DNA from: Clostridia bacterium
GTDB taxonomy: Bacteria; Bacillota; Clostridia; Oscillospirales; Acutalibacteraceae
NCBI GenBank assembly: GCA_017513245.1
Contig: JAFXGK010000023.1
Location: forward strand, 25,225 to 89,224
Length of the DNA stretch: 64,000 nucleotides
Direction: 5' to 3'
Notes under the pieces: generated by a model
What the model saw: only the letters and a program-made list of their open reading frames with translations
What the model was told of the DNA's origin: nothing
The model's database searches: none
In this document: positions 1 through 64,000 of the stretch, in pieces
Numbering within the stretch: position 1 is the stretch's first letter
Layout of the letters: every line of letters begins with the position of its first letter
Position numbers and translations under genes: made by a program

Positions 1-55
1 CGTAGGAATATATGTTGGTGCGAGCATATTTACTGAGTGATTTTAAATTCTTCAT
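1..55 (-). CDS. livM: Branched-chain amino acid ABC permease LivM, N-terminal fragment
   Basis: Only the first 18 codons are inside the window; the gene continues past the left edge. An ATG at 55 on the minus strand follows an AAGGTGGGG-type ribosome site and lies 10 bp after the livH stop. The visible peptide starts MKNLKSLSKYARTNIYSY, a basic N-terminus with no domain yet. The LivM call is inference from position: in Liv operons the second permease usually follows livH directly. Confidence 0.55.
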   Translation of the reverse strand, partial: MKNLKSLSKYARTNIYSY

Positions 56-65
56 ACGCCCCACC

Positions 66-941
66 TTATACCTTTTCATTAATCTTCTTGCCGAAAAGAC
101 CGGTAGGTCTTACCAGCAGAACAACTATAAGTATTGCAAAAACTATAGCATCGGTAAGCTCATAGGAGATGTATGCCTTACTGAGCGTTTCGATAACGCC
201 GAGTAAAAGTCCGCCAACCATGGCGCCGGGGATAGAACCGATTCCGCCGAAAACTGCTGCCGTAAAGGCTTTGATTCCGGGCATAGAGCCGGTAGTAGGC
301 ATAATTCCCTTAGATGTAGAGCAAAGCAGAACACCTGCAATTGCTGCGAGAGCAGAACCGATTGCGAAGGTAACCGAAATGGTGGAGTTAACGTTAATAC
401 CCATCAGTTCGGCTGCATCCTTATCTTCGGATACTGCGCGCATAGCTTTACCGATTTTGCTCTTCTTAATGAACAGCGTCAGAGCAATCATAATAACAAC
501 GCTTACTACGATGGTAACGAGGGTAAGACCCGAAATCGAAAGATCCTTAATTGCTAATGCGAAGGAAGGAACTACCGAAGTAAAGGTCTTGGTTTCGCTG
601 CCGAAAATAAGCATAGCCGCATTTTGCAGGAAATAGCTTACACCGATAGCGGTAATAAGTACGGCCAAGGAACCTGCCTTACGCAGGGGCTTGTACGCAA
701 AGCGCTCGATAGTAATTCCGAGCACGGTACAAACAACCATTGCCGCAAGAATGCCCAAAATAGACGGCATACCTGCAGAGACCATTATCTCGTAACAGAT
801 ATATCCGCCAACCATGATAACGTCGCCGTGGGCGAAGTTAAGCATTTTAGCAATACCGTATACCATTGTATAGCCGAGTGCGATAACGGCATAAACGCTA
901 CCGAGACTCAGGCCGTCGATCAATTGAGTGATCAATGACAT
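66..941 (-). CDS. livH: Branched-chain amino acid ABC transporter permease LivH
   Basis: Integral membrane permease of a high-affinity branched-chain amino acid (HAAT family) importer, 291 aa, the usual LivH length. The N-terminus (LIDGLSLGSVYAVIALGYTMVYGI) and the NFAHGD motif near residue 36 are hallmarks of LivH. Several hydrophobic segments run to the C-terminus, and the EAA-like loop GIKAFTAAVFGGIGSIPGA lies around residue 220. It follows livK on the same strand after an 85-bp gap holding a stem-loop, and the next frame (livM) starts 10 bp downstream. Substrate specificity cannot be read from sequence; related systems also import amides or urea. Confidence 0.93.
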   Translation of the reverse strand: MSLITQLIDGLSLGSVYAVIALGYTMVYGIAKMLNFAHGDVIMVGGYICYEIMVSAGMPSILGILAAMVVCTVLGITIERFAYKPLRKAGSLAVLITAIGVSYFLQNAAMLIFGSETKTFTSVVPSFALAIKDLSISGLTLVTIVVSVVIMIALTLFIKKSKIGKAMRAVSEDKDAAELMGINVNSTISVTFAIGSALAAIAGVLLCSTSKGIMPTTGSMPGIKAFTAAVFGGIGSIPGAMVGGLLLGVIETLSKAYISYELTDAIVFAILIVVLLVRPTGLFGKKINEKV

Positions 942-977
942 ACTAACACCTCAAAAAACTTTATATAATAAGAAAAT

Positions 978-999
978 AGGGGTTGGATGTACAACCCCT
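978..999 (-). terminator. Stem-loop between livK and livH
   Basis: An 8-bp perfect stem (AGGGGTTG / CAACCCCT) with a 6-nt loop sits in the livK-livH gap. Reading the minus strand it is followed by ATTTTC, a weak T tract. It could be a partial terminator or an mRNA-stabilising hairpin giving more binding protein than permease, a common arrangement in ABC operons. On the plus strand the T tract is better (TTTTTT), but no plus-strand gene precedes it. Confidence 0.5.
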
Positions 1000-1026
1000 T
1001 TTTTCTATTTATAACCTAATTTTAGA

Positions 1027-2202
1027 TTACATACCAACGTAAACGCCGTTTTCGATTACCATGCCCTTAGGAGCCTTGGAAACAGCGCCGGTAGCATCCC
1101 ATTCCATATCAAGACCGGTGATACCGTCGAAGGTGAAGTCGCCTGCGAATGCAGCGGTGAGCTTCTCGCAAACTTCTTCTGCGCTCATGGAAGCGGTAAC
1201 GCCCTCAGCCTTGCAAGCCTCATAGATTGCATAGATGCAGTCGTATGCGTTTGCAGCAAACTGAGAAGGAACAGTGCCGTAAGCATCCTTGTACTTCTTA
1301 ACGAAGTTCTGGGTCTTCTCGTCCTCAGCGTCAGCGGTGAAGGGGGTGAGAAGCATTACGCCCTCTGCAAGAGAGGTATCGAAGTTTTCGATGGTGAGAA
1401 GGCCGTCAAGACCGTCAACGCCGAAGAACTTAACGTCGTACTTCATTTCTGCTGCCTGAGCGAGGATAACAGAAGCGGGAGTGTAGTAGATGGGCATGAA
1501 GATAAGGTCTGCGCCCTTCTTCTTAGCGTCGTTGAGCTGTGCCTTGAAGTCGATGGTCTTGTCATCGGAGAAGGAGGTTACGCTAACAACGTTAAGGTTT
1601 AACTCTTCAGCCTTTGCAATGAACTTGTTGTAGATACCGGTGGAGTAAGCGTCAGCGCTGTTGTAGATAACAGCGATCTTCTCGCCTAACTTCTGCTCGG
1701 AGATGTACTGTGCCGAAGCAGTACCCTGGTTGGGGTCGGTGAAGCAAAGCTGGAATACGTTTTCCTTACGGGGAATGGTGATGTTGCCCTTTTCATCCGG
1801 GAAACCGCCTAAAACGTCGGTAGAGGATGCGGAAGGAGTGAGAGTGAAGATCTTGTCTGCATTACTCTCGGTGGAAACAGCGATGCAGGGAGAGGTGGTA
1901 ACAGTACCCATGAGGATCTGCATGCCCCAGTCCTTTAAGGAGTTGTAAGCGTTTACAGACTTCTCTGCGTCGTGCTCATCGTCTTCCATTTTGAACTCGA
2001 ACTTAAGGTCGCCTTCAAGAGCATTGATTTCATCGATAGCGATCTTTGCGCCGTTTTCAACGGCCTGGCCGTAGATAGCAGCGTCGCCTGTGATCGGGCC
2101 GATACCGCCGATCTTGATAACGGTAGAGTCACTACCGCCGCCGCAAGCTGCAAGTGCAAATATCATGCAAGCAGCCATCAGAATTGCTAATAACTTTTTC
2201 AT
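1027..2202 (-). CDS. livK: Branched-chain amino acid ABC transporter substrate-binding lipoprotein LivK
   Basis: Periplasmic-binding-protein type I (Leu/Ile/Val-binding) protein, 391 aa. The signal peptide ends in the lipobox LAAC (residues 17-20), so it is predicted to be lipid-anchored outside the membrane. IKIGGIGPITGDAAIYGQ near residue 30 is the typical start of the LivK fold, and the later segment FKAQLNDAKKKGADLIFMP fits the same family. The ATG has a GGAGG site. A TTGACA-N17-TAAAAT promoter lies upstream. It is the first gene of the liv operon visible here. Confidence 0.93.
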   Translation of the reverse strand: MKKLLAILMAACMIFALAACGGGSDSTVIKIGGIGPITGDAAIYGQAVENGAKIAIDEINALEGDLKFEFKMEDDEHDAEKSVNAYNSLKDWGMQILMGTVTTSPCIAVSTESNADKIFTLTPSASSTDVLGGFPDEKGNITIPRKENVFQLCFTDPNQGTASAQYISEQKLGEKIAVIYNSADAYSTGIYNKFIAKAEELNLNVVSVTSFSDDKTIDFKAQLNDAKKKGADLIFMPIYYTPASVILAQAAEMKYDVKFFGVDGLDGLLTIENFDTSLAEGVMLLTPFTADAEDEKTQNFVKKYKDAYGTVPSQFAANAYDCIYAIYEACKAEGVTASMSAEEVCEKLTAAFAGDFTFDGITGLDMEWDATGAVSKAPKGMVIENGVYVGM

Positions 2203-2235
2203 TTCTTTTTCCTCCAGAAAAATATTGATAAAAAA

Positions 2236-2264
2236 ATTTTAAGGTTTTCTTGCGGTTTTGTCAA
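2236..2264 (-). promoter_or_regulatory. Sigma-A-type promoter of livK
   Basis: On the minus strand a perfect TTGACA (2264-2259) is followed after 17 bp by TAAAAT (2241-2236), about 35 bp before the livK start codon. Confidence 0.75.
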
Positions 2265-2304
2265 GTGTTTCTGCGAAAAAAACTTTAAAAAATACCTATT
2301 ATTT

Positions 2305-2892
2305 TCATATTTTTTGCATTTTTATGCGTTTTAGCGCTTTAAATCGCTCACGAAGGTGTAAATTGAGTTCGCAAACGGGTAATCCAACCACGTTAAAATA
2401 GTCTCCTCTTATGCCTCTGACAAGTACGGCTCCCCTACCCTGAATCCCGTACGCGCCTGCTTTATCCATACTTTCATTATAAGAAAGATATTCCTCGACC
2501 ATCTCGTCGGAGAGGGGTAAAAACTCGACTTCTGTCGATACGCTGAAGCTATCTACCGTATCTCCGCACACTATGGAACAGCCGGTAATTACGGTGTGGG
2601 TATTGCCCGAGAGCAGCTTAAGCATTGCTCTCGCCTCGTCCAAATCGCGCGGCTTGCCGAGCATCTTATCGCCATAGAACACGGCGGTATCGGCGGCGAT
2701 AACTATCGCGTTGTTATGGCGCGCGGCTACCTCCTTGCCCTTTTGCTCAGCCAAATACTGCGGACGTGAAAAAAGCGGCACGCTTTCGGGACAGTTTTCC
2801 TCGTTTTGCGGCACGTCAACCGAAAAAAACGGGGTTATTAATTTCATAAGCTCTTGTCGGCGGGGCGACTTTGAGGCTAAGATTATATTCAT
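2305..2892 (-). CDS. maf: Maf-like nucleoside triphosphate pyrophosphatase
   Basis: Maf/HAM1-superfamily pyrophosphatase, 195 aa. It hydrolyses dTTP/UTP or modified nucleotides to the monophosphate in the cytoplasm. The N-terminal signature IILASKSPRRQELM (residues 3-16) and the motif IVIAADTAVFYGDKMLGKP (about residues 65-82) are typical. The central SGNTHTVITG and C-terminal RGIRGDYFNVVGLPV blocks are also present. It starts with ATG behind AGGAG. It lies downstream of the AraC gene but a hairpin separates them. The short basic C-terminal tail (LKRIKMQKI) looks family-normal. Confidence 0.93.
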   Translation of the reverse strand: MNIILASKSPRRQELMKLITPFFSVDVPQNEENCPESVPLFSRPQYLAEQKGKEVAARHNNAIVIAADTAVFYGDKMLGKPRDLDEARAMLKLLSGNTHTVITGCSIVCGDTVDSFSVSTEVEFLPLSDEMVEEYLSYNESMDKAGAYGIQGRGAVLVRGIRGDYFNVVGLPVCELNLHLRERFKALKRIKMQKI

Positions 2893-2908
2893 TTCAATAC
2901 TCCTAACA

Positions 2909-2944
2909 AAAATATCCTGCGCCTATTATAGCACAGGATATTTA
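2909..2944 (-). terminator. Hairpin between the AraC gene and maf
   Basis: AAATATCCTG and CAGGATATTT arms flank a TATAAT-containing loop. On the minus strand the hairpin ends in ATTTTT, 6 bp past the AraC stop, so it may terminate the AraC transcript. The loop also holds a possible -10 for maf, without a good -35. Confidence 0.5.
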
Positions 2945-2950
2945 AAGTTA

Positions 2951-3775
2951 CTACTGAATTTTATTAAGCTGGCGGTATTTCTTGGGTGTCATTCCCGTGC
3001 GTTTTTGGAACATACGGTAGAACGCGCTCTGCGAATTGAAGCCGCACTTGTAGCTTATTACGTCGATGGGGTCTTTGGTGTTAACGAGAAGGTCCTTAGA
3101 AAGGTTTATCTTTTTCTCGGCAACGTAGGACGAGAAGTTGATACCCATATTCTTCTCAAAGAAACGGCTGAAGTAGGAAGAATTATATCCAAACTTGGCC
3201 GCAGTTTTTTCAAGGCAGGCGCTGGAAAAATCGTTATCAACGAAGTTTATAATGCGCTCAAATTCCTTGCTGTACTTGCGCTCGTGACCGCCTATGCTGT
3301 GACGGATGAGAATACATACAAGGGACATAACGAGATTCTTGAGAATCAACTCGGTAAAACGGTCGCAGGTGTTATACTCCTGATCGATCATCATTATGAG
3401 GTTCTCAATCTCGATACGGTCGGCGTTTTGCGGACGAATTATATTTCCGGGGGCAGGCGCAGTTTCAAAAGCATCAACACCCTTAAAGAACTGGTTGGTC
3501 ATAAACATAATGTTTACAACGTCAACGTCCGAATCGGGGCTGGCTTTTTTGAATTCGTGGCAATCGCCCACGTTAAGGTAAATAATATCACCGCGCTGAA
3601 CGTGGTATTCAACGCCGTTTATTATTTGTATTAATGAACCGCGCAAAACGTATTCGATCTCAACGAACTGATGCGAATGAAGTTGCGAACGGCCGCTTCT
3701 GTCATGGTTTACTACAAGAAACTCACAATTCTGTGAGTTATCGTGCAGAGCCATTTGTAAGCTCCAATTTTCCAT
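2951..3775 (-). CDS. AraC-family transcriptional regulator with cupin domain
   Basis: Cytoplasmic DNA-binding regulator, 274 aa. The N-terminal half (about residues 20-100) is an AraC cupin: LHSHQFVEIEYVLRGSLIQIINGVEY, then RGDIIYLNVGDCHEF. The C-terminal 100 residues carry two helix-turn-helix motifs ending with the AraC signature KCGFNSQSAFYRMFQKRTGMTPKKYR. Members of this type usually control sugar uptake and glycosidase genes. It starts 15 bp after a Ser-rich lipoprotein gene and probably shares its transcript. The carbohydrate locus on the same strand lies upstream, so it is a candidate regulator of it; this is inference from proximity. Confidence 0.92.
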   Translation of the reverse strand: MENWSLQMALHDNSQNCEFLVVNHDRSGRSQLHSHQFVEIEYVLRGSLIQIINGVEYHVQRGDIIYLNVGDCHEFKKASPDSDVDVVNIMFMTNQFFKGVDAFETAPAPGNIIRPQNADRIEIENLIMMIDQEYNTCDRFTELILKNLVMSLVCILIRHSIGGHERKYSKEFERIINFVDNDFSSACLEKTAAKFGYNSSYFSRFFEKNMGINFSSYVAEKKINLSKDLLVNTKDPIDVISYKCGFNSQSAFYRMFQKRTGMTPKKYRQLNKIQ

Positions 3776-3790
3776 TAATTTCCTCCGTTC

Positions 3791-4276
3791 CTACTTGATG
3801 CCGACAATTCCGCCAATGCTTCCGCTACCTGCAATTCCACTGCTGGAGGATGCGGGCTTGGAAGAGGAAGTCGGCTTAGATGAGGATGAGCTGCTTTCGG
3901 GAGCGCTGCTCGGTGCGGGCTTGGATGACGAAGAAGACGATTCCTTTTCCGAAGAACTCGAAGACGGTTTCTCAGAGGACGTTCCGCCGGCAGAGGAAAC
4001 CTCACTCGAGCTTGTGTTCGAGGGCTTTCCGCTTACCGAGGAGGTATCGTCGGGCTTTTCCTGCTTTGAGGAAGTACCCACGGTCGGTTCGGAATCGGTG
4101 TCATTGTTGTCATCCGCTTTTGAGGAAGTGTCAGGAGTTGTGGGTAAGTCTGAGGAGGCATTATCAGTAATGGACGAATCGGGTTCCCCGTCGCTTATCA
4201 CTACCTCGCCCTTTTTGCATGCGCTAAGGCAAAATAAAAGACTTAAGGCCATTAAACAAATGAATACTTTCTTCAT
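3791..4276 (-). CDS. Ser/Thr-rich lipoprotein of unknown function
   Basis: A 161-aa predicted lipoprotein: signal peptide with lipobox LSAC (Cys at residue 20), then almost wholly low-complexity sequence rich in Ser, Thr, Pro and Asp, with many TSSK/SSSS blocks, ending in a short Gly/Ile-rich tail (GIAGSGSIGGIVGIK). No enzymatic domain is visible. Such sequence normally acts as a wall-spanning spacer, but here nothing follows it. It has an AGGAG site and lies 15 bp upstream of the AraC gene. The opposite strand is also open through here, a by-product of the repetitive Ser codons. Confidence 0.75.
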   Translation of the reverse strand: MKKVFICLMALSLLFCLSACKKGEVVISDGEPDSSITDNASSDLPTTPDTSSKADDNNDTDSEPTVGTSSKQEKPDDTSSVSGKPSNTSSSEVSSAGGTSSEKPSSSSSEKESSSSSSKPAPSSAPESSSSSSKPTSSSKPASSSSGIAGSGSIGGIVGIK

Positions 4277-4478
4277 ATGTGGTCTCCTATCTTCGCTCTG
4301 TGATAGTATTATATCATATCACCGAGCCAATTTTATACGAAAATTAGACAAAAATATGCGGAATTTTTACTTGTTAAATAAAGGTTGAACATATTTTCGG
4401 TTGATTTTTGTACATTTCGCACAACAAACTTTCCGATTAGTGGAAAATTTCCAAAATATACTTGGGTTTACAGTTTTT

Positions 4479-5339
4479 TCACTGTTTTCGGGTAATGGAA
4501 ACGGTGTTGTAGTAGCTTTTACTTTCGCCCGGCAGAAGTTTATCGATGCCGACCTGAGTGGTAAGCTCGTTGTTTTTGCCTGCGTAATGCGCACTTTCAC
4601 AGCTCCACGGTTCGATACAAACGTAGGTTGACTCGGGACACGACCAAAGGGTTAACACCTCATAGTTTCCAAGTCCCACAGTAACGCTGTAGTCGCTTCC
4701 CTCATTTATGAGGGTAACCGCACGGGAATTAAGCGAACCCATGGTTACAGCACCGGTTTCAAACAACCAGTTGCTGAGTTCCATTTCGTTTTTCTCGTTT
4801 ATAAAGCGGCCGCCACACTTTGCCTTGTCGTTGTTCTTGACTGTGTAGTTATCCTCTTTTGTGTCGAAAACAAGCTTGGTGCCCACAAAATCCTTATTTG
4901 CATAAAAACCTGTATGGGTTCCTGCCTCACAGTATATCGGGCGGGTGTCGGTATTCTCGGTGCGCACGGTGTAGATAAGCTTGTCACCGTCGAGCTTATA
5001 GTTTACAAAAAAAGCAAACGAGAAGGGGTAAATTTTGCGGGTTTCCTCGTTGTCGGTGAGTTTAAACTCAAGCTCGGTGTCGGTATGGAGGCTTACCTCA
5101 TACTCATTTGTGGGAGCAACACCATGGCAAGGATAGGGATAAGTCTTGCCCTCAAATGTGTAGCCCTCGGAACCAAACACACCAATTATGGGGAAAATGT
5201 TGGGCGATTTTCCGCGCCATTTATCGTCACCCTGGAATACAACCTCAATACCATCGTGCGACAGCATGCTTTGCAGATGCGCGCCGTAGCTGGCGGCAGT
5301 GACGGTAAAGTATTCGTTTTTAATTGTATACAGTGCCAT
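4479..5339 (-). CDS. Aldose 1-epimerase (galactose mutarotase) family protein
   Basis: Galactose mutarotase-like beta-sandwich enzyme, 286 aa from the chosen ATG. A GTG three codons earlier is possible, but the ATG is better spaced from AGAG. YTIKNEYFTVTAASYGAHLQSM opens the fold. GKSPNIFPIIGVF, the His of YPYPCHGVAPTNEYEV, and the late Trp/Cys-Pro segment LTLWSCPESTYVCIEPW fit the LacX-like epimerase subgroup. The family interconverts alpha and beta anomers of free sugars. It is the last gene of the sugar locus, 12 bp after the deacetylase-like gene. Confidence 0.88.
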   Translation of the reverse strand: MALYTIKNEYFTVTAASYGAHLQSMLSHDGIEVVFQGDDKWRGKSPNIFPIIGVFGSEGYTFEGKTYPYPCHGVAPTNEYEVSLHTDTELEFKLTDNEETRKIYPFSFAFFVNYKLDGDKLIYTVRTENTDTRPIYCEAGTHTGFYANKDFVGTKLVFDTKEDNYTVKNNDKAKCGGRFINEKNEMELSNWLFETGAVTMGSLNSRAVTLINEGSDYSVTVGLGNYEVLTLWSCPESTYVCIEPWSCESAHYAGKNNELTTQVGIDKLLPGESKSYYNTVSITRKQ

Positions 5340-5351
5340 AGATATCACTCT

Positions 5352-6935
5352 TTATTTTTTAAGTACAATCTCGATTTTATTATTGGCTTCGACTGTAAAG
5401 TAGTTGTTGGGCATAAGCTTTACGCCCTTTATGTCTACGCTGTAGTCATAACCCTCGTGCTGCATATAGAGTGTTTCGCCATCTGCCGATTTGAAGGGCA
5501 TGGGATAACGCGGAACACCACGGAACTTGGCCGAAAGGAGAGCGCCCTCACACTCGAGGGTTATTTTCTCCTCGCTGAAGGTTGCCACTACTGTATCGCC
5601 GTCGGCGGTAGTGAGGGTAAGACGGGCGGTAGTAGCATCGGGGTAAGAAACAACTCCGTTTACTGCGGTAAGCTCCTTCTCTTCCCCATTCTTTACGGTA
5701 TAAAGGTAAAGACCGCTGCGAACTCCGCCGCTGCTCCACAGGTTGCCGTCAACCACGGGAAGATTATCATATACCATTGTGGTGGTTGTGCAAACCTCGT
5801 CGTAGTAGCGTTCTTTATATTTTTCATCATAGAGCATAATATCGCGTATCCAAACCTTACCCTGCTCGCAATAGATATTGCTGCGGTAGTTGCGGCAGTT
5901 ATACCAGAGGGTTTTGGAATCCATATCCTTATTCCAGTCGGTTTCGGCCTTTACAATTGACGCGGGGGTAAGCTCGTAGTTTTCTTTATACCATTTTGCA
6001 GTTTCGGATACGGTTTCCATGCTCATAAAGCCATCGTCCCAAAGCTTTTTAAGCTTTTCGAACTGCATAATGGTGCCTGCCTCCTGCTCACGCCACAGGA
6101 AAGAATTTTCCTGTCCTACGTGAACGTAGTTGAAGCTTAAGGTAGGCTCACAGAAGTTTTCTTTAAAATACCAATCAACCCACTCGGGGCAGCCGCCGCC
6201 AACACCGTTGTGAAGGTATACCGGCTCGAGGGTTAGGCAGGGTTGCCATTTTGCATGGTCAAAGCTGCCGTTTGAACGGTTAAGGCCGCAATCGTATGAA
6301 TGCAGATAATCAAGTCCCAGCATACGGAACACGGGAATGTTTATCTGATTTTCTTTGGTGTTGGCAGGGCAGAGCGCATTATAGCGACTGGGGTAATAGC
6401 CCTGACCATAGTATCCGCCCCAAATGGAGTAACCGTCGGTTCCCCACTGGTCACGGCAGTTGCAGGAAGCCATAACACCGTATTTCTTTTCCATATATTC
6501 GAGCGAGAAAGCATCGATCATCCAGCTGCCCATGGTCTTGGGGTAGCAGTCGAATATATTATGGAACTCTTCCATATAAACGTCAATAAGTTTTTTTCGC
6601 TCGTCCTTTGTGTAGCCAACCGAGAAGCCGCAGTGGCAGTGCCAGTCCCAGCTAAAATTCTCGCGGCCGCGCCAAGGAAGTCCTGCCCTTTCGCAGAGGG
6701 GCTCGACTATTTCGAACCAACCGCCAACCTCGCTTTTGTCGTTTGCCTTTTCCTTTAAAAGGTTGGTATAACGAGAATCAATAAGACTGTCGAACTCGAG
6801 AAGATAGGTTACGGGGAAGCCGTACTTATTTGCTGTTTCGAGCTGCTTTTCGAGTGTATAGTAAAGGTCAAGCTCGGGAATACGGGGTTCATCGTGACGA
6901 AGGAAGAAAATTACGTTTGTTATTTGCTTGCTCAT
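5352..6935 (-). CDS. Polysaccharide-deacetylase/GH57-like domain protein, unassigned
   Basis: Predicted cytoplasmic protein of 527 aa without signal peptide. The N-terminal 300 residues resemble a seven-stranded NodB/GH57-type barrel: VIFFLRHDEPRIPELD at the start, an HCHCGFSVGY segment near residue 100, and MGSWMIDAFSLEYMEKKYGV where these enzymes place the aged strand. The last 150 residues look like a beta-sandwich. It is not a standard deacetylase (no TFDDG motif) and I do not recognise a named family. It has a GGAGG site and lies between the ADP-ribosylglycohydrolase and epimerase genes, suggesting a role in processing an imported sugar. Confidence 0.55.
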   Translation of the reverse strand: MSKQITNVIFFLRHDEPRIPELDLYYTLEKQLETANKYGFPVTYLLEFDSLIDSRYTNLLKEKANDKSEVGGWFEIVEPLCERAGLPWRGRENFSWDWHCHCGFSVGYTKDERKKLIDVYMEEFHNIFDCYPKTMGSWMIDAFSLEYMEKKYGVMASCNCRDQWGTDGYSIWGGYYGQGYYPSRYNALCPANTKENQINIPVFRMLGLDYLHSYDCGLNRSNGSFDHAKWQPCLTLEPVYLHNGVGGGCPEWVDWYFKENFCEPTLSFNYVHVGQENSFLWREQEAGTIMQFEKLKKLWDDGFMSMETVSETAKWYKENYELTPASIVKAETDWNKDMDSKTLWYNCRNYRSNIYCEQGKVWIRDIMLYDEKYKERYYDEVCTTTTMVYDNLPVVDGNLWSSGGVRSGLYLYTVKNGEEKELTAVNGVVSYPDATTARLTLTTADGDTVVATFSEEKITLECEGALLSAKFRGVPRYPMPFKSADGETLYMQHEGYDYSVDIKGVKLMPNNYFTVEANNKIEIVLKK

Positions 6936-6958
6936 AGTTTTACCTCCAAGGTAGGTGC

Positions 6959-8806
6959 CTAAAATTTAGGGGTTCTCCATTCAAGTTGATAGTGCCAATA
7001 TCTGCCGCCCAAATTGCCGATTCCGAAGAAGAGCTCATCGGAACCGCACAGTGTATTATCAATGGCGATAACTGCTTTGTGCCAACCACCGCGCAGCGTA
7101 TGCGGTTTGGAGCACTCAAAGCGGTGAGGCGACGGAGTATAATGCTCGCCCTCATGCTCCAATATCAGTTCACCGTCGATATAAAGCTTAAGAGGTGCGC
7201 CCTGAGCCACATAGAGGCTGGGGCAATCCTGGAAATGCCAAAGTTTATAATCAACCGCGGCGATATATTTCTTACCGGGTTCGATATTCTGAATAAAGGA
7301 TGCAGCGTAGTTGATGCGCGCGCCCTCGAACATATCGGGGGTAATCTCCTCGGGAAGCTCGTCTACTTCCTTTAAAAGCCACGGAGTAGCAAGCTGGATG
7401 CCTGCCTCTGCGTGGGACTTCATTCCGCCGAAATCAAAATCGAAACGAAGAACGTTGAGATACGGGATTTCCGATACGTCGGCGGCGGTAATGGAGAACT
7501 TAATTTCGCGGCTCTCGCCCTTTGCCATATCGGCGCTAAACTCGGCGGGGGTTACGCTCCAACCGTCGGGCACTGCAAGGGTTACCTTGCCTGCAATATC
7601 GGCCGCTGCTGTATTAACGAGGGTTGCGGTAAATTCGGCTGCTACACCGGGGATAATTGCAACCTTCTCAGGGTACATAAGTCTTACTGCGATGGGCTCG
7701 GTGCATACCAATGCCTCGCGAACGCTATATTCCTTAGTAAGTTCAATTCCCTTATAGTTTTCGGTCCAAACAGCTACGGGCGCCGAGGACTCGATGCCTT
7801 CGAAAAGGCCGGTGCCGTAATATTTCTGGATGTCAAGGCAGAGGTTATTAATATCGTTACAGAACGATTCAATATTGTTGCGGTTGTGCATACCGGTAAT
7901 CTGAGGCGAAAGCACAATATCGGTGCCGATGGGCTTAAGCCAACGCTCCTCGATGCAGTCGGGGTCGATTATTGCCAGAATAGAAGCAACAATGCCTGCA
8001 GTACAGTCGGTATCGAAGCCGAGGTTGGTTGCGCGGCAGATACCGTCACTGAAGTCACCCTTGCAGCAAAGCCAGGCAAGAACGGTAAATGCAACGTTGA
8101 TAACAACGTCGGACCAGTTTACTATTTCCTTCTCCCACTTGCAGGTACCGTACTTTTCAAGAATGCGTTCACGAACCGCGAGCATATCGTCGTTTTCCTT
8201 ATACCATGCGAGTGTATCGCGAACGGCGTTCGCCATCTTGCTGTCGGCAGGGATATTCTCAAGACCGATAGCGATTAACTTTTCGGTATCGCTTTCTACG
8301 AAGGCGGCACTCTCAACGGCAGCTACGAAGGCCGTACCGTCAACACCGTCCTCAAAGTGGTCAACGCAGGCGTCCTCACGCGAAAGGCGTGCAGCAAGGG
8401 CCGGATTTGCAGGAGCCAGAGATGCCCAAAGTTCTGCGCGGATAGCTGCGCCCATACCTGCATTGAAGCGGTTATTATAGTAGCCTGAAAGCGGAGGCTG
8501 AATTCTATTCTGAATATTGCGCATGGCCATACCGTACTCATCAAAGTGATAGAATACGTGCTTGAGCCAAGCCTCGGCCAGATGCTTGCGGTTTACGGGC
8601 AGACCGTTCTCGCGAACGGCCTCGAGCCATACAACCTGTAAATCAAGGTCGTCATTAGGCAGCATTTCGGTCGGAACGGGATTATAATATGTAAAGTTGT
8701 TTATCTGACGCTTGCCTTCAACCGGGGCACCAAGTGTTCCGCCTACGGCCTTGCCGATAAAGCAACCAACTACTTTTCTTTTGTACTCTTCAAAGGTTAA
8801 CTGCAT
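6959..8806 (-). CDS. ADP-ribosylglycohydrolase family protein with C-terminal beta domains
   Basis: A 615-aa protein without signal peptide. Residues about 1-340 form an ADP_ribosyl_GH (DraG-like) domain: GCFIGKAVGGTLGAPVEGK near the N-terminus, the acidic patch PNDDLDLQVVWLEA, and the metal-binding motif GFDTDCTAGIVASILAI. The rest is beta-rich, first a NEW3-like region (VTLAVPDGWSVTPAEFSADMAKGESREI), then a jelly-roll-like end. DraG enzymes remove ADP-ribose from proteins. In sugar operons, however, family members may act on glycosides or nucleosides; that function is inference. It starts with ATG behind AGGAG, 11 bp after the metallo-hydrolase gene. Confidence 0.85.
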   Translation of the reverse strand: MQLTFEEYKRKVVGCFIGKAVGGTLGAPVEGKRQINNFTYYNPVPTEMLPNDDLDLQVVWLEAVRENGLPVNRKHLAEAWLKHVFYHFDEYGMAMRNIQNRIQPPLSGYYNNRFNAGMGAAIRAELWASLAPANPALAARLSREDACVDHFEDGVDGTAFVAAVESAAFVESDTEKLIAIGLENIPADSKMANAVRDTLAWYKENDDMLAVRERILEKYGTCKWEKEIVNWSDVVINVAFTVLAWLCCKGDFSDGICRATNLGFDTDCTAGIVASILAIIDPDCIEERWLKPIGTDIVLSPQITGMHNRNNIESFCNDINNLCLDIQKYYGTGLFEGIESSAPVAVWTENYKGIELTKEYSVREALVCTEPIAVRLMYPEKVAIIPGVAAEFTATLVNTAAADIAGKVTLAVPDGWSVTPAEFSADMAKGESREIKFSITAADVSEIPYLNVLRFDFDFGGMKSHAEAGIQLATPWLLKEVDELPEEITPDMFEGARINYAASFIQNIEPGKKYIAAVDYKLWHFQDCPSLYVAQGAPLKLYIDGELILEHEGEHYTPSPHRFECSKPHTLRGGWHKAVIAIDNTLCGSDELFFGIGNLGGRYWHYQLEWRTPKF

Positions 8807-8817
8807 AATTGACTCTC

Positions 8818-9564
8818 CTAAATCTCAAATATGTCGCCATCGTTTGCGATATGTATTTCAAAGGGTAATGTATCTTCAACTTTACGCATATCGTCATCCG
8901 CACCGGGATAGATATGAGTAAATATTATTTGCTTAGTTTTAGTGGCTTTTATTTTTTCGATAGTTCCGGGGATAAAGCCGAATCCCTTACGATAATGGCA
9001 AAGTTCGGAAACTACCGCGTCGAAGTCTTCTTCGAGCGCTACCTGCGGATAATCGTGCAGGTCGTCGGTAAGGTCGCCCGTTATTAGCAGGCGCTTGCCC
9101 TCACCCTCAATTATATATGCGAAGGAGTCAAAATCGCCCTTAATATGGTCGGTTTTGACGGCGCTTACCTTTACGTATTCATCCGAATACACGTCGCCTT
9201 CGGTGGTAAGCAACAGCGGAAGGCGGTTTTCGGGCCAGTTAATCGAGTGCATAGCATTAAGCCATACTCGAAGGGCCTCTATTCCCTCTTTTTCGGGGAG
9301 ATAAACGTTGGCACGCGCTGTGCCGTGGTAGGTTTTTAGAACCTTTAAAAGTCCCGTCAAGGTGCCTACGTGGTCTTCGTGCATATGGGAAATAAATATT
9401 GCATTTATTGCCTCTACATCCAGGTCGTTATCCATCATATACTTTTCTACGCTGGAGCCTGTGTCGATAACGTAATACTGACCTTGGGTTTCGAGCAGTA
9501 TAGCTGTGCATCCGCGATTTTTTTCGGGTGCGCCGTGGCTGGTTCCTATAAGATGTATTTTCAT
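8818..9564 (-). CDS. MBL-fold metallo-hydrolase (RNase Z-like superfamily)
   Basis: Metallo-beta-lactamase fold protein, 248 aa from the ATG with AAGGTG upstream. The zinc motif is HMHEDH (IFISHMHEDHVGTLTGLL), preceded by YYVIDTGSSVEKY. A second metal Asp lies in LLITGDLTDDLHDYP and a terminal His in IIFTHIYPG. This layout fits the RNase Z/phosphodiesterase-like branch, but no tRNA-processing exosite is visible, so a small phosphoester or lactone substrate is possible. It is the first gene after the palindrome that separates it from the binding-protein gene. Confidence 0.88.
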   Translation of the reverse strand: MKIHLIGTSHGAPEKNRGCTAILLETQGQYYVIDTGSSVEKYMMDNDLDVEAINAIFISHMHEDHVGTLTGLLKVLKTYHGTARANVYLPEKEGIEALRVWLNAMHSINWPENRLPLLLTTEGDVYSDEYVKVSAVKTDHIKGDFDSFAYIIEGEGKRLLITGDLTDDLHDYPQVALEEDFDAVVSELCHYRKGFGFIPGTIEKIKATKTKQIIFTHIYPGADDDMRKVEDTLPFEIHIANDGDIFEI

Positions 9565-9603
9565 ATAAAGCACCTTGTTTTCAAATAATGATTGTAGGGG
9601 TAT

Positions 9604-9633
9604 GCCCTACGGATGACAAGTCATCCGTAGGGC
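9604..9633. repeat. Perfect 14-bp inverted repeat
   Basis: GCCCTACGGATGAC is followed by two bases and its exact reverse complement. It lies in the 84-bp gap between the metallo-hydrolase start and the binding-protein stop. On the minus strand no T tract follows, so it is not a classical terminator for the locus. On the plus strand it is followed by GTTTTAAAAT. It resembles the dispersed palindromes common in gut Clostridia. Confidence 0.8.
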
Positions 9634-9648
9634 GTTTTAAAATTTAGA

Positions 9649-11190
9649 TTACTTTAATTTCTTTAAAGCGGACATAGTTGCGTCTATGCAGGACTGCATC
9701 TGCGGCTTGTATTCAGCGATCTGAACCGAGAGGTCATTACCGCGAGCAGCCTCGGTTACGAGGTTCCACTCGAGGGAAGACATTGCCCAGGAGGAATCAG
9801 AATAGCTGCAACGACGGGGGTTGATGTTCTCAAGGAGCTTATCCATAAGAGCCTGATCTTCCTTGCCCATCTTGGTCTTATCGGTGGTAACCGGATCACT
9901 GTAAGATGTCCAGAACTTTGCCCAAGCGATTACGTAATCGGGGTTTGCGCCCTTCGGGCAAACGGCAGTCTCGATCCAACCGGTCGGATAGGTCTTATCC
10001 TTGTTGGTATCACCAAGCGGCAGCGGAACGATGCCGAGGTTCTTTGCATTCTTCTTGAATGCGTTGAGGGTGCTGATGCGACCCATAATCATGGTGTAAC
10101 GGTCAGATTCCTCGGTGTAAACGTAGGTGTCACCTGCGAGGAAGTTTTCGAGCTGATCTTCAGCAGTCTGGGTTTCAATGATCTTGGTTGCGCCGGAGCC
10201 GAGCTTGGAGATATTCTTCATACCTGCAATGTACTCTTTGCTGTCGATGGTAACGGTGGGTACACCATTCTTGATGGTTACGCAGTTACCGCCGAAGGTG
10301 GAGCAGATTTCAACACGGAAGAAGTTATATCCGCCGAACCACTTGCCGTTAGCAGCGTCAACAACGGTGGAGCCGAGTTCGAAGAACTTATCCCAGGTCC
10401 ACTTGCCGTTCTCATAAAGAGTACGGGGATCGTCCTCAGCGTCGAAGTCGCGCTCGAACATAACCTTGTTGTAGAAGATGATCATCGGGTTAACGCCACG
10501 ATAGCCGCATACACCGTAGATGTTTCCGTTCCAGGAAATTTCGGTGGACTTGGTGAGGTCGATACCCTTGTTGTTCTTATCGAGCAAATCAGCGGTAGTC
10601 ATGCTGCCGTTTAAGGGCTCGTAGAGGTTGGATGCGATGGTGTCAAGCGACCAGGAAGCGTGCATGAAAGCGATATCATAGGGCTCCTTAGCAGCGATAG
10701 CGTTACGCAGAGCGGTCTGATATTCGGTGCCGAATGCAGCATAGTCAATCTTAACCTTACAGCCATATTCCTTTTCGAAAGCCTTTACGGTTCTCTGGAA
10801 GGCTGCCGACTGATAGTTGATGGTCTTGAAGCAGAGCATACGAAGGGTCTTGCCCTTTAAGTTTACCTTGTCTTCAATACCCTTTTTGGAATCCTCGATT
10901 CCCCACTTGGAGGCATCGATCTTATCGCCAACCTGACCGGACTGGATGCCGGGCTGTACGTTGGTAACGGGCTTGTTTACGCTGGAGGTATCTTTGCCGT
11001 CTTCCTGCTTGGAGGAGGCATCGTTACCGTCATTGGTGTCAACGTCGGTATTGTTATTACCGGCGTCAGTGTCTACGTCGCCATCTTCTTCATAGTAGCT
11101 CTCGTAGGTTGTGGACGAGCCACAACCTGCGATTGCAAATACCATCAGAAGAGCGAGCATAAGAGCGAAAAGTCTTTTAAAGTTTTTCAC
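9649..11190 (-). CDS. Sugar ABC transporter substrate-binding lipoprotein (family 1)
   Basis: Extracellular solute-binding protein, 513 aa. Lipobox IAGC places the lipidated Cys near residue 23. A Thr/Asp/Asn-rich linker follows (about residues 30-75), then a family 1 binding fold: LRMLCFKTINYQSAAFQRTVKAFEKEYGCKVKID and RNAIAAKEPYDIAFMHASWSLD. The later segment GIVPLPLGDTNKDKTYPTGW is typical of carbohydrate-binding members. It starts at GTG with GGGAG upstream, 17 bp after the 2381-aa gene. It probably delivers to one of the two permease pairs of the locus, most likely the pair at 33615-35523, which has no adjacent binding protein. Confidence 0.88.
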   Translation of the reverse strand: MKNFKRLFALMLALLMVFAIAGCGSSTTYESYYEEDGDVDTDAGNNNTDVDTNDGNDASSKQEDGKDTSSVNKPVTNVQPGIQSGQVGDKIDASKWGIEDSKKGIEDKVNLKGKTLRMLCFKTINYQSAAFQRTVKAFEKEYGCKVKIDYAAFGTEYQTALRNAIAAKEPYDIAFMHASWSLDTIASNLYEPLNGSMTTADLLDKNNKGIDLTKSTEISWNGNIYGVCGYRGVNPMIIFYNKVMFERDFDAEDDPRTLYENGKWTWDKFFELGSTVVDAANGKWFGGYNFFRVEICSTFGGNCVTIKNGVPTVTIDSKEYIAGMKNISKLGSGATKIIETQTAEDQLENFLAGDTYVYTEESDRYTMIMGRISTLNAFKKNAKNLGIVPLPLGDTNKDKTYPTGWIETAVCPKGANPDYVIAWAKFWTSYSDPVTTDKTKMGKEDQALMDKLLENINPRRCSYSDSSWAMSSLEWNLVTEAARGNDLSVQIAEYKPQMQSCIDATMSALKKLK

Positions 11191-11207
11191 TTTTAATTAC
11201 TCCCTTT

Positions 11208-14200
11208 CTAATTCTTGGTTTTCCTTTTACGGATGATTATGATTACCACGGTTACGATGGCTGCAAGGCCAAGTACACAACCTACGATAAGGAGAATGAT
11301 GTTAGTCCAGTTGTAGGACACGATTCTTCTGCGTCTGATCTTCTTTTTGCCGGAAGATTCATTCTTGTCGTCATCGTCATCTTCTTCTGCATCGCCGTCT
11401 GTATCTTCGGTATCTTCACCGTCGTCGGTGTCGTCACCGTAATCGTCGTCATCACCGATTTCTTCATCGGTGTCGTCGGGGGTTTCGTCCTCATCGGGAA
11501 CGGGGGTGTCACCCTCTTCGCCGTCGCCGGGTTCAAGGGTTTCATCCATCAAGGAGAGAACGAAGGTGGTATTGGGAATAACCTCAGGATACTCGTAAGC
11601 AATAAGTTCGCCCTCGAAACCGGAGTTAAGGAGTGTGAACTCGCCGTCATAGTAGCCTGCGAGGTATGCCATGCCGAGGCTCTGATCGTACGGGATGGTT
11701 ACGTAAACCGTTCTGCCGCCGAAATCGGTAACCTCGTTGCCGAGATAATCATAGAACGTGAGGGTGTAGGCGTCGCCAACCGCATTGAAACCAAATTCCT
11801 TTAAGGTGTTCTTCATTGCCGAGGTAGTGGCAGAGCGAGAAACAACCATCTTGGTTACGCCGCGGTAAACGTCGGATACGCTAAGTGTGCTGAACTTGGC
11901 GGAGATGCCGGTTGCGGCATCGGTAAATTCAGCGGAGTATGCACCGCCGCCACCGATATCAACGTTTGCAGTGTCAACGCCGATTGCCTTGATTTCAGCA
12001 ATGGCAACCTGCTTGCTGTCGCGGTGATAGAACTTATCAACAGCGTCGTTGATGCGTATGCGGAGGTAGAGCGCTTCGGTGCTTTCGAAGTTTAAGTAGG
12101 TAGTTTCGGTGAGGTTGTTGCCGTCATCAGTGCGGTAAGAGTTAACGCCCGAGCCATCTGCATAGTAGGTAGCAATCGGAGTTGCGGTCTTATCCATGAT
12201 AGCCATGATGGAGTTGGCAAGGTAAACCTCAACGTCATCAACCTTGTATACCTTATCAATAAGGGTCGAGATCTGAACTTCGCTTATCGACTTAGCATTA
12301 TCAAACTTGTATACGATGTTGGTGCTTTCTTCACCTTCACCGTTTGCTTCACCATGAGCTGCGCCCCAAATACCTGCTGCTGCAAGGTTGGAGTTGTCAT
12401 AAAGCTTTTCAAGCTTGAAGCCGCCGAAGATAGCAGCATAATCATAGGTCTTGTTGTTCTGGCCATAGAAGTTTATAGCCGATTTGCCGATGTTAAAGAG
12501 CTGGTTAGTAACATCGAGCGCCTGATCGTCAAGACCAATCAACTGGAAGTTGTTTACGTTAAAGGTATCATCGGTTGTGCCTGCGTCAACGATCTCGATA
12601 CGAACGTAACGGCCCGAGAAATCATCGGGGATGGTTACTATCTGACCGTCGGCTGCATCACGGTTGTAGGTATAGACAAGAGTGCTGTCCTGCCATACCT
12701 CATCCGGGAAGTCGGAGGCATAAAGTTTGAAGGACTTAACGTACTTAGAGCTGTTAGAGATGTTCTCAAGGATAACGTCCTTAATGTTCATCGGTGCGCA
12801 AAGGTCGGCAACGAAGTGGAGTGTGCCACCCTTCTGATCGATGGTGATTGCGGTATCGTTATCGCCGTTTAAGAAATTCTTTCTCTGCTCGGTGGTGAAC
12901 TCATCGTGAGTGAGCTCGGTAATCTTGCCGTTCTTCTCAACGTAGCCCTTAACGGCTGCGGTAGCACCGAGGTTGGTGGGCTGAGGAATGTATTCCTCAC
13001 CGAGGAGAACGATTTCGGCAATACGCGGGTTAGCGTCACCAAAGTCGTTGGCGTTGAGTATCTTGATACCCAAGAACTTGCCTACGGGATGTTCGCCATC
13101 TGCGAACTTGAAGGACTGTGCCCAAGAGTTGTTCTCGTTAACGTAGGTTATAACCTTGTTTTCGGGATTGTAGAGAGTAGATTCGGAGTTACTTACGTAA
13201 ACCTCATACTCAGCGATGGGACGTTCCTTATAATAGTAGAATTCGAAGCCGCTCATATCGTACTTCTTCTGGCCGAGATTATATGTAATATGACCTGTAT
13301 CGAAGAAGTAAATATCGGTGTGCTTATGGGGACCTACGATATCATCGGTCCACCAATCAAGGTTCTGGCCTCTTTCACCTGTGAATATCGGGCTGTTCTT
13401 ACTCGAACCGCTGCGGATATTACGTCCGTCAAGGTAGGTGATGGTGGGACGGAGACCGTCTAAGAGGTTGGTTGCACCGTAGCCGAGGTCCTTAGCGCTG
13501 CTCGGATATGCGGGATAGGTTGTAACGTAAGAGTTAAGAACACCCTTAACGAATACTTCGTTGATTACGTTGGTTGCTGCATCGTCGAAGGACGGGTCGA
13601 TCACGTAGATACCAACCATGGCTCTGTCCTCGATAGCGCTTACTACCTTGGTAATCTTGGAAACGTCGGCGGTGTTAATTACGGTGTAAACACAGTTGGT
13701 GGAGCGGAAAAGCTCATCCTCTGCGTTTGCAACGTAGATGCCGTAGTGACCTAAGGTCTTATCAGCCGAAAGAATAAACTCTGCGAGGTTTGCGCTGCGG
13801 CCGATGTTGAATACGATCTTGTCGCCGGCCTTAACTGTAAGGCCCTTACCTGCGGTTGCGGTAGCATCGGTTGCGTCGGCAGCGTCAGCTGCATCTGCTG
13901 CAGTGCCATTAACGGTGGGAACGATACCTGCTAAGAGGTTGGTTCCGTCGATGCTGTCGAGGTTTGCGAGTGCTTCGTGCTGAACGGTGCTCATATCCTG
14001 AATACCTGCAACGTAAAGCTCATAGAAACGAGCGATTCTTGCATGGTCAGCAGCGTTGTCACCCGAGGAGTCAGCGTCGGTAATCTTGAAGCCAACGTAA
14101 CGTGCGGTAATGGGTGCGTTAGAGTTTAAGGTGTAGATCTGACCAAGGGAAGTATTGTTTATACCGTCCCAGGTGAAGATGGGAGTTCCATCATAGAGGG

Positions 14201-17200
14201 TTTCCTTATCGTTGCCTACGAATACCTGATAGCTTACGCGACGGGTTGCGTTGGAATGCCATGCGCCAACCTTCTGGAAGGTGGTCGGGTAAGTGAGGTC
14301 GTAGGTGAGGGTGTCGCCCTTAACGGTTGCGTCGTAGATCTGAACTTCCTTATCGTAAAGTCCGTCTGCGAGGCCGGTAAGGTTAGAACCAACGAGCTTG
14401 CCCATATCGGGAACGCGACCTACTAAGAGGTTGCTTCCGTAGAGCTTCGGAATTTCGCCATTGCCAACTGCGGTGTCAACGCCGGAGTTGTCGTTGCTGG
14501 TTGCATAGCCGTAAACCTGAATTTCAGCTACGCGAACGGAAGTGTTGCCGGTGTGGTCGGTAAACTTAATACCAACGTAGCGGCCTTCCTTCTGATACTC
14601 TTGGGCGAACTGGATGTAGATAGTCTTTGCGGTCGGGTTTGCGAGTGCGCTCCAGCCGCCTACCTTGTTGGCTGCGGAGAAGAGAGCGTCACCCGATTCG
14701 GTGCCAACGTAAACGTCGAAACCGTTCTTTAAAGTGGGATGGGTTTCCCAAATTGCAACGCCCTGAATCATGCTCGGATATTCGAGCGAGTAGGTAAGAT
14801 TTACTTCTGTGTTGGTGGCACCGTTCTTATTGTAAATATCGTGCCAAGAAGAATTCTTGCCGGGGAAGTTTGCTGCGGTGCCATCGGTCAAGCCCTCCTG
14901 CCAGTTTGCAGAACCTGCATTAGTGGTGGACGGGAAACGGCCTGCGATAAGGCTGGAAGCATGCTTATTTACTGCATCGTCGATGGTGAGGTCGTAGTTG
15001 ATGCTGTTAGCAGCGGCAGCGTCGGTACCCCAAACAGCGAACTCGGACATATGAGCGCCGTTATTATCTGCGCCGATATAGGGATCGGTAAACTTAATGC
15101 CAACGTAGGAACCTACGGGCTCTTTACCGGTCTTGAAGGTTACTCTCTGCGAAACCGATACGGCACAGAGGGTTGCATCCCAGGAGAATACCTTATTAGC
15201 ATCGGTATAGAGGGTGGAAAGGTCGTCCGAAACGTAAATATCGTAGCTGTCGCGAACGTCGTTTGCCTTGTTGCTGGCCCAGAACTGGATAGCCTCAACG
15301 TTGGTGCGCTTTGCAAGAGCGAAGGTTACGGTTTCCTTGCCGCTCTTATGAACGTCCCAAAGCTCGATTTCATCAAATACGCCATCACCGAAGCCGGTAT
15401 CATTACGGTTACCTGCGGTAGCCATTGTGATGCTGCCTGCGGTCTTGGAGAGGCCCTTAATACGGTTGGTATCGAAGGTGAAGGCCGAATCGTAAGCGAA
15501 GGGACTTCCCTGACGATAGTAGTAGTTTGCGTTGATCTGGTCAATTGCACTCTCAACGCCGCCTGTGAGCGCTGCGCCGTAGAATGCAATTTCCTGCAGA
15601 CGGGAGTTAGCATCGGGAGAACCGGAAATATCGGTTATCTCGATTGCAACAAAGTAACCCTTTGCAGGCTGGAGAAGCTCAACAAGCTTACCCTTTGCGG
15701 TCTTATCGGGAGTGAAGGTATAAACGAGATTGTCGCTTTCGAACATTTCTGCGAGCGAATCTGCAACGTATACCTTGTAGCCGATTTCCTCTGCTGCGTT
15801 GCGGGCAACTGCAGTGAAGGAGTTAATCTGCGAATAGCCGTCAAGCTTGAATACGATTCTCTTGTTTAAGCCGTTGTAAACGTCGGCATGGATAGCAAGA
15901 GAGTTATCTGTGAGCTTTGTAATGCCGGTATTTCCACTCGGGAGAATGGAAGAGGCATGGTTTGTAAAGGTGCCGTCAGTATCGGTATACCAATAGGTCG
16001 GCAGTTTGCCTGCGATGAGGTTCTGGTCGGCCATATCGGCAATAATCTGATCGGTAATGGGGGTAACAGCGCCGGTAACCTCATCGAGCTTACCCCAGGC
16101 AGCAAATTCAGCTGCACGAGCGCCGCTATCAGTATCGCTGCCCGAAGCTCCGTCGGTATACTTAATACCGATGTACTTGCCCTTCGGCTTGTTCTGTGCA
16201 GTGAATACAATTCTCTGCGACCAGCTCTGCGGGTTAGCGGTGTTTTCCCACTCGAATACGCGGTTAGCTGCGTCATAGAGGGTTGCAAGGTCGCTGCCTA
16301 CGTAGATTTCATAATCGTCACGCAGTGTAGAAACGTATGCAGTCTTGCTGTGCCAATACTGGAATGCATCGATGGTAGCGGTGTTTGCAAGGGTAAAGGT
16401 TACGGTCTCCTTACCTGCCTTACCTGCTTCCCAAATTTCGATTTCAGCGAAGCTGTTATCGGCAAATCCATCCTTGCGGTTACCTGCGCTGGGGATGTCG
16501 GGTGTTAAGCCGACTAAAAGGTTCTTGTCATAGGTGAAGTCGCCGGTTGCATCGTAAGCGCTGCCGGTAAAGAGGGTGTTGAGTGCATACGGCGCAGGCT
16601 TAAGTTCATCTTTAGAACCATAGGCTGCAATCTCAGCGAGACGAACGGCTCCGTCACTGCTGCCTGCATCGGTAATAATCATACCGACATAGTATCCCTT
16701 CTTGCCGCCGGGGATATTGATAACCTGAGCGCGCATGGGATTATTTGCATCTGCCACATGCTTATAGGTTAAGTTTTCGGACGAGAAGAGGGTGTTAAAG
16801 TCGTCACCAATGTAGAATTCGTAAGAAACTTCATCTGCATAGTTGGTGCGGTTGTAAACCAAAAGATGGTCAATGGTGGAATAATAATCGAGATTCCATG
16901 CGAGGTAGAGATGGCCGTTAACACCTTCGTAAATGTCGCCGTGGATAGAAGTATCATTATCGGTCAAACGTTGCAGGTTGCCCGAACCGTTGATACGCTC
17001 GCCGTTAAAGCGTGCGATGAGGTCCTTGCCGGAAAGCAGGTTGCTATCCTTATAGGTATTAACGTGATCGGTTGCTTCAGCGGTTGTGGACTTCTCGATA
17101 AAGGGCTTGGTGTTAGCCTTACCCCAAACAGCGAACTCAGCCATACGGGAAATGCCGCCATTTTTATCAAAATAGTCAGGATCGGTAAACTTAATACCAA

Positions 17201-18353
17201 CAAACTTACCGACTACTTCCTTATTGAAGGTTACGTCCTGACGCATGGAACGGAGCGAAGATGCTGCATCCCAAGCAAAAACCTTGTTGGCAGCGTTATA
17301 GAGGGTTGCCTCATCGTTGCCTACGTAGATCTCATAAGAATCCTTGCGCTCGCTGTACTGCTGATGCCAATAAGAAAACTTCTTGATTTCATAGATAGTG
17401 CCGAGCTTAAAGGTTACGGTCTTATCGGTTGCGCTGCGGTATTCAACCTGATTGGAGATGTTACCGTCGTTTATATAGGCCTTGTTTACGATATCGTTGC
17501 CCGAGAATACTACGGTATCATCAATAACAACGTTCGAGGTATTTACAAGGCTGTTCTGATAGGTGTAGTCACCGTCGGTATCATAAGCCTTAGAGGGGCT
17601 GTAACCGCTATAGAAGAAGTTGCTGTCAAGAACGTAATCGGGCTTATCGGTGGTATCAACGGAACCTAAGAATGCGATCTCGGAGATACGGTGATAAGAG
17701 CAATTACCGAAGCAATCAGCGGTATCTGCATGGGAGCAAGCGTCTAAAAGCTTAACACCAACGTAATAACCACTCTTTACGTTTTCATTTGTAAATTCAT
17801 TATATACGCCGTTAAAGGCTGCGCCGTCAGCGGCAGTATAGGTATGAACCTTGTTGGCGGCCGAGAAGAGGGTCTGAAGGTCGTTACCAACGTAAACCTC
17901 ATACTCAGAGTGGTCGCCTGCCGAGCTGTTGGTTGCACGGTTGAAAAGCATAAAACCGTTTACGGTTGCTTTACCGTCCATTGCCCAAGCAACGTGAATA
18001 TTTTTATCCATATTGTTGCCGTCGTTATTAACCTGGCTGGCATAGGAGAAGTCAGCGTGACCGCTGCCTGTTCCAACGGTACCGTCGGTAAGTTTTGTTG
18101 TACCGTCGGCACGCATATCAACAAGTCCGGCAAAGGAATTATCGCCATAGTAATCGCCATAGAGCAATACAGGCTTTTTATCCTTAATAATAGACTGCGC
18201 GGCATAGCCGTTTGCAACATCGAGCGATGTGATAGGAGTATCAACTATCGGGGTCGATGCAACAGCCGTCATAGGAACTACGATAGCGCCTACGAGCATC
18301 AAAACTGATACTGCGACTGCCAGCAGTCTTTTAGAAAAACGATTGTTTTTCAT
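11208..18353 (-). CDS. Giant surface protein with about 12 discoidin-like repeats and C-terminal membrane anchor
   Basis: A 2381-aa exported protein. A signal peptide (residues 1-32) is followed by roughly 12 modules of 150-180 aa, each holding a version of the core YEVYVGNDLQTLF..ANKV and ending near a GKYVGIKFTD segment with an AEFAVWG strand. This pattern fits a galactose-binding-like/F5-8 type C (discoidin) jelly roll, a fold that binds glycans. The C-terminus has an acidic Asp/Glu linker, a basic RRRR patch, one hydrophobic helix (NIILLIVGCVLGLAAIVTVV) and a KRKTKN tail, so it is a single-pass anchor rather than LPXTG. It lies between SGNH hydrolase and binding-protein genes. A glycan-capturing scaffold role is inference. 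Confidence 0.85.
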   Translation of the reverse strand: MKNNRFSKRLLAVAVSVLMLVGAIVVPMTAVASTPIVDTPITSLDVANGYAAQSIIKDKKPVLLYGDYYGDNSFAGLVDMRADGTTKLTDGTVGTGSGHADFSYASQVNNDGNNMDKNIHVAWAMDGKATVNGFMLFNRATNSSAGDHSEYEVYVGNDLQTLFSAANKVHTYTAADGAAFNGVYNEFTNENVKSGYYVGVKLLDACSHADTADCFGNCSYHRISEIAFLGSVDTTDKPDYVLDSNFFYSGYSPSKAYDTDGDYTYQNSLVNTSNVVIDDTVVFSGNDIVNKAYINDGNISNQVEYRSATDKTVTFKLGTIYEIKKFSYWHQQYSERKDSYEIYVGNDEATLYNAANKVFAWDAASSLRSMRQDVTFNKEVVGKFVGIKFTDPDYFDKNGGISRMAEFAVWGKANTKPFIEKSTTAEATDHVNTYKDSNLLSGKDLIARFNGERINGSGNLQRLTDNDTSIHGDIYEGVNGHLYLAWNLDYYSTIDHLLVYNRTNYADEVSYEFYIGDDFNTLFSSENLTYKHVADANNPMRAQVINIPGGKKGYYVGMIITDAGSSDGAVRLAEIAAYGSKDELKPAPYALNTLFTGSAYDATGDFTYDKNLLVGLTPDIPSAGNRKDGFADNSFAEIEIWEAGKAGKETVTFTLANTATIDAFQYWHSKTAYVSTLRDDYEIYVGSDLATLYDAANRVFEWENTANPQSWSQRIVFTAQNKPKGKYIGIKYTDGASGSDTDSGARAAEFAAWGKLDEVTGAVTPITDQIIADMADQNLIAGKLPTYWYTDTDGTFTNHASSILPSGNTGITKLTDNSLAIHADVYNGLNKRIVFKLDGYSQINSFTAVARNAAEEIGYKVYVADSLAEMFESDNLVYTFTPDKTAKGKLVELLQPAKGYFVAIEITDISGSPDANSRLQEIAFYGAALTGGVESAIDQINANYYYRQGSPFAYDSAFTFDTNRIKGLSKTAGSITMATAGNRNDTGFGDGVFDEIELWDVHKSGKETVTFALAKRTNVEAIQFWASNKANDVRDSYDIYVSDDLSTLYTDANKVFSWDATLCAVSVSQRVTFKTGKEPVGSYVGIKFTDPYIGADNNGAHMSEFAVWGTDAAAANSINYDLTIDDAVNKHASSLIAGRFPSTTNAGSANWQEGLTDGTAANFPGKNSSWHDIYNKNGATNTEVNLTYSLEYPSMIQGVAIWETHPTLKNGFDVYVGTESGDALFSAANKVGGWSALANPTAKTIYIQFAQEYQKEGRYVGIKFTDHTGNTSVRVAEIQVYGYATSNDNSGVDTAVGNGEIPKLYGSNLLVGRVPDMGKLVGSNLTGLADGLYDKEVQIYDATVKGDTLTYDLTYPTTFQKVGAWHSNATRRVSYQVFVGNDKETLYDGTPIFTWDGINNTSLGQIYTLNSNAPITARYVGFKITDADSSGDNAADHARIARFYELYVAGIQDMSTVQHEALANLDSIDGTNLLAGIVPTVNGTAADAADAADATDATATAGKGLTVKAGDKIVFNIGRSANLAEFILSADKTLGHYGIYVANAEDELFRSTNCVYTVINTADVSKITKVVSAIEDRAMVGIYVIDPSFDDAATNVINEVFVKGVLNSYVTTYPAYPSSAKDLGYGATNLLDGLRPTITYLDGRNIRSGSSKNSPIFTGERGQNLDWWTDDIVGPHKHTDIYFFDTGHITYNLGQKKYDMSGFEFYYYKERPIAEYEVYVSNSESTLYNPENKVITYVNENNSWAQSFKFADGEHPVGKFLGIKILNANDFGDANPRIAEIVLLGEEYIPQPTNLGATAAVKGYVEKNGKITELTHDEFTTEQRKNFLNGDNDTAITIDQKGGTLHFVADLCAPMNIKDVILENISNSSKYVKSFKLYASDFPDEVWQDSTLVYTYNRDAADGQIVTIPDDFSGRYVRIEIVDAGTTDDTFNVNNFQLIGLDDQALDVTNQLFNIGKSAINFYGQNNKTYDYAAIFGGFKLEKLYDNSNLAAAGIWGAAHGEANGEGEESTNIVYKFDNAKSISEVQISTLIDKVYKVDDVEVYLANSIMAIMDKTATPIATYYADGSGVNSYRTDDGNNLTETTYLNFESTEALYLRIRINDAVDKFYHRDSKQVAIAEIKAIGVDTANVDIGGGGAYSAEFTDAATGISAKFSTLSVSDVYRGVTKMVVSRSATTSAMKNTLKEFGFNAVGDAYTLTFYDYLGNEVTDFGGRTVYVTIPYDQSLGMAYLAGYYDGEFTLLNSGFEGELIAYEYPEVIPNTTFVLSLMDETLEPGDGEEGDTPVPDEDETPDDTDEEIGDDDDYGDDTDDGEDTEDTDGDAEEDDDDDKNESSGKKKIRRRRIVSYNWTNIILLIVGCVLGLAAIVTVVIIIIRKRKTKN

Positions 18354-18375
18354 AATTTGCCTCCCTTTTTTTGTT

Positions 18376-18403
18376 GCCTGCAGGCGGGAGAACGCCCGCA
18401 GGC
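18376..18403 (-). repeat. GC-rich stem-loop upstream of the giant gene
   Basis: GCCTGC-a-GGCG pairs with CGCC-c-GCAGGC around a short loop. No T tract follows on the minus strand, so it is more likely an mRNA processing or stabilising hairpin between the SGNH gene and the giant gene than a terminator. Confidence 0.5.
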
Positions 18404-18423
18404 TAAAGTCTTAAGCGAATCAA

Positions 18424-19416
18424 TTAGGACAGAACTGCAAGAACAGTCTGTGCGTAGAGACGAATACCGAAATCATTCGGATGGTTGTAGAAGTTACCGG
18501 TAATATCCTCGTAACGCTTAATGGTCTGAATGTTCTCAAATACAGTATTTACGGGTGCCACTGCAACTCCGGTGTAATCGGCTGCGATAGCATCCAGAAC
18601 ATCTTCCTGTGCATCAAGAACGTTTCCGGGTTTAACCGATTCGTGCTCGTTGGCGGTCATAGAAGATACGAGAACGATCTCAGCATCTGAATTTACGCCA
18701 CGGGCATAATCAATCATTTGACGAATATGATCATCATAGTTTGCGGTGTTATCCGACATATTCATGCCGTAAGCAATAAACACAACATCGGTATCAGCGG
18801 TAACATTAAGAATGTGCTGAGTTAAGCCGTGACCCGTTGTGGTGCCACCAACTGCAACATTGTTAACGGTAATATCGCTGCTGTACTTGGCTTCAAGAGA
18901 AGCCTCTACCATATCTACCCAGCCGGGCATATAAGGAGCAACATCGTGGAAACCACTGCCCTCATATCCAACAGTAATACTGTCGCCACAGAAGAGCATA
19001 TTAACCGCCTCACCTGCTTCAAGCTTTGCCTTTAATTTCGGCAAATCAGCAAGTTGTGCAGCGGGGGTTGAAAGAGTCCAAGCATCTGAGTGGGTATAAC
19101 TTACGGAAAGCTGATACCCCATCACGGATGTGGTCTGGATTACCGCGCCATTGCTGATATAACTTTCATAAGGCATTACGGGAATGGTAGTATCATCGGT
19201 AAGAACGATGGTTTTACCCTCTATTTTATAGTCTTTACCAAGGGTATAGGTGGTTTTAAGGTCAGCCGAAGCCACCGAAAGAACGAGGTCAGGTGTATAG
19301 AGAAGTGCAGGAGCGGTTACGGTACCGTCTGCGTTCTCTATAAAGAGAACAGATTCGTGGTAAACGGTGTCACCTTCCCAAACGGGAGTGGTGTACTGCT
19401 TAAGGTCGTAGGCCAT
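18424..19416 (-). CDS. SGNH/GDSL hydrolase, no signal peptide
   Basis: Predicted SGNH-fold esterase, 330 aa from the ATG at 19416, which has TGAGG 8 nt upstream. A GTG at 19437 is also possible. A beta-rich N-terminal region (QYTTPVWEGDTVYHESVLFI) precedes the catalytic domain. Block I is FCGDSITVGY near residue 150, block II is VAVGGTTTGHG, and block III is the unusual YGMNMSDN. The terminal block reads NFYNHPNDFG, with His but without the usual Asp three residues before it. Carbohydrate esterases often take this form. The frame is continuous with the upstream SGNH gene except for one TGA, discussed separately. Confidence 0.82.
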   Translation of the reverse strand: MAYDLKQYTTPVWEGDTVYHESVLFIENADGTVTAPALLYTPDLVLSVASADLKTTYTLGKDYKIEGKTIVLTDDTTIPVMPYESYISNGAVIQTTSVMGYQLSVSYTHSDAWTLSTPAAQLADLPKLKAKLEAGEAVNMLFCGDSITVGYEGSGFHDVAPYMPGWVDMVEASLEAKYSSDITVNNVAVGGTTTGHGLTQHILNVTADTDVVFIAYGMNMSDNTANYDDHIRQMIDYARGVNSDAEIVLVSSMTANEHESVKPGNVLDAQEDVLDAIAADYTGVAVAPVNTVFENIQTIKRYEDITGNFYNHPNDFGIRLYAQTVLAVLS

Positions 19417-19419
19417 GAT

Positions 19420-19439
19420 CGGTGCCTCAGGAAGCACCG
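19420..19439 (-). promoter_or_regulatory. Hairpin just after the TGA between the two SGNH genes
   Basis: CGGTGC and GCACCG form a perfect 6-bp stem with an 8-nt loop that starts 7 nt after the TGA stop. It overlaps the TGAGG ribosome site of the downstream ATG at 19416. It may tune re-initiation on the second SGNH gene, opened by ribosomes ending on the first. Confidence 0.4.
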
Positions 19440-19446
19440 GAGTCCT

Positions 19447-22400
19447 TCAACCCTCACCTACGCAGGCGAGAACGCCTGCGAGGTAAACGGGAGCATCAAC
19501 TGCGGTAATGGTAATGGTGATATCTGTAGCCTCGCCGTTATAGAAACGGGTGCCTTCGATTATGCGAGACTTCTCAACGGTAAGAGAGCCGTTGTAGTAA
19601 GAAGAGAAGGTTCCTTCACTGAGAACGTTGCCTTCTGCATCGTTAACTACAAATGTGGCTGCCTTACTGCCGTTAGCATTTGCTGCAACTAAGGGCAGAA
19701 CATCGGTGGCCTTGCTTACTGCGATGGTAGCAGTAGAGCCGGCAGGAATGGTGTATACACCATACTTATGGTTAGCCTTGATGTCGGCGTTGCCACATTC
19801 TGCAACGTCTGCTTCGTAGGTTGCACCGCTTACGTCAACGGGGATGTTGCCTGCTTCGATATCCTGGGCCTTATAGATGGTTGCGGTATCATCGATATAA
19901 CCGCCAAAGTGAGTCATCGGAACGGTCGGGATAGCTACGGAAGCAGTGGGCTGAGTCTCGATGTTAATCATTACGTTATAGATAAGGTTTGCAACAACTA
20001 CTGCAGCAGCGTTGTGACCCTGATCATTGGGATGAACGGCGTCGTCTGCGTTATAGTTCATGCCCTCGCCCTGTCCGTAAACGGAAGTTGCGTAATAGGC
20101 CTTGAAGAGACGAGCCTGCGGCAGACCATAGAAGTAGCCTATGTTCTGAAGTGAGGTTGCAGAGCCTTCTGCATTAATGGTATTGCTGTAGTACTGGAGG
20201 TTATGAAGAGCGATAACCGCGATATCCTCAGAAAGGAGACGACGGATAATATCTTCATAGGAGCCCTTAACTACAACGTCATCACGGGCGTCGTTGATGT
20301 TATATTCAACAATTACGAGGTCGGGGTTGAAGCTAAGAACGTCCTGTGCAAGACGATATGCGCCCATGGTTGCGCCTGTTGCAGCAATACCTGCGTTCTT
20401 AACGGTTACCTGACCGGGGAATGCAGCGTTTAAGAAGTCTGCAACGAGCTCAGCCTGGCCATGCAGATCGGTTGCGAAGTAGCCTTCGGTTATGGAACCG
20501 CCGAGCTGAACGAGGGTTACGTTCTCACCACGCATAAGCTTGCGGATAACGGCCGAGAGGCGGCTGGTATCGCCGAGGGTTTCGACGCCGTTATCAATCC
20601 ACTCCTGTTCGAAACCGTAGGTGGACTTAACATTTTCAATCCACTTATACGCTGCATCAACCATAGCATACTTGTCAGCACTTACGGTTGCAAGAGACTC
20701 CTGAAGTTCGGCCCATACGGTTTCGATTGCGCCGTTATATCCCTTGTTTGCGATATAATCAGCATCGTTTTCGAAGAAGTTCTTATACTTCTTAGCGGCA
20801 AGACGCTTAATCTGGGTTACAGAATAGTTGTAAGGATCAGAATAGTAGGTTTCGCCGTTAGAAAGGGTAATGTATGCGCGGGCAGTAAGCTTGGTGGTAG
20901 CACCAACGGTATCAGCGCCGGAGAAGGTGCTGTTTGCGCGGATGCCCTTATAGCCTGCTGCATCAAGAGCGTTGATAAGGGTCATAACGTCATCAGCGGC
21001 TGCGGAAGCCTTAGATGCGCCTACGGTATCAAGGGTGAGTTCGGCGCCGGCAAGTGCGGTAGTCGGGTAAACTACGGTACCAAAGTCGGCAATGGTCTCA
21101 CTCATGATGCCTGCGGGGAAATAGTAGTTTGCGCTGTAGGAAATGTTCTTTCCGTCTGCGCTGATTTCAGCGCCGTTCATTGTTACGAACTCGCTGTCCA
21201 CACCGCCGAGGGTACCGAATGCGGCAATCTCGGATATACGGTAGGAGTCGGTGTTGGGACCAAAGCGGGTATCGGTAAGACGAACTGCAATATAGCGAGC
21301 TTCCTTGGGCTCGTCGAAGGTGAACTTCTGGCCAAGGGAGTCGGGCAGAAGGGTGTAATCCCAAACTGCTACGGGAGCCTCAAACATAGTGTCGTAATCT
21401 GCGCCCATGTAAACCTCATAAGAGAACTGACGGGTTGCACAGGTCATCCAGAATGCGAATTCATTGATGGTGGAAACGTAGCCGAGGTCATAAAGAAGCT
21501 CACTTCCGCGGCCATAATCGGCTGCGGTGAAGTTAAAGTCGTAGTGCTGGTTAGCAACGCCATCGGTTATACCCTCTACACAATAAAGACCGGTAGAAGA
21601 AAGGGTTGAACCGTAGTAACCTGTGGTAGCCGAAAGGCCACGGAGAAGGTTAACGTCGTTTGCATTGGACTTTGCGGAATCGGCGGAAGCCATAGCACCG
21701 ATAGAGGGAGCTAAGGTATAGCCGAGGTCCTCCTGGGTTCCCCAAGCAGCGATTTCTGCAATACGAACTTCGGTATAGTTGTTAACATTTACCCACTTAA
21801 TACCGAGATACATACCGGTTTTGGGGTTTGCGAACTTAACTGCGGTTGTGAATGCACGAGAAAGCTGTTTAATACCATTGCTCATATCAAGAACAAGGTT
21901 TTCATCGGTATAAAGGGAATCAATAGAATTACCAACGTATACCTTAAAGCCTTCATAGAAACCGGAGTTGTTGCGGATGTTCATAAAACCTTCAACGGTG
22001 GTAAGACCGCCAAGGAAATATGAGAACTCATAGTTAAGATACGATCCATAAAACTCTTCACTAGTGGTTGTGCCGTTAGTGAGCTTCGTAGTATCGGGTG
22101 TAACGATAGTACCGTTTGCGTTCTTAACTGTAACGTTTTCAGCCTTTAAAAGATTGTTCTCATAGGTGAATTTAGAATCAAGATTGGTTGCAATCTGTCC
22201 ATAGTTAGATTCATTAGTTCTAACATAGGAGATTATTTTGTCAACCTTTTTAGAGTTTTCAGATTTTGTGCCGTAGAAAGCAACTTCGGCAATACGGAAG
22301 CCGGTATCCAAAGAGTTGAAGGTTCCATCGGGGTTCTTGGATGCACGAAGACCTTCACGGAGCCAAACTGCAACGTAGTTTGCACTCTTAACCTTATCAC

Positions 22401-24024
22401 CATAGAACTCAACATACTTACCGCCATACTGCATTTCATTCGGATCTATGTTGCCGTTTGCGTCCTTAAAGGTGTAGGTATAAATCTGATTTTCGAGGTT
22501 AAAGAGGGTATCAAGGCTATCGGAAGCGTAAACCTCGTAAGCAGCGTTATAATACTGGCTCGAATGGTTATAAAGAACGAAGCTTTCGATATCGGTTGTT
22601 TCCTCTAATGCCCAAATGAGCTTACCGTTTGTGCCGTTATATACGTCGGCGTGGTTGGTTGTGGTTGTACCGTCGGTCATCTTTGCTGCCGAAGGATAAA
22701 CGTAGGTGGAAGTTGTGTTGCTATAAGACCACTCGCCACCTGCTGCGTTCTTATCAACAAATGCGTTATCGAAGCCACGACCGTAGAGAAGGCTCTCGGT
22801 TGTAACGTCGGCAGGCTTTGCCCAGCGAACTGCTGTACCGGACTGGTTACCTACGCCGAATACCTGAAGCTCGAATACGCGAGCGCAGGAGTCGGACAGG
22901 GAGTTGTTGGGTGTAATCTTAAATCCAACGTACTTACCTACTGCGTTTGCACTGTTAGCAAAGAGAACCTCGGTACCGAACTGGTAACCGTCGAGTGCGT
23001 TGCCTTCGCTGTCAACGTTAAAGGAATGACCGGTTGCAAGGGGCTCTCCGTTATAGAGAGTTTCGGGGTCGTTGCCTACGTAAATTGCCCAGTCCCAAGC
23101 ACGCTCTACTACTGTTGCATTGTAGATAGCAGCGCCGGTGAGCTTGGAAAGAGAATCAAGTTCGTAGGTTAACTGATACCAGCCGTTGGTTGCGCCGCCG
23201 TAGGACGCGCCGTAGATATCGGTCTTGTTGGTGTAATAGGTGGTGTGGTTACCGTCGGTCAAAGCCGAGAAGGCTGCCTGACCTGAGGTAGCGCCTTCTT
23301 CGACACCGGTTGCGTTAGAGGCGGAGGAGCCAACCTTTGCGGTATAGGGAAGTTTGCCGTTAATAAGGCTCTTCTGTGCGCCGTTAGCGTTGGTGCGGAT
23401 GGTTGCCCAGCGGCTATAGTAGAAGTCGCCCTTAGTGTCCTCTGCGGCCTCACCGTATACGCAGAATTCGCGAATACCAATGGTGTTGTTGGTTGCATGG
23501 GTCTCATAAACGAGCATACCTACTACTGCACCGTAAACGTCGCTGCCGTCAGGCATTGCAACGTTGCCGCTGTAGAAACCGCCCGAAGAGTTACCCTCTT
23601 CGCGAACACGGGTATAAACCAGGTTGGCATCGTTAAAGAGGTCATCGGTGTTGTCGGATACGTAAAGCTTGAACGAGAAGTCATAGGCAGTGTTTGTATG
23701 AGCCCAAAGCTCGAAGGACTCAACCTTAGCATAGGAGTTCATCATCCAAACAAACTTATCCTCATAGTCGGTACCGTAAATCTGAGCATACTCAGAGGTG
23801 TTACCGTCTGTGGTTTTAAGCATGGTAGCGATATCGCTACTTCCGTAGAAGTAACCGTTACTGGTGTTTACACCGTTGGTGGTAAGGGTTGAACCATGGA
23901 TAAGCGAATCGGCGGGCTCATAGTCGGCTGCCGAAACGGTTGTTACGGTCATGGGTACGAACACTGCGCCTAAAATGAGCAGTGCGCTGAGGAAAATTGC
24001 GGAAAGCTTTTTAAAGTTTTTCAT
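19447..24024 (-). CDS. Exported discoidin-repeat SGNH hydrolase
   Basis: A 1525-aa secreted protein. The ATG at 24024 has AAGGAGG upstream and gives a clean signal peptide (MKNFKKLSAIFLSALLILG). Residues about 40-960 hold five or six discoidin-like modules, each with a core such as YEVYASDSLDTLFNLENQI, related to those of the 2381-aa protein. A beta domain follows, then an SGNH hydrolase from about residue 1175: block I GGSITEGYF, NAGIAATGATMG, VEYNINDAR and DAVHPNDQGH, so Ser, Gly, Asn and Asp/His are all present. A C-terminal beta domain closes the protein. Deacetylation of a plant or host glycan held by the modules is inferred. It is probably coupled to the 47-aa gene upstream. Confidence 0.85.
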   Translation of the reverse strand: MKNFKKLSAIFLSALLILGAVFVPMTVTTVSAADYEPADSLIHGSTLTTNGVNTSNGYFYGSSDIATMLKTTDGNTSEYAQIYGTDYEDKFVWMMNSYAKVESFELWAHTNTAYDFSFKLYVSDNTDDLFNDANLVYTRVREEGNSSGGFYSGNVAMPDGSDVYGAVVGMLVYETHATNNTIGIREFCVYGEAAEDTKGDFYYSRWATIRTNANGAQKSLINGKLPYTAKVGSSASNATGVEEGATSGQAAFSALTDGNHTTYYTNKTDIYGASYGGATNGWYQLTYELDSLSKLTGAAIYNATVVERAWDWAIYVGNDPETLYNGEPLATGHSFNVDSEGNALDGYQFGTEVLFANSANAVGKYVGFKITPNNSLSDSCARVFELQVFGVGNQSGTAVRWAKPADVTTESLLYGRGFDNAFVDKNAAGGEWSYSNTTSTYVYPSAAKMTDGTTTTNHADVYNGTNGKLIWALEETTDIESFVLYNHSSQYYNAAYEVYASDSLDTLFNLENQIYTYTFKDANGNIDPNEMQYGGKYVEFYGDKVKSANYVAVWLREGLRASKNPDGTFNSLDTGFRIAEVAFYGTKSENSKKVDKIISYVRTNESNYGQIATNLDSKFTYENNLLKAENVTVKNANGTIVTPDTTKLTNGTTTSEEFYGSYLNYEFSYFLGGLTTVEGFMNIRNNSGFYEGFKVYVGNSIDSLYTDENLVLDMSNGIKQLSRAFTTAVKFANPKTGMYLGIKWVNVNNYTEVRIAEIAAWGTQEDLGYTLAPSIGAMASADSAKSNANDVNLLRGLSATTGYYGSTLSSTGLYCVEGITDGVANQHYDFNFTAADYGRGSELLYDLGYVSTINEFAFWMTCATRQFSYEVYMGADYDTMFEAPVAVWDYTLLPDSLGQKFTFDEPKEARYIAVRLTDTRFGPNTDSYRISEIAAFGTLGGVDSEFVTMNGAEISADGKNISYSANYYFPAGIMSETIADFGTVVYPTTALAGAELTLDTVGASKASAAADDVMTLINALDAAGYKGIRANSTFSGADTVGATTKLTARAYITLSNGETYYSDPYNYSVTQIKRLAAKKYKNFFENDADYIANKGYNGAIETVWAELQESLATVSADKYAMVDAAYKWIENVKSTYGFEQEWIDNGVETLGDTSRLSAVIRKLMRGENVTLVQLGGSITEGYFATDLHGQAELVADFLNAAFPGQVTVKNAGIAATGATMGAYRLAQDVLSFNPDLVIVEYNINDARDDVVVKGSYEDIIRRLLSEDIAVIALHNLQYYSNTINAEGSATSLQNIGYFYGLPQARLFKAYYATSVYGQGEGMNYNADDAVHPNDQGHNAAAVVVANLIYNVMINIETQPTASVAIPTVPMTHFGGYIDDTATIYKAQDIEAGNIPVDVSGATYEADVAECGNADIKANHKYGVYTIPAGSTATIAVSKATDVLPLVAANANGSKAATFVVNDAEGNVLSEGTFSSYYNGSLTVEKSRIIEGTRFYNGEATDITITITAVDAPVYLAGVLACVGEG

Positions 24025-24037
24025 TATCTTTTCCTCC

Positions 24038-24181
24038 TTAATCAATGGTGTCGCCATCTTCGTCGCCATCGGTCCACTCGTCACCTTCGCCGAGGGAGCC
24101 GCCGAGCGAAAGGTCGGCGATGTTCTGAACCGATTCGAGTCTAAACTTAATTAACTCGGGTTCACTGTAAAATTTCTTCAT
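24038..24181 (-). CDS. Small acidic 47-aa peptide of unknown function
   Basis: A short gene directly before the 1525-aa SGNH gene. ATG at 24181 has AAGGAGG upstream with normal spacing. The stop is TAA, and that TAA forms part of the ribosome site of the next gene, so the two are likely translationally coupled. The peptide starts MKKFYSEPELIKFRLESVQN and ends in a Gly/Asp/Glu-rich acidic tail (DEWTDGDEDGDTID). It has no Cys, signal peptide or membrane segment. The basic-aromatic start and acidic tail recall small unannotated proteins next to surface proteins in Clostridia and also RiPP-precursor-like peptides, but no maturation enzyme is nearby. Confidence 0.7.
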   Translation of the reverse strand: MKKFYSEPELIKFRLESVQNIADLSLGGSLGEGDEWTDGDEDGDTID

Positions 24182-24196
24182 ACTAAAATTTCCTCC

Positions 24197-25099
24197 TTAT
24201 TTAAGACCTGAATGTGTCATAGTTTCCATAACAGAACTTTGCGAGATAAGGAAAACGGCTATTGGCGGTATCATCATTACAACGCTTACCGCTGCGGACG
24301 CGCCCGAACGGGCAAGGCCGCCTGCCGAAATGCTGGAGAGTACACTCGGAAGTTGTTTTAATTCTTCACTGAAGATGTACTGTGTTCCCGTGCTGTTCCA
24401 CATCGTCTGGAAGGTGAAGATTACAAGGGTCAGAAGTGCGGGTTTAACACTGGGAATGATGATTTGGAAGAATATTCTATACTCTCCCGCACCGTCGATT
24501 CGGGCGGCTTCAAGGGTTTCGTCCGGAATGGCGGTTACTATGAACTGGCGGATGAGGTACACGCCCATCGTACTGGCCAGGGTTGGAAGTATCATCGCGT
24601 AATATGTATCTACCATACCGAGCTTTGCAATGATAATGTACTGAGGAATCGCTGTAGTGTCGCCACGGAACAGCATTGCCATAACTATCGCCTGCGAGAT
24701 TATGTACATTGTAGTGGTCTTTGCCTTGGCCAGCGGATATGCAGCCATTGTTGCAATTACCATATACAGTGTAGTTCCCACAGTAGAAATGATAACGCTG
24801 TTAAACAGATATCTTGAGAAGGGGACCCAGAGGTTATCGGCCAACTTAAATAACTGTTTGTAGTTATCAAAGGTTGGGTGCCTTACGAAGAATCTCGGCG
24901 GGAAGGCAAAGATTTCATCAATCGGTTTTAAGGACTGAACTACCGAGTATACCATCGGCAAAATCATAAATAACGATATCGCCAACAGAAATATGAATAC
25001 TCCGAAGTTACCTGCCTTCGATCGAGAAAGCATTACCTTCTTACGCGAACGGCGTTCGAACTTTATGCGTTCCAAAAGTGTTGCTGCTTTGCTTGACAT
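24197..25099 (-). CDS. Carbohydrate ABC transporter permease, MalG type
   Basis: Membrane permease of a CUT1 sugar importer, 300 aa, about six hydrophobic segments. The EAA loop EAARIDGAGEYRIFFQIIIPSVKPAL (about residues 205-230) marks the ATPase contact site. It pairs with the MalF-type permease 18 bp upstream and the module-fused binding protein before that. AGGAG is only one base from the annotated ATG, so a G-rich site further upstream or a slightly later start is possible. No ATPase is encoded nearby. Confidence 0.93.
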   Translation of the reverse strand: MSSKAATLLERIKFERRSRKKVMLSRSKAGNFGVFIFLLAISLFMILPMVYSVVQSLKPIDEIFAFPPRFFVRHPTFDNYKQLFKLADNLWVPFSRYLFNSVIISTVGTTLYMVIATMAAYPLAKAKTTTMYIISQAIVMAMLFRGDTTAIPQYIIIAKLGMVDTYYAMILPTLASTMGVYLIRQFIVTAIPDETLEAARIDGAGEYRIFFQIIIPSVKPALLTLVIFTFQTMWNSTGTQYIFSEELKQLPSVLSSISAGGLARSGASAAVSVVMMIPPIAVFLISQSSVMETMTHSGLK

Positions 25100-25117
25100 T
25101 CTCCTAGGTCACCCCCC

Positions 25118-26020
25118 CTAATCCATAAATTTACGGAGCACCTTACTGCATAAGAACCATGCAAGCAACATCATGGCAAACAGTATAACAGAAAGTGCCG
25201 AGGCATAGCCCATTTCGTATCTCGTATGACCGAAGTCGGAGATATGAAGCAGTAACGTATGCGTTGAATATTCGGTACTTGGGTTACCGGTAAGCGCTGC
25301 ACTGACAGCGCCGGTAGCAAAAGCACCTGCAATTGAGTTTACAGCACCGAACATAAGCTGCGGACCAATCTGCGGGAAGGTAACGTAGTAAAGCTCCTGC
25401 CAGCGGTTTTTAAGTCCGTCAAGCGCCGCAGCCTCGTAATAGCTGCGGTCAAGTGCCTTAAGCGCTGCGATGAAGGATAAGAATCCAACACCGAAGCTCA
25501 TCCAAAGTGAAACAATCATTACAATCGCGAAGTTATAGTTCGTATCCGTCAGCCACGAAATCGGGTCTCTTAAAATACCCATTTGAATAAGCAGGTTATT
25601 TAAGAAGCCGCGGCGGTCGGGAGAGAAAATATAAGTCCAGATGAAATAAATGTTTCCTGCAAGAGCGGGAGAATACACCATAAAGGTTACGAGGGTTCTC
25701 GGTCCCCTACCCAGCTCGTTTATGAACCAGGCTACGATGAAGCTTATAAGGTAGCCGCCCGGGCCAACCACAAGCGCTAACGCCAGGGTGTTCTTGAGGG
25801 CTATCATAAATACTTCGTCGCCGGTGAAGATTCTCCAGTAGTTGTCAAGTCCGACGAAGTCGGGCCATTGAACCATGTTAAAGTTTGTAAAGCTTAAAAC
25901 TATTGAGGACACGATGGGGATTACCATGAACAGCGTAAACGCCACTAAAAACGGAGCTATCATAGTGTAGTACGCCCATTTTTTGCCTGTGTCTTTGTTG
26001 CGTCTTTTAATTTTTTCCAC
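25118..26020 (-). CDS. Carbohydrate ABC transporter permease, MalF type
   Basis: CUT1 importer permease, 300 aa. It has a basic cytoplasmic N-terminus, six hydrophobic segments, and the EAA loop YYEAAALDGLKNRWQELYYVTFPQIGPQL (about residues 195-220). It starts at GTG with a G-rich ribosome site, 14 bp after the binding-protein gene, and forms the heterodimer partner of the MalG-type gene that follows. Confidence 0.93.
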   Translation of the reverse strand: MEKIKRRNKDTGKKWAYYTMIAPFLVAFTLFMVIPIVSSIVLSFTNFNMVQWPDFVGLDNYWRIFTGDEVFMIALKNTLALALVVGPGGYLISFIVAWFINELGRGPRTLVTFMVYSPALAGNIYFIWTYIFSPDRRGFLNNLLIQMGILRDPISWLTDTNYNFAIVMIVSLWMSFGVGFLSFIAALKALDRSYYEAAALDGLKNRWQELYYVTFPQIGPQLMFGAVNSIAGAFATGAVSAALTGNPSTEYSTHTLLLHISDFGHTRYEMGYASALSVILFAMMLLAWFLCSKVLRKFMD

Positions 26021-26034
26021 TATTCACCGCCCCC

Positions 26035-28917
26035 TTAGTCCAAACCGAATTCAGCACGCTTGCGCGTGATTTCTTCGTTGATGTCAATGTTGTAGAGGAG
26101 CAGTGCGCGTCTTATGGTTTGTTTCTTGCTCATAGCGGCACGCGCTGCACTTGTGAGGGAACGGGAAACTAAGTAGTTTCCGGGAATCTGCTCCATATTT
26201 ACTGTCCACTTATAGGATTCTTCGAGCACTGCAAGCTCATCCTTGGTCCAGCCCAGGTTGCGGAGTGCAACGTGGTTTGCCGGGTTGCCGCGGGCAGCAA
26301 CGCCGAGTATTGCCTCAAGTTCTTTACAGTAGCGGGTCTGTATATCGGCCGAGGTCCACCAGCGAACAAACTCAACACATTCGTCGGCTACGTCATGGTC
26401 TTCTGCAGCCTTGAGTATTACCGATGCGGTAACGCCCGTGTTCTGGCTGCGGTCAATCGTTCCGTCGGCCTTAGGTGTTCCGGGGATGGGTGCAAACTTC
26501 CACAGTCCCGTAATTTCGGGAGCAGCGGCCATAAGCTGGTTGTAAGCGCCGTAGCCCTGGAGTGCCATCGGCATCTCGCCGCTTCTGAATACGTTGTAGA
26601 AGCTGAAGTTTCGGTCAAGACCGTAGGTGTCGTAAAGGTTTACCCATTCCTTAAACGCCTGATACGCTACCTCGGTATCAAAGAGGGTGGCGTCCAGCTT
26701 GTCGTTATAGAAGCGGCCGCCACGCTGGTATAGGAACATCGAGAAGATGTCGATACCTGCGGATACACCGTAGTTGGTGCCGTCAACTTCGTTAATACCT
26801 ACCGAGAAGTTATTCTTCTGAATAATCTCCATATAGTCGTAGAATTCATCCCACGTATCGGGAGGACCGTCAAGTCCCAATTCCTCGAATATATCGGTAC
26901 GGTAGAAGAGCATCTGGAAGGTTTCACCTTCGGGGATTCCGTAGAGTCCGCCGTTATAGTAGAACGATGTCCAGGCCGATTCAGAGGTCTCACTTCTGAG
27001 TTGCTCAAAATCATAATCGGTAAGGTCAAGCAGCGCTCCGCGCATTGCCAGGTTAACAGGTAAATCCTTGGAAACCAGAAGCGCTACGTCGGGGCCCTTG
27101 CCCGCGAGGGTTGCCTGAATCATGGTCATGCCCGTGTTGATAAGGCTCAGTCTTACGTTGATACCCGTATCAACCGTAAAGGAGTCGCTTATCATATTGT
27201 TGAGTATCTGCATCTGGTCACGGCCGGTCGATACCCAAACGTTTATCTGCTTACTGTTTTCTCCGTCGCCCTGGAAGCTGTTATAGTCGGTAACGAAGGA
27301 GTAGCAGAATTTAAGGAAGCTGTATTTAATTCCTTCAAAGAATCCGCCCTTGCCGGAAGGAATTTTCGTATCCTTCGGAACAAACGCGATGAAATCGAGT
27401 TCAAGAGGCTGACTCTGAAGGGTCAGAATAAGCGATGCGAGATTATCGATTTCGGATTTGAAGTTGGATAAACGGTCGGGTATGGTGTACGGATCGTAAG
27501 CCAAGTCGCCAAGCATCTCGGCTACCTGAATTATTGTCGAAGCGTTACCGCCCGAGCCGCCGAGAACACTCTTAACCTCTTTGTAGGTGTCCTCGAGCAC
27601 CTTCTGATTTGCTTTAAGCGAATCCTCAAGTCCCGGAATCTTTTTGTGCAGGTTATAGTCCTGATAGATGTCGGGGCTGGTGCTGGTTATGGCGATGATG
27701 TCGCGGTAGATGGCGTTAAGGTTTAAAACCGTTTGCTGAACGTTGCGAAGAACGCCTGCCAGCTCGCCGGGTACACACGAAAGACTGATTACGTCGCCGG
27801 GTTTTAAGTATACGTACATCGGCTCTTTGTCGCCGAGCGTTTTCATATACCAAGAGGTGTCATATCTGAAGCTGATGTTATCGGCTTCGGCAAACGGCAT
27901 CTCGCCGTTTACGAGCAGTTTTCGGTAGGAGTTGATAGATTGGCTGAAGTCCTGATTTGCGTGGAACGCAATCTTATAAAGGCCTGCCTTTTCTATCGGA
28001 ACCTCCCAGCTTATCCACTGACCGTTCTGGCCCCAGTTGGCCTGGCCGATGGTGTTAAGCTTCATTGCTGCGGGGTCGTAGGGGGTTACGTCGGTGGTGG
28101 TGCGGTCGTAGGTCGAATAGAGCATCGAATCGCTCTTTCTGTAAGCGTCTTCGGCCTGCTTTATTATTGCCTCGCCGTCTGCGTAATCACTGTCACCAAA
28201 TTGACCGATGTATTCTTCGTAGCTCATTGCCTTTTCGTCAAGGCCAAGGCTGAGCTCTGCGATTACTGCACTTTCTTCCTCGATTTTAATGCGAACGGTG
28301 TGCTCGCCTGCCTCGAGGTAAAGCATATAGGGTTCGTCATAGAGGGCCTGCTCGTTTATGAACATGGCCTCCTGCCAGATGGGAACCTCTTCCTGTGTGG
28401 GACGGAGGTCATTTCCGTTGGCGTCCTGCTTAATTTTGCCCGAGTCTTTCCAAACACGGGTGAGCGTGAAGGTCTTGGCCTTTTCGTAAGGGGTTTTACC
28501 GTCAACCGTAAGGGAGAGAACGATATCACGTCCGCTCACCGATACGGGAGTGTAATACTTGACCTTCATACCGTAAAGAGCCGTCTCGTTTACGGTAACC
28601 TTGAAATCCACCCACGAGTTTTTATCCTCGCTTAAGGTGTAGCCTGCCGTACCGTCTATGGTTGTGGCGGCTCCTGATTTCTCGGTTGCGACAAAAGCAG
28701 TAGAAAGAAAACCGTAATGCTTTTTGCTGTCTTTATGCTCGGAGTAGAAGTTTATATACGAAACGTCCGAGGTTAAGACCTGCTCGATGGCATCGGCATC
28801 TGCTTGCGTATTCGTATCGTCAGCGGGTGCTGCCGAAACGAGCATTCCTGCACCGAAAACCTGAGCAGCCAGCAACAGTGAAAGCGCATACGCTGCTGCT
28901 TTTCTGAATTTTTTCAT
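26035..28917 (-). CDS. Substrate-binding protein fused to N-terminal carbohydrate-binding-like modules
   Basis: A 960-aa exported protein, about twice the usual binding-protein length. A type I signal peptide without lipobox (ending VSAAPAD) is followed by two beta-rich regions: about 50-230 (ALYGMKVKYYTP and YLEAGEHTVRIKIEEE, CBM6/35-like) and about 250-390 (GQWISWEVPIEKAGLYKIAFHANQ). A helical region (about 400-510) comes next. From about 550 the C-terminus is a family 1 solute-binding domain: INVWVSTGRDQMQILNNMISDSF, then TMIQATLAGKGPDVALL and YGIPEGETFQMLFYRTDIFEELG. It probably captures a polymer or large oligosaccharide and hands it to the permeases just downstream. Retention at the cell without a lipid anchor is unexplained. 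Confidence 0.82.
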   Translation of the reverse strand: MKKFRKAAAYALSLLLAAQVFGAGMLVSAAPADDTNTQADADAIEQVLTSDVSYINFYSEHKDSKKHYGFLSTAFVATEKSGAATTIDGTAGYTLSEDKNSWVDFKVTVNETALYGMKVKYYTPVSVSGRDIVLSLTVDGKTPYEKAKTFTLTRVWKDSGKIKQDANGNDLRPTQEEVPIWQEAMFINEQALYDEPYMLYLEAGEHTVRIKIEEESAVIAELSLGLDEKAMSYEEYIGQFGDSDYADGEAIIKQAEDAYRKSDSMLYSTYDRTTTDVTPYDPAAMKLNTIGQANWGQNGQWISWEVPIEKAGLYKIAFHANQDFSQSINSYRKLLVNGEMPFAEADNISFRYDTSWYMKTLGDKEPMYVYLKPGDVISLSCVPGELAGVLRNVQQTVLNLNAIYRDIIAITSTSPDIYQDYNLHKKIPGLEDSLKANQKVLEDTYKEVKSVLGGSGGNASTIIQVAEMLGDLAYDPYTIPDRLSNFKSEIDNLASLILTLQSQPLELDFIAFVPKDTKIPSGKGGFFEGIKYSFLKFCYSFVTDYNSFQGDGENSKQINVWVSTGRDQMQILNNMISDSFTVDTGINVRLSLINTGMTMIQATLAGKGPDVALLVSKDLPVNLAMRGALLDLTDYDFEQLRSETSESAWTSFYYNGGLYGIPEGETFQMLFYRTDIFEELGLDGPPDTWDEFYDYMEIIQKNNFSVGINEVDGTNYGVSAGIDIFSMFLYQRGGRFYNDKLDATLFDTEVAYQAFKEWVNLYDTYGLDRNFSFYNVFRSGEMPMALQGYGAYNQLMAAAPEITGLWKFAPIPGTPKADGTIDRSQNTGVTASVILKAAEDHDVADECVEFVRWWTSADIQTRYCKELEAILGVAARGNPANHVALRNLGWTKDELAVLEESYKWTVNMEQIPGNYLVSRSLTSAARAAMSKKQTIRRALLLYNIDINEEITRKRAEFGLD

Positions 28918-28934
28918 TCCAGTCTCCTTTCTTT

Positions 28935-31490
28935 CTATTTAATATCTATTACCGCAATTCCTTCGACTGTGGGGTCACCGTCGCAGGTTGCGAATACGGC
29001 TACCATATCCCCTGCCTCTAAGCCCTCGGCAGTGAAGAGACCGCTATCGGTTATCTTACCCTTGTTACCGAGTGTAGAGTACTTAACGGTACCCTTACAA
29101 TCGATAAGTTCGGGATTAAACTGATAACTCTCCCCTGCACCGACGGCGATTCGCGTATCCGAAAGGGCTATCTGGCCCTGAGCCGGCATAGTGGTGTAAA
29201 CCAGTACGCAGTAGTCGGAAGGAATTTCGGTATCCACAAAGCTGCCATCACACTCGAACACCTTTTCCGTCTTGGGAATTATTGCATCGTAGGTGAGCTT
29301 TAGCTTCGAGGGATTATAAACGTGCTTTTCGATTTTATAATTGCCCGCAGGGAGCTTTACCTTTACGGCTCTCTCTGCGGCTGCCTTCTTGCACTCAACG
29401 ATTACGGTGAGATCACCGTTCGGAGTGAGGAAGGTCGCTGCGCGCATTCCGTCGTCGGTTACAAAGGTATCGAGAACCTTGCTGTGCATCGGCAGATAGC
29501 GTGTCAGCAATGCCATAATATAGTAGTTGAAGTTGGGAATTCCGCCCTTTTCGAAGTTTAAGTTTTGAGCGTTCCAAAGGTGGCCCTGCTCGTTCATGGT
29601 CCAGCTGTTGGGGCTGGTAACCGACATCGACTTAATGCCGTGAAGCGTCCACATTACGATACCGCCGCCACCAAGATTTGAAGACTCAATTAGAAGTCCT
29701 GCAAGGCTTCGGTTCCAGGGGTTTTGCATATCGGCGCCGTTTTCGGAGCACTCGGTAAGCAGATAGGGCAACGCGTTAATATCGCGAACCTTCTTCATCA
29801 TAGTGTCCTCAAGCTGGTCCTCGGGGCACATATAGCAATGAAGTGTGTAGTAGTCAACACAATCATCGATAAATTCCTTACAGTACTCAATCCAGGTAAC
29901 GTCCTCGGCCGATTCGCAGCACCAGAAGATGCACTTTTCGCGAATGCCGTCGGCTATGAAGCGGTCGTGCACTGCACGAACCATCCTGCAGTAGTAATCC
30001 TTGCGGTTACCGAAGCACTGGAAGTCCCAAGAGAAGCCGGGCTCGTTAGCAAAGGAAACGTGGCAAACGTTACTGTAACCTCGGCGCCAGATTTCCTGCA
30101 TCAAGAGCGAGTAGCCCTCGGCATAATGCTCAAGGTCAACCGGAGCGCTGTTTTGGGGCTCTTTGACGCCGGGAATGGAGAACCACTCCTGCGCTTCGGG
30201 GCCAACCTTCCAGCTATGGGTGAGCTGAACCTCGGTTCCGCTGTTTTTAAAGAGATCGAAATAGCGCCATACAGCTTCCATTTCGGGGGTGTCGAAATCG
30301 TAAACACCCTTCTGCTTTTCAAACCAGTCAACCTGCATCCAAAAACGGATGAGCGACGGTTTCATTTTCATAACACGGTTGCAGTCAGAGGCGAAGAGCT
30401 CATCGGTATAGCCGCCTGCGCGGTTACCGGGCTGAATGCAGAACGGAAGCTCGTTTTCGCCGTTGCCGACAAACTTATCGTTTATAACCTTGCCGCCGGA
30501 AGCATCTACGGTTGCCATGGGGCTCATTACAGCGATTTCGCTGATTTCAAGGAACGGAACCTCGCCCTTCTTAAAGCAAACGGCACAGTAGGCGCTCTCT
30601 ACCGTGGGGAAGCTGAAAACCGTAAGCTCGCTCTCCCCTACCTTCTCGGTAGTGATTGTGAGCGGCATCTTGTTTTCGTAAAGAGTTTTTATATTGGTAG
30701 AGGCATAAACCTCAATGGGGGGTAACTTTTCTGTGTGGGCAATAACAACCTTATTAATATCAACAACCGTGCCAAAGCGGAAAATGGTTTTCTGATCCAG
30801 ATTAAGCTTCATACGTACCGTCTTAAACGGATCAAACGAAACTCCGTCGTTTAAATGCTCGCGGCAGCCGAATACGGTATTGAAGCGGGTGCTGCAGGCA
30901 TCCTCGTCGGTAATCTCGATATCAAGTCCCTTTGCAACGTTTATACCGTACTTATCTATATATGTATGCTGCAGAGTATATTCTTCGCTGTAAACTGCCA
31001 TGCGAGCAATACGTGCAATATTGTCGGCGTTGCAGGGTCTTAACATTTTAAGACCGAAGAAGCGGGCGGTTTTAGCTTTTTCGAAGCTAAAGAGGATGCT
31101 GTTTCCAGCATTTTCCTCAGAGGGCTCTACATTATTATATATAGCAATCTTGTTTTGCTCGCTGTAAAGCTCGGCCTCGCTGTTGGCGGCATAGAGCTCA
31201 TACTCGGCAAGCGCATAGGTCTTTACGGTGCCAAAGCCTGCCACGAGAGCCTTCTCAAACTTTACGGGATTTTCCATATCGAAGGTTACCGTAAAGGGAT
31301 ATTCCGCCTCAAAGTCGACGTGCTGGAAAATGCTGTCGGAGGTAAGGAACTTAAGGCCGTGGTCGTATTTGGGTTCAAACGGTCTGCCCTTGGCATCGCG
31401 CAGGACGGGAATTCTTCCCGTCAGCGCCGATAAACCAAGATCAGTAATCTCGCTTCTTTTTGTAATTTGGTTGTTAATAGTAAAATCCAT
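28935..31490 (-). CDS. Glycoside hydrolase, clan GH-A like, with N-terminal discoidin-like region
   Basis: An 851-aa protein from the ATG at 31490; a GTG four codons earlier is an alternative. There is no signal peptide, so it is predicted to be intracellular. Residues about 40-330 hold two discoidin-like segments (AEYELYAANSEAELY and IEVYASTNIKTLY). A TIM barrel follows (about 340-680): SLIRFWMQVDWFEKQKGVYDF on an early strand, the acid/base Glu483 in ANEPG, and a likely nucleophile Glu580 in LLTECSENG. The C-terminus is a beta-sandwich plus an Ig-like end. It is clearly related to the 685-aa lipoprotein next upstream. The exact GH family (GH39-like) and substrate are not assigned. Confidence 0.8.
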   Translation of the reverse strand: MDFTINNQITKRSEITDLGLSALTGRIPVLRDAKGRPFEPKYDHGLKFLTSDSIFQHVDFEAEYPFTVTFDMENPVKFEKALVAGFGTVKTYALAEYELYAANSEAELYSEQNKIAIYNNVEPSEENAGNSILFSFEKAKTARFFGLKMLRPCNADNIARIARMAVYSEEYTLQHTYIDKYGINVAKGLDIEITDEDACSTRFNTVFGCREHLNDGVSFDPFKTVRMKLNLDQKTIFRFGTVVDINKVVIAHTEKLPPIEVYASTNIKTLYENKMPLTITTEKVGESELTVFSFPTVESAYCAVCFKKGEVPFLEISEIAVMSPMATVDASGGKVINDKFVGNGENELPFCIQPGNRAGGYTDELFASDCNRVMKMKPSLIRFWMQVDWFEKQKGVYDFDTPEMEAVWRYFDLFKNSGTEVQLTHSWKVGPEAQEWFSIPGVKEPQNSAPVDLEHYAEGYSLLMQEIWRRGYSNVCHVSFANEPGFSWDFQCFGNRKDYYCRMVRAVHDRFIADGIREKCIFWCCESAEDVTWIEYCKEFIDDCVDYYTLHCYMCPEDQLEDTMMKKVRDINALPYLLTECSENGADMQNPWNRSLAGLLIESSNLGGGGIVMWTLHGIKSMSVTSPNSWTMNEQGHLWNAQNLNFEKGGIPNFNYYIMALLTRYLPMHSKVLDTFVTDDGMRAATFLTPNGDLTVIVECKKAAAERAVKVKLPAGNYKIEKHVYNPSKLKLTYDAIIPKTEKVFECDGSFVDTEIPSDYCVLVYTTMPAQGQIALSDTRIAVGAGESYQFNPELIDCKGTVKYSTLGNKGKITDSGLFTAEGLEAGDMVAVFATCDGDPTVEGIAVIDIK

Positions 31491-31526
31491 TGTTATCACC
31501 ACTATTTAAAGCATGGCAAAAGGTGA

Positions 31527-33584
31527 CTATGCCATCTTTATAAGTAAAATTTTATAATTGTTGGGGTCGTTTTTAAGTGCTACGCGAACGGCGATTACGT
31601 CGCCTGCGGTTGCGTTTGCGTCAGCAGTGTAGAGGCCGGAGGTGGAGATGGTTCCCTGCTTTGCTTCACCCGGGTTTGCAATGCTGTAAACCAGTTCATC
31701 AGAAGGCTTGCCTTCATAGATGTAACCCTTAACCTGATAGGAAGCGCCTGCTGCTACGGTTACGGGAACGCTGGGTGCGTGAACGTCATCATACTCGCGG
31801 AAACCAATCTGGGTCTCGGTGGGTACGGTGGTGTAAACGATGATAGCGTAATCGTTCTTCGGGATATCCTTATCAACAAGCTTCTTACCAACCTCAAAGG
31901 TCTTGTCGCCCTTGGGAAGGAAACCGTTGGGAGTGTTCATAGATTCAACGTCGATCGGACCTACCATATATTCATAGGTTTCGGGGTAGTTCTTCTCGAG
32001 GAATACGTGACGGGTAAAGGTCTTGCCTACGTTCTTGCCGAAATCGATGGTAAGCTCGCGAGCCTTATCGGAGGCCTTAACCTCAACGATAACGGTTAAG
32101 GTGCCGTCGGGATTCTTGATGGTGGTAGCGCGCATATCGTTGTTAGAGAGGGTAACGGTGGTCTTGAGAACCTCGTTATCCTGCTCCATCCACTTAGCGC
32201 AGGTACCAAGAGTATAGTAGTGGAACGAAAGGGTTCCGGGTACAACGCGCTCGGTAAAGTGGTTGTGGAATACGAACATAGGCCTCTTATCGCCGTCGGT
32301 CAATTTGTCTTCCATTTCCCAAGCGCCTGTATCGGTGGTCGACATGTGCTTAACACCCCAGAAATCCCAAGTGGTGAAGCCTGCAAAGCCCTTCTGCGAG
32401 CCAACGATTACGTGGCCTGCGTTTGCGCCTTCATAGTAGTCGGCGATGTGACCTTCCTGATACTCGGAAATAAAGAGAGGACGCTCTGCATAGCCGTTAA
32501 TCTGATCGATCCACTGTGCAAGGGTATCGTTGGTGTGGCCCGACTGGTGAATAGACCAAACGTCGATGCAATCGGCGCATTCCTTACCAAGGTAAGAAAG
32601 CCAGGTCGGGAATGAACCGGACGATGCTTCTGCTGCCCAGATCTTTATATCGTCGCGCATACCGGCTTTCTTGAATGCCTTATCAACCGTTTCAACAACC
32701 GAAGCATAGTATGCGGGCTGGTAGCCTAAGGTCTCCCAGTCCCAGCTTCCGTTCGGCTCGTTACCGAAGGTGAGGTGCTTAACGTTGGTGAAGCCCTTGG
32801 TCTCGCGGAGATACTTATAAAGAACTACACATTCCTCGCCGAAGTGCTCAAGATCGTGCGGTGCGCTAATGTACTGGTCAGTTTCGTCAAGACCGGGAAT
32901 GGAGTACCACGGGATTGCAGCGTCGCCAACCTTCCAGGAGAAGGTAATTTGAACGTCGCAGCCTGCCTTCTGTAAAGCTTCGATATACTTCTCGCAAGAG
33001 AACATTTCGGGAGTATTAAAGTCGTATACGCCCTTTTCCTTTTCAAACCAGTCAACCTGCATCCAGAAACGAACGATGTCAACGCCGATGGTCTTAAGTC
33101 TCTGAGCATCGAGAGCATAGTAGGCTTCGTTGTAGCCTTCTGCTGTGTTAGAGGGCATATAGCCGAAAGGAACGATGTTACCGCCGACACCTAAGAATTT
33201 TTTGTTAACTACCTTATTAAGGTCAACAACAACGGTGCGGTCGGAGCCTTCATAGCCTACTACTACGTCTTCCTCCTCTTCTTCCTCTTTGGAAGAAGTG
33301 TCGTCGGAAGAGGTTTCGTCCTTGGACGAGGTATCGGTGTCATCACCATCGTCGGTGTCGTCACCGTCATCTGTGTCGTCGCCGTTATCTGTATCGTCGC
33401 CGTCGTCGGTATCGTCACCGTCATCTGTGTCGTCGCCGTCGTCGGTGTCTGAGGTGGTATCAGAGGTGGTATCGCCACCAACAACCTCTTCAATTATAGT
33501 GACCTTCTTAAAGCAGCCACTGAACATAGAACAAATCATAAGCAGTGTTAAAAGTAATGCTGCTAATTTTACATACTTGTTCAT
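31527..33584 (-). CDS. Cell-surface glycoside hydrolase lipoprotein, clan GH-A like
   Basis: A 685-aa predicted lipoprotein. The lipobox FSGC puts the lipidated Cys at residue 24. A highly acidic spacer (about residues 38-106) follows, with about six copies of TDDGDD. The TIM barrel begins near 125: VDIVRFWMQVDWFEKEKGVYDF, acid/base Glu276 in FGNEPNG, and nucleophile candidate Glu374 in FISEYQEG. Beta domains close the protein. It shares long blocks with the 851-aa enzyme downstream, so the pair may cleave the same linkage outside and inside the cell. It follows the two permease genes by 30 bp. Confidence 0.82.
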   Translation of the reverse strand: MNKYVKLAALLLTLLMICSMFSGCFKKVTIIEEVVGGDTTSDTTSDTDDGDDTDDGDDTDDGDDTDNGDDTDDGDDTDDGDDTDTSSKDETSSDDTSSKEEEEEEDVVVGYEGSDRTVVVDLNKVVNKKFLGVGGNIVPFGYMPSNTAEGYNEAYYALDAQRLKTIGVDIVRFWMQVDWFEKEKGVYDFNTPEMFSCEKYIEALQKAGCDVQITFSWKVGDAAIPWYSIPGLDETDQYISAPHDLEHFGEECVVLYKYLRETKGFTNVKHLTFGNEPNGSWDWETLGYQPAYYASVVETVDKAFKKAGMRDDIKIWAAEASSGSFPTWLSYLGKECADCIDVWSIHQSGHTNDTLAQWIDQINGYAERPLFISEYQEGHIADYYEGANAGHVIVGSQKGFAGFTTWDFWGVKHMSTTDTGAWEMEDKLTDGDKRPMFVFHNHFTERVVPGTLSFHYYTLGTCAKWMEQDNEVLKTTVTLSNNDMRATTIKNPDGTLTVIVEVKASDKARELTIDFGKNVGKTFTRHVFLEKNYPETYEYMVGPIDVESMNTPNGFLPKGDKTFEVGKKLVDKDIPKNDYAIIVYTTVPTETQIGFREYDDVHAPSVPVTVAAGASYQVKGYIYEGKPSDELVYSIANPGEAKQGTISTSGLYTADANATAGDVIAVRVALKNDPNNYKILLIKMA
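33336..33448 (-). repeat. 18-bp in-frame tandem repeat coding for an acidic linker
   Basis: About six degenerate copies of an 18-bp unit encode (TDDGDD)n between the lipobox and the catalytic domain of the surface glycosidase. Copy number could change without frameshift and so vary the spacer length. Confidence 0.75.
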
Positions 33585-33614
33585 AAATTTTTCCTCCTAT
33601 TGCAAAAAGTTTAA

Positions 33615-34598
33615 TTAACCTACTATACCGGTGCGTTCGATGCCTTCGGTAAAGTACTTTTGCGTGAAAATGTAAATAACGAGGGGCGGTAAAATAGTCA
33701 GCAATGCGCCGGCCTGCAAATACATTCGGCTTTCCATTGCCGTTGCGTCACCTGCGATGGTCGAGCCCTGCTCAAGAGCAGCCTGCAGACCGTTTAACAT
33801 AACGGTCAGCGGTCGTACATCGCCCGTGAAGTAGACTGCTGCGCTGTAGTAATCGTTCCAATGCCAAATGAACGAGAACAGAAGTACCGTGATAAATGCG
33901 GGCACTGCCAGCGGAAGCATAATGCTGAAGTAGGTGCGGAAGGTTCCGCAGCCGTCAATCTTTCCGGCCTCTTCAAGGTCTTTGGGAAGACCCTCAAAGA
34001 ACTGCTTGAATATGAAGATAAACAAGCCGCCGCGAAGTCCGTTTGCAAAGATGGCGGGAAGAACGAAGGAAAGTTCGGTATCGAGAAGATAAACGTCAAA
34101 ACCGAATAGGCTAAAGAGTCCGCCAAAATCAAAGTAACGGAAGTTAACGTACTGTGCTGTGAGCAACAGCTGCGGAGGAACAAGAATAGTTAGGAACAAA
34201 AGCACCATAACTATCTTCTTGCCGGGCATTTTAAATCTTGCAAGTCCGTAGCCTGCGAGCGAACAAGAGAAAAGCGAGGCTATGGTACTGAAGATTGAAA
34301 TTCGCGTTGTAATGCTGAGCGAGGGCCAGAAGTTTAACGCTTCCATCGCGCCCTTGATAGCCACAAGCGATAATTTCTTGGGTATCCAGATGGATGAGGG
34401 ATCGTTTGCGAACGCGGGGTCCTGCAGCGCGGTAACAATCATATATGCTACCGGGAACAGGAAGAGGTAACAAAGACCGATAATAAATAAGGTTCTTATT
34501 ATGCCAACAACAAAGGCAGTTGAGCGACGCTTGAGAACTATCGGACTTACCTTGGAATTGAGTTTTGGGGTTAACTTGGAGATATCAAAGAATTTCAT
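33615..34598 (-). CDS. Carbohydrate ABC transporter permease, MalG type
   Basis: CUT1 permease, 327 aa, with a longer N-terminal cytoplasmic stretch than usual (about 30 residues before the first membrane helix). Six hydrophobic segments and the EAA-type loop EEAGKIDGCGTFRTYFSIMLPLAVPA (about residues 215-240) are present. It starts one base after the upstream permease stop, so translation is probably coupled. It is the second permease pair of the locus and no binding protein is directly adjacent. Confidence 0.93.
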   Translation of the reverse strand: MKFFDISKLTPKLNSKVSPIVLKRRSTAFVVGIIRTLFIIGLCYLFLFPVAYMIVTALQDPAFANDPSSIWIPKKLSLVAIKGAMEALNFWPSLSITTRISIFSTIASLFSCSLAGYGLARFKMPGKKIVMVLLFLTILVPPQLLLTAQYVNFRYFDFGGLFSLFGFDVYLLDTELSFVLPAIFANGLRGGLFIFIFKQFFEGLPKDLEEAGKIDGCGTFRTYFSIMLPLAVPAFITVLLFSFIWHWNDYYSAAVYFTGDVRPLTVMLNGLQAALEQGSTIAGDATAMESRMYLQAGALLTILPPLVIYIFTQKYFTEGIERTGIVG

Positions 34599-34599
34599 A

Positions 34600-35523
34600 T
34601 TACTTCTTCGCCTCCTTGCCGCCCGTTGATGCCGCGGTTATCTTGGTAAATACAATCATTATAATTACAAGAATTGCCGCAACTATCAGGAAGTACGCCC
34701 ACGCCATAGCCGATGCCCAACCGTAGCGGGCGTTGTTGGTGTTGTTAAGCACCTGTATCATAACGGCGTTTTGCGTATTAACCAGTGAATCGACTATCGT
34801 ATATACGATATTAATTAGCATTATCGGCAGTATCATCGGAAGGGTTATCTTCCAGAAGTTTTCCCAAGCCGTTGCACCCTCAACTGCGGATGCCTCGTAA
34901 AGGGTTGAGGGAATTCCCTGAAGACCTGCAAGGAAGATAACGGTTTGAATACCGGTCTGCCAAATGGTGCTGAACATACTGTCGGTTATCATGGTAACGG
35001 TGTCGATTATCTTATCGTTAAGACCGATTCCCGAAAGCATATTCGAGAGCGCCGTACTCTGCGAGATTTCGCCGCCCGCAACCGAGCTGCCCGAAAGCGC
35101 TGCTCCTGCTATCTGGTCGCCTTGGATAACGTCCATAACAAGGCCGGATGCGATAATAACAGGAAGGAAGAATACTGCGCGAACAAAAACTCTGCCTTTA
35201 AACTTACGATTGATGAGTATGGCGAAGAAGAGCGAAGAAACAAGTACTACCGGCAACTTCCAAGCCAGGGTTGTAAGCGATTCGACAAGGTTTATTGTGT
35301 AGTTTGCGTCCTGTCCGAATATGTATTTGAAGTTTTCAAGTCCTACGTTGACTATGTCGTAGCCGCCGACAACGGGGGTTACGCTCTGGAACGAGAACTT
35401 AATGGACTGGATGAGCGGACCTGCGAAGAAAACGAAAAGGCCGATATAGAAAGGAATTAAGAATATATGTCCTTTCAGCGATTCGCGGGTTGCAAGGCTT
35501 AAACGCGACTTCTTTAATTTCAT
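34600..35523 (-). CDS. Carbohydrate ABC transporter permease, MalF/UgpA type
   Basis: CUT1 permease, 307 aa. Hydrophobic segments start near residue 20 (IFLIPFYIGLFVFFAGPLI). A periplasmic insertion occurs around 130-175 (GDQIAGAALSGSSVAGGEIS), longer than in many homologs. The EAA loop is YEASAVEGATAWENFWKITLPM (about 215-237). The ATG overlaps the stop of the DUF5696 gene (ATGA), arguing for one functional unit with it. Confidence 0.93.
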   Translation of the reverse strand: MKLKKSRLSLATRESLKGHIFLIPFYIGLFVFFAGPLIQSIKFSFQSVTPVVGGYDIVNVGLENFKYIFGQDANYTINLVESLTTLAWKLPVVLVSSLFFAILINRKFKGRVFVRAVFFLPVIIASGLVMDVIQGDQIAGAALSGSSVAGGEISQSTALSNMLSGIGLNDKIIDTVTMITDSMFSTIWQTGIQTVIFLAGLQGIPSTLYEASAVEGATAWENFWKITLPMILPIMLINIVYTIVDSLVNTQNAVMIQVLNNTNNARYGWASAMAWAYFLIVAAILVIIMIVFTKITAASTGGKEAKK

Positions 35524-37727
35524 TCGCTATCCCCTCCAATCCACTCATAACTTCTTGCGGCCACCTTGATACCGTTTACGGTTACCTCGGTGGTGTTGTA
35601 GTTTACGTATACCTGAATTCCGCCTTCGTAAATCGTTTCTACAACGTTGGGTAATACCTCGGTGTAAGAGGTTATTTTCTTGTCGTAGATATTTGCCAAC
35701 AGCTTGCTGTACTCTTTGTACTTGGCAACTGCTTCGTCCTTCCACCAATCAAAGGTGGAGCTGTAAAGGTAGTCGTACTCGGTTTCCTGCAGCACGCTTG
35801 CCTTTTTGTAGATGGTGTTGTACATCGGCTCGGTTCCGGTCGATACAGCCCAAAGATAGGTAAGTTCCTCATCAATGGTCTGCGGTAACGATTCGGTTGT
35901 TACCGTGATGTAGCCGTGAAGCACCATCTGATAAAGCGGGATATCATAATCGAACATCTCATAACAGCTGGAGCCGATGGGGGCTGCCGTTATGGTGTCG
36001 ACGTATTTGAAGGTGTAGGCATTTGCATCTGCAAGCGATACCGAAACACCCTTCTCGTTGTAGGCTGCAAGCAGCTTCTGTACGTTGTCGATAAGATACT
36101 TTCTGCTTTGCGGAGCCTTTCGAGAGAAATTACTGTAGAAGTAGTCGCCCAGCGTATCCATCGAAATGGTATCGAGGCCGGTAGAGCTATACGACTTCAA
36201 GAAGGATTTACCCGCAGAAAGAACGCGGTCGGAATCGGCAATGAGCTGAGCTGTGCTGCGACGCTCGGTGAATACCGATTTGCGATACAAATACTTGTAG
36301 AGCAGCTTGTTAAAGTAGCTCTGAATTGCATCGCTGCGCTTCATTTCGGCAGCGTATGCAAAGTCGGCGTTTGCCACGAGAGTTATGCCGTTCTCTTCGG
36401 CGAAGGCCTTAAGCTTTTTAAAGTTCTTCTTGCCGCCGACAGAGGAAAGATGGCGGGCCTTCGTGGGAAGCTTTTCGTTAGATACACCGCTTCCCGACCA
36501 GCCGATAAGCTCGGCGGTTATATCGGTTATGCCTGCAGCCTTGAGCTCCTCTAATATCTTCTTTACCTCTTTATAGGAGGTGAGCGATATCTGCTTTTGA
36601 TACTTAAAGCCGAGGATGGCCGAGGTTTTGCTTATGCTGTTGTAAACGTCGAGGTGAAGTGTGGGAGCGTTTTTACTCTTCTTAAGCACTCCGCTGTCTA
36701 CAAGATAATCCTGATACTTGGAGGCGATGCCCTGATAGGAGGCCTTTTCGGCGCCGAGGAAATAGTAGCTTACGGTGTACTTTTTGCTGTCTGCGCACAT
36801 TGTCCAACTTTGGATGTTCTTACCTTCCCAATCGGTACCGAACATCGAAACGGGAGAGTTGTAACGGTAAACCGCTTTGCTGGTTGCGATGTTGTAGCCG
36901 TATTTCTTAGCAAACGAAGAATAGGCGCAAATCGCTGCGCTGTCGTCGCCCTCGGTGATAACACCGAGAAGGGCTCGGTCGGACTTTACGATACCGAAAA
37001 TCGGAAGTCTTACGTCCTCTGTCTGAATCTTATTGACATAGGAAAGCGGATCGATTTCGTTTCCGTAAACGTAGCCGACGTATTCCGAAGCGCCGCTGCC
37101 GTTATTAAAGTTGATTACGGTACCGCTGCCGTCCGGAATTACGAGGTAACCCTGCTCTGCCATAGTACCTGCGCCGAAGCCGGGCAAAAGTTTAAGGTAT
37201 ATAATGAATATATCGCTTCCCTCTTCAAGTTCATCATAGAGGATGGAGGCCTTGAGCGACTCACCCTCTAAAACGTACTCAACGGGAATAACTACGCCGA
37301 GCCAATCAATAGTGAAGGTAACCTTAACACCGTTCTTTATTTTCTTTACCGAAATGCAATCCTCATCGCATTCCTCTACGGTGTTGGTGGTTTCCAAGCT
37401 GTTAGAGTCGGCCGATATGGCGTTTTCTCTGTACAAGTACTGCATAACAATGGGCGACTTAACGTTGCTCTTTTCAATACCAACCGAGTTCTTATCGCCT
37501 GCCTCATCGGAAACGGCGGAATACCAGAGGTTGCCGGTTGCCGCGTTGCGTACTACGATGTTGCCTGTGGTTTTATCAAGAAAAAGTGAGTTGTGCTCAT
37601 TTTCGGCAACAAGCTCGTAGATTTCATCGATAACCTCGTTTTCGGGCGCTGCCGAAGCCGCAATTCCCAAAAGCGAGAAAACAAGGACGGCACACAGCGC
37701 TATGCTGATAATAGATTTAATTTTCAT
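35520..37727 (-). CDS. Exported DUF5696-type protein
   Basis: A 735-aa protein with a signal peptide (residues 1-27). The N-terminal 300 residues are beta-rich and open with HNSLFLDKTTGNIVVRNAATG. A region resembling a TIM barrel follows (about 365-620): LHLDVYNSISKTSAILGFKY, EELKAAGITDITAELIGWSG, then ISMDTLGDYFYS and VSLADANAYTF. The C-terminus is a small beta domain. I recognise it as DUF5696-like, a family found beside sugar ABC permeases in Clostridia. The layout of beta-sandwich, barrel and beta domain suggests a glycosidase-like fold, but catalytic residues cannot be named. Its stop overlaps the permease start by 4 nt. Confidence 0.72.
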   Translation of the reverse strand: MKIKSIISIALCAVLVFSLLGIAASAAPENEVIDEIYELVAENEHNSLFLDKTTGNIVVRNAATGNLWYSAVSDEAGDKNSVGIEKSNVKSPIVMQYLYRENAISADSNSLETTNTVEECDEDCISVKKIKNGVKVTFTIDWLGVVIPVEYVLEGESLKASILYDELEEGSDIFIIYLKLLPGFGAGTMAEQGYLVIPDGSGTVINFNNGSGASEYVGYVYGNEIDPLSYVNKIQTEDVRLPIFGIVKSDRALLGVITEGDDSAAICAYSSFAKKYGYNIATSKAVYRYNSPVSMFGTDWEGKNIQSWTMCADSKKYTVSYYFLGAEKASYQGIASKYQDYLVDSGVLKKSKNAPTLHLDVYNSISKTSAILGFKYQKQISLTSYKEVKKILEELKAAGITDITAELIGWSGSGVSNEKLPTKARHLSSVGGKKNFKKLKAFAEENGITLVANADFAYAAEMKRSDAIQSYFNKLLYKYLYRKSVFTERRSTAQLIADSDRVLSAGKSFLKSYSSTGLDTISMDTLGDYFYSNFSRKAPQSRKYLIDNVQKLLAAYNEKGVSVSLADANAYTFKYVDTITAAPIGSSCYEMFDYDIPLYQMVLHGYITVTTESLPQTIDEELTYLWAVSTGTEPMYNTIYKKASVLQETEYDYLYSSTFDWWKDEAVAKYKEYSKLLANIYDKKITSYTEVLPNVVETIYEGGIQVYVNYNTTEVTVNGIKVAARSYEWIGGDSE

Positions 37728-37741
37728 TGATGCGCCCTCCT

Positions 37742-39856
37742 TTAACGAAGTTGAAGCTCTGCTATAATTGATTTACCAAACTGCCATACCTGAAGCATAA
37801 GTGTGTAGAACAGAGCCATCAGGAAGCCTATTACGATCATTGCTATGAGGGTTAAAAATACCGACCACAGCATCTTACCGAATGAATATTCGTGAAGTGT
37901 TATAAGTGCGAAGGCCACAAGGGCAATCGACCAAACCAAGCCAACCGAGGTAACGATGGTGATGAACACACCCTCGCTGCCGGTAAGCACGTTACTGAGC
38001 GCTGCTGCAATACCGATCGAAACTATATAAGGTATGAGCGAATACGCAACACCGCAGTAGATTTCCTTAAACGTACCCTTACCGTTAAGGAGAGTACACA
38101 TAGACCAGTTGGCCGCCACGAAAAGAAGGAAAAGGCCTACTGTCTTGAAAATCTCGATTAAAAGATTAAAGTCTGTAACGCGGGCAGTGCTGAAGGAGAA
38201 GCCCGTGCAGAAGAAACTGATTGTATCAACTATAAACCATAAAACGACAATGCCTGTAGCAATAAGGGGCGATTCTGTTTTACGGTCCTTAAACTGGTCG
38301 AACGAGTCAACCGGATGGAAAAGCGTGTAGATGGGAAGGCCCCACTTGGTTTCGAGCGGCGAATATGCGGTACCGTCGACAACCTTCATCTTTTTGTTGA
38401 TAAACTTCTTTATAAGCACGATTACCGCAACGATGAGGACGATTACAAGAACAATCCACAAAGCGTTATCGGCCATTGCCTGCTTGCGGTACTGCTTGAA
38501 CGCCTTGGAATACTCATCCTGCGCACCCGCAATTTGGAAGTTTTCCATAGCCTCCTTATATTCGCCGCGCTCGTCGTTTACGAGGCCGAGGCCGTAATAA
38601 GGATAGATGCTGTTGGAGTTAAGCTTAAGCACGTGGTCCCATGCGGCCTCGCGAGCATCAAGATCGGTGGAGTCGCCGAGCAGGAAGGCATGTCTGAGTG
38701 CCAGACCATACTCTGTGGGAGCATATTTGTGCAAGCAGCTCTTAGCTGCGTCAAGAACCAAAACCTCGCCGTTTACGGTTTCGATTGCGGTTGCGTTGGA
38801 CATCATACCCTGGTATGCGCCCTTGCCGCCGAAGGAGCCGATGAAATCGCCGTCAACGGTGTACTGATAAACTCTGCCGTATTCCGAGTCGAGAACGTTT
38901 ATCATACCTTCGGTATCAATGTCGAGATCGGTAAAGCAGTTATTAAAGCGGTCCCAATAGAACGAATAAGAATCGTTTTCATACTCGCCGAAGCTTGTGT
39001 CACTTTTTAAGTTGCTCTTGCCTGTATAGTTAAGGCACTGCAAAACGTCGCTCGAGCCGAATATAAAACGGTCAGCCTTTACGGTGTAAACGAAGTTGTG
39101 AGCGTCGAGCGTCATGTTGGCAAAGTTGGTGGGAGTAATGCTTCTGCGTGCAGCACGCTGCGCACGGGTGAGGAACTTATTATAAAAGAACTGCTTTAAA
39201 ACGTCGGCGGTTGCCTGTACGGTGTTGGATCCATAGAACACCTTGAAATCGCCTTCCTGTGTGAAGGTAAGAATACCGGTGTTAATGGATTTACAAATTA
39301 CATATATCGTACCGTCGTTTCCGAGCATTACCTTTGCAACGTCGAAGGGGGTATCGGTTCCGGCCAAAGCCTCGTCGGGGCGGCCGATTTCTAAAGCAAG
39401 TCTGCGGTTGCTGTCGAATACGAGCACGCGCGTGTTTTTAGTGTCGGCTATGTAGAAGTCGCCGTTTTCGCTTACGTCAAAGCCGGTAGCGCCGGTAAAG
39501 TTTACGGGAGCGCCGTTTTGGTCAACAAAGTCGCTTATTATTTCCTTAACCTTGTAGGTTGAAACGTCGATAACTACTATTCTGCCGTTTCCGGTATCGA
39601 GAACGTATAATTTTCCGTTCTTGTAAACCATATCCGATGCGGACGAAAAAGGAGTTTCGAGTCCCAAATCAGCAGCGGTGAGAGAACCCTGTGTGAGATA
39701 GGTTATAGGCGCCTCGTGCGAGGTCTTGTATCCGTCGTACTCGTAGCCGTCATACGGCGCGGTAAGCTGCGGCAATGCCGAAACGGACATCGAAAGCAGC
39801 ATAACTGCCACCAGCGTTAAAACGAGCACTTTAAAAAGTTTACCAAAGTTACGCAT
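37742..39856 (-). CDS. NHL beta-propeller protein with TPR-like segment and YIP1 membrane domain
   Basis: A 704-aa membrane protein. It has a signal peptide (about 1-27), then NHL-type beta-propeller repeats at about 60-370: MVYKNGKLYVLDTGNGRIVV, GATGFDVSENGDFYIADTKN, MINVLDSEYGRVYQYTVDG. A TPR-like helical part follows at about 395-455 (SIYPYYGLGLVNDERGEYKEAMENFQIAG). A membrane helix near 466-487 leads to a YIP1-type domain with several helices to the C-terminus. The propeller is predicted to be extracellular. It lies 14 bp upstream of the DUF5696 gene. It may be an assembly or sensing component for the neighbouring permease pair; this is inferred only from the tight operon. Confidence 0.78.
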   Translation of the reverse strand: MRNFGKLFKVLVLTLVAVMLLSMSVSALPQLTAPYDGYEYDGYKTSHEAPITYLTQGSLTAADLGLETPFSSASDMVYKNGKLYVLDTGNGRIVVIDVSTYKVKEIISDFVDQNGAPVNFTGATGFDVSENGDFYIADTKNTRVLVFDSNRRLALEIGRPDEALAGTDTPFDVAKVMLGNDGTIYVICKSINTGILTFTQEGDFKVFYGSNTVQATADVLKQFFYNKFLTRAQRAARRSITPTNFANMTLDAHNFVYTVKADRFIFGSSDVLQCLNYTGKSNLKSDTSFGEYENDSYSFYWDRFNNCFTDLDIDTEGMINVLDSEYGRVYQYTVDGDFIGSFGGKGAYQGMMSNATAIETVNGEVLVLDAAKSCLHKYAPTEYGLALRHAFLLGDSTDLDAREAAWDHVLKLNSNSIYPYYGLGLVNDERGEYKEAMENFQIAGAQDEYSKAFKQYRKQAMADNALWIVLVIVLIVAVIVLIKKFINKKMKVVDGTAYSPLETKWGLPIYTLFHPVDSFDQFKDRKTESPLIATGIVVLWFIVDTISFFCTGFSFSTARVTDFNLLIEIFKTVGLFLLFVAANWSMCTLLNGKGTFKEIYCGVAYSLIPYIVSIGIAAALSNVLTGSEGVFITIVTSVGLVWSIALVAFALITLHEYSFGKMLWSVFLTLIAMIVIGFLMALFYTLMLQVWQFGKSIIAELQLR

Positions 39857-39866
39857 TCCTACACTC

Positions 39867-40532
39867 CTATCCTGCGTTAGTTTCCTTTTCTACTTCGTTG
39901 AGTCCCAAGTAGAGCAGATTGTCATAATCGGTGCCCGACCATTCGTATTTAACCCAAATCGAAAGGCCATAGCTTTCACATTTAGCCGAAAGATCACTTT
40001 CAGCGGTTATTTCCTTTGCCTTGCCGTCCTTTACAAAGTAAAGAATTTTGCTTGCCGTATCCTCGGCAAGGAGGCAGTCGCCCTTTTCGGGTAAGGCTTC
40101 TTCGCTTTTTTGGAAGCCGAAGGCCTTATCAAGCGATTCGAGTTTATCAAAGTCTGCCTTCACAACGTTCTGTGCGAACTGGCTTTGCAAGGTGGCGTCG
40201 GTTTTGCCGTTGCTTAATATCGCCTCGTCTACCGACACGCCCGATTTAAGGGGGAGAATGTAAAGATCTTTGATCTCTGCGGAAGAGTCAATGCTGAAAA
40301 CGAACTGCTTCCAACCGTCGTCACGCTCATTTACCATGCGGAGCGAAACCTTGCCCGTTACGTCATATGCGCCGTTACCGGTAACGTAAAAGCCGTGGTC
40401 ACCCTCGAACTTTGCAGGGTCGGTTATTTTTTTGTCGCCGCCGCACATTGCAAGGCACAAAACGATAACCAAAACCACCGCAACAGCAATCGAAATTAAC
40501 CCGATTTGCTTCGCCTTTCTTGAAATTTGCAT
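39867..40532 (-). CDS. N-terminally anchored extracellular protein, unknown function
   Basis: A 221-aa protein, first gene of the long locus. One N-terminal hydrophobic helix (about 10-31) ends in LAMCGGDKK. The Cys could be lipidated, although Met before Cys is unusual for a lipobox; otherwise it is a plain membrane anchor. The remainder is a single beta-rich domain: DHGFYVTGNGAYDVTGKVSLRMVNERDDGWKQ, then a charged stretch and KYEWSGTDYDNLLYLGLNEV. No family is recognised. It has GGGGGA as ribosome site and lies 10 bp upstream of the NHL/YIP1 gene, so it is probably a subunit of the same surface assembly. Confidence 0.7.
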   Translation of the reverse strand: MQISRKAKQIGLISIAVAVVLVIVLCLAMCGGDKKITDPAKFEGDHGFYVTGNGAYDVTGKVSLRMVNERDDGWKQFVFSIDSSAEIKDLYILPLKSGVSVDEAILSNGKTDATLQSQFAQNVVKADFDKLESLDKAFGFQKSEEALPEKGDCLLAEDTASKILYFVKDGKAKEITAESDLSAKCESYGLSIWVKYEWSGTDYDNLLYLGLNEVEKETNAG

Positions 40533-40743
40533 AACAATCCCCCAAATTAAAATAATAATTTATTATATTATAATAGGCGCTTGTGCAAAATGCACTACTA
40601 AATCTTTACTTATTTGTCCCCAAAAGTTACATTGTGCCTAAATTTTACCGATTTTAACCGATTTTTTAAAAATTTTTCTCATTTTTTTACTTTCATTTGT
40701 AAAAAAGCGATAAAAACGATTTTAAGTGGTAAAAAAAGTAGAA
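40533..40743. other. AT-rich intergenic region upstream of the carbohydrate locus
   Basis: No gene is seen. On the minus strand a TATAAT lies about 35 bp upstream of the 221-aa gene, next to a small palindrome GTGCA-ttt-TGCAC that could be an operator. No convincing -35 box is visible. This is the most likely place for the main promoter of the locus. Confidence 0.4.
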
Positions 40744-40773
40744 AGACGGCACCGTTCATACACGGTGCCGTCT
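40744..40773 (-). terminator. Terminator after the GH43 gene
   Basis: A perfect 11-bp stem (AGACGGCACCG / CGGTGCCGTCT) with an 8-nt loop is followed on the minus strand by TTTCTACTTTTTTT. It separates the GH43 gene from the long locus downstream. Confidence 0.85.
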
Positions 40774-40819
40774 GTTTCACAAATTCACTTTTCCCGATAG
40801 GTTTCTTTACCTTGATTTT

Positions 40820-41740
40820 TTAAATTTCGGTTTCCCTTAACGGCTCACCGAGCACGGGAAAATCGTTTTCCCACTCGATTTTACCGTAGCAAACAATGCG
40901 TTCCGCCCAGTTGTTTTCAACCTCGTTAAAGCTGTCGGAATCGTCGTAAAGGCGGGCGTGATAAACCAAAATATCCTCGCCTTTTTCGCTCTTTGTGGCC
41001 GAGCAATGACCCGGCCCGTAGATGCCGTTTGCAGAGGAAAACAGCGGTTTTTCGCTCTTTTTCCACGCGTTTTTATCTAAAATATCGCCACCCGAAAAGG
41101 TTAAAAGACCGAGGCAATAATGCTCGCTTCGACAGTCGCTCGCCGAATAGAGCATATGAATATTTTTGCCCTTTTTGAGCATACAAGAGCCTTCTATTAC
41201 GGGGTTCATATGACGCTCGAAATCACGGTCGGCCGTTGCGATAACGGCCATATTTTCGCTTAGCGTAAAGGGGTCGGAAAGCTCTACAAGGGTGATTCCG
41301 TTCCACGAAACTGCCATATAAAGTTTACCTTCGTAATCAAACACGGTACCGTCGATGGCCCAGGTGTTTTCAAGTCCCTTCATATTGCCGAGATACTCGT
41401 ATTCACCGAAAATATCCTCGGTTTTCGAACGCAAAACGTGCATACTGTGGCAACCGATATCGTCCTTACAGCCGGGAGCGGCATAAACGTACCATCTATC
41501 CCCTATTTTATGCACCTCGGGCGCAAACCAAGAGCCGAGATCTCCCTGCAAATCCTTGTCGTATATCTTTTTAACCTCGGCCTTTTCTATATCTTCAAGG
41601 TGGTCAAAACGCGCTATATAAAGGTCGTTATAGGCTGTGTAGCAGTAGTAATAAGTATCGCCCTCGCGGATGATATACGGATCGCCCGCATCTCTTCTGC
41701 CTATGCGGCTCGGCAGCAGTACAGGATTCTCGATTTTCAT
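40820..41740 (-). CDS. Glycoside hydrolase family 43-like beta-propeller enzyme
   Basis: A 306-aa cytoplasmic enzyme from the ATG with GGGGTG upstream. It has a five-bladed propeller pattern with the three GH43/62 carboxylates in order: base Asp in RRDAGDPYIIREG, pKa-modulating Asp in WAIDGTVFDYEGKLYMA, and acid Glu in PVIEGSCMLKKGKNIHML. The segment IYGPGHCSAT late in the protein is also typical. Family members remove arabinose or xylose units. It has no signal peptide, so it should act on imported oligosaccharides. It stands alone between terminator-like hairpins. Confidence 0.88.
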   Translation of the reverse strand: MKIENPVLLPSRIGRRDAGDPYIIREGDTYYYCYTAYNDLYIARFDHLEDIEKAEVKKIYDKDLQGDLGSWFAPEVHKIGDRWYVYAAPGCKDDIGCHSMHVLRSKTEDIFGEYEYLGNMKGLENTWAIDGTVFDYEGKLYMAVSWNGITLVELSDPFTLSENMAVIATADRDFERHMNPVIEGSCMLKKGKNIHMLYSASDCRSEHYCLGLLTFSGGDILDKNAWKKSEKPLFSSANGIYGPGHCSATKSEKGEDILVYHARLYDDSDSFNEVENNWAERIVCYGKIEWENDFPVLGEPLRETEI

Positions 41741-41768
41741 AAAAAACACCCCTTATCGAGTAAATAAT

Positions 41769-41826
41769 AACACCTTTGCGGCGCCAAATGTTAGCATTAA
41801 TTTACCAAATAGCGTGCAAAGGTGTT
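41769..41826 (-). terminator. Long inverted repeat after icd
   Basis: AACACCTTTGC and GCAAAGGTGTT arms are 36 bp apart, between the icd stop and the GH43 start. On the minus strand the second arm is followed by ATTATTTA. It is a likely but imperfect terminator for the hydratase-icd transcript. Confidence 0.45.
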
Positions 41827-41837
41827 GTTTTTTGTGA

Positions 41838-43046
41838 TTAAGCTAATTTTTTCTCAAGTTCTGCACGGATGGCGGCGATAAACTCTTCGCTGTTTACAAC
41901 GCGGGTCTCACCCTCGGCGAGAGCTGCAAGGTCACCGGTCATAACGCCCGATTCAATGGTATCGAGGCAGGCGGCCTCAAGCTTATCGGCAAAAGCCATA
42001 AGCTCTGCGTTGCCGTCAAGCTCACCGCGTTTGCGGAGGGCTCCGGTCCATGCAAAGATGGTTGCAATGGGGTTGGAGGAGGGCTTTTCGCCCTTGAGCC
42101 AGCGGTAATAATGGCGAGTAACGGTGCCGTGTGCGGCCTCGTACTCATAGTTGCCCTCGGGGCTGACGAGAACGCTGGTCATCATAGCAAGCGAGCCGAA
42201 TGCGGTAGAAACCATATCGCTCATAACGTCGCCGTCGTAGTTCTTGCAAACCCAAAGGAAGCCGCCCTCAGAGCGGATAACACGGGCAACGGCATCGTCA
42301 ATAAGGGTGTAGAAATATTCGATGCCTGCGGCCTCGAACTTTTCCTTAAATTCCTCGTCATAGATGCGCTGGAAAATAAACTTAAAGGTCTGGTCGTACT
42401 GCTTGGAAATTGTATCCTTGGTGGCAAACCACATATCCTGCTTGGTGGAAAGCGCATACTCGAAGCATACGCGGGCAAAAGATTCGATAGAAGAATCCTT
42501 ATTATACTGGCCCTGAAGCACGCCTGCGCACTCATAATCATATATAGTCTGGCGCATTTCGGTGCCGTCCTCACCCGTAAAGAGAAGTTCTGCCTTACCG
42601 GGGCCGGGAATACGGAATTCGGTTGCCTTATAAACGTCGCCGTATGCGTGACGGGCGATAGTAATCGGCTTGTTCCAGCGGCTGACATAGGGCTTAATAC
42701 GGCTTGTAATGATGGGGGCACGGAAAACGGTACCATCTAAGATTGCACGGATGGTGCCGTTCGGACTCTTCCACATTTCCTTAAGCTTATATTCCTCAAC
42801 ACGCTGTGCATTGGGGGTTATGGTAGCGCACTTAACGCCAACCTTGTGCTTCTTTATAGCATTGGAAGCATCAATAGTTACCTGGTCGTTGGTTTCGTCG
42901 CGATAAGGAAGACCAAGGTCATAATATTCGGTATTAAGCTCTAAGAAGGGGCAAAGGAGTTCATCCTTTATCATTTTCCAGAGGATTCTGGTCATTTCGT
43001 CGCCATCCATCTCAACGATGGGATTCTGCATTTTAATTTTATCCAC
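41838..43046 (-). CDS. icd: NADP-dependent isocitrate dehydrogenase, eukaryote-like dimeric type
   Basis: Converts isocitrate to 2-oxoglutarate and CO2 with NADP, feeding glutamate synthesis. It is 402 aa, starting at GTG 9 nt after AAAGGAG. The sequence follows the type II (IDH1-like) family: [40 protein letters not shown], then [16 protein letters not shown]-like and [12 protein letters not shown] blocks. The substrate and metal residues in these blocks appear intact. It follows the aconitase-like hydratase by 14 bp, and citrate synthase is divergently encoded. Confidence 0.96.
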
Positions 43047-43060
43047 TTTAAAAAACTCCT

Positions 43061-45307
43061 TTACTTATTCTGTGCGGCATACCAGTTCATAAGGCAGCCG
43101 GAAAGCAGTATTTCGCGCTCTTTTTCGGTAAGACCCGCAACGTGAAGGGTGATTTCTTTCACGGCGCCGTCGCTTATAACGTAGCCCTTAATATCGGTTT
43201 GAGCGTTTTCGATTGCGGTCTTGATGCCGGGAACGAATACTGTATCGAAGGGCTTGTAATCAAATTCTACGCCCTCGTCGATGGTGAAGGGCACCATACC
43301 CCAGTTAATACAGTTGGAGCGATAACGTTTTGTTGCATATTCGTAGCAGATGTTTGCACCGCCGCCCAGAACGCGCTGGCAGGAGGCTGCCTGCTCACGG
43401 GCAGAGCCGTCACCCGGCTTGTTTGCGAATACTGCCGAGCAAACGGTAGTATCGGAAAGTACATCTTCGGAGAAACCTGCAGCCTTGAGCACTGCGATGG
43501 TTTTTTCATCGGGTGTGCCTTCGGCGCGCTTCTGCTCTTCCGCACGAATATCGGCTGTACGAGCCACGTATTCGGGGTCGCGTCTGGAAAGCGCAAAGGT
43601 TGCAAGCTTTAAGGGGTTAGAACGGTAGGACGAGGTCTCGCCTGAGGGGATAAGCTCGTCGGTGGTGGTTACGGGGTCGTGAATTACGCTGGCAAGACGC
43701 AGCATAAGATTTTCGCGAAGTGCCGGAATCTTGGGCCATTCGGTAATGTTGGGTCCGAAACGAAGCTCAGCCGATGCATCAGCCTTGCCGAAGCCGAAGT
43801 ATACGCGCTTTTCATAGGGAGCGGCATCGAAGGTTAAGGGCTTCTCCTCGGGAGCGGTATATTCAATATCGGTTGCTGCGGTAAGAACACCGCCGTTTGC
43901 TGCGGTTGCGGCTATACTGCGCGCATCCATAAGCATAACGGCCGAAAGCTGACCGTCGCCCGGACGGGAGCCTTCACGGTTGGGGAAGTTACGGGTTGTA
44001 TGGCGGATGGAAAGACCGTTGTTAGAGGGCACGTCGCCTGCACCGAAGCAGGGTCCGCAGAAGCAGGGCTTAAAGAGTGCGCCGCACTCAAGCAGTTGCT
44101 GCTGGATACCATCCTTGATAAGGCGCAGGTTTACGGGTACCGACGGCGGATAAACCGACAGCGAGAAATAGCCGTTGCCTACCGAGCGGTCACGCATAAT
44201 TGCGGCAGCCTCGGCAATGTTATCGTACATACCGCCTGCGCAGCCTGCGATAACGCCCTGATCAATCATAATCTTGCCGTTTTGTACCTTGTCGGTAAGC
44301 GAGAGATGCACCTTGCCGCCAAACTGCTCCTCTGCGCGCTTTTCTGCCTCACGCAGGAGGTCGGCTCCGCCCGCTATAAGCTCGCGAACGGTATAAGCCT
44401 CAGAGGGATGGAACGGAAGCGCAGCCATACATTCAACCGTCGAGAGGTCGATTTCGATTACGCTGTCATAGTATGCTCCCTCGTCGGGTGCGATTGCCTT
44501 GTATTCATCGGGACGGCCGTGTGCCGTGAGGTATTCCTCAACGCGCTCGTCGGTGGTCCAGATAGAGGAAAGACAAGCGGTTTCGGTGGTCATAACGTCG
44601 ATGCCGATACGGTAATCCATAGGCAAATTCTTAACGCCGGGGCCGGCAAATTCGAGCACCTTGTTCTTAACGAAGCCGTTCTTATAGGTGGCTCCGCAGA
44701 GAGCGATTGCAACGTCGTGGGGGCCTACACCCTGCTTCGGCTTGCCGGTAAGGTACACAAGCACAACCTCGGGTGCGGCAACATCGTATGTATTGGAAAG
44801 CAGCTGCTTTACGATTTCGGGGCCGCCCTCGCCTACGCCCATGGTACCGAGAGCACCGTAACGGGTATGGCTGTCAGAGCCTAAAATCATCTTGCCGCAG
44901 CCGCTCATCATCTCGCGAGCGTACTGGTGAAGAACCGCCTGGTTTGCCGGAACGTAAATACCGCCGTACTTCTTGGCGGCCGAAAGGCCGAATACGTGGT
45001 CATCCTCGTTGATGGTTCCGCCAACAGCGCAAAGGCTGTTGTGGCAATTGGTCATAACGTAGGGCACGGGGAATTCACGAAGTCCGCTTCCCCTTGCGGT
45101 CTGTATAATTCCGACGTAGGTTATATCGTGAGATATAAGGCTGTCGAACTTAATGCGCATTAAATTCTCATCGGTCGAGGAATTGTGCGCGTTCATAACC
45201 TTGTAAGCCATGGTCTTGTTACGAGCAGCGCGGGTGTTTACTACCCCTTCGGCTGCTACGGGAACACCATTTTTCCAAACGTGTCCGTTGTGTTTAAGAG
45301 TTATCAT
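43061..45307 (-). CDS. Aconitase-family hydratase
   Basis: An aconitase-superfamily [4Fe-4S] dehydratase, 748 aa from the ATG with GAGAGGG upstream. The iron-sulfur cysteines fit the segments [10 protein letters not shown] and [14 protein letters not shown], and the substrate-loop segment [19 protein letters not shown] is conserved. C-terminal blocks include [11 protein letters not shown] and [29 protein letters not shown] (swivel domain). This hydratase subgroup replaces canonical aconitase in many Clostridia. Between citrate synthase and icd its role is most likely citrate-to-isocitrate conversion. A TATAAT lies about 40 bp upstream. Confidence 0.9.
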
Positions 45308-45343
45308 CCATTGTCCCTCTCTTTGCAAATTTCTATAACCGGC

Positions 45344-45349
45344 ATTATA
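45344..45349 (-). promoter_or_regulatory. -10 element of the hydratase-icd promoter
   Basis: TATAAT on the minus strand within GTGGTATAATGCC, about 37 bp before the hydratase ATG. The -35 region (TTTAAT at 17 bp) is weak. It lies in the 207-bp divergent region shared with citrate synthase. Confidence 0.6.
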
Positions 45350-45451
45350 CCACATTTTATTTTAAAATTAAAGTATTTTTATTAAAAATGCAACTTTTTA
45401 GCAATTAGTTTCGGCTTTTATTGGTGCAGACCGCAGAAATTGTTATTTTTC

Positions 45452-45480
45452 TTGCCATTTTTGCCTTTTTGAGGTATAAT
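45452..45480 (+). promoter_or_regulatory. Citrate synthase promoter
   Basis: TTGCCA, 17 bp, TATAAT, about 35 bp before the citrate synthase ATG. It diverges from the hydratase promoter about 100 bp away. Confidence 0.8.
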
Positions 45481-45514
45481 TAGCATTTAAGAAGATAACC
45501 GAGAAGGTGAAAAA

Positions 45515-46876
45515 ATGAACGAAAAGATTATAATTACTCCCGAGAACGCTGCAGAAGAGTTCAAAAAGCTTTCGCGCGGCATCGAGGATGTATACACCGT
45601 AGACCAGGGCTATAACACCAAAAGAGGTCTTCGCAACGACGACGGCACCGGTGTTTTAGTGGGCGTTACCGATATCGGCAGCGTTATGGGCTACTATCTT
45701 GAGGACGGTGAGCGCGTTCCCACCGAGGGTAAGCTTTATTACCGCGGAATCAACGTTCACGATATCATAAAGGAGCATCGCGAAAAGGGCACCTTCGGAT
45801 ACGAAGAGGTTGCTTTTCTCCTGCTTTTCGGCAAGCTGCCGACCGAGGAGGAGTTCGAGCACTTCAACGCCCTCTTATCCAAAAACCGCAAGCTGCCCGA
45901 CAGCTTCACGGAGGACGTTCTTCTTCGCGCGCCCTCACGCAACATTATGAACCAACTGTCACGCGGAATTGAGGCACTTTACTCCTACGACGAGATTGAC
46001 GATGATACATCACCCGAGAATTTGCTTCGTCAGTCGATCGAGCTTATCGCCCGTTTCCCCTCGATAGTTGCCAACGCTTACGCCGTTAAGCGTCACCGTT
46101 TTTACGGTAAATCGCTCTACATTCACAACCCGAAATCGAGCCTTTCGCTTTCGGAAAACTTCCTTCGTATGGTGCGTCCCGACAAGACCTACACCGACGA
46201 GGAAGCCAAGCTGCTTGATATAATGCTTATCCTGCACGCAGAGCACGGTGGCGGAAACAACTCGGCCTTCGTTTGCCGCGCCGTTTCCTCAAGCGGAACC
46301 GATACCTACAGCGCCATTGCGGCGGCCGTAAACTCGCTTAAAGGTCCGCTTCACGGCGGCGCCAACGCCAAGGTTATGGAAATGGTTAAGTTCATTAAAG
46401 AAGAACTCCCCGATTATTCGGACGAAAACAAGCTCCGCGAGTATTTAGGAAAACTTCTTGACGGCACCGCAGGCGACCGTTCGGGCAAGATTTACGGACT
46501 CGGACACGCCGTATACACCATTTCGGATCCGCGCGCAGTATCCATTCGCGAATGCGCAGCCTCGCTCGCCGAAAAGCACGGCAGACTCGAAGAACTTCGT
46601 CTGCTTGAGAACATCGAGCGCATCGGCAAGGAACTTATTATGGAGCGCAAAAATATGACCCTTCCCATCTGCGCAAACGTCGACCTTTATTCCGGTTTTG
46701 TTTACGATATGCTCGGCATCCCCGAAGACCTTTATACTCCCCTGTTTGCCATTGCCCGAGTTACGGGCTGGTGCGCGCACAGAATGGAGGAGCTTATCTC
46801 CTGCAAGCGCATTATGCGTCCCGCCTACAAGGCCGCCATCAAAAAGGTTCCCTACACCCCCATCGACCAACGATAA
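45515..46876 (+). CDS. gltA: Citrate synthase
   Basis: Condenses oxaloacetate and acetyl-CoA to citrate; cytoplasmic, 453 aa, within the usual range. It starts at ATG behind GAGAAGGTG. Catalytic blocks are visible: LHAEHGGGNNSAFVCR with the first catalytic His, LKGPLHGGAN, and GLGHAVYTISDPRA with the second. The late segment YSGFVYDMLGIPEDLYTPLFAIARVTGW is also characteristic. Divergence from the hydratase-icd pair marks a compact oxidative branch for 2-oxoglutarate and glutamate supply. Confidence 0.96.
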   Translation: MNEKIIITPENAAEEFKKLSRGIEDVYTVDQGYNTKRGLRNDDGTGVLVGVTDIGSVMGYYLEDGERVPTEGKLYYRGINVHDIIKEHREKGTFGYEEVAFLLLFGKLPTEEEFEHFNALLSKNRKLPDSFTEDVLLRAPSRNIMNQLSRGIEALYSYDEIDDDTSPENLLRQSIELIARFPSIVANAYAVKRHRFYGKSLYIHNPKSSLSLSENFLRMVRPDKTYTDEEAKLLDIMLILHAEHGGGNNSAFVCRAVSSSGTDTYSAIAAAVNSLKGPLHGGANAKVMEMVKFIKEELPDYSDENKLREYLGKLLDGTAGDRSGKIYGLGHAVYTISDPRAVSIRECAASLAEKHGRLEELRLLENIERIGKELIMERKNMTLPICANVDLYSGFVYDMLGIPEDLYTPLFAIARVTGWCAHRMEELISCKRIMRPAYKAAIKKVPYTPIDQR

Positions 46877-46880
46877 ACCT

Positions 46881-46912
46881 AAAACCTCCACCCTGTTCGG
46901 GCGGAGGTTTTT
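46881..46912 (+). terminator. Terminator after citrate synthase
   Basis: AAAACCTCC-a-CCC pairs with GGG-c-GGAGGTTTT around a short loop, followed by T-rich sequence, 5 bp past the stop. Confidence 0.88.
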
Positions 46913-46954
46913 ATTTTCTTCGTTTCGTTTTGTGCAAAAAGTTCTTTTTGTGTA

Positions 46955-46983
46955 TTTACTTTATATTTTTTATAGATTATACT
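46955..46983 (+). promoter_or_regulatory. Promoter of the 636-aa glycosidase gene
   Basis: TTTACT, 17 bp, TATACT, about 35 bp before the start codon. Confidence 0.6.
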
Positions 46984-47017
46984 GTGAGCGGAACCAAAAA
47001 TTTTGGAGGTTTTTGTT

Positions 47018-48928
47018 ATGAGTATACTTAAAATTAAAAACACCGCACCGGTACAGAAGGATTTCTGGGGCAACGGCGCCATTTATCACGGCTATGCCGG
47101 TATGCCCGACGAGTGCGGCAGAGTATATACCGAGGAACAATGCATCGAGGAGGCTCGCCGCATTAAGGAAATGCGTCTTAAAATCGCCCGTACATTCTAC
47201 GGTTGGTGGGCCTGGGATGAAAAGACGAACACCTGGGACTGGGAAAACGACACCATGAAGGCATTCTACCGCTGGCTGGGTCGCATGAAGGACGCAGGCG
47301 TTACGGTTGCCCTTAATATGGGCTGGTGCTCGCCCGGCGACATAAACTCCAGCAGCTGGAACGGTAAAAGCCCCTTCACCGTAGAAGGGGACTGGGAAAA
47401 AAGCCTCGAAAATTACGGCAATTTCGCAAGCGAGACGGTTTATCAGCTTATAGAAAAACGCGGCTTTGACAACGTAAAGATTTTCGTGCTGTTTACCGAG
47501 CCGCAGCGTTATTCGGGAAAGCCTAACGACCCGGCTCAAACGCCCTTTGAGTTGTGGGCAGACGGAGCGCGCGCCGCACACAAGGCACTCGTGCGTGACG
47601 GCCGCCGCGACAAGATAATACTTATGGGACCCAACGAGGGCAGTACCGCGTATAGCCCGATGGTCAAGCATTTTGCCGAAACCGAGCCCGATATCGTTGA
47701 TATCTTCTCGAGTCACAACTATCAGTGGGTGCCGGCCGCAAAGCCCGAATTCATAAAAACCGGCAAGACTTACTGCTGTCTTACCGTTTACTATTCGCGT
47801 ATGAGCCGACGCGTAAGCCTAAAGCCCAACACCGAGTACGAAGCGGTTATTGATATGCTTTATAAGAGCGATTTCCCCGAGCAGGAGGGCTCTTATATCT
47901 TCGGCGTCTGCAAGGATCATCCGTCGGGTGACATTCAGTCGACGGGACTGGCAGCCAAAATTCCCGGCAGCACCGTTCAGATTACCCCGTCCGATTTATC
48001 CGAGGACTATAAAAAGATTTCGGTTAAGTTCAATTCGGGTGACGGCGGCGACGGTGTTTTCGGTATTTTCTGCGCGCTTAAATCCCCTAAAGAACTCGAC
48101 GGAAAGACTGCCTGCGTTACCAATCCCGAGGACCGACGTCGACCCGGCTACTGCTTTATCGACAGTATGGTTCTGCTTGAGGGCGAAGAAAAGAAGAATA
48201 TTATCGAAAACGCTTATTTCGAAAACGAATACGACGGCTGGTTCCACAATTCCACTGCAGGCGGCGTAACCGAGCCTTACAAGGACTGGTGTATGTGGGC
48301 CAATACCGCGCTTGATTTTATTCCCGGCGAGCGCCCCGATAAGGCCTTCTGCTACGATGAATACAACATCACCTACGACCGTGATAACGGACACCACGAG
48401 ATGGGTGCAGAGCTTGTCGACGCGGCCGTTGCATTTATGAACTGCGGCGTTCGTTTTTCGCTGCTTTGGACGCTGTTTGACCAGCAGTGGCCCAACAACC
48501 ACTCAAACAATGCCGACTCGTTTGTCGACGGTGACCACCGCTGCGGTCTTATGCCGGTGCTCACGCGTTCCTACGTTCCGCACAAGGCATATTACGCATT
48601 TACCCTTGTTTCCCGCTACGTTGACGCACACAGCGCGATATATGAGGGCGAGGGTGAAAACGCTGTTCACACCACTATGGCGGTATCACCCGAGGGCGAC
48701 ATTACGGTTATCGTCGTAAACCACAAGGCAAAGAGCGACGACTTTACCCTCTGCTTCGATAAGGCCATCGAAAAAACCTTCTATCGCCACAACTACGACC
48801 CCGATACACTCGTTCGCGACGAGAGCGCGACCATAATTCCTGCCGATAAGGAATTTGCAGCAGATGATACGCTTTGCGACACAATCGCTCCCTACGGCGT
48901 TATCGTTTACACAACCAAAAAAGACTAA
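47018..48928 (+). CDS. Cytoplasmic glycosidase-like protein with inserted beta domain
   Basis: A 636-aa protein from the ATG at 47018, well spaced from GGAGG; an upstream TTG overlaps that site and is rejected. No signal peptide. The TIM barrel begins near residue 15: DFWGNGAIYHGYAG, then MRLKIARTFYGWWAWDE, with a likely acid/base Glu161 in VLFTEPQRY. A second candidate carboxylate, Glu in AFCYDEYNITYD, lies near residue 448. Between them (about 250-410) sits a CBM-like beta insertion (LKPNTEYEAVIDMLYKSDF). The end is a beta domain. The overall style is clan GH-A and related to the two glycosidases of the main locus, but the family is not assigned. Confidence 0.75.
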   Translation: MSILKIKNTAPVQKDFWGNGAIYHGYAGMPDECGRVYTEEQCIEEARRIKEMRLKIARTFYGWWAWDEKTNTWDWENDTMKAFYRWLGRMKDAGVTVALNMGWCSPGDINSSSWNGKSPFTVEGDWEKSLENYGNFASETVYQLIEKRGFDNVKIFVLFTEPQRYSGKPNDPAQTPFELWADGARAAHKALVRDGRRDKIILMGPNEGSTAYSPMVKHFAETEPDIVDIFSSHNYQWVPAAKPEFIKTGKTYCCLTVYYSRMSRRVSLKPNTEYEAVIDMLYKSDFPEQEGSYIFGVCKDHPSGDIQSTGLAAKIPGSTVQITPSDLSEDYKKISVKFNSGDGGDGVFGIFCALKSPKELDGKTACVTNPEDRRRPGYCFIDSMVLLEGEEKKNIIENAYFENEYDGWFHNSTAGGVTEPYKDWCMWANTALDFIPGERPDKAFCYDEYNITYDRDNGHHEMGAELVDAAVAFMNCGVRFSLLWTLFDQQWPNNHSNNADSFVDGDHRCGLMPVLTRSYVPHKAYYAFTLVSRYVDAHSAIYEGEGENAVHTTMAVSPEGDITVIVVNHKAKSDDFTLCFDKAIEKTFYRHNYDPDTLVRDESATIIPADKEFAADDTLCDTIAPYGVIVYTTKKD

Positions 48929-48966
48929 AAAATGCGGTGCAGAGCCTTCTGTACCGCATTTTTTTA
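48929..48966 (+). terminator. Terminator after the 636-aa glycosidase gene
   Basis: AATGCGGT...ACCGCATT stem extended by CAG/CTG, followed by seven T residues. Confidence 0.88.
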
Positions 48967-48995
48967 TTGCTTTTCGCCCGTAGCAAGAGTATTAT
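48967..48995 (+). promoter_or_regulatory. Promoter of the PHP-pfkB pair
   Basis: TTGCTT, 17 bp, TATTAT, about 24 bp before the TTG start of the PHP gene. Confidence 0.55.
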
Positions 48996-49018
48996 AAATA
49001 CAGATTGGAGTGATACCC

Positions 49019-49837
49019 TTGCTATACGATATGCATCTTCATTCAAACCTTTCGCACGACGCTGAAAGCACACCGGAAAAAATGTGCGAAACGGCAATAA
49101 AAAACGGGCTTTCGGGCATTGCATTCAGCGATCATTGCGACCCTCATATTACGCCGCTTAACAAAATGCTCGAAGACGCAAAAAGAAACCACCGCGTCTA
49201 TGACGATATGAAAAAGGAATACGGCGACAGTCTTTATATTATGAGCTCTATAGAAATCGGCGATGCTCACGATTTTTTCGAGGGCACGCAGCAGGTAGCC
49301 GCCGCACTGCCTTATGATTCGGTTATTGGTTCTGTTCACGTTATGAAGGACGCGTTCGGCAAGCATACACCGCACACACAGATTGACTTTTCCGGTTTCT
49401 CGCAGGACGCGATAGACGAATACCTAAACGCTTATTTTAACGCTTTAGAATTTATTGCGAAAAAAGCGGATTTTGATATTCTTGCGCATTTAACCCTGCC
49501 CATAAGATATATCAGCGGCAAATACAACAGAGCGATTAGTTTTGAAAAGTATATGCCGCAGATAAAGCGCATTTTGAGCGTTATAATTGACCGCAAAATC
49601 GCGCTGGAAATCAATACCTCCGAGATTGGAAAAACGCTCAACGACACCCTGCCTTCGATGGATATCGCAGCACTTTATAAGAGTATGGGCGGCAGCCTTA
49701 TAACCCTCGGTTCGGATGCCCACGTGGCCGATACACTCGGCAACGGACTTAAGGAAGCGCGCGATATGCTGCTGCAAAACGGCATAACACAGGCCTGCTA
49801 TTTTAAGGACCGCAACCCGATTTTCTATGCGCTTTAA
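49019..49837 (+). CDS. PHP-domain phosphatase, histidinol-phosphatase (HisK) like
   Basis: Metal-dependent phosphoesterase of the PHP family, 272 aa. The TTG at 49019 is chosen because GGAG lies 8 nt upstream; the GTG at 49010 overlaps that site. Metal ligands are visible in YDMHLHSNLSHDAES, FSDHCDPH and MSSIEIGDAHDF, with later His/Asp in DILAHLTLPIRY and TLGSDAHVADTLG. The family dephosphorylates histidinol phosphate, but no his genes are nearby and it is followed by a sugar kinase, so a sugar phosphate substrate is possible. Confidence 0.87.
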   Translation: MLYDMHLHSNLSHDAESTPEKMCETAIKNGLSGIAFSDHCDPHITPLNKMLEDAKRNHRVYDDMKKEYGDSLYIMSSIEIGDAHDFFEGTQQVAAALPYDSVIGSVHVMKDAFGKHTPHTQIDFSGFSQDAIDEYLNAYFNALEFIAKKADFDILAHLTLPIRYISGKYNRAISFEKYMPQIKRILSVIIDRKIALEINTSEIGKTLNDTLPSMDIAALYKSMGGSLITLGSDAHVADTLGNGLKEARDMLLQNGITQACYFKDRNPIFYAL

Positions 49838-49846
49838 GGAGGAAAT

Positions 49847-50698
49847 ATGAAGGTTTTAGCTTTAGGTGAAATCATTTGGGACGTATACGCAGACGAAAAG
49901 CACATTGGCGGCGCTCCGCTTAATTTTGCGGCGCATATGGCCTTACTCGGTAACGAAAGTTATCTTTTATCGGCAGTCGGCGGCGACGAGCTTGCAGCTC
50001 CCGCAAAAGAGGCACTCGAGCGCTTTGGTGTTCGGTGTGACCTTGTTCAAACCGTACCCGATAAGGCTACCGGCAAATGCCTTGTCACGCTTGATAGTCA
50101 CGGTATACCAAACTATGATTTGCAGACCGATACGGCCTACGATTATCTGTCGTGTGACGGCGTTACGGGCGATTTTGACGCACTCTGCTTCGGCACGCTT
50201 ATTCAGCGCAGTGAGCAAAACGTAACGGTCATTAAGGATATACTTTCAAAGCACTGTTTTTCGCATATTTTCTGTGATATAAACCTTCGAAAACCCTTTT
50301 ATAATCGCGAGAGTATTTTGCTTTGTGCAAACAGCGCCACGATACTTAAAATCAGCCGCGAGGAGTTAGCCGAGGCCTGCTCTTTGCTTTTGGGAAAAGA
50401 AATTTTTGCACCCGCTACCGCAGCGAGGGCTCTTTCGGCCGCTTTTTGCAATTTAAGGCTGATAATTATAACCCTCGACAGCGACGGTGCGTTTGTATTC
50501 GACACACGAGAAAAACGCTCCTATTTCTCCCCTGCAAAGGCCGCACGCGTGGTATCCACCGTTGGCGCAGGCGACAGCTTTTCGGCCGCGTTTTTATCAT
50601 CTTATGCTGTCGACGGCGATATAAACCACGCGCTTGACTGCGCAATTTCGCTCAGTTCCTACGTAGTATCAAGGGCCGAGGCAGTACCCGAAAAATAA
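49847..50698 (+). CDS. PfkB-family sugar kinase (fructokinase-like)
   Basis: Ribokinase/PfkB-fold kinase, 283 aa, starting 9 bp after the PHP gene with AAGGAGG. The N-terminal substrate motif is GGAPLNFAAHMALLGNESYLLSAV-like (residues about 24-45). The ATP/catalytic signature VSTVGAGDSFSAAF (about 239-252) contains the base Asp. The sequence is closest in style to bacterial fructokinases (LALGEIIWDVYADEKHIGGAP). It would phosphorylate an imported hexose for glycolysis. Co-transcription with the phosphatase is likely. Confidence 0.9.
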   Translation: MKVLALGEIIWDVYADEKHIGGAPLNFAAHMALLGNESYLLSAVGGDELAAPAKEALERFGVRCDLVQTVPDKATGKCLVTLDSHGIPNYDLQTDTAYDYLSCDGVTGDFDALCFGTLIQRSEQNVTVIKDILSKHCFSHIFCDINLRKPFYNRESILLCANSATILKISREELAEACSLLLGKEIFAPATAARALSAAFCNLRLIIITLDSDGAFVFDTREKRSYFSPAKAARVVSTVGAGDSFSAAFLSSYAVDGDINHALDCAISLSSYVVSRAEAVPEK

Positions 50699-50700
50699 AA

Positions 50701-50731
50701 AAAGACTGTGGAAAAATCCACAGTCTTTTTT
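50701..50731. terminator. Bidirectional terminator between pfkB and the small lipoprotein gene
   Basis: AAGACTGTGGA and TCCACAGTCTT arms with poly-A before and poly-T after serve both convergent genes. Confidence 0.9.
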
Positions 50732-50736
50732 GCTTT

Positions 50737-50973
50737 TTACTTAAAAAGATCGTCGAGGTCGATATCCAAATCGCCAAGTTCGTCCATGCCCTCTTCGATT
50801 TCTTCGCGGCAGTCCTCACAAACGACCATTTCGACGTCGAAAAGTTCAATCTTATGTTCCTTCGACTTCTTGTTTTCACCGCAACAGTCGCATTTAAAGG
50901 TTTTCTCGCCGCAGGCGCAAAGAAGCGATGCCATCATAAGCACTGCCAGCATAACAGCAAAAATCTTTTTCAT
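50737..50973 (-). CDS. Small lipoprotein with CxxC zinc-ribbon-like motif
   Basis: A 78-aa protein from the ATG at 50973, with AAGGGG upstream. It has a signal peptide with lipobox LCAC (Cys near residue 21). The mature part has two Cys pairs, FKCDCCGENKKS and VVCEDCREEIEEG, suggesting a small metal-binding knuckle, and a very acidic tail (DELGDLDIDLDDLFK). Function is unknown. It converges on pfkB and is divergent from the thioesterase gene. Confidence 0.75.
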   Translation of the reverse strand: MKKIFAVMLAVLMMASLLCACGEKTFKCDCCGENKKSKEHKIELFDVEMVVCEDCREEIEEGMDELGDLDIDLDDLFK

Positions 50974-51076
50974 TTTTATGTACCCCTTTTCGTTTGTACT
51001 TTGGTGCGCCGTGCACACCTACTGCATTTTTATGATAAACCCTTGGAATTAAAAAGTCAATGTTAACAATATGTTT

Positions 51077-51105
51077 TTGATTTTTTTATTCTGCTGTGTT
51101 ATTAT
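51077..51105 (+). promoter_or_regulatory. Promoter of the thioesterase-thioredoxin pair
   Basis: TTGATT, 17 bp, TATTAT, about 24 bp before the thioesterase ATG. Confidence 0.6.
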
Positions 51106-51128
51106 GGTACCAAAGGAGCGATATTGCT

Positions 51129-51830
51129 ATGTTCACCCAAAACTATACGCTGCGCTACGGCGATTATAAAGATTTCGAATCGGTAAAGCCGTCGGCTCTG
51201 CTGGACGTTATACAGGACGTCGCAATCCGCAATTCGGAGCATTGCGGCTACGGCCTTTATAAAATGCGTGAGCTTAATATGGCCTGGCTTTTGCAGGGTA
51301 TAAATCTGCATATCGACCGTCTTCCCCACCCTGCACGTGAAATTACGGTTAAGACCGCCGTTCGCGATATGAAGGGGGTCGTTTCCGACCGTGGCACAAT
51401 AATCGAACAAAACGGAGAGATTTGTGCAAAATCGGTTGCCGCTTGGTTTTTATTCGACGGAAACCGTATGCGACCCGTCCGCATTCCCGAGGATATGGCC
51501 GCCCACTACGAAAGCTGTGATTTCGGCGACGATTTTTTCAACTATAAAAAACCCACCATTTCCGATGCGGAAGAGCTTTATACCGTACGCGTCTGTAGCA
51601 GTCATACAGACACAAACAACCACCTGAACAACCAGAAAAGCGCCGAAATGCTGCTCGATGCGCTGCCCGGAGAATTTTCCTTTTCGGATATGAGCATACT
51701 TTATAAAAAAGCCGCATATCCGGACGATACGCTTACCGTTTGCCGCGGAGAAATCGAAAACGGATATTTTGTAAAACTTATTAATAAAGACGGCGAGCTT
51801 TGCGTTGCCGCAAGTTTTGAAAACAAATAG
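51129..51830 (+). CDS. Acyl-ACP thioesterase-like hotdog-fold protein
   Basis: A 233-aa cytoplasmic protein; the ATG at 51129 is chosen for its AAAGGAG site. It has two hotdog repeats. The first holds VKPSALLDVIQDVAIRNSEHCGYGLYKM and MAWLLQGINLHIDRLPHPARE. The second starts RVCSSHTDTNNHLNNQKSAEMLLDA, whose Asp-x-Asn-x-His pattern matches the acyl-ACP thioesterase (FatA-like) catalytic site. It would release fatty acids from acyl carrier protein. The thioredoxin gene follows by 12 bp. Confidence 0.87.
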   Translation: MFTQNYTLRYGDYKDFESVKPSALLDVIQDVAIRNSEHCGYGLYKMRELNMAWLLQGINLHIDRLPHPAREITVKTAVRDMKGVVSDRGTIIEQNGEICAKSVAAWFLFDGNRMRPVRIPEDMAAHYESCDFGDDFFNYKKPTISDAEELYTVRVCSSHTDTNNHLNNQKSAEMLLDALPGEFSFSDMSILYKKAAYPDDTLTVCRGEIENGYFVKLINKDGELCVAASFENK

Positions 51831-51842
51831 GAGGACAAAAAT

Positions 51843-52142
51843 ATGAACTATGTAAACAGCGCTAATTTCGAAACGGAAGTACTTAAGAGTGAGCAGACCG
51901 TTCTGCTTGATTTTTATGCCGATTGGTGCGGCCCCTGCCAGATGCTTTCTCCGATTTTAGAGGAGGTTGCAGCCCTAAGACCCGACGTTAAAATCTGCAA
52001 GGTTGACGTTGACAAGGACCCTGCGCTCGCAATGCAGTTCGGCATTAACTCCATCCCTGCTCTCTTTGTTATCAAGGGCGGTCAGGTCACTAACCAGTCG
52101 CTCGGACTGCGTGCCAAGCAGGACATTCTTAATATGCTTTAA
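51843..52142 (+). CDS. trxA: Thioredoxin
   Basis: Cytoplasmic thiol-disulfide oxidoreductase, 99 aa. The active site WCGPC has Cys29 and Cys32; the cis-Pro lies in NSIPALFVIKGG. The ATG has AGGAGG upstream. No thioredoxin reductase gene is nearby. Confidence 0.94.
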   Translation: MNYVNSANFETEVLKSEQTVLLDFYADWCGPCQMLSPILEEVAALRPDVKICKVDVDKDPALAMQFGINSIPALFVIKGGQVTNQSLGLRAKQDILNML

Positions 52143-52177
52143 AAAAACAGGGCTTCTGCTTGAAGCCCTGTTTTTTT
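52142..52177. terminator. Bidirectional terminator between trxA and the CDF exporter gene
   Basis: CAGGGCTTC and GAAGCCCTG arms with a 5-nt loop are flanked by seven A and seven T residues. Confidence 0.92.
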
Positions 52178-53066
52178 AGTGATGATGGTGATGACGGCAG
52201 GCGTGTTCTGCTTTCGGCAGGCGGCAACAAAATTCATCGCACACTTCACCAACCTCTTCAAGTTCGAGGGTTGCGTGAAGTATTCCGTGCTCGGAAAGTT
52301 CCTCTCGTACCAGGCGTTTTATTTCGGCTGCGGCGCCCGAATGCACTATATGCATAGTAGCGTAATTTACGTTGCCGTCAAGGCTGCGCACGTGAATATG
52401 ATGCGCCGAATCCACCCCGTCTATTTCGCAAAGACGGCGCTTAATTTCGTCTACGTTTATACCGTTCGGAGTTCTTTCCAAGAAGATATCGAGTATTTCT
52501 TTCATCCCTTTAATAGCGTTTATCAGTATGAAAACCGCTACGGCTATCGACATTGCGGGGTCTAAAAATGCCCAATCGGTAAAGCGCATAACGACGGCGC
52601 CGATAAGCACAACGGCCCATCCGAGCACATCCTCGAGCATATGCAGATTTACGGCTCTCTGTCCTACCGTTTTACCGTGTGAGGTTACAATTGCGGCTAA
52701 AAGGTTTACCAAAAGTCCAATGACGGCAAAAACCATCATTCCGCTGTAATCAATAATCTCGGGATGGAAAAACCGCATTATGGCGCGGTATATTACCACT
52801 ATGGAGCCGAGGAATAAAACCAAAAGCGTAACTCCGCCGCCCAGCACCGAATAACGGGCATAGCCGTAGGTATATTTATCGTCGGGGTTGCGGCGACTCT
52901 TTCGCTCAAATATATACGACACACCGATACTGAGCGAATCGCCGAGGTCGTGCACCGCGTCGGAGGCTATTGCAATACTGCCGGTCAGTATGCCGCCTGC
53001 GATTTCGATTACTGCAAAGGTTAGATTAAGTATAAAGGCTATGAGAATGTTTTTTTGGTTTTTCAT
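52176..53066 (-). CDS. Cation diffusion facilitator (zinc/cobalt exporter, CzcD-like)
   Basis: Membrane antiporter exporting divalent metals, 296 aa from the ATG at 53066 with AGGAGG. Six hydrophobic segments are visible. Metal-site residues fit ASDAVHDLGDSLSIG in helix 2 and NLHMLEDVLGWAVV in helix 5. The cytoplasmic C-terminal domain (DGVDSAHHIHVRSLDGN) is present. A Cys/His tail (CCRLPKAEHACRHHHHH) should bind zinc or a similar metal. It diverges from a TetR gene with shared palindromes, suggesting repression by that regulator. Confidence 0.93.
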   Translation of the reverse strand: MKNQKNILIAFILNLTFAVIEIAGGILTGSIAIASDAVHDLGDSLSIGVSYIFERKSRRNPDDKYTYGYARYSVLGGGVTLLVLFLGSIVVIYRAIMRFFHPEIIDYSGMMVFAVIGLLVNLLAAIVTSHGKTVGQRAVNLHMLEDVLGWAVVLIGAVVMRFTDWAFLDPAMSIAVAVFILINAIKGMKEILDIFLERTPNGINVDEIKRRLCEIDGVDSAHHIHVRSLDGNVNYATMHIVHSGAAAEIKRLVREELSEHGILHATLELEEVGEVCDEFCCRLPKAEHACRHHHHH

Positions 53067-53117
53067 GCTGCCTCCTGTTGACTTTTTACGCATTTTATAA
53101 TACTATATATTCGTTAA

Positions 53118-53132
53118 AGAACATTTTGTTCT
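53118..53132. promoter_or_regulatory. Palindrome, putative TetR operator 1
   Basis: AGAACA-ttt-TGTTCT lies about 50 bp upstream of the CDF start, where its promoter should be. The same half-site occurs in the larger palindrome near the tetR gene. Confidence 0.5.
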
Positions 53133-53178
53133 GTAATTATTGTATGCTAAGAAAAAAATCTTTTCAACGTGCAATAAC

Positions 53179-53208
53179 CCTTCTTTGTTCGTTAGTGAAC
53201 AAAGAAGG
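53179..53208. promoter_or_regulatory. Palindrome, putative TetR operator 2
   Basis: CCTTCTTTGTTC and GAACAAAGAAGG are perfect 12-bp arms around 6 bp, ending 22 bp before the tetR ATG. A further TTTGTTC-like half-site follows. The site could repress both divergent genes. Confidence 0.6.
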
Positions 53209-53230
53209 TAATTTGTTCGGGAGGACCTAA

Positions 53231-53761
53231 ATGGACAGACGTCAAAAAAGAACCAGACGGGCAATTTTCGATGCCTTTTGCTCACTGCTTGAGCGCAAGC
53301 GTTACGACCATATAACCGTTCAGGATATTATCGACGAGGCCGATGTCGGCCGAACCACCTTTTATTCGCATTTCGAAACCAAGGATTTATTGCTTGACGC
53401 CCTTTGCGAAGAGCTTTTTTGCCACATCTTCGAGCACGACTCCTGCCCTTTTTCGGGGAACGATAACGACCTTGAGGGAAAGCTTTCGCATATTTTGTGG
53501 CACATACGCGACAGCAAAAAGGACATCGGCGTGCTGATAAGCGACAGCAGTGACCTTTTTATGGGGTATTTTAAACGCCACCTGCGCGCGATTTTCGAGC
53601 TGCATATCGATAGTTTTCATATAAACGTGCCAAAAGATTTTCTGCTTAATCACCTCGTCGGCAGCTTTTCGGACACCGTTCGTTGGTGGATGCGCGAGGG
53701 TATGAAAACTCCGCCCGAAAGGGTTGCGGGATATTTTATGCAGATGACCGAAAAACACTGA
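53231..53761 (+). CDS. TetR/AcrR-family transcriptional regulator
   Basis: A 176-aa repressor. The N-terminal HTH is RRAIFDAFCSLLERKRYDHITVQDIIDEADVGRTTFYSHFETKDLLLDAL (residues about 9-58), canonical for TetR. The C-terminal ligand domain is helical, ending with VGSFSDTVRWWMREGMKTPPERVAGYFMQM, similar to the TetR_C group found with clostridial stress and efflux genes. It has a GGGAGG site and palindromes upstream. Divergence from the CDF exporter makes it the probable regulator; the ligand is unknown. Confidence 0.92.
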   Translation: MDRRQKRTRRAIFDAFCSLLERKRYDHITVQDIIDEADVGRTTFYSHFETKDLLLDALCEELFCHIFEHDSCPFSGNDNDLEGKLSHILWHIRDSKKDIGVLISDSSDLFMGYFKRHLRAIFELHIDSFHINVPKDFLLNHLVGSFSDTVRWWMREGMKTPPERVAGYFMQMTEKH

Positions 53762-53776
53762 TTTTGGGAGAAAAAT

Positions 53777-54196
53777 ATGGATATTAAGGTTTTTAATTAT
53801 TTGCCCGACGGCGCACTCGACGTGCGTATTACGGTTTTTGTAGATGAACAAGGCTTTTGCGACGAGGTAGACGATACCGATTCGGTAGCGTCCCACCTTT
53901 TAATGTTCGACGGCGAAAAGCCGATTGCAACCTGCAGAATTTTTCCGGGAGAAACGCCCGAAAAATATATTTTAGGCCGTCTTTGCGTACTGCGCGAATA
54001 CCGCTCGCAGGGGCTTGGCAGCACACTTTTGGCCGCGGCCGAAAAAGCGGCAAAAAATAACGGCGCTCACAGCCTTTGGCTTCATTCACAGTTGCAGGCT
54101 AAGGACTTTTATTCGCGACTCGGATATATCGTTTCGAGCGATATTGAATACGAGCAGCACGCTCCCCACGTTTGGATGAAGAAGGATCTCACTTGA
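53777..54196 (+). CDS. GNAT-family N-acetyltransferase (ElaA/YjcF-like)
   Basis: A 139-aa acetyl-CoA-dependent acetyltransferase. VRITVFVDEQGFCDEVDDTDSVASH is the typical start of the YjcF-like group. The acetyl-CoA pyrophosphate loop is REYRSQGLGSTLLAAAEKAA (about residues 72-92), and FYSRLGYIV closes the fold. It starts 15 bp after tetR with GGGAG, so both may share a transcript. Substrate is unknown. Confidence 0.9.
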   Translation: MDIKVFNYLPDGALDVRITVFVDEQGFCDEVDDTDSVASHLLMFDGEKPIATCRIFPGETPEKYILGRLCVLREYRSQGLGSTLLAAAEKAAKNNGAHSLWLHSQLQAKDFYSRLGYIVSSDIEYEQHAPHVWMKKDLT

Positions 54197-54221
54197 AAAA
54201 TTTGCGCAGGCGTTGTATAAT
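54193..54221 (+). promoter_or_regulatory. pnuC promoter
   Basis: TTGAAA, 17 bp, TATAAT. The -35 box overlaps the GNAT stop codon. Confidence 0.8.
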
Positions 54222-54228
54222 ACCTAAA

Positions 54229-54319
54229 AAGTAATAATACTGCCACCGGGTAGTGAATGTTTTAGGCATTCGTCTGTGCATCGTTAGGTCTTTGAAGATG
54301 CATCGGCGGATGCTTTTTT
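54229..54319 (+). promoter_or_regulatory. Structured attenuator leader of pnuC, riboswitch candidate
   Basis: About 90 nt lie between the promoter and the pnuC ribosome site. GAATG/CATTC forms a first hairpin. GCATC (54278-54282) can pair with GATGC (54297-54301). Alternatively GCATC at 54300-54304 pairs with GATGC at 54309-54313 and is followed by six T residues, a terminator. The two pairings share bases and exclude each other, as in a transcription attenuator. I cannot match it to a known riboswitch class. The gene suggests a nicotinamide-type or other vitamin ligand. Confidence 0.6.
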
Positions 54320-54332
54320 AAAGGAGTTTTTT

Positions 54333-55010
54333 ATGAAAAAAGGTTATTTTACGCTGTTTGAAACCTGCCTTTTCTTCGGGTCTGTTACATTGATTACGGT
54401 TTCATTTTTTCTCTTTGGCGGACAAGGTTATCTTTCCCTCGCGGCATCGCTTATCGGTGCGTCGGCCATTATTTTCTCCGCCAAGGGCAATCCCATGGGG
54501 CCGCTGCTGATTATAATTTTCAGCACCCTTTACGGTATAATTTCATATTCTTACGCCTACTACGGCGAAATGATAACCTACCTCGGTATGTCGACGCCGA
54601 TGTCGGTATGGGCCTTAATAGCATGGCTCAGAAACCCCTATAAAGGCAAAAAAATCCAGGTAAAGGTAGGCAGTATAAAACCCCGCGAGGTGGCCGTAAT
54701 TTTGCTGGTATCCGTAGTGGTTACGGTAGTTTTCGCCTTTATTCTTTACTACCTCGGCACCGCCAACATACTACCCTCCACCATCTCTGTTACAACCAGT
54801 TTTCTTGCCGCGTATCTTACCTATAAGCGCAGCCCGTATTTTGCCTTGGTTTACGCGCTTAATGATATGGTTTTACTGGTACTGTGGACGCTGGCAACTA
54901 TTGAGGATATTTCATATCTTTCGATGATAATCTGCTTTATCGTGTTCCTCGCGAACGACACCTATAGCTTCATAAACTGGAAGCGAATGCAAAAAAAGCA
55001 ACAGTCTTAA
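54333..55010 (+). CDS. pnuC: PnuC-family vitamin/nucleoside transporter
   Basis: An integral membrane protein, 225 aa, with about seven hydrophobic segments. PnuC-like features are FSAKGNPMGPLLIIIFSTLYGIISY, MSTPMSVWALIAWLRNPYKG, and the late helix CFIVFLANDTYSFINWKRM. The family facilitates uptake of nicotinamide riboside, thiamine, riboflavin or deoxynucleosides, trapped by phosphorylation inside. It has an AAAGGAG site, its own promoter and an attenuator-like leader. The substrate is not determined. Confidence 0.92.
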   Translation: MKKGYFTLFETCLFFGSVTLITVSFFLFGGQGYLSLAASLIGASAIIFSAKGNPMGPLLIIIFSTLYGIISYSYAYYGEMITYLGMSTPMSVWALIAWLRNPYKGKKIQVKVGSIKPREVAVILLVSVVVTVVFAFILYYLGTANILPSTISVTTSFLAAYLTYKRSPYFALVYALNDMVLLVLWTLATIEDISYLSMIICFIVFLANDTYSFINWKRMQKKQQS

Positions 55011-55023
55011 AAGGAGTGTTATT

Positions 55024-55353
55024 ATGACTATTGATTTCAAAAACGCAACGTATAGCGAGCTGCCTAACTTTAACGGCGGCGAAGGCGTCTTCCGCGCTGA
55101 TATTTTTAACGACGGGCTTAATAAAATTTTAAAGGGTCGCTTAGACCACGGCTGCACCATAGGGCTTCACTGCCACGATACCTCGAGCGAGATAATCTTT
55201 ATTCTCGAGGGCGAGGGTGAGGTTCTGCACGAGGGAGAAACCACTCCCCTATCGGCCGGCGACTGCCACTACTGCAAAAAGGGCGAGAGCCACTCGCTTC
55301 GAAACTTCGGTGACCGCCCGCTCATTTTCTATGCCGTTGTGGCACAGCAGTAA
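55024..55353 (+). CDS. Cupin-domain protein
   Basis: A 109-aa single-domain cupin. The metal motif 1 region is GCTIGLHCHDTSSEIIFILEGEGEVLHEG and motif 2 is LSAGDCHYCKKGESHSLRN, with His and Glu ligands largely kept. It starts 13 bp after pnuC with AAGGAG and is probably co-transcribed. The small molecule or reaction is unknown. Confidence 0.9.
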   Translation: MTIDFKNATYSELPNFNGGEGVFRADIFNDGLNKILKGRLDHGCTIGLHCHDTSSEIIFILEGEGEVLHEGETTPLSAGDCHYCKKGESHSLRNFGDRPLIFYAVVAQQ

Positions 55354-55365
55354 AGGAGAGGCGCC

Positions 55366-55725
55366 ATGTTAACACCGTTTTTTAAGGCAATAATAGACGC
55401 CGACGAGGCACCCGTAGTTGTGTGCGACACCGCCCACACCGTGGTTTATATGAACGCCGCCGCAAAGAAAAGATATCACGTTGATATAACCGGCAAAAGC
55501 ATTATGAACTGTCACGGCGAAGCCTCGCGAGAGCAGATAAAGAAGGTTGTCGCTTGGTTTTCGGCAGACTGCGAGCACAACAAGGTTTACACCTCACGAA
55601 ACGATAAAGAAAACAAGGACGTTTATATGATTGCTCTCCGTGACGACCGCGGCGCACTCATCGGCTACTACGAAAAACACGAATACCGAAACCGCGAAAC
55701 CGGAGAGCTTTATTCGCTTGCATAG
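55366..55725 (+). CDS. PAS-domain protein
   Basis: A 119-aa protein that is essentially one PAS domain: FKAIIDADEAPVVVCDTAHTVVYMNAAAKKRYH at the start, then GKSIMNCHGEASREQIKKVV and KDVYMIALRDDRGALIGYYEKHE. No output domain is fused. It may sense a ligand or haem and act on a partner protein. It lies 12 bp after the cupin gene with AAGGAG. Confidence 0.88.
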   Translation: MLTPFFKAIIDADEAPVVVCDTAHTVVYMNAAAKKRYHVDITGKSIMNCHGEASREQIKKVVAWFSADCEHNKVYTSRNDKENKDVYMIALRDDRGALIGYYEKHEYRNRETGELYSLA

Positions 55726-55780
55726 GACGCTTACAAACGGGTGAAAATACTTTTAAAACCCGCTAAAGGAAGGTATTAAT

Positions 55781-56719
55781 ATGTGCACTGCGATACAGAG
55801 CGAGCAGGGTCTTTTCGGTCGAACGCTCGACTATGAGATTTCGTTTGGTGAGACCGTTACCATAGCACCGAGAAATTTTCGGTTCAATTTCGGCTACGCC
55901 GAACCGTGCGATACACACTTTGCGATAATCGGTATGGCAACGGTGAGAGACGGCTACCCTCTTTTTTACGATGCCGTAAACGAAAAAGGACTTGCCGTTG
56001 CAGGACTTAATTTTCCGAAAAGCGCGTATTTTCCGCAGCCTGAAAACGGAAAGAAAAATATCGCCACGTTCGAGCTTATACCCTATATTTTGGGCAGCTG
56101 CAGCGACGTTGATAACGCTCGGCAGGCACTGGAAAACACCGTTATCCACGGTGAAGCATTTTCGCCCGAACTTCCTGCCGCAAGCCTTCACTGGATGATA
56201 GCCGACAGGGATAAAAGCATCGTTTTGGAGTCGCGTCGGGACGGGCTTTTTATATACGAAAACACCGCCGCCGTGCTTACAAACGAGCCGCCGTTTCCGA
56301 GGGCGACCGCCTACCTTAAAGGCTTTTCCCACCTATCGCACACCGAGCCTGACGGTGTTGTCGACAGCCGCGGCACCGGCGCAGTAGGACTTCCCGGCGA
56401 CTATTCGTCGCGCTCGCGTTTTGTACGCGCGGCATTTTTAAACTCGGCGGCAATCCTTCCCGACGGCCGCGATGAGCAGGTGGCGGAATTCTTTAACGTT
56501 TTAGGCGCCGTCGAGGTGCCGCAGGGTGCACTTCGCCTTAAAAATGAAAAACTCGTCACCTCGATTTATACCTCTTGTATAGACCAGAAAACAGCGGTAT
56601 ACTATTATAAAACCCAAAAAAATTCTCGCGTAACCAAAGTTGCTCTCGCAGGCCGAGAGGACGGCGATACGCTAATATCCTTCCCCCTAAAAACCAACAC
56701 GGATTTTTTATATGAATAA
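55781..56719 (+). CDS. Choloylglycine hydrolase family enzyme (bile salt hydrolase/penicillin acylase-like)
   Basis: Ntn-hydrolase of the linear amide C-N hydrolase family, 312 aa, close to the usual BSH length. The nucleophile is Cys2 (exposed after removal of Met1). Other active-site residues are visible: Arg14 and Asp17 (FGRTLDYE), Asn77 (AGLNFPK), Asn168 (VLTNEPPF) and Arg213 (LPGDYSSRSRFVRA). It is cytoplasmic and would cleave amide bonds such as conjugated bile acids or N-acyl lactones. It has AAGGAAGG upstream. Substrate preference cannot be read from sequence. Confidence 0.9.
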   Translation: MCTAIQSEQGLFGRTLDYEISFGETVTIAPRNFRFNFGYAEPCDTHFAIIGMATVRDGYPLFYDAVNEKGLAVAGLNFPKSAYFPQPENGKKNIATFELIPYILGSCSDVDNARQALENTVIHGEAFSPELPAASLHWMIADRDKSIVLESRRDGLFIYENTAAVLTNEPPFPRATAYLKGFSHLSHTEPDGVVDSRGTGAVGLPGDYSSRSRFVRAAFLNSAAILPDGRDEQVAEFFNVLGAVEVPQGALRLKNEKLVTSIYTSCIDQKTAVYYYKTQKNSRVTKVALAGREDGDTLISFPLKTNTDFLYE

Positions 56720-56739
56720 TTTATTTGGGAGGTCTTGAT

Positions 56740-57312
56740 ATGGAAAAACTAACAAAAGCCATCGCCTTCGCCGCCGAAAAGCACGAAGGACAAACCCGAA
56801 AAGGCTCCGACACGCCGTACATTGCCCATCCGCTTGAAGCGCTGGCAATTGCCGCCACCGTAACCAATGACCAAAACGTACTTATGGCTGCGGTTTTGCA
56901 CGACGTAGTTGAAGATTGCGGCGTATCGCTCGATGAAATTGAAACACTTTTCGGCAAGCGCGTGCGCGAGCTGGTTGCGGCCGACAGCGAGGACAAGCGC
57001 GAGGATAAACCCGCTGCCGACACGTGGAAGATTCGCAAGCAGGAAACGCTTGACCTTATTGCAAAAATGGACGCCGACAGCATGACCATCGTGCTGGCCG
57101 ACAAGCTTTCAAACATACGCTCACTCAGCCGCGATTACGCAGTTTTGGGTGAAGCTTTATGGCAACGCTTTAACTGCAAAGACCCGCAAGAGCATTTCTG
57201 GTATTACCGCAGCATAGCAGACCTATTGGCTCCGACTTTTTCCGACACGTCCGCGTGGAAAGAATATTTTACGCTGGTGTACAAGACCTTCGTTGAGGGC
57301 AAGCAGGTATAA
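56740..57312 (+). CDS. HD-domain phosphohydrolase (MESH1/RelA-hydrolase like)
   Basis: A 190-aa single HD domain from the ATG at 56740 with GGGAGG. Metal residues lie in KHEGQTRKGSDTPYIAHPLEALAIA (first His) and AAVLHDVVEDCGVSLDEIETLFG (HD pair). The late Asp is in VLADKLSNIRSLSRDYAVLG. This is the hydrolase half of (p)ppGpp enzymes, without synthetase, ACT or TGS domains, so it is a small alarmone-hydrolase candidate. Confidence 0.87.
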   Translation: MEKLTKAIAFAAEKHEGQTRKGSDTPYIAHPLEALAIAATVTNDQNVLMAAVLHDVVEDCGVSLDEIETLFGKRVRELVAADSEDKREDKPAADTWKIRKQETLDLIAKMDADSMTIVLADKLSNIRSLSRDYAVLGEALWQRFNCKDPQEHFWYYRSIADLLAPTFSDTSAWKEYFTLVYKTFVEGKQV

Positions 57313-57317
57313 ATAAT

Positions 57318-57713
57318 ATGAAAAATTTAAAAGGATTGGTAATTGTGCTTTTAATTTCACTATCAGCATTCGGTCTTTGCGCTTGCGGCGGCGACACCGC
57401 GCCGTCATACGAGCAGATAACGGCCAAAGAAGCCAAAGAAATAATGGATACCGAGGCCGATTATTTCCTCCTTGATGCGCGCACCGAGGAAGAGTTTTCG
57501 AGCGGCCATATAAAGGGCGCTATCCTGATTCCCGAGTATGAAATCGCGGCAAGAGCCGAAAAGGAACTGCCCGACAAGAATGCGCTTATCCTCGTTTACT
57601 GCCGCAGCGGCAGACGCAGCAAAATCGCATCCGAGGAGCTCGTAAAGCTCGGCTACACGAATGTAAAAGAATTTGGCGGCATAATTGACTGGCCGTATGA
57701 AATCGTAAAGTAG
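57318..57713 (+). CDS. Rhodanese-domain lipoprotein
   Basis: A 131-aa exported protein. The signal peptide has lipobox LCAC (Cys near residue 23). The rest is one rhodanese domain: DYFLLDARTEEEFSSGHIKGAILIPEYE, then VYCRSGRRSKIASEELVKLGYTNV with the active-site Cys in CRSGRR. Sulfur transfer at the cell surface is the likely role. It starts 5 bp after the HD gene with only a weak ribosome site, so coupling is probable. Confidence 0.9.
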   Translation: MKNLKGLVIVLLISLSAFGLCACGGDTAPSYEQITAKEAKEIMDTEADYFLLDARTEEEFSSGHIKGAILIPEYEIAARAEKELPDKNALILVYCRSGRRSKIASEELVKLGYTNVKEFGGIIDWPYEIVK

Positions 57714-57752
57714 ACGGTGCGTGGTAGCAGAATAAACCGTGGTCAAAAAGAT

Positions 57753-57795
57753 ACTCCCCGAATACGGCATCTGCCGCACTCGGGGAGTTTTTTTG
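57753..57795 (+). terminator. Terminator after the rhodanese lipoprotein gene
   Basis: ACTCCCCGA and TCGGGGAGT arms enclose a second small hairpin and are followed by seven T residues. Confidence 0.88.
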
Positions 57796-57833
57796 TTGTG
57801 TGTATGTTGCCTTGGAATCTGCTAAAAGTCAAG

Positions 57834-58418
57834 TCATATTTTTGCTTTCATCAGTCCGTGTTTATTGCAGTAAATATACAAATATCCGCTGCCGCGAAAC
57901 TGAAATCTTGTCTCGGCGTTGCCTTCGGGATAGAACTTTACAAATTGAACTCTATCCGAAGTAAGGTAGGCAATAAACGAAATAAAATGGCTTTTTGTCA
58001 TATCGTGTTTCACAGTAATAAAATGCTCGTCCTCGACCTTTTCTATGTTAATTTCGTGTGCCTTGTCAATGTCCTCTGCCTCGAGCGGCGGCAGTTTAAT
58101 ACCGCAACAACTGATCACTGCATCACCCATGGCACGAATTACATTGCCGCACACAGGACACACGTAAAATTTTGACCGCAAAATGTTGGAAGAAACATTT
58201 TTATTGATAACCGTATCTCCCGACATAAGTTCCATAACCGAAACGCCGAGAGCCGTGCTTAAAGGCTCGATGAGAGATATGTCAGGAAGCCCTTTTCCCG
58301 TCTCCCATTTTGAAACAGCCTTGCTGCTCACACCGATCATCTCTGCAAGCTCGCTTTGCGTTAAGTTTTTATTTTCACGCAGTCGTTTAATCACTGCACC
58401 TGTAATATAAGTATCCAT
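57834..58418 (-). CDS. XRE regulator fused to a desulfoferrodoxin-like iron domain
   Basis: A 194-aa protein. Residues 5-65 form an XRE helix-turn-helix (KNLTQSELAEMIGVSSKAVSKWETGKGLPD). Residues 86-110 match the desulforedoxin knuckle: Cys87, Cys90, Cys104 and Cys105 in CPVCGNVI...SCCG. Residues 120-194 match superoxide reductase centre II, with His132 (DEHF), His138 (VKHD), His144 (KSHF), Cys184 and His187 (YCNKHGLMKA) where iron ligands are expected. So both metal sites of a class I desulfoferrodoxin seem intact. It is probably a redox-sensing repressor or activator. It is divergent from the CoA-disulfide reductase gene. Confidence 0.85.
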   Translation of the reverse strand: MDTYITGAVIKRLRENKNLTQSELAEMIGVSSKAVSKWETGKGLPDISLIEPLSTALGVSVMELMSGDTVINKNVSSNILRSKFYVCPVCGNVIRAMGDAVISCCGIKLPPLEAEDIDKAHEINIEKVEDEHFITVKHDMTKSHFISFIAYLTSDRVQFVKFYPEGNAETRFQFRGSGYLYIYCNKHGLMKAKI

Positions 58419-58438
58419 AACAACGCTCCTTCGATTTA

Positions 58439-58467
58439 AGTATAATGGATAACCGGCAAAATCTCAA
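58439..58467 (-). promoter_or_regulatory. Promoter of the XRE-desulfoferrodoxin gene
   Basis: On the minus strand TTGAGA, 17 bp, TATACT, about 20 bp before the start codon. Confidence 0.7.
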
Positions 58468-58533
58468 CCTACGCTACGTTGGATTTAAAATGCTGTACAA
58501 AATTTGGACAGCATTAAACAAAGAAAAACAGGA

Positions 58534-58562
58534 TTGAGAAAAGCCAAGGAAAATGGTATAAT
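58534..58562 (+). promoter_or_regulatory. Promoter of the CoA-disulfide reductase gene
   Basis: TTGAGA, 17 bp, TATAAT, about 35 bp before the ATG. Its -35 box is identical to that of the divergent regulator promoter. Confidence 0.8.
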
Positions 58563-58597
58563 ATTTATATAAAAATCATTGTAACGAGGTGAAAAGG

Positions 58598-60268
58598 ATG
58601 AAAACCATCATTATAGGCGGTGTTGCAGGCGGCGCAACGGCTGCGGCGCGACTTCGCAGACTGGATGAAAAAGCCGATATCATTATTTTGGAGCGTGGCG
58701 AATACGTGTCCTTCGCCAACTGCGGTCTGCCCTATTATATCGGCGGTGTTATCACCGACCGCGGGGACTTGACTCTCCAAACGCCCCAAAGCTTTAAGGC
58801 GCGTTTTAATATTGATGTGAGAGTACTCAATGAGGCAGTTAAGATAAGCCCTGATACCAAAACCGTCACCGTTAAAAATCTTCGCACGGGCGAAACCTAT
58901 GAAGAAAGCTACGATAACCTCATTTTGTCTATGGGTGCAGAACCCATACGGCCAAACATCGAGGGCGCTGACAGCAGCAACGTTTTCACCCTTCGCAACA
59001 TTCCCGACACCTTAAAAATCAAGAATTATATCAATACCGCAAAACCGCGCTCGGCTGTGGTCATCGGCGGCGGATATATCGGCGTTGAGATGGCGGAGAA
59101 TTTAGCCGAAGCAGGGCTAAAGGTTGCTGTCGTCGAGCTTGCCGACCATCTGATAGCACCCCTCGATTTCGATATGGCGGCAGACGTTCACCGCTATATC
59201 AAATCCAAAGGTATCTATCTGCACCTGAATAACGGCGTAAAGGCGATAAGCGGCAACACCGTCATTTTGCAAAACGGTGAGATCACCGCCGATATGATCA
59301 TACTGTCGGTGGGCGTCCGTCCCGAAACCGCTATCGCAAAGGACTGCGGAATAGAACTCAATCCACGCGGAAGCATTATTGTCAACAACAAAATGCAGAC
59401 CAACCTTCCGAACATTTACGCCGTGGGCGATGCGGTAGAGGTGGAAGATTTCATCGCAAAGAAGCCTGCCTTTATTCCGCTTGCAGGGCCTGCCAATAAG
59501 CAGGGCAGAATTGCCGCCGACAATATCGCAGGATACGAGAGCGTTTATACCGGCACGCAGGGCTCTGCCGTGCTTAAACTCTTTGATATGACCGTTGCCA
59601 CCACGGGCCTTAACGAAAAGGCGGCCGCGGCGGCAGGCATTGATTACGATAAGACCTATACCTATTCGGCATCCCACGCCACCTATTATCCGGGTGCGGC
59701 ACAGATGTCAATAAAAGCGCTGTGGGATAAGAGGACGCTCAAAATTATCGGCGCGCAGATCGTCGGCTTTGACGGCGTGGACAAGCGCATGGACGTGCTT
59801 GCCACCGCCATCCGTTTCGGCGCGAAGATCACCGACCTTACCACCCTTGAGATGTGCTATGCGCCGCCTTTCGGCAGTGCAAAAGACCCCGTCAATATGT
59901 TAGGTTTTGTTGCCGAAAATATCGTCAGCAGAAAGCTCAAGCAGTTCTTCTGGCACGACGTGGAAAACCTTCCCCGTGACGGCAGTGTGTTCCTACTCGA
60001 CACCCGTACACCGTTTGAGGTGATGCAGGGCAAGATCGACGGCTTTGTCAATATTCCGCTGGACTCCCTGCGTCAAAGAATAAATGAAATCCCAAAGGAT
60101 AGACCCATCTACGTTCATTGTCATTCGGGACTTCGTTCTTACCTCGCCTGCCGTATTCTTTCGGGCAACGGCTATGATTGCTATAACCTTGCAGGCGGAT
60201 GGCGGCTCTATGAATCGGTCATAAACGAGCGCACCGTCCCCGAATACTCTTGTAAGGACTGTAAATAA
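58598..60268 (+). CDS. CoA-disulfide reductase with C-terminal rhodanese domain
   Basis: A flavoprotein of 556 aa; the ATG at 58598 is chosen over a GTG three codons upstream because of GAGGTG spacing. The FAD motif is IIGGVAGGATAAARLRRL, the redox Cys lies in YVSFANCGLPYYIGG, and the NAD(P)H motif is AVVIGGGYIGVEMAENLAEAG. The dimerisation domain follows, then a rhodanese domain from about residue 460 with active Cys in VHCHSGLRS. This is the CoADR-RHD/NADH-dependent persulfide reductase architecture. It reduces CoA disulfides, persulfides or polysulfide in the cytoplasm. The divergent iron-domain regulator is a likely controller. Confidence 0.92.
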   Translation: MKTIIIGGVAGGATAAARLRRLDEKADIIILERGEYVSFANCGLPYYIGGVITDRGDLTLQTPQSFKARFNIDVRVLNEAVKISPDTKTVTVKNLRTGETYEESYDNLILSMGAEPIRPNIEGADSSNVFTLRNIPDTLKIKNYINTAKPRSAVVIGGGYIGVEMAENLAEAGLKVAVVELADHLIAPLDFDMAADVHRYIKSKGIYLHLNNGVKAISGNTVILQNGEITADMIILSVGVRPETAIAKDCGIELNPRGSIIVNNKMQTNLPNIYAVGDAVEVEDFIAKKPAFIPLAGPANKQGRIAADNIAGYESVYTGTQGSAVLKLFDMTVATTGLNEKAAAAAGIDYDKTYTYSASHATYYPGAAQMSIKALWDKRTLKIIGAQIVGFDGVDKRMDVLATAIRFGAKITDLTTLEMCYAPPFGSAKDPVNMLGFVAENIVSRKLKQFFWHDVENLPRDGSVFLLDTRTPFEVMQGKIDGFVNIPLDSLRQRINEIPKDRPIYVHCHSGLRSYLACRILSGNGYDCYNLAGGWRLYESVINERTVPEYSCKDCK

Positions 60269-60282
60269 TTATAACTATGAGA

Positions 60283-60320
60283 AAAGCCGATGAGAAATCT
60301 TACGATTCCTCATCGGCTTT
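60283..60320 (+). terminator. Terminator after the CoA-disulfide reductase gene
   Basis: A perfect 12-bp stem (AAAGCCGATGAG / CTCATCGGCTTT) is followed by GTTTAT, a short T tract. Confidence 0.8.
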
Positions 60321-60386
60321 GTTTATCTGTGGGTGCGGCCCGATGCCGCGCCCTTTACCTTTTGCAAAAAACAGTGTAAAATAGTA

Positions 60387-60417
60387 TTGACTCTGACGTA
60401 ACGTTATAGTGTATACT
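60387..60417 (+). promoter_or_regulatory. MerR-type promoter with 19-bp spacer
   Basis: TTGACT and TATACT are separated by 19 bp rather than 17. The spacer holds an imperfect dyad centred on ACGTAACGT. This is the classic layout of promoters activated by MerR-family proteins, so the gene behind it is probably autoregulated. Confidence 0.75.
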
Positions 60418-60435
60418 CATAGCCGAGGTGAAGAT

Positions 60436-61176
60436 ATGAAACTACAGATCAAAGAATTTAGCCTTCTCACCGGTGTCAGCGTGCGCACACTGCATTACTA
60501 CGATGAAATCGGTTTGCTGAAGCCAAGTTTTGTAGATAAGCAAAATGGCTATCGGTTTTACGATGAAAATTCTCTTGAACGGATGCAGGAGATCTTGTTT
60601 TACCGTGAACTTGATTTTCCGCTAAAAAGCATTGCCGAGATCCTCGCCTCGCCGAACTACGATAAACAAAAAGCGCTTGCAGAGCAAAAGCGGCTCTTGA
60701 CACTGAAGAAAGATCGGCTCACACGGCTGATAGCAGCTCTGGAACAAGCAGAAAAAGGAGAGATCACAATGAGTGCATTTGACAACAGCGAATACGAAAC
60801 TGCCCGTCAGCAGTACGAGGACGAAGCAAAGCAGCGTTGGGGCGGTACGGACGCCTACAAAGAGAGCCAAGCAAAGACGGCCGGATACTCCAAAGACAAA
60901 TGGAATGACGTTCTCATCGGAATGAACGGTGTCTTTGCCGAGTTTGCCGAGTGTAAGAAATGCGGCGAGAGCGCCGACAGTGAAATGGCGCAACGGCTCG
61001 TGAAGAAACTGCAGGACTACATCACGGCGAATTTTTATCACTGCACCGATGACATCCTTGCAGGCCTCGGACAGATGTACGTCTGCGACGAGCGGTTCAA
61101 AAATAATATCGACAGCCACGGTGAAGGCACTGCGGAATTCGTTGCCGAAGCCATCAAAATCTATTGCAAAAAATAA
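60436..61176 (+). CDS. MerR-family regulator with TipAS ligand domain
   Basis: A 246-aa regulator from the ATG at 60436 with GAGGTG. The MerR winged helix spans residues 1-70 (FSLLTGVSVRTLHYYDEIGLLKPSFVDKQNGYRFYDENSLERMQEI), with a coiled coil at about 75-115. The C-terminal half is a TipAS (antibiotic-binding) domain: YEDEAKQRWGGTDAYKESQAKTAGYSKDKW and the end FYHCTDDILAGLGQMYVCDERFKNNID. TipAL-type proteins bind thiopeptides and induce multidrug genes. No target gene follows, so autoregulation or distant targets are likely. Confidence 0.93.
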   Translation: MKLQIKEFSLLTGVSVRTLHYYDEIGLLKPSFVDKQNGYRFYDENSLERMQEILFYRELDFPLKSIAEILASPNYDKQKALAEQKRLLTLKKDRLTRLIAALEQAEKGEITMSAFDNSEYETARQQYEDEAKQRWGGTDAYKESQAKTAGYSKDKWNDVLIGMNGVFAEFAECKKCGESADSEMAQRLVKKLQDYITANFYHCTDDILAGLGQMYVCDERFKNNIDSHGEGTAEFVAEAIKIYCKK

Positions 61177-61199
61177 AAAGTAAGTTATCATTTTTTCAA

Positions 61200-61234
61200 A
61201 TATTCACTCTACCCAAAACGGGTAGAGTGAATAT
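61200..61234. repeat. Perfect 15-bp inverted repeat before the island promoter
   Basis: ATATTCACTCTACCC, 5 bp, then its exact reverse complement. It lies 24 bp after the MerR gene stop and ends 1 bp before the -35 box of the next promoter. It may terminate MerR transcription (no T tract) or act as an operator; it could also mark an island edge. Confidence 0.65.
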
Positions 61235-61235
61235 G

Positions 61236-61264
61236 TTGACATAGGACTGTTCTTTCGTTATAAT
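61236..61264 (+). promoter_or_regulatory. Consensus promoter of the RNase III-like operon
   Basis: TTGACA, 17 bp, TATAAT: a perfect consensus sigma-A promoter, the strongest match in the window. Confidence 0.9.
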
Positions 61265-61270
61265 GAAACC

Positions 61271-61473
61271 AAGAAGGCGTATGAGTATCTAAACGGCCGG
61301 ACATAAAACAGGTGTGTTTGCATTTAACTATGCAAGTGGTTTTGTTCAAACACGAATGATTTATGTAACGCATTTTATATACTTGTGCCCGAATGGAGCG
61401 CACGGAATACGTGGGCTTTTTCGGGCTATCTTTATGCCTTCTTATAGAAAACTATAAGGAGGTTGTTTTTATT
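61271..61473 (+). promoter_or_regulatory. Long structured leader of the RNase III-like gene
   Basis: About 200 nt of untranslated leader. GTGTTTG and CAAACAC can form an outer stem, and GCCCGA pairs with TCGGGC around CGCACG-GAATA-CGTG plus a T-run, which looks like an attenuator. It also holds very short reading frames (ATG AGT ATC TAA near 61279, ATG TAA near 61364) and a 33-codon frame. It resembles leaders of inducible genes on Firmicutes mobile elements. Confidence 0.5.
61356..61457 (+). CDS. Possible 33-aa leader peptide
   Basis: ATG at 61356 opens a 33-codon frame (starting MIYVTHFIYLCPNGAHG) whose TAA at 61455 adjoins the AAGGAGG of the RNase III-like gene. The ribosome site of this frame is weak (CAAGTGG). 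Overlap with the attenuator-like hairpin suggests a leader-peptide role, but it may be chance. Confidence 0.3.
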   Translation: MIYVTHFIYLCPNGAHGIRGLFRAIFMPSYRKL

Positions 61474-62541
61474 ATGAACAACGAAATGCTAAAAAGGATT
61501 CAAGAGCAAATCGGATACCGTTTTAAAAATCCCGATTTGTTGCAACAAGCGTTTGTAAGACGCTCGTATTCAAAAGAGAACGGAGGCGAAAATAACGAGG
61601 TATTAGAATTTATCGGAGATAAGGCGCTGGATTTTATCATTGTTAAAAAACTTGCCGAAAAATACGGGTTCTTTGCAAATGAGTGCGAGGATTACGATTC
61701 GCACGAAGATTGGAATGAATTCATTTCCGAACACAGCGAAGGAAAACTTACCGAAATAAAGAAAAAACTTGTTTGTCGCGAAATGTTGGCAAGTAGAATC
61801 CGAATTTTCGGGTTTCAATACGAACTGATTATGGGCAAAAGCGATATAGAGCAAAATGTTCATGAGCGCGATTCAGTACAGGAAGATTTGTTTGAAGCCA
61901 TTATTGGTGCAGTTGCACTTGACTCAAATTGGAATATTGATGCGCTGATTACGGTTGTTGATTTAATGTTGGAACCCGATTATTATTTAGAAAACGGATT
62001 TGACGAAGAAGAAAATTATGTTGTTTTGCTTCAACAATGGTATCAAAAAAAGCATCGTAGAATCCCAGTATATGTGTTCCGCACAGAGCCATTGGGGTTG
62101 TGGAGTGCGCTAAACGGCACCAGAATTTATCATGGAGAGTTCGAATGCGAACTAGGGCTTCCCCCTCTCATAAATGGGTTTTGGGCGAAAGGAAAAACAA
62201 AAGCGGAAGCGAGGATGGCGGTTGCAAAACAGGCATACGAATATCTTGAAGAAAATGACCTCTTATACGATTGGATTGATGAAGTAGGAGAACCCGAAAT
62301 TGATCGTGCTATCAATCAGCTTCAAGAACTTTATCAAAAAGGCTATATTGGCGAGCCGAGATATATTTTTGCCGAAAATTATGACAGTGACGGAAACCCT
62401 GTTTGGCGTTGCGAGTGCCATGTTGACGGTCAGGAAAATTATTGGTGGGGCGAGTATTCATCAAAGAAACAAGGTAAAAAAGCGGTCGCTTATGATATGC
62501 TTTGTGACGTTCTCGATTGGGAGGATGACGATGAGGCTTAA
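61474..62541 (+). CDS. RNase III-like endoribonuclease with two dsRNA-binding-like regions
   Basis: A 355-aa protein; the ATG at 61474 has a perfect AAGGAGG. Residues about 4-170 form an RNase III domain: NEVLEFIGDKALDF (Glu42, Glu45, Asp49) and EDLFEAIIGA (Asp138, Glu141). These match the E. coli residues Glu38, Glu41, Asp45, Asp114 and Glu117, so catalysis should be intact. Two C-terminal dsRBD-like regions follow (about 181-261 and 275-348), each ending in a Lys/Ala-rich helix (KGKTKAEARMAVAKQAYEYL; SSKKQGKKAVAYDML). Host RNase III has a single dsRBD and is about 230 aa. Composition is AT-richer than the genes to the left. It overlaps the XRE gene and lies in a tRNA-linked island. Confidence 0.87.
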   Translation: MNNEMLKRIQEQIGYRFKNPDLLQQAFVRRSYSKENGGENNEVLEFIGDKALDFIIVKKLAEKYGFFANECEDYDSHEDWNEFISEHSEGKLTEIKKKLVCREMLASRIRIFGFQYELIMGKSDIEQNVHERDSVQEDLFEAIIGAVALDSNWNIDALITVVDLMLEPDYYLENGFDEEENYVVLLQQWYQKKHRRIPVYVFRTEPLGLWSALNGTRIYHGEFECELGLPPLINGFWAKGKTKAEARMAVAKQAYEYLEENDLLYDWIDEVGEPEIDRAINQLQELYQKGYIGEPRYIFAENYDSDGNPVWRCECHVDGQENYWWGEYSSKKQGKKAVAYDMLCDVLDWEDDDEA

Positions 62542-62716
62542 AGAATTGCGTTTGCAAAAAGGAGTCACCCAACAAGAGGTGGCAAGAGCAATCGGTTGCT
62601 CCGCTAACAACTATGCCCGCTACGAAAGAGGCGAACACGAACCAGATTGTGCTACATTAAAACAGCTCTCGAAATTCTTCGGTGTTAGCATTGACTATAT
62701 TCTTTATAATGATTGA
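62531..62716 (+). CDS. Mini XRE-family HTH regulator
   Basis: A 61-aa protein that is a bare helix-turn-helix: MRLKELRLQKGVTQQEVARA, then GCSANNYARYERGEHEPDCATLKQLSKFFGVSIDYIL. The ATG overlaps the last codons of the RNase III-like gene by 11 nt in another frame, so translation is coupled. Such small regulators often control mobile-element or toxin-antitoxin operons. It may repress the consensus promoter upstream. Confidence 0.85.
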   Translation: MRLKELRLQKGVTQQEVARAIGCSANNYARYERGEHEPDCATLKQLSKFFGVSIDYILYND

Positions 62717-62730
62717 GAAAGGTTTTCGGA

Positions 62731-63741
62731 ATGATCGATATTAACGAGTATAAAGAGGAAAAGTGTTGCACATACAAAGGTGAGGAATATTTAGTTAGGG
62801 ATAATGGTGCGGTAATGAGAAAAGCCAGACCAACTTGTCGAGTTCGAAAACTTGATAATGAATGGACATTCGGTAAGGTAAATGTAAAAACCGGTTATCT
62901 TGAAATTGCGTCAGAACGCGTGCACAGAATTGTTGCAATGGCTTTTTTAGGTGATCCTCCAACGAAGGAACATATTGTTGATCATATTGATACGAATAGG
63001 CAGAATAACCGCCCAAATAATTTACGCTGGTTAACACGATTAGAAAATGTTGTTTTGAATGAAACCACGCGCAAAAGAATTGAATATCGAATTGGAGTAA
63101 GCATATTCGATTTTTTAAAAAATCCTCAAGCATATCGTGGCCTTCTGAATAGTTCTGAAGTCAGTTGGATGAGACGTGTAACAGAGGAAGAGGCTAAAAA
63201 CTGCCTCGAGAACACAAGAGCATGGTTGGAATCAAAACCAAAAGCATCTAGAACAAACGCCAAAATAGGCAACTGGATTTTTCAACCGCGGTCCTCATAT
63301 ACAACGCATACATTAGTAAAGGAACCAAATGTTTTTGAGGATAATCTCCAATCCAACATTACCGACTCTTTAACGCCAACAGCGAAACAAAAAGAATGGC
63401 GAACACCTACAATTTTCACCTGTTGCCCAACCACGATATCACAAAATCCAATGAACGATTATCTGGGAAATTTAGAAGAAGAAAAAGTGTTTTTTAAAAA
63501 TCAATACGGAGAAGCAAAAATCGTTCAATATGTATTAAACGCCGATAGCACAATTTTTGCTATCACATTTAATTCAGGTTCCCTAAAACCATTTGGTTTA
63601 GTTGAAGTGACGTTTGAAAATGGTTTTTATTTGCATGCCAGTCTTGGAACATTTTTTACTGAAGACGGTGCAAAAAAGCGATTCACTTTAGCCCAAGGGC
63701 TTGAATGGACCGGTAACGATAGCATCGACGACTATTGCTGA
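62731..63741 (+). CDS. HNH endonuclease with unknown C-terminal region
   Basis: A 336-aa protein from the ATG at 62731, with AAAGG upstream; a TTG at 62713 overlapping the XRE stop is an alternative. A short beta region (about 10-60) precedes the HNH motif: VHRIVAMAFLGDPPTKEHIVDHIDTNRQNNRPNNLRWLTRLENV, with His65, Asp84-His85, Asn92/93 and Asn97. This resembles phage/homing-type HNH enzymes. The C-terminal 200 residues are not recognised. It starts 14 bp after the XRE gene, so it is the third gene of the island operon. Confidence 0.82.
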   Translation: MIDINEYKEEKCCTYKGEEYLVRDNGAVMRKARPTCRVRKLDNEWTFGKVNVKTGYLEIASERVHRIVAMAFLGDPPTKEHIVDHIDTNRQNNRPNNLRWLTRLENVVLNETTRKRIEYRIGVSIFDFLKNPQAYRGLLNSSEVSWMRRVTEEEAKNCLENTRAWLESKPKASRTNAKIGNWIFQPRSSYTTHTLVKEPNVFEDNLQSNITDSLTPTAKQKEWRTPTIFTCCPTTISQNPMNDYLGNLEEEKVFFKNQYGEAKIVQYVLNADSTIFAITFNSGSLKPFGLVEVTFENGFYLHASLGTFFTEDGAKKRFTLAQGLEWTGNDSIDDYC

Positions 63742-63761
63742 TTAAGAAAACCAATAAAAAA

Positions 63762-63792
63762 GGAAGTCCGCGATAACGGACTTCCTTTTTTT
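63762..63792 (+). terminator. Terminator after the HNH gene
   Basis: A perfect 9-bp stem (GGAAGTCCG / CGGACTTCC) with a 6-nt loop is followed by seven T residues. Confidence 0.93.
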
Positions 63793-63811
63793 GGTCGAAG
63801 TGCGGAGACTC
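63789..63811. repeat. Copy 1 of a 23-bp direct repeat of the tRNA-Pro 3' end (att-like)
   Basis: The 23 bp from TTTTGGTCGAAG through GGAGACTC are identical to 63953-63975, which is the 3' end of the tRNA-Pro gene. This copy is not part of an intact tRNA: sequence diverges right after GACTC. It fits an attachment-site duplicate left by tRNA-targeting integration. Confidence 0.7.
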
Positions 63812-63923
63812 TCCTCTCCGGCTATCGAACAGTCCACCGGACTGTTCTCCCAAACCCTTTGCTCGCTTCGCTCGCAGTGTTTGGAGGTCGTTTCTCGTCT
63901 CCTTTAAACTCAACTAAACTAAA
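63812..63923. other. Hairpin-rich noncoding segment between the two tRNA-end repeats
   Basis: No gene is seen. It contains GAACAGTCC-acc-GGACTGTTC (63827-63847) and a CCAAAC...GTTTGG stem around GCTCGC-ttc-GCTCGC (63848-63885). Such short GC hairpins recur in gut Clostridia genomes; here they may be an element end or a remnant. Confidence 0.5.
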
Positions 63924-63951
63924 AGAACCAACCCCTCGGTTGGTTCTTTTT
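63924..63951. terminator. Hairpin next to the tRNA-Pro 3' end
   Basis: AGAACCAACC and GGTTGGTTCT arms with a 4-nt loop. T-rich flanks on both sides allow it to end the minus-strand tRNA transcript and any plus-strand transcript. Confidence 0.75.
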
Positions 63952-63952
63952 G

Positions 63953-63975
63953 TTTTGGTCGAAGTGCGGAGACTC
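63953..63975. repeat. Copy 2 of the 23-bp direct repeat, within tRNA-Pro
   Basis: Identical to 63789-63811 and overlapping the encoded CCA, acceptor stem and first part of the T arm of the tRNA. The copies start 164 bp apart. Confidence 0.7.
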
Positions 63976-64000
63976 GAACTCCGTGCCTCCTGGTCCCAAA
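63956..64000 (-). tRNA. tRNA-Pro(TGG), 3' part only
   Basis: The minus strand shows the 3' half of a tRNA running off the window. The encoded CCA is at 63958-63956, followed inward by discriminator A and acceptor strand CACTTCG. The T arm is CGGAG-TTCGAGT-CTCCG, then a 5-nt variable loop, the 3' anticodon stem CCAGG, and the loop TTTGGGA with anticodon TGG (63998-63996). The 5' half is outside, so the assignment rests on the anticodon and the typical Pro loop. Confidence 0.85.

What the first reader, a model, noticed from the sequence alone, without database searches (positions are those of the whole stretch)
61200..63990. tRNA-Pro-linked island: RNase III with two dsRBD-like regions, mini XRE and HNH nuclease
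Three tightly packed genes (overlap of 11 nt, then 14 bp) follow a perfect consensus promoter, are AT-richer than the genes to the left, and end at a duplicated tRNA-Pro 3' end. The RNase III domain keeps all five metal-binding acidic residues, but the protein is much longer than housekeeping RNase III because of a second dsRBD-like region. A dsRNA-cleaving enzyme, a repressor and a DNA endonuclease together could form a defence or selfish module. Defence function is inference; I know of no described system with exactly this trio.
Basis: partly seen in the sequence, partly recalled or inferred. Interest (0 to 1): 0.7.

Follow-up and report, generated by a model that had tools for sequence, protein, structure and literature searches.

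The report
RNase III with its own RNA
A double-strand-RNA-cutting enzyme found near bacterial defence genes and in prophages is preceded by a folded RNA, not in the public RNA library searched, that may control or partner it; this could point to an RNA-gated way of fighting phages, but no function has been tested.

Summary
The three genes are real (61474-63741), but the trio is not the unit: an XRE flanks the enzyme in 5 of 22 related loci, an HNH in 2 of 22 (three loci end at the enzyme). What is conserved was missed: a ~200-nt leader (61265-61473) between promoter and RNase III. It folds into a closing helix with two arms; in 19 distinct rows 88.7% of pair cells are standard and 48 of 60 pairs change on both sides. 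Three leaders tested have no Rfam match. In 391 and 398 genomes (partly the same) the four sites at E 1e-7 or better all precede this enzyme.

The enzyme (catalytic domain, apparently two dsRNA-binding domains) is not housekeeping: a separate rnc exists. Eight of 17 cellular loci lie near strong defence-gene matches; five viral contigs and one genome carry it beside serine recombinases.

Best reading: a mobile RNA plus RNase III module, probably anti-phage, the RNA gating expression and perhaps binding the enzyme, as in AbiF/RCd22. Function untested.

The parts
61210..61224 (+). Operator-like inverted repeat TACCCAAAACGGGTA, 11 bp before the -35 box; proposed XRE site
   Evidence: TAYCCAAAANGGRTA with 0-1 mismatch at 264-270 nt before the start codon in the 5 loci with the adjacent XRE gene; 2 or more mismatches, elsewhere, in the 16 other loci examined. 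Window: one match with up to 1 mismatch, 0.11 expected
61236..61264 (+). Promoter TTGACA-17-TATAAT
   Evidence: sequence; promoter-like sites in 11 of 22 upstream regions by a simple pattern, and in the alignment
61265..61473 (+). Structured leader RNA (model hit 61272-61448)
   Evidence: no Rfam match over it up to E 5
61273..61281 (+). Closing helix P1, 5' strand GAAGGCGUA, pairs with 61433-61441
   Evidence: helices 1 and 2 (77% and 93% of cells paired; 5 of 7 pairs with both-side changes)
61283..61386 (+). Arm A (bounds approximate): long irregular hairpin with GCAA tetraloop (61332-61335)
   Evidence: helices 3-8; GAAA loop in L056, L064, L136
61387..61426 (+). Arm B: second hairpin GCCCGA...UCGGGC
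   Evidence: helices 9 and 10
61433..61441 (+). P1 3' strand UAUGCCUUC; shares 61436-61441 with the hairpin below
61436..61463 (+). 12-bp hairpin that buries the ribosome-binding site (AAGGAGG) and is followed by a U-rich stretch; excludes P1
   Evidence: such a hairpin of 8 bp or more with a Shine-Dalgarno-like 3' arm in 19 of 22 upstream regions, 14 of the 19 with a U-rich tail; no background control run
61474..62541 (+). RNase III, 355 aa: catalytic domain (1-~165), dsRBD1-like (~178-262), dsRBD2 (~276-348)
62531..62716 (+). 61-aa XRE/Cro-C1 regulator
   Evidence: HTH_3 3.7e-17; adjacent in 5 of 22 loci
62731..63741 (+). HNH endonuclease, 336 aa (accessory; 2 of 22 loci)
   Evidence: HNH_3 6.6e-17, PADLOC homing endonuclease 1.4e-11; L007 60% identity
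63756..63791 (+). Intrinsic terminator-like hairpin after the HNH gene
   Evidence: 15-bp arms; T run
63786..63975 (.). Two copies (63786-63811, 63950-63975) of a 26-nt repeat holding a tRNA-like 3' end, possible att-like boundary
   Evidence: contig ends at 64000

Best explanation
A mobile two-part module: a dedicated structured RNA followed by an RNase III with two dsRBDs, carried as an anti-phage or superinfection cargo. One sigma-70-type promoter makes the RNA; many transcripts probably stop, or stay untranslated, at the hairpin that is both a terminator-like stem and a cover over the ribosome-binding site. When the closing helix P1 forms, it takes 61436-61441 away from that hairpin and the enzyme is made. 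The RNA is probably also a ligand or substrate of the enzyme (long stem, conserved tetraloop, dsRBDs), so that enzyme level or activity is set by the RNA and released when the RNA is lost or changed, for instance during infection. The active enzyme then cuts phage or host structured RNA. SHOWN here: the RNA and its covariation, its coupling to this enzyme in the genomes scanned, intact catalytic residues, a clade separate from rnc, defence-gene and phage settings of relatives. INFERRED: attenuation, RNA-enzyme binding, a phage trigger, and the defence role itself. In the window's subclade the small XRE probably acts on the inverted repeat at 61210-61224.
For: RNA: 48 of 60 pairs with both-side changes, 88.7% of cells paired, 0 of 500 shuffles as high, slid controls 37-47% (alignment fitted to the structure); unfitted MAFFT alignment of 7: 22 of 60, 91.6%. 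Coupling: full-length model hits in 20 of 22 long-form loci, a partial one in L064, L138 by eye only. Sites at E 1e-7 or better in 391 and 398 genomes (partly the same): 4, all before the enzyme. Separate rnc; long forms split from 16 housekeeping rnc at 100/99. Defence neighbours: Avs2 (L007), DrmMII, MzaE and DrmE_C (L008), type IV REase and ThsB-like TIR (L009), PDC-M33A/B/C (L010), PprDinG and PprRE of pPIWI-RE (L012), RT_VI (L052), Cas3/Cas8c (L053), MTase and PDC-S20 NTPase (L055). 92 neighbours gave 66 PADLOC families at 1e-40, 81 control ORFs gave 4. Viral contigs with tail or holin genes and serine recombinases upstream. Analogue: AbiF/RCd22 (PMC12373285; abstract and passages seen).
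Against: No expression, binding, toxicity or phage data exist for it. The window itself shows no defence neighbour on the left and its contig ends on the right. 9 of 17 cellular loci gave no strong defence hit in what was scanned. L063 and L064 lack a clear hairpin over the ribosome-binding site, L012 has it apart from that site, and no background control was run for that hairpin. Housekeeping RNase III is not known to me as a toxin, so a toxin role needs extra assumptions. R1 is insensitive: the class scan missed G181 and G313, which carry the RNA, and the scan of 16 carrier genomes missed 3 (G916, G1023, G181), so absence away from the enzyme is not firmly shown.
Confidence: 0.55

Rival explanations
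1. Plain autoregulation: the leader is only a cleavage site by which this RNase III limits its own mRNA, as the E. coli rnc leader does (recalled). The enzyme is an accessory RNase III whose role lies elsewhere.
For: RNA seen only in cis to the enzyme among strong hits; a long stem suits RNase III.
Against: Near-invariant loop positions, a closing helix that excludes the RBS hairpin, and conservation in 20 loci seem more than a cut site needs; does not explain the defence-gene setting.
Confidence: 0.3
2. Ligand-sensing riboswitch: the leader binds a small molecule or ion made or lost in infection and switches the enzyme on.
For: Aptamer-like fold plus alternative expression platforms: RBS hairpin in 19 of 22, a separate terminator-like hairpin in L012.
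Against: Riboswitch classes usually serve several gene families (recalled); here one was seen.
Confidence: 0.15
3. Phage housekeeping gene: a phage RNase III that processes the phage's own transcripts and reached islands by decay of prophages.
For: Copies in viral contigs L062-L066 and beside recombinases in L011.
Against: Lies at the recombinase end of those contigs, not among the structural genes; other copies stand beside defence genes.
Confidence: 0.15
4. First reader's trio (RNase III + XRE + HNH) as one defence or selfish unit.
For: Same order in L007 at 60-74% identity.
Against: XRE in 5 of 22, HNH in 2 of 22 loci (downstream not visible in 3).
Confidence: 0.06

Closest known systems
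AbiF (Abi_2) with ncRNA RCd22, C. difficile phage phi027 (PMC12373285)
   Same: Phage-borne; promoter, structured ncRNA, terminator, then the effector gene, co-transcribed by readthrough
   Different: AbiF is related to Cas13 ancestors, not RNase III; [quoted passage not shown] its antitoxin action is proven there, here nothing is
Type III toxin-antitoxin (ToxIN; passages of PMC12373285, start of abstract of PMC5772629)
   Same: RNA gene, terminator-like hairpin and ribonuclease gene in one operon
   Different: No tandem repeats in the leader; RNase III instead of ToxN; toxicity untested
Housekeeping RNase III (rnc, TIGR02191)
   Same: Catalytic domain and the five acidic residues
   Different: Apparently two dsRBDs, 328-378 aa, separate clade, below the NCBIfam cut-off (136.3 against 166.25 bits)
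Budding-yeast Dicer (S. castellii Dicer1; start of abstract of PMC4521922 in the listing)
   Same: One RNase III domain and two dsRBDs
   Different: Eukaryotic and of RNAi; sequence similarity weak and limited to the catalytic part (K. polysporus Dcr1 E 9e-4)
phrog_28637 (unknown function)
   Same: Best PHROG match of P0001, 1.3e-23
   Different: No described function

Membership tests
RNase III superfamily | RNase III catalytic domain with acidic metal-binding residues | tested here: met
   PF14622 5.5e-17; five residues invariant in 16 of 16
Housekeeping rnc (TIGR02191 equivalog) | Score above curated cut-off; only rnc of the genome | tested here: not met
   136.3 bits against 166.25; separate rnc at G000:C19
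Type III toxin-antitoxin | RNA antitoxin of tandem repeats before the toxin gene | tested here: not met
   no tandem repeat at 61100-61500 (window only)
Type III toxin-antitoxin | Toxin inhibited by the RNA | not testable with these tools
   needs expression tests
AbiF/RCd22 system | Abi_2 domain protein | tested here: not met
   no Abi_2 match in P0001
AbiF/RCd22 system | abiF RNA motif RF03085 | tested here: not met
   not among the matches up to E 5
Known riboswitch or ncRNA class | Match to an Rfam model | tested here: not met
   (3 of 22 leaders scanned)
Known defence system in PADLOC-DB 2.0.0 | Match of the RNase III to a defence model | tested here: not met
   only SIR2 at E 0.022
Cis-regulatory RNA switch | Mutually exclusive helices controlling RBS or termination | tested here: inconclusive
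   P1 and RBS hairpin share 61436-61441; switching itself not testable

The most novel reading that the evidence does not exclude
A new class of RNA-gated immune nuclease: an unlisted ~180-nt RNA family holds a Dicer-shaped bacterial RNase III (catalytic domain plus two dsRBDs) in check and releases it on infection. In its boldest form some islands join it to an RNA-dependent RNA polymerase (PF05183 protein about 1.1 kb from the enzyme in L137 and in the near-identical block L135; same contig about 17 kb away in G1054, the genome of L010) or to pPIWI-RE partners (L012), an RNAi-like division of labour in bacteria (that extension alone about 0.04).
Probability: 0.3. Interest if true: 0.9.

Novelty: new variant of a known kind. 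Interest (0 to 1): 0.72.

Why it matters
RNA-protein immune pairs are few (CRISPR, type III TA, AbiF, RT systems; list recalled). This would add RNase III, an enzyme family linked to RNAi in eukaryotes, and a new covarying RNA family, with clear tests. If it is only autoregulation, it is still a well-supported RNA element with an unusual bacterial RNase III. In the listings (titles and starts of abstracts; several of these lists were capped; open-access papers only, no preprints) I saw no description of such a pair; only PMC12373285 and PMC2743648 were opened, by outline and passages (PMC12373285) or passages (PMC2743648).

Tried and rejected
Trio as unit: rejected. Rfam identity of the leader: none in 3 of 22 leaders scanned. 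Leader elsewhere in viral contigs: two DNA patterns gave 57 and 1 stretches, 0 of 58 matched R1 at E 0.05, so chance. Leader in plasmids by blastn: no match. R. albus plasmid relative L061: 29% identity over 97% of the query, no RNA. Weak RNA hits at G214, G236 (22.7-23.7 bits) and G298:C2 (23.7 bits); the first two lie in chromosomal settings without the enzyme, judged by eye; taken as chance, the third not looked at. Distant proteins L058, L140, L141: no RNA found; L058 has under 160 bases upstream. L057, a 290-aa relative, has a partial match (24 bits). In-frame upstream extension of the RNase III (ATG at 61393): present in some relatives, absent in L009 and L010, so the start 61474 behind AAGGAGG is preferred. 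RdRP co-occurrence: 5 of 16 genomes with the enzyme against 9 of 145 others of the order, Fisher p 0.006. The 145 still include G000 and perhaps other carriers, three of the five are of one family, and islands cluster such genes, so it is a lead only.

Limits: the 22 loci are not independent (L135 and L137 share a 6.1-kb block at 96.7%, L009 and L010 share 1.5 kb at 92.6%; L052 and L053 are one contig). L062, L067 and L068 are identical and counted once. The PADLOC control stretches were picked by hand from 9 genomes of the set, not from those of L007-L012; only 25 of the 66 families were shown, and one protein can match many models, so family counts overstate proteins. The neighbours were hand-picked. 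For the tree 24 loci with possible housekeeping rnc were tried and the 16 whose rnc fitted a simple pattern were used.
Full report
Observation. The three genes, their spacing and the consensus promoter are as described. The genes have lower GC than their left neighbours. The window's right edge is the end of contig C38, so nothing can be said about what follows. The genome (1,715,845 bases, 51 contigs, 91.5% complete) has a separate 226-aa rnc in a housekeeping-looking gene row (C19; by eye) and a third RNase III-domain gene (C22), so the finding's first refutation test does not bite.

Relatives. Protein P0001 found 6 relatives in genome contigs (L007-L012). Profile A2 found 5 long-form copies in 4 other genomes among 391 of the class (G298 twice, G029, G181, G313; two further weaker relatives, G080 and G196, and many housekeeping rnc below them). 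Profile A7 found 5 new long-form genomes among 295 of the order (G995, G836, G879, G916, G1023; plus two weaker, G884 and G1034). Viral contigs gave 7 loci, three of them identical. With the window this gives 22 distinct long-form loci: window, L007-L012, L052-L056, L062-L066, L135-L139. The tree puts 23 long rows (L066 left out; L057 and L061 added) on one side of a 100/99 branch and 16 housekeeping rnc on the other; L061 and L057 have long branches.

What is conserved. XRE relatives adjacent to the enzyme: window, L007-L010 (5 of 22). HNH: window and L007 (2 of 22). Records L063, L065 and L066 end at or inside the enzyme gene, so 19 of 22 can be judged. The leader aligns in all 7 of the first loci, gives full-length model hits in 20 of 22, a partial hit in L064, and is visible by eye in L138, where the loop is GUAC. 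Model R1 was built from the first 7.

RNA fold. On the plain MAFFT alignment of 7, 91.6% of cells pair and 22 of 60 pairs change on both sides, against 12.5 in shuffles and 6-9 in slid versions. On 12 model-aligned loci 37 of 60, on 20 loci (19 distinct) 48 of 60 with 0 of 500 shuffles as high. The model-aligned sets lean towards the structure, and RNAalifold chose the structure from the same 7 sequences, but the later 13 loci were not used to build it. The apical UAU-GCAA-GUG hairpin is strongly conserved; GAAA replaces GCAA in L056, L064 and L136, as expected for a GNRA tetraloop; L138 departs. Rfam has no match over three representative leaders.

Coupling. In the class scan (391 genomes) 6 genomes had a hit at E 0.01: own, G298 (two sites) and G029 strongly, G080 weakly before its 318-aa-frame relative, and G214 and G236 weakly without the enzyme. 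In the phylum scan (398 genomes, partly the same) only the own genome had one at E 0.001. R1 misses true cases (G181, G313; G916, G1023, G181), so this shows coupling among strong hits only.

Expression platform. In the window GAAGGCGUA (61273-61281) can pair with UAUGCCUUC (61433-61441). The same 61436-61441 is the start of a 12-bp hairpin (61436-61463) that holds AAGGAGG and is followed by a U-rich tail and the ATG at 61474. Hairpins of 8 bp or more with a Shine-Dalgarno-like 3' arm occur in 19 of 22 upstream regions examined (that set includes L057 and not L066), 14 of these with a U-rich tail; L012 instead has a terminator-like hairpin apart from its ribosome site; L063 and L064 have none of this kind. 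That the two folds exclude each other follows from the sequence; that the cell uses them is inference.

Enzyme. The five acidic residues are invariant in 16 of 16. Residues 178-348 align to R2D2 and 276-344 to TARBP2; Pfam itself passes only the second dsRBD.

XRE and operator. TAYCCAAAANGGRTA occurs with 0-1 mismatch 264-270 nt before the start codon in the 5 XRE loci and not in the 16 others examined (best 2 or more mismatches, other places) (Fisher p 5e-5, but the five group in one weakly supported subclade, 89/64, and in two of the 16, L063 and L065, an XRE could not have been seen). The pattern was written from these five, so only its absence elsewhere and its fixed place are informative. 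A local repressor is the simple reading.

Setting. A fixed rule (up to three closed ORFs of 150 aa or more on each side, 17 cellular loci, 92 proteins) gave 66 PADLOC families at 1e-40, of which 25 were shown; 81 ORFs from 11 stretches chosen by hand in 9 of the genomes gave 4. Loci with strong defence neighbours: L007, L008, L009, L010, L012, L052, L053, L055 (8 of 17; hand-picked neighbours). In L011, L063, L064, L065 and L066 a large serine recombinase gene directly precedes the leader; in L062 two small genes lie between. Tail, structural or holin genes were found upstream in L062, L063, L064 and L065; the one L066 gene tested had no match. L135 and L137, from different genera, share 6.1 kb at 96.7%, which suggests recent transfer.

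Function. The arrangement promoter, structured RNA, hairpin/terminator, effector gene, in phage-like contigs, is that of AbiF/RCd22, where the RNA lowers expression by premature termination and binds the protein (PMC12373285: abstract and passages seen). I therefore rank an RNA-gated anti-phage nuclease first (0.55 in the broad form), simple autoregulation second (0.3). These readings overlap in part, so the odds need not sum to one. Features of type III TA (tandem repeats) and of AbiF (Abi_2 domain, RF03085) were tested in the window and not met, so I do not file it in either family; it may still work like them.

Noticed in passing
L137:10151-12400 (-) and L135:3391-6519 (+): A protein with PF05183 (cellular-type RNA-dependent RNA polymerase, 9.3e-15 in the 1042-aa L135 frame) and a DYDGD motif lies about 1.1 kb from the RNase III, convergent to it, with a 320-aa frame between. 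PF05183 matches in 5 of 16 genomes with the enzyme against 9 of 145 others of the order, a set not cleared of carriers.
   Followed up: partly
L011:9104-10507 and L062:9068-10477: A ~468-aa protein family (37% identity) with no Pfam match over cut-off follows the RNase III in two loci.
   Followed up: partly
L012:8998-9675: A Thg1-like (tRNA-His guanylyltransferase, 8.8e-13) gene directly follows the RNase III, with pPIWI-RE partner genes further on.
   Followed up: no
window 60436-61176; L009:4052-4789; L010:3019-3756: A MerR/TipAS regulator (about 71% identity) lies near the module in three loci in different arrangements.
   Followed up: no
L052 and L053 (G298:C20): One contig carries two copies of the module about 14 kb apart, with an RT_VI-type reverse transcriptase and Cas3/Cas8c genes.
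   Followed up: partly
G000:C22:73832-74125: Third RNase III-domain gene of the genome in a 130-aa frame, mini-III-like by size.
   Followed up: no
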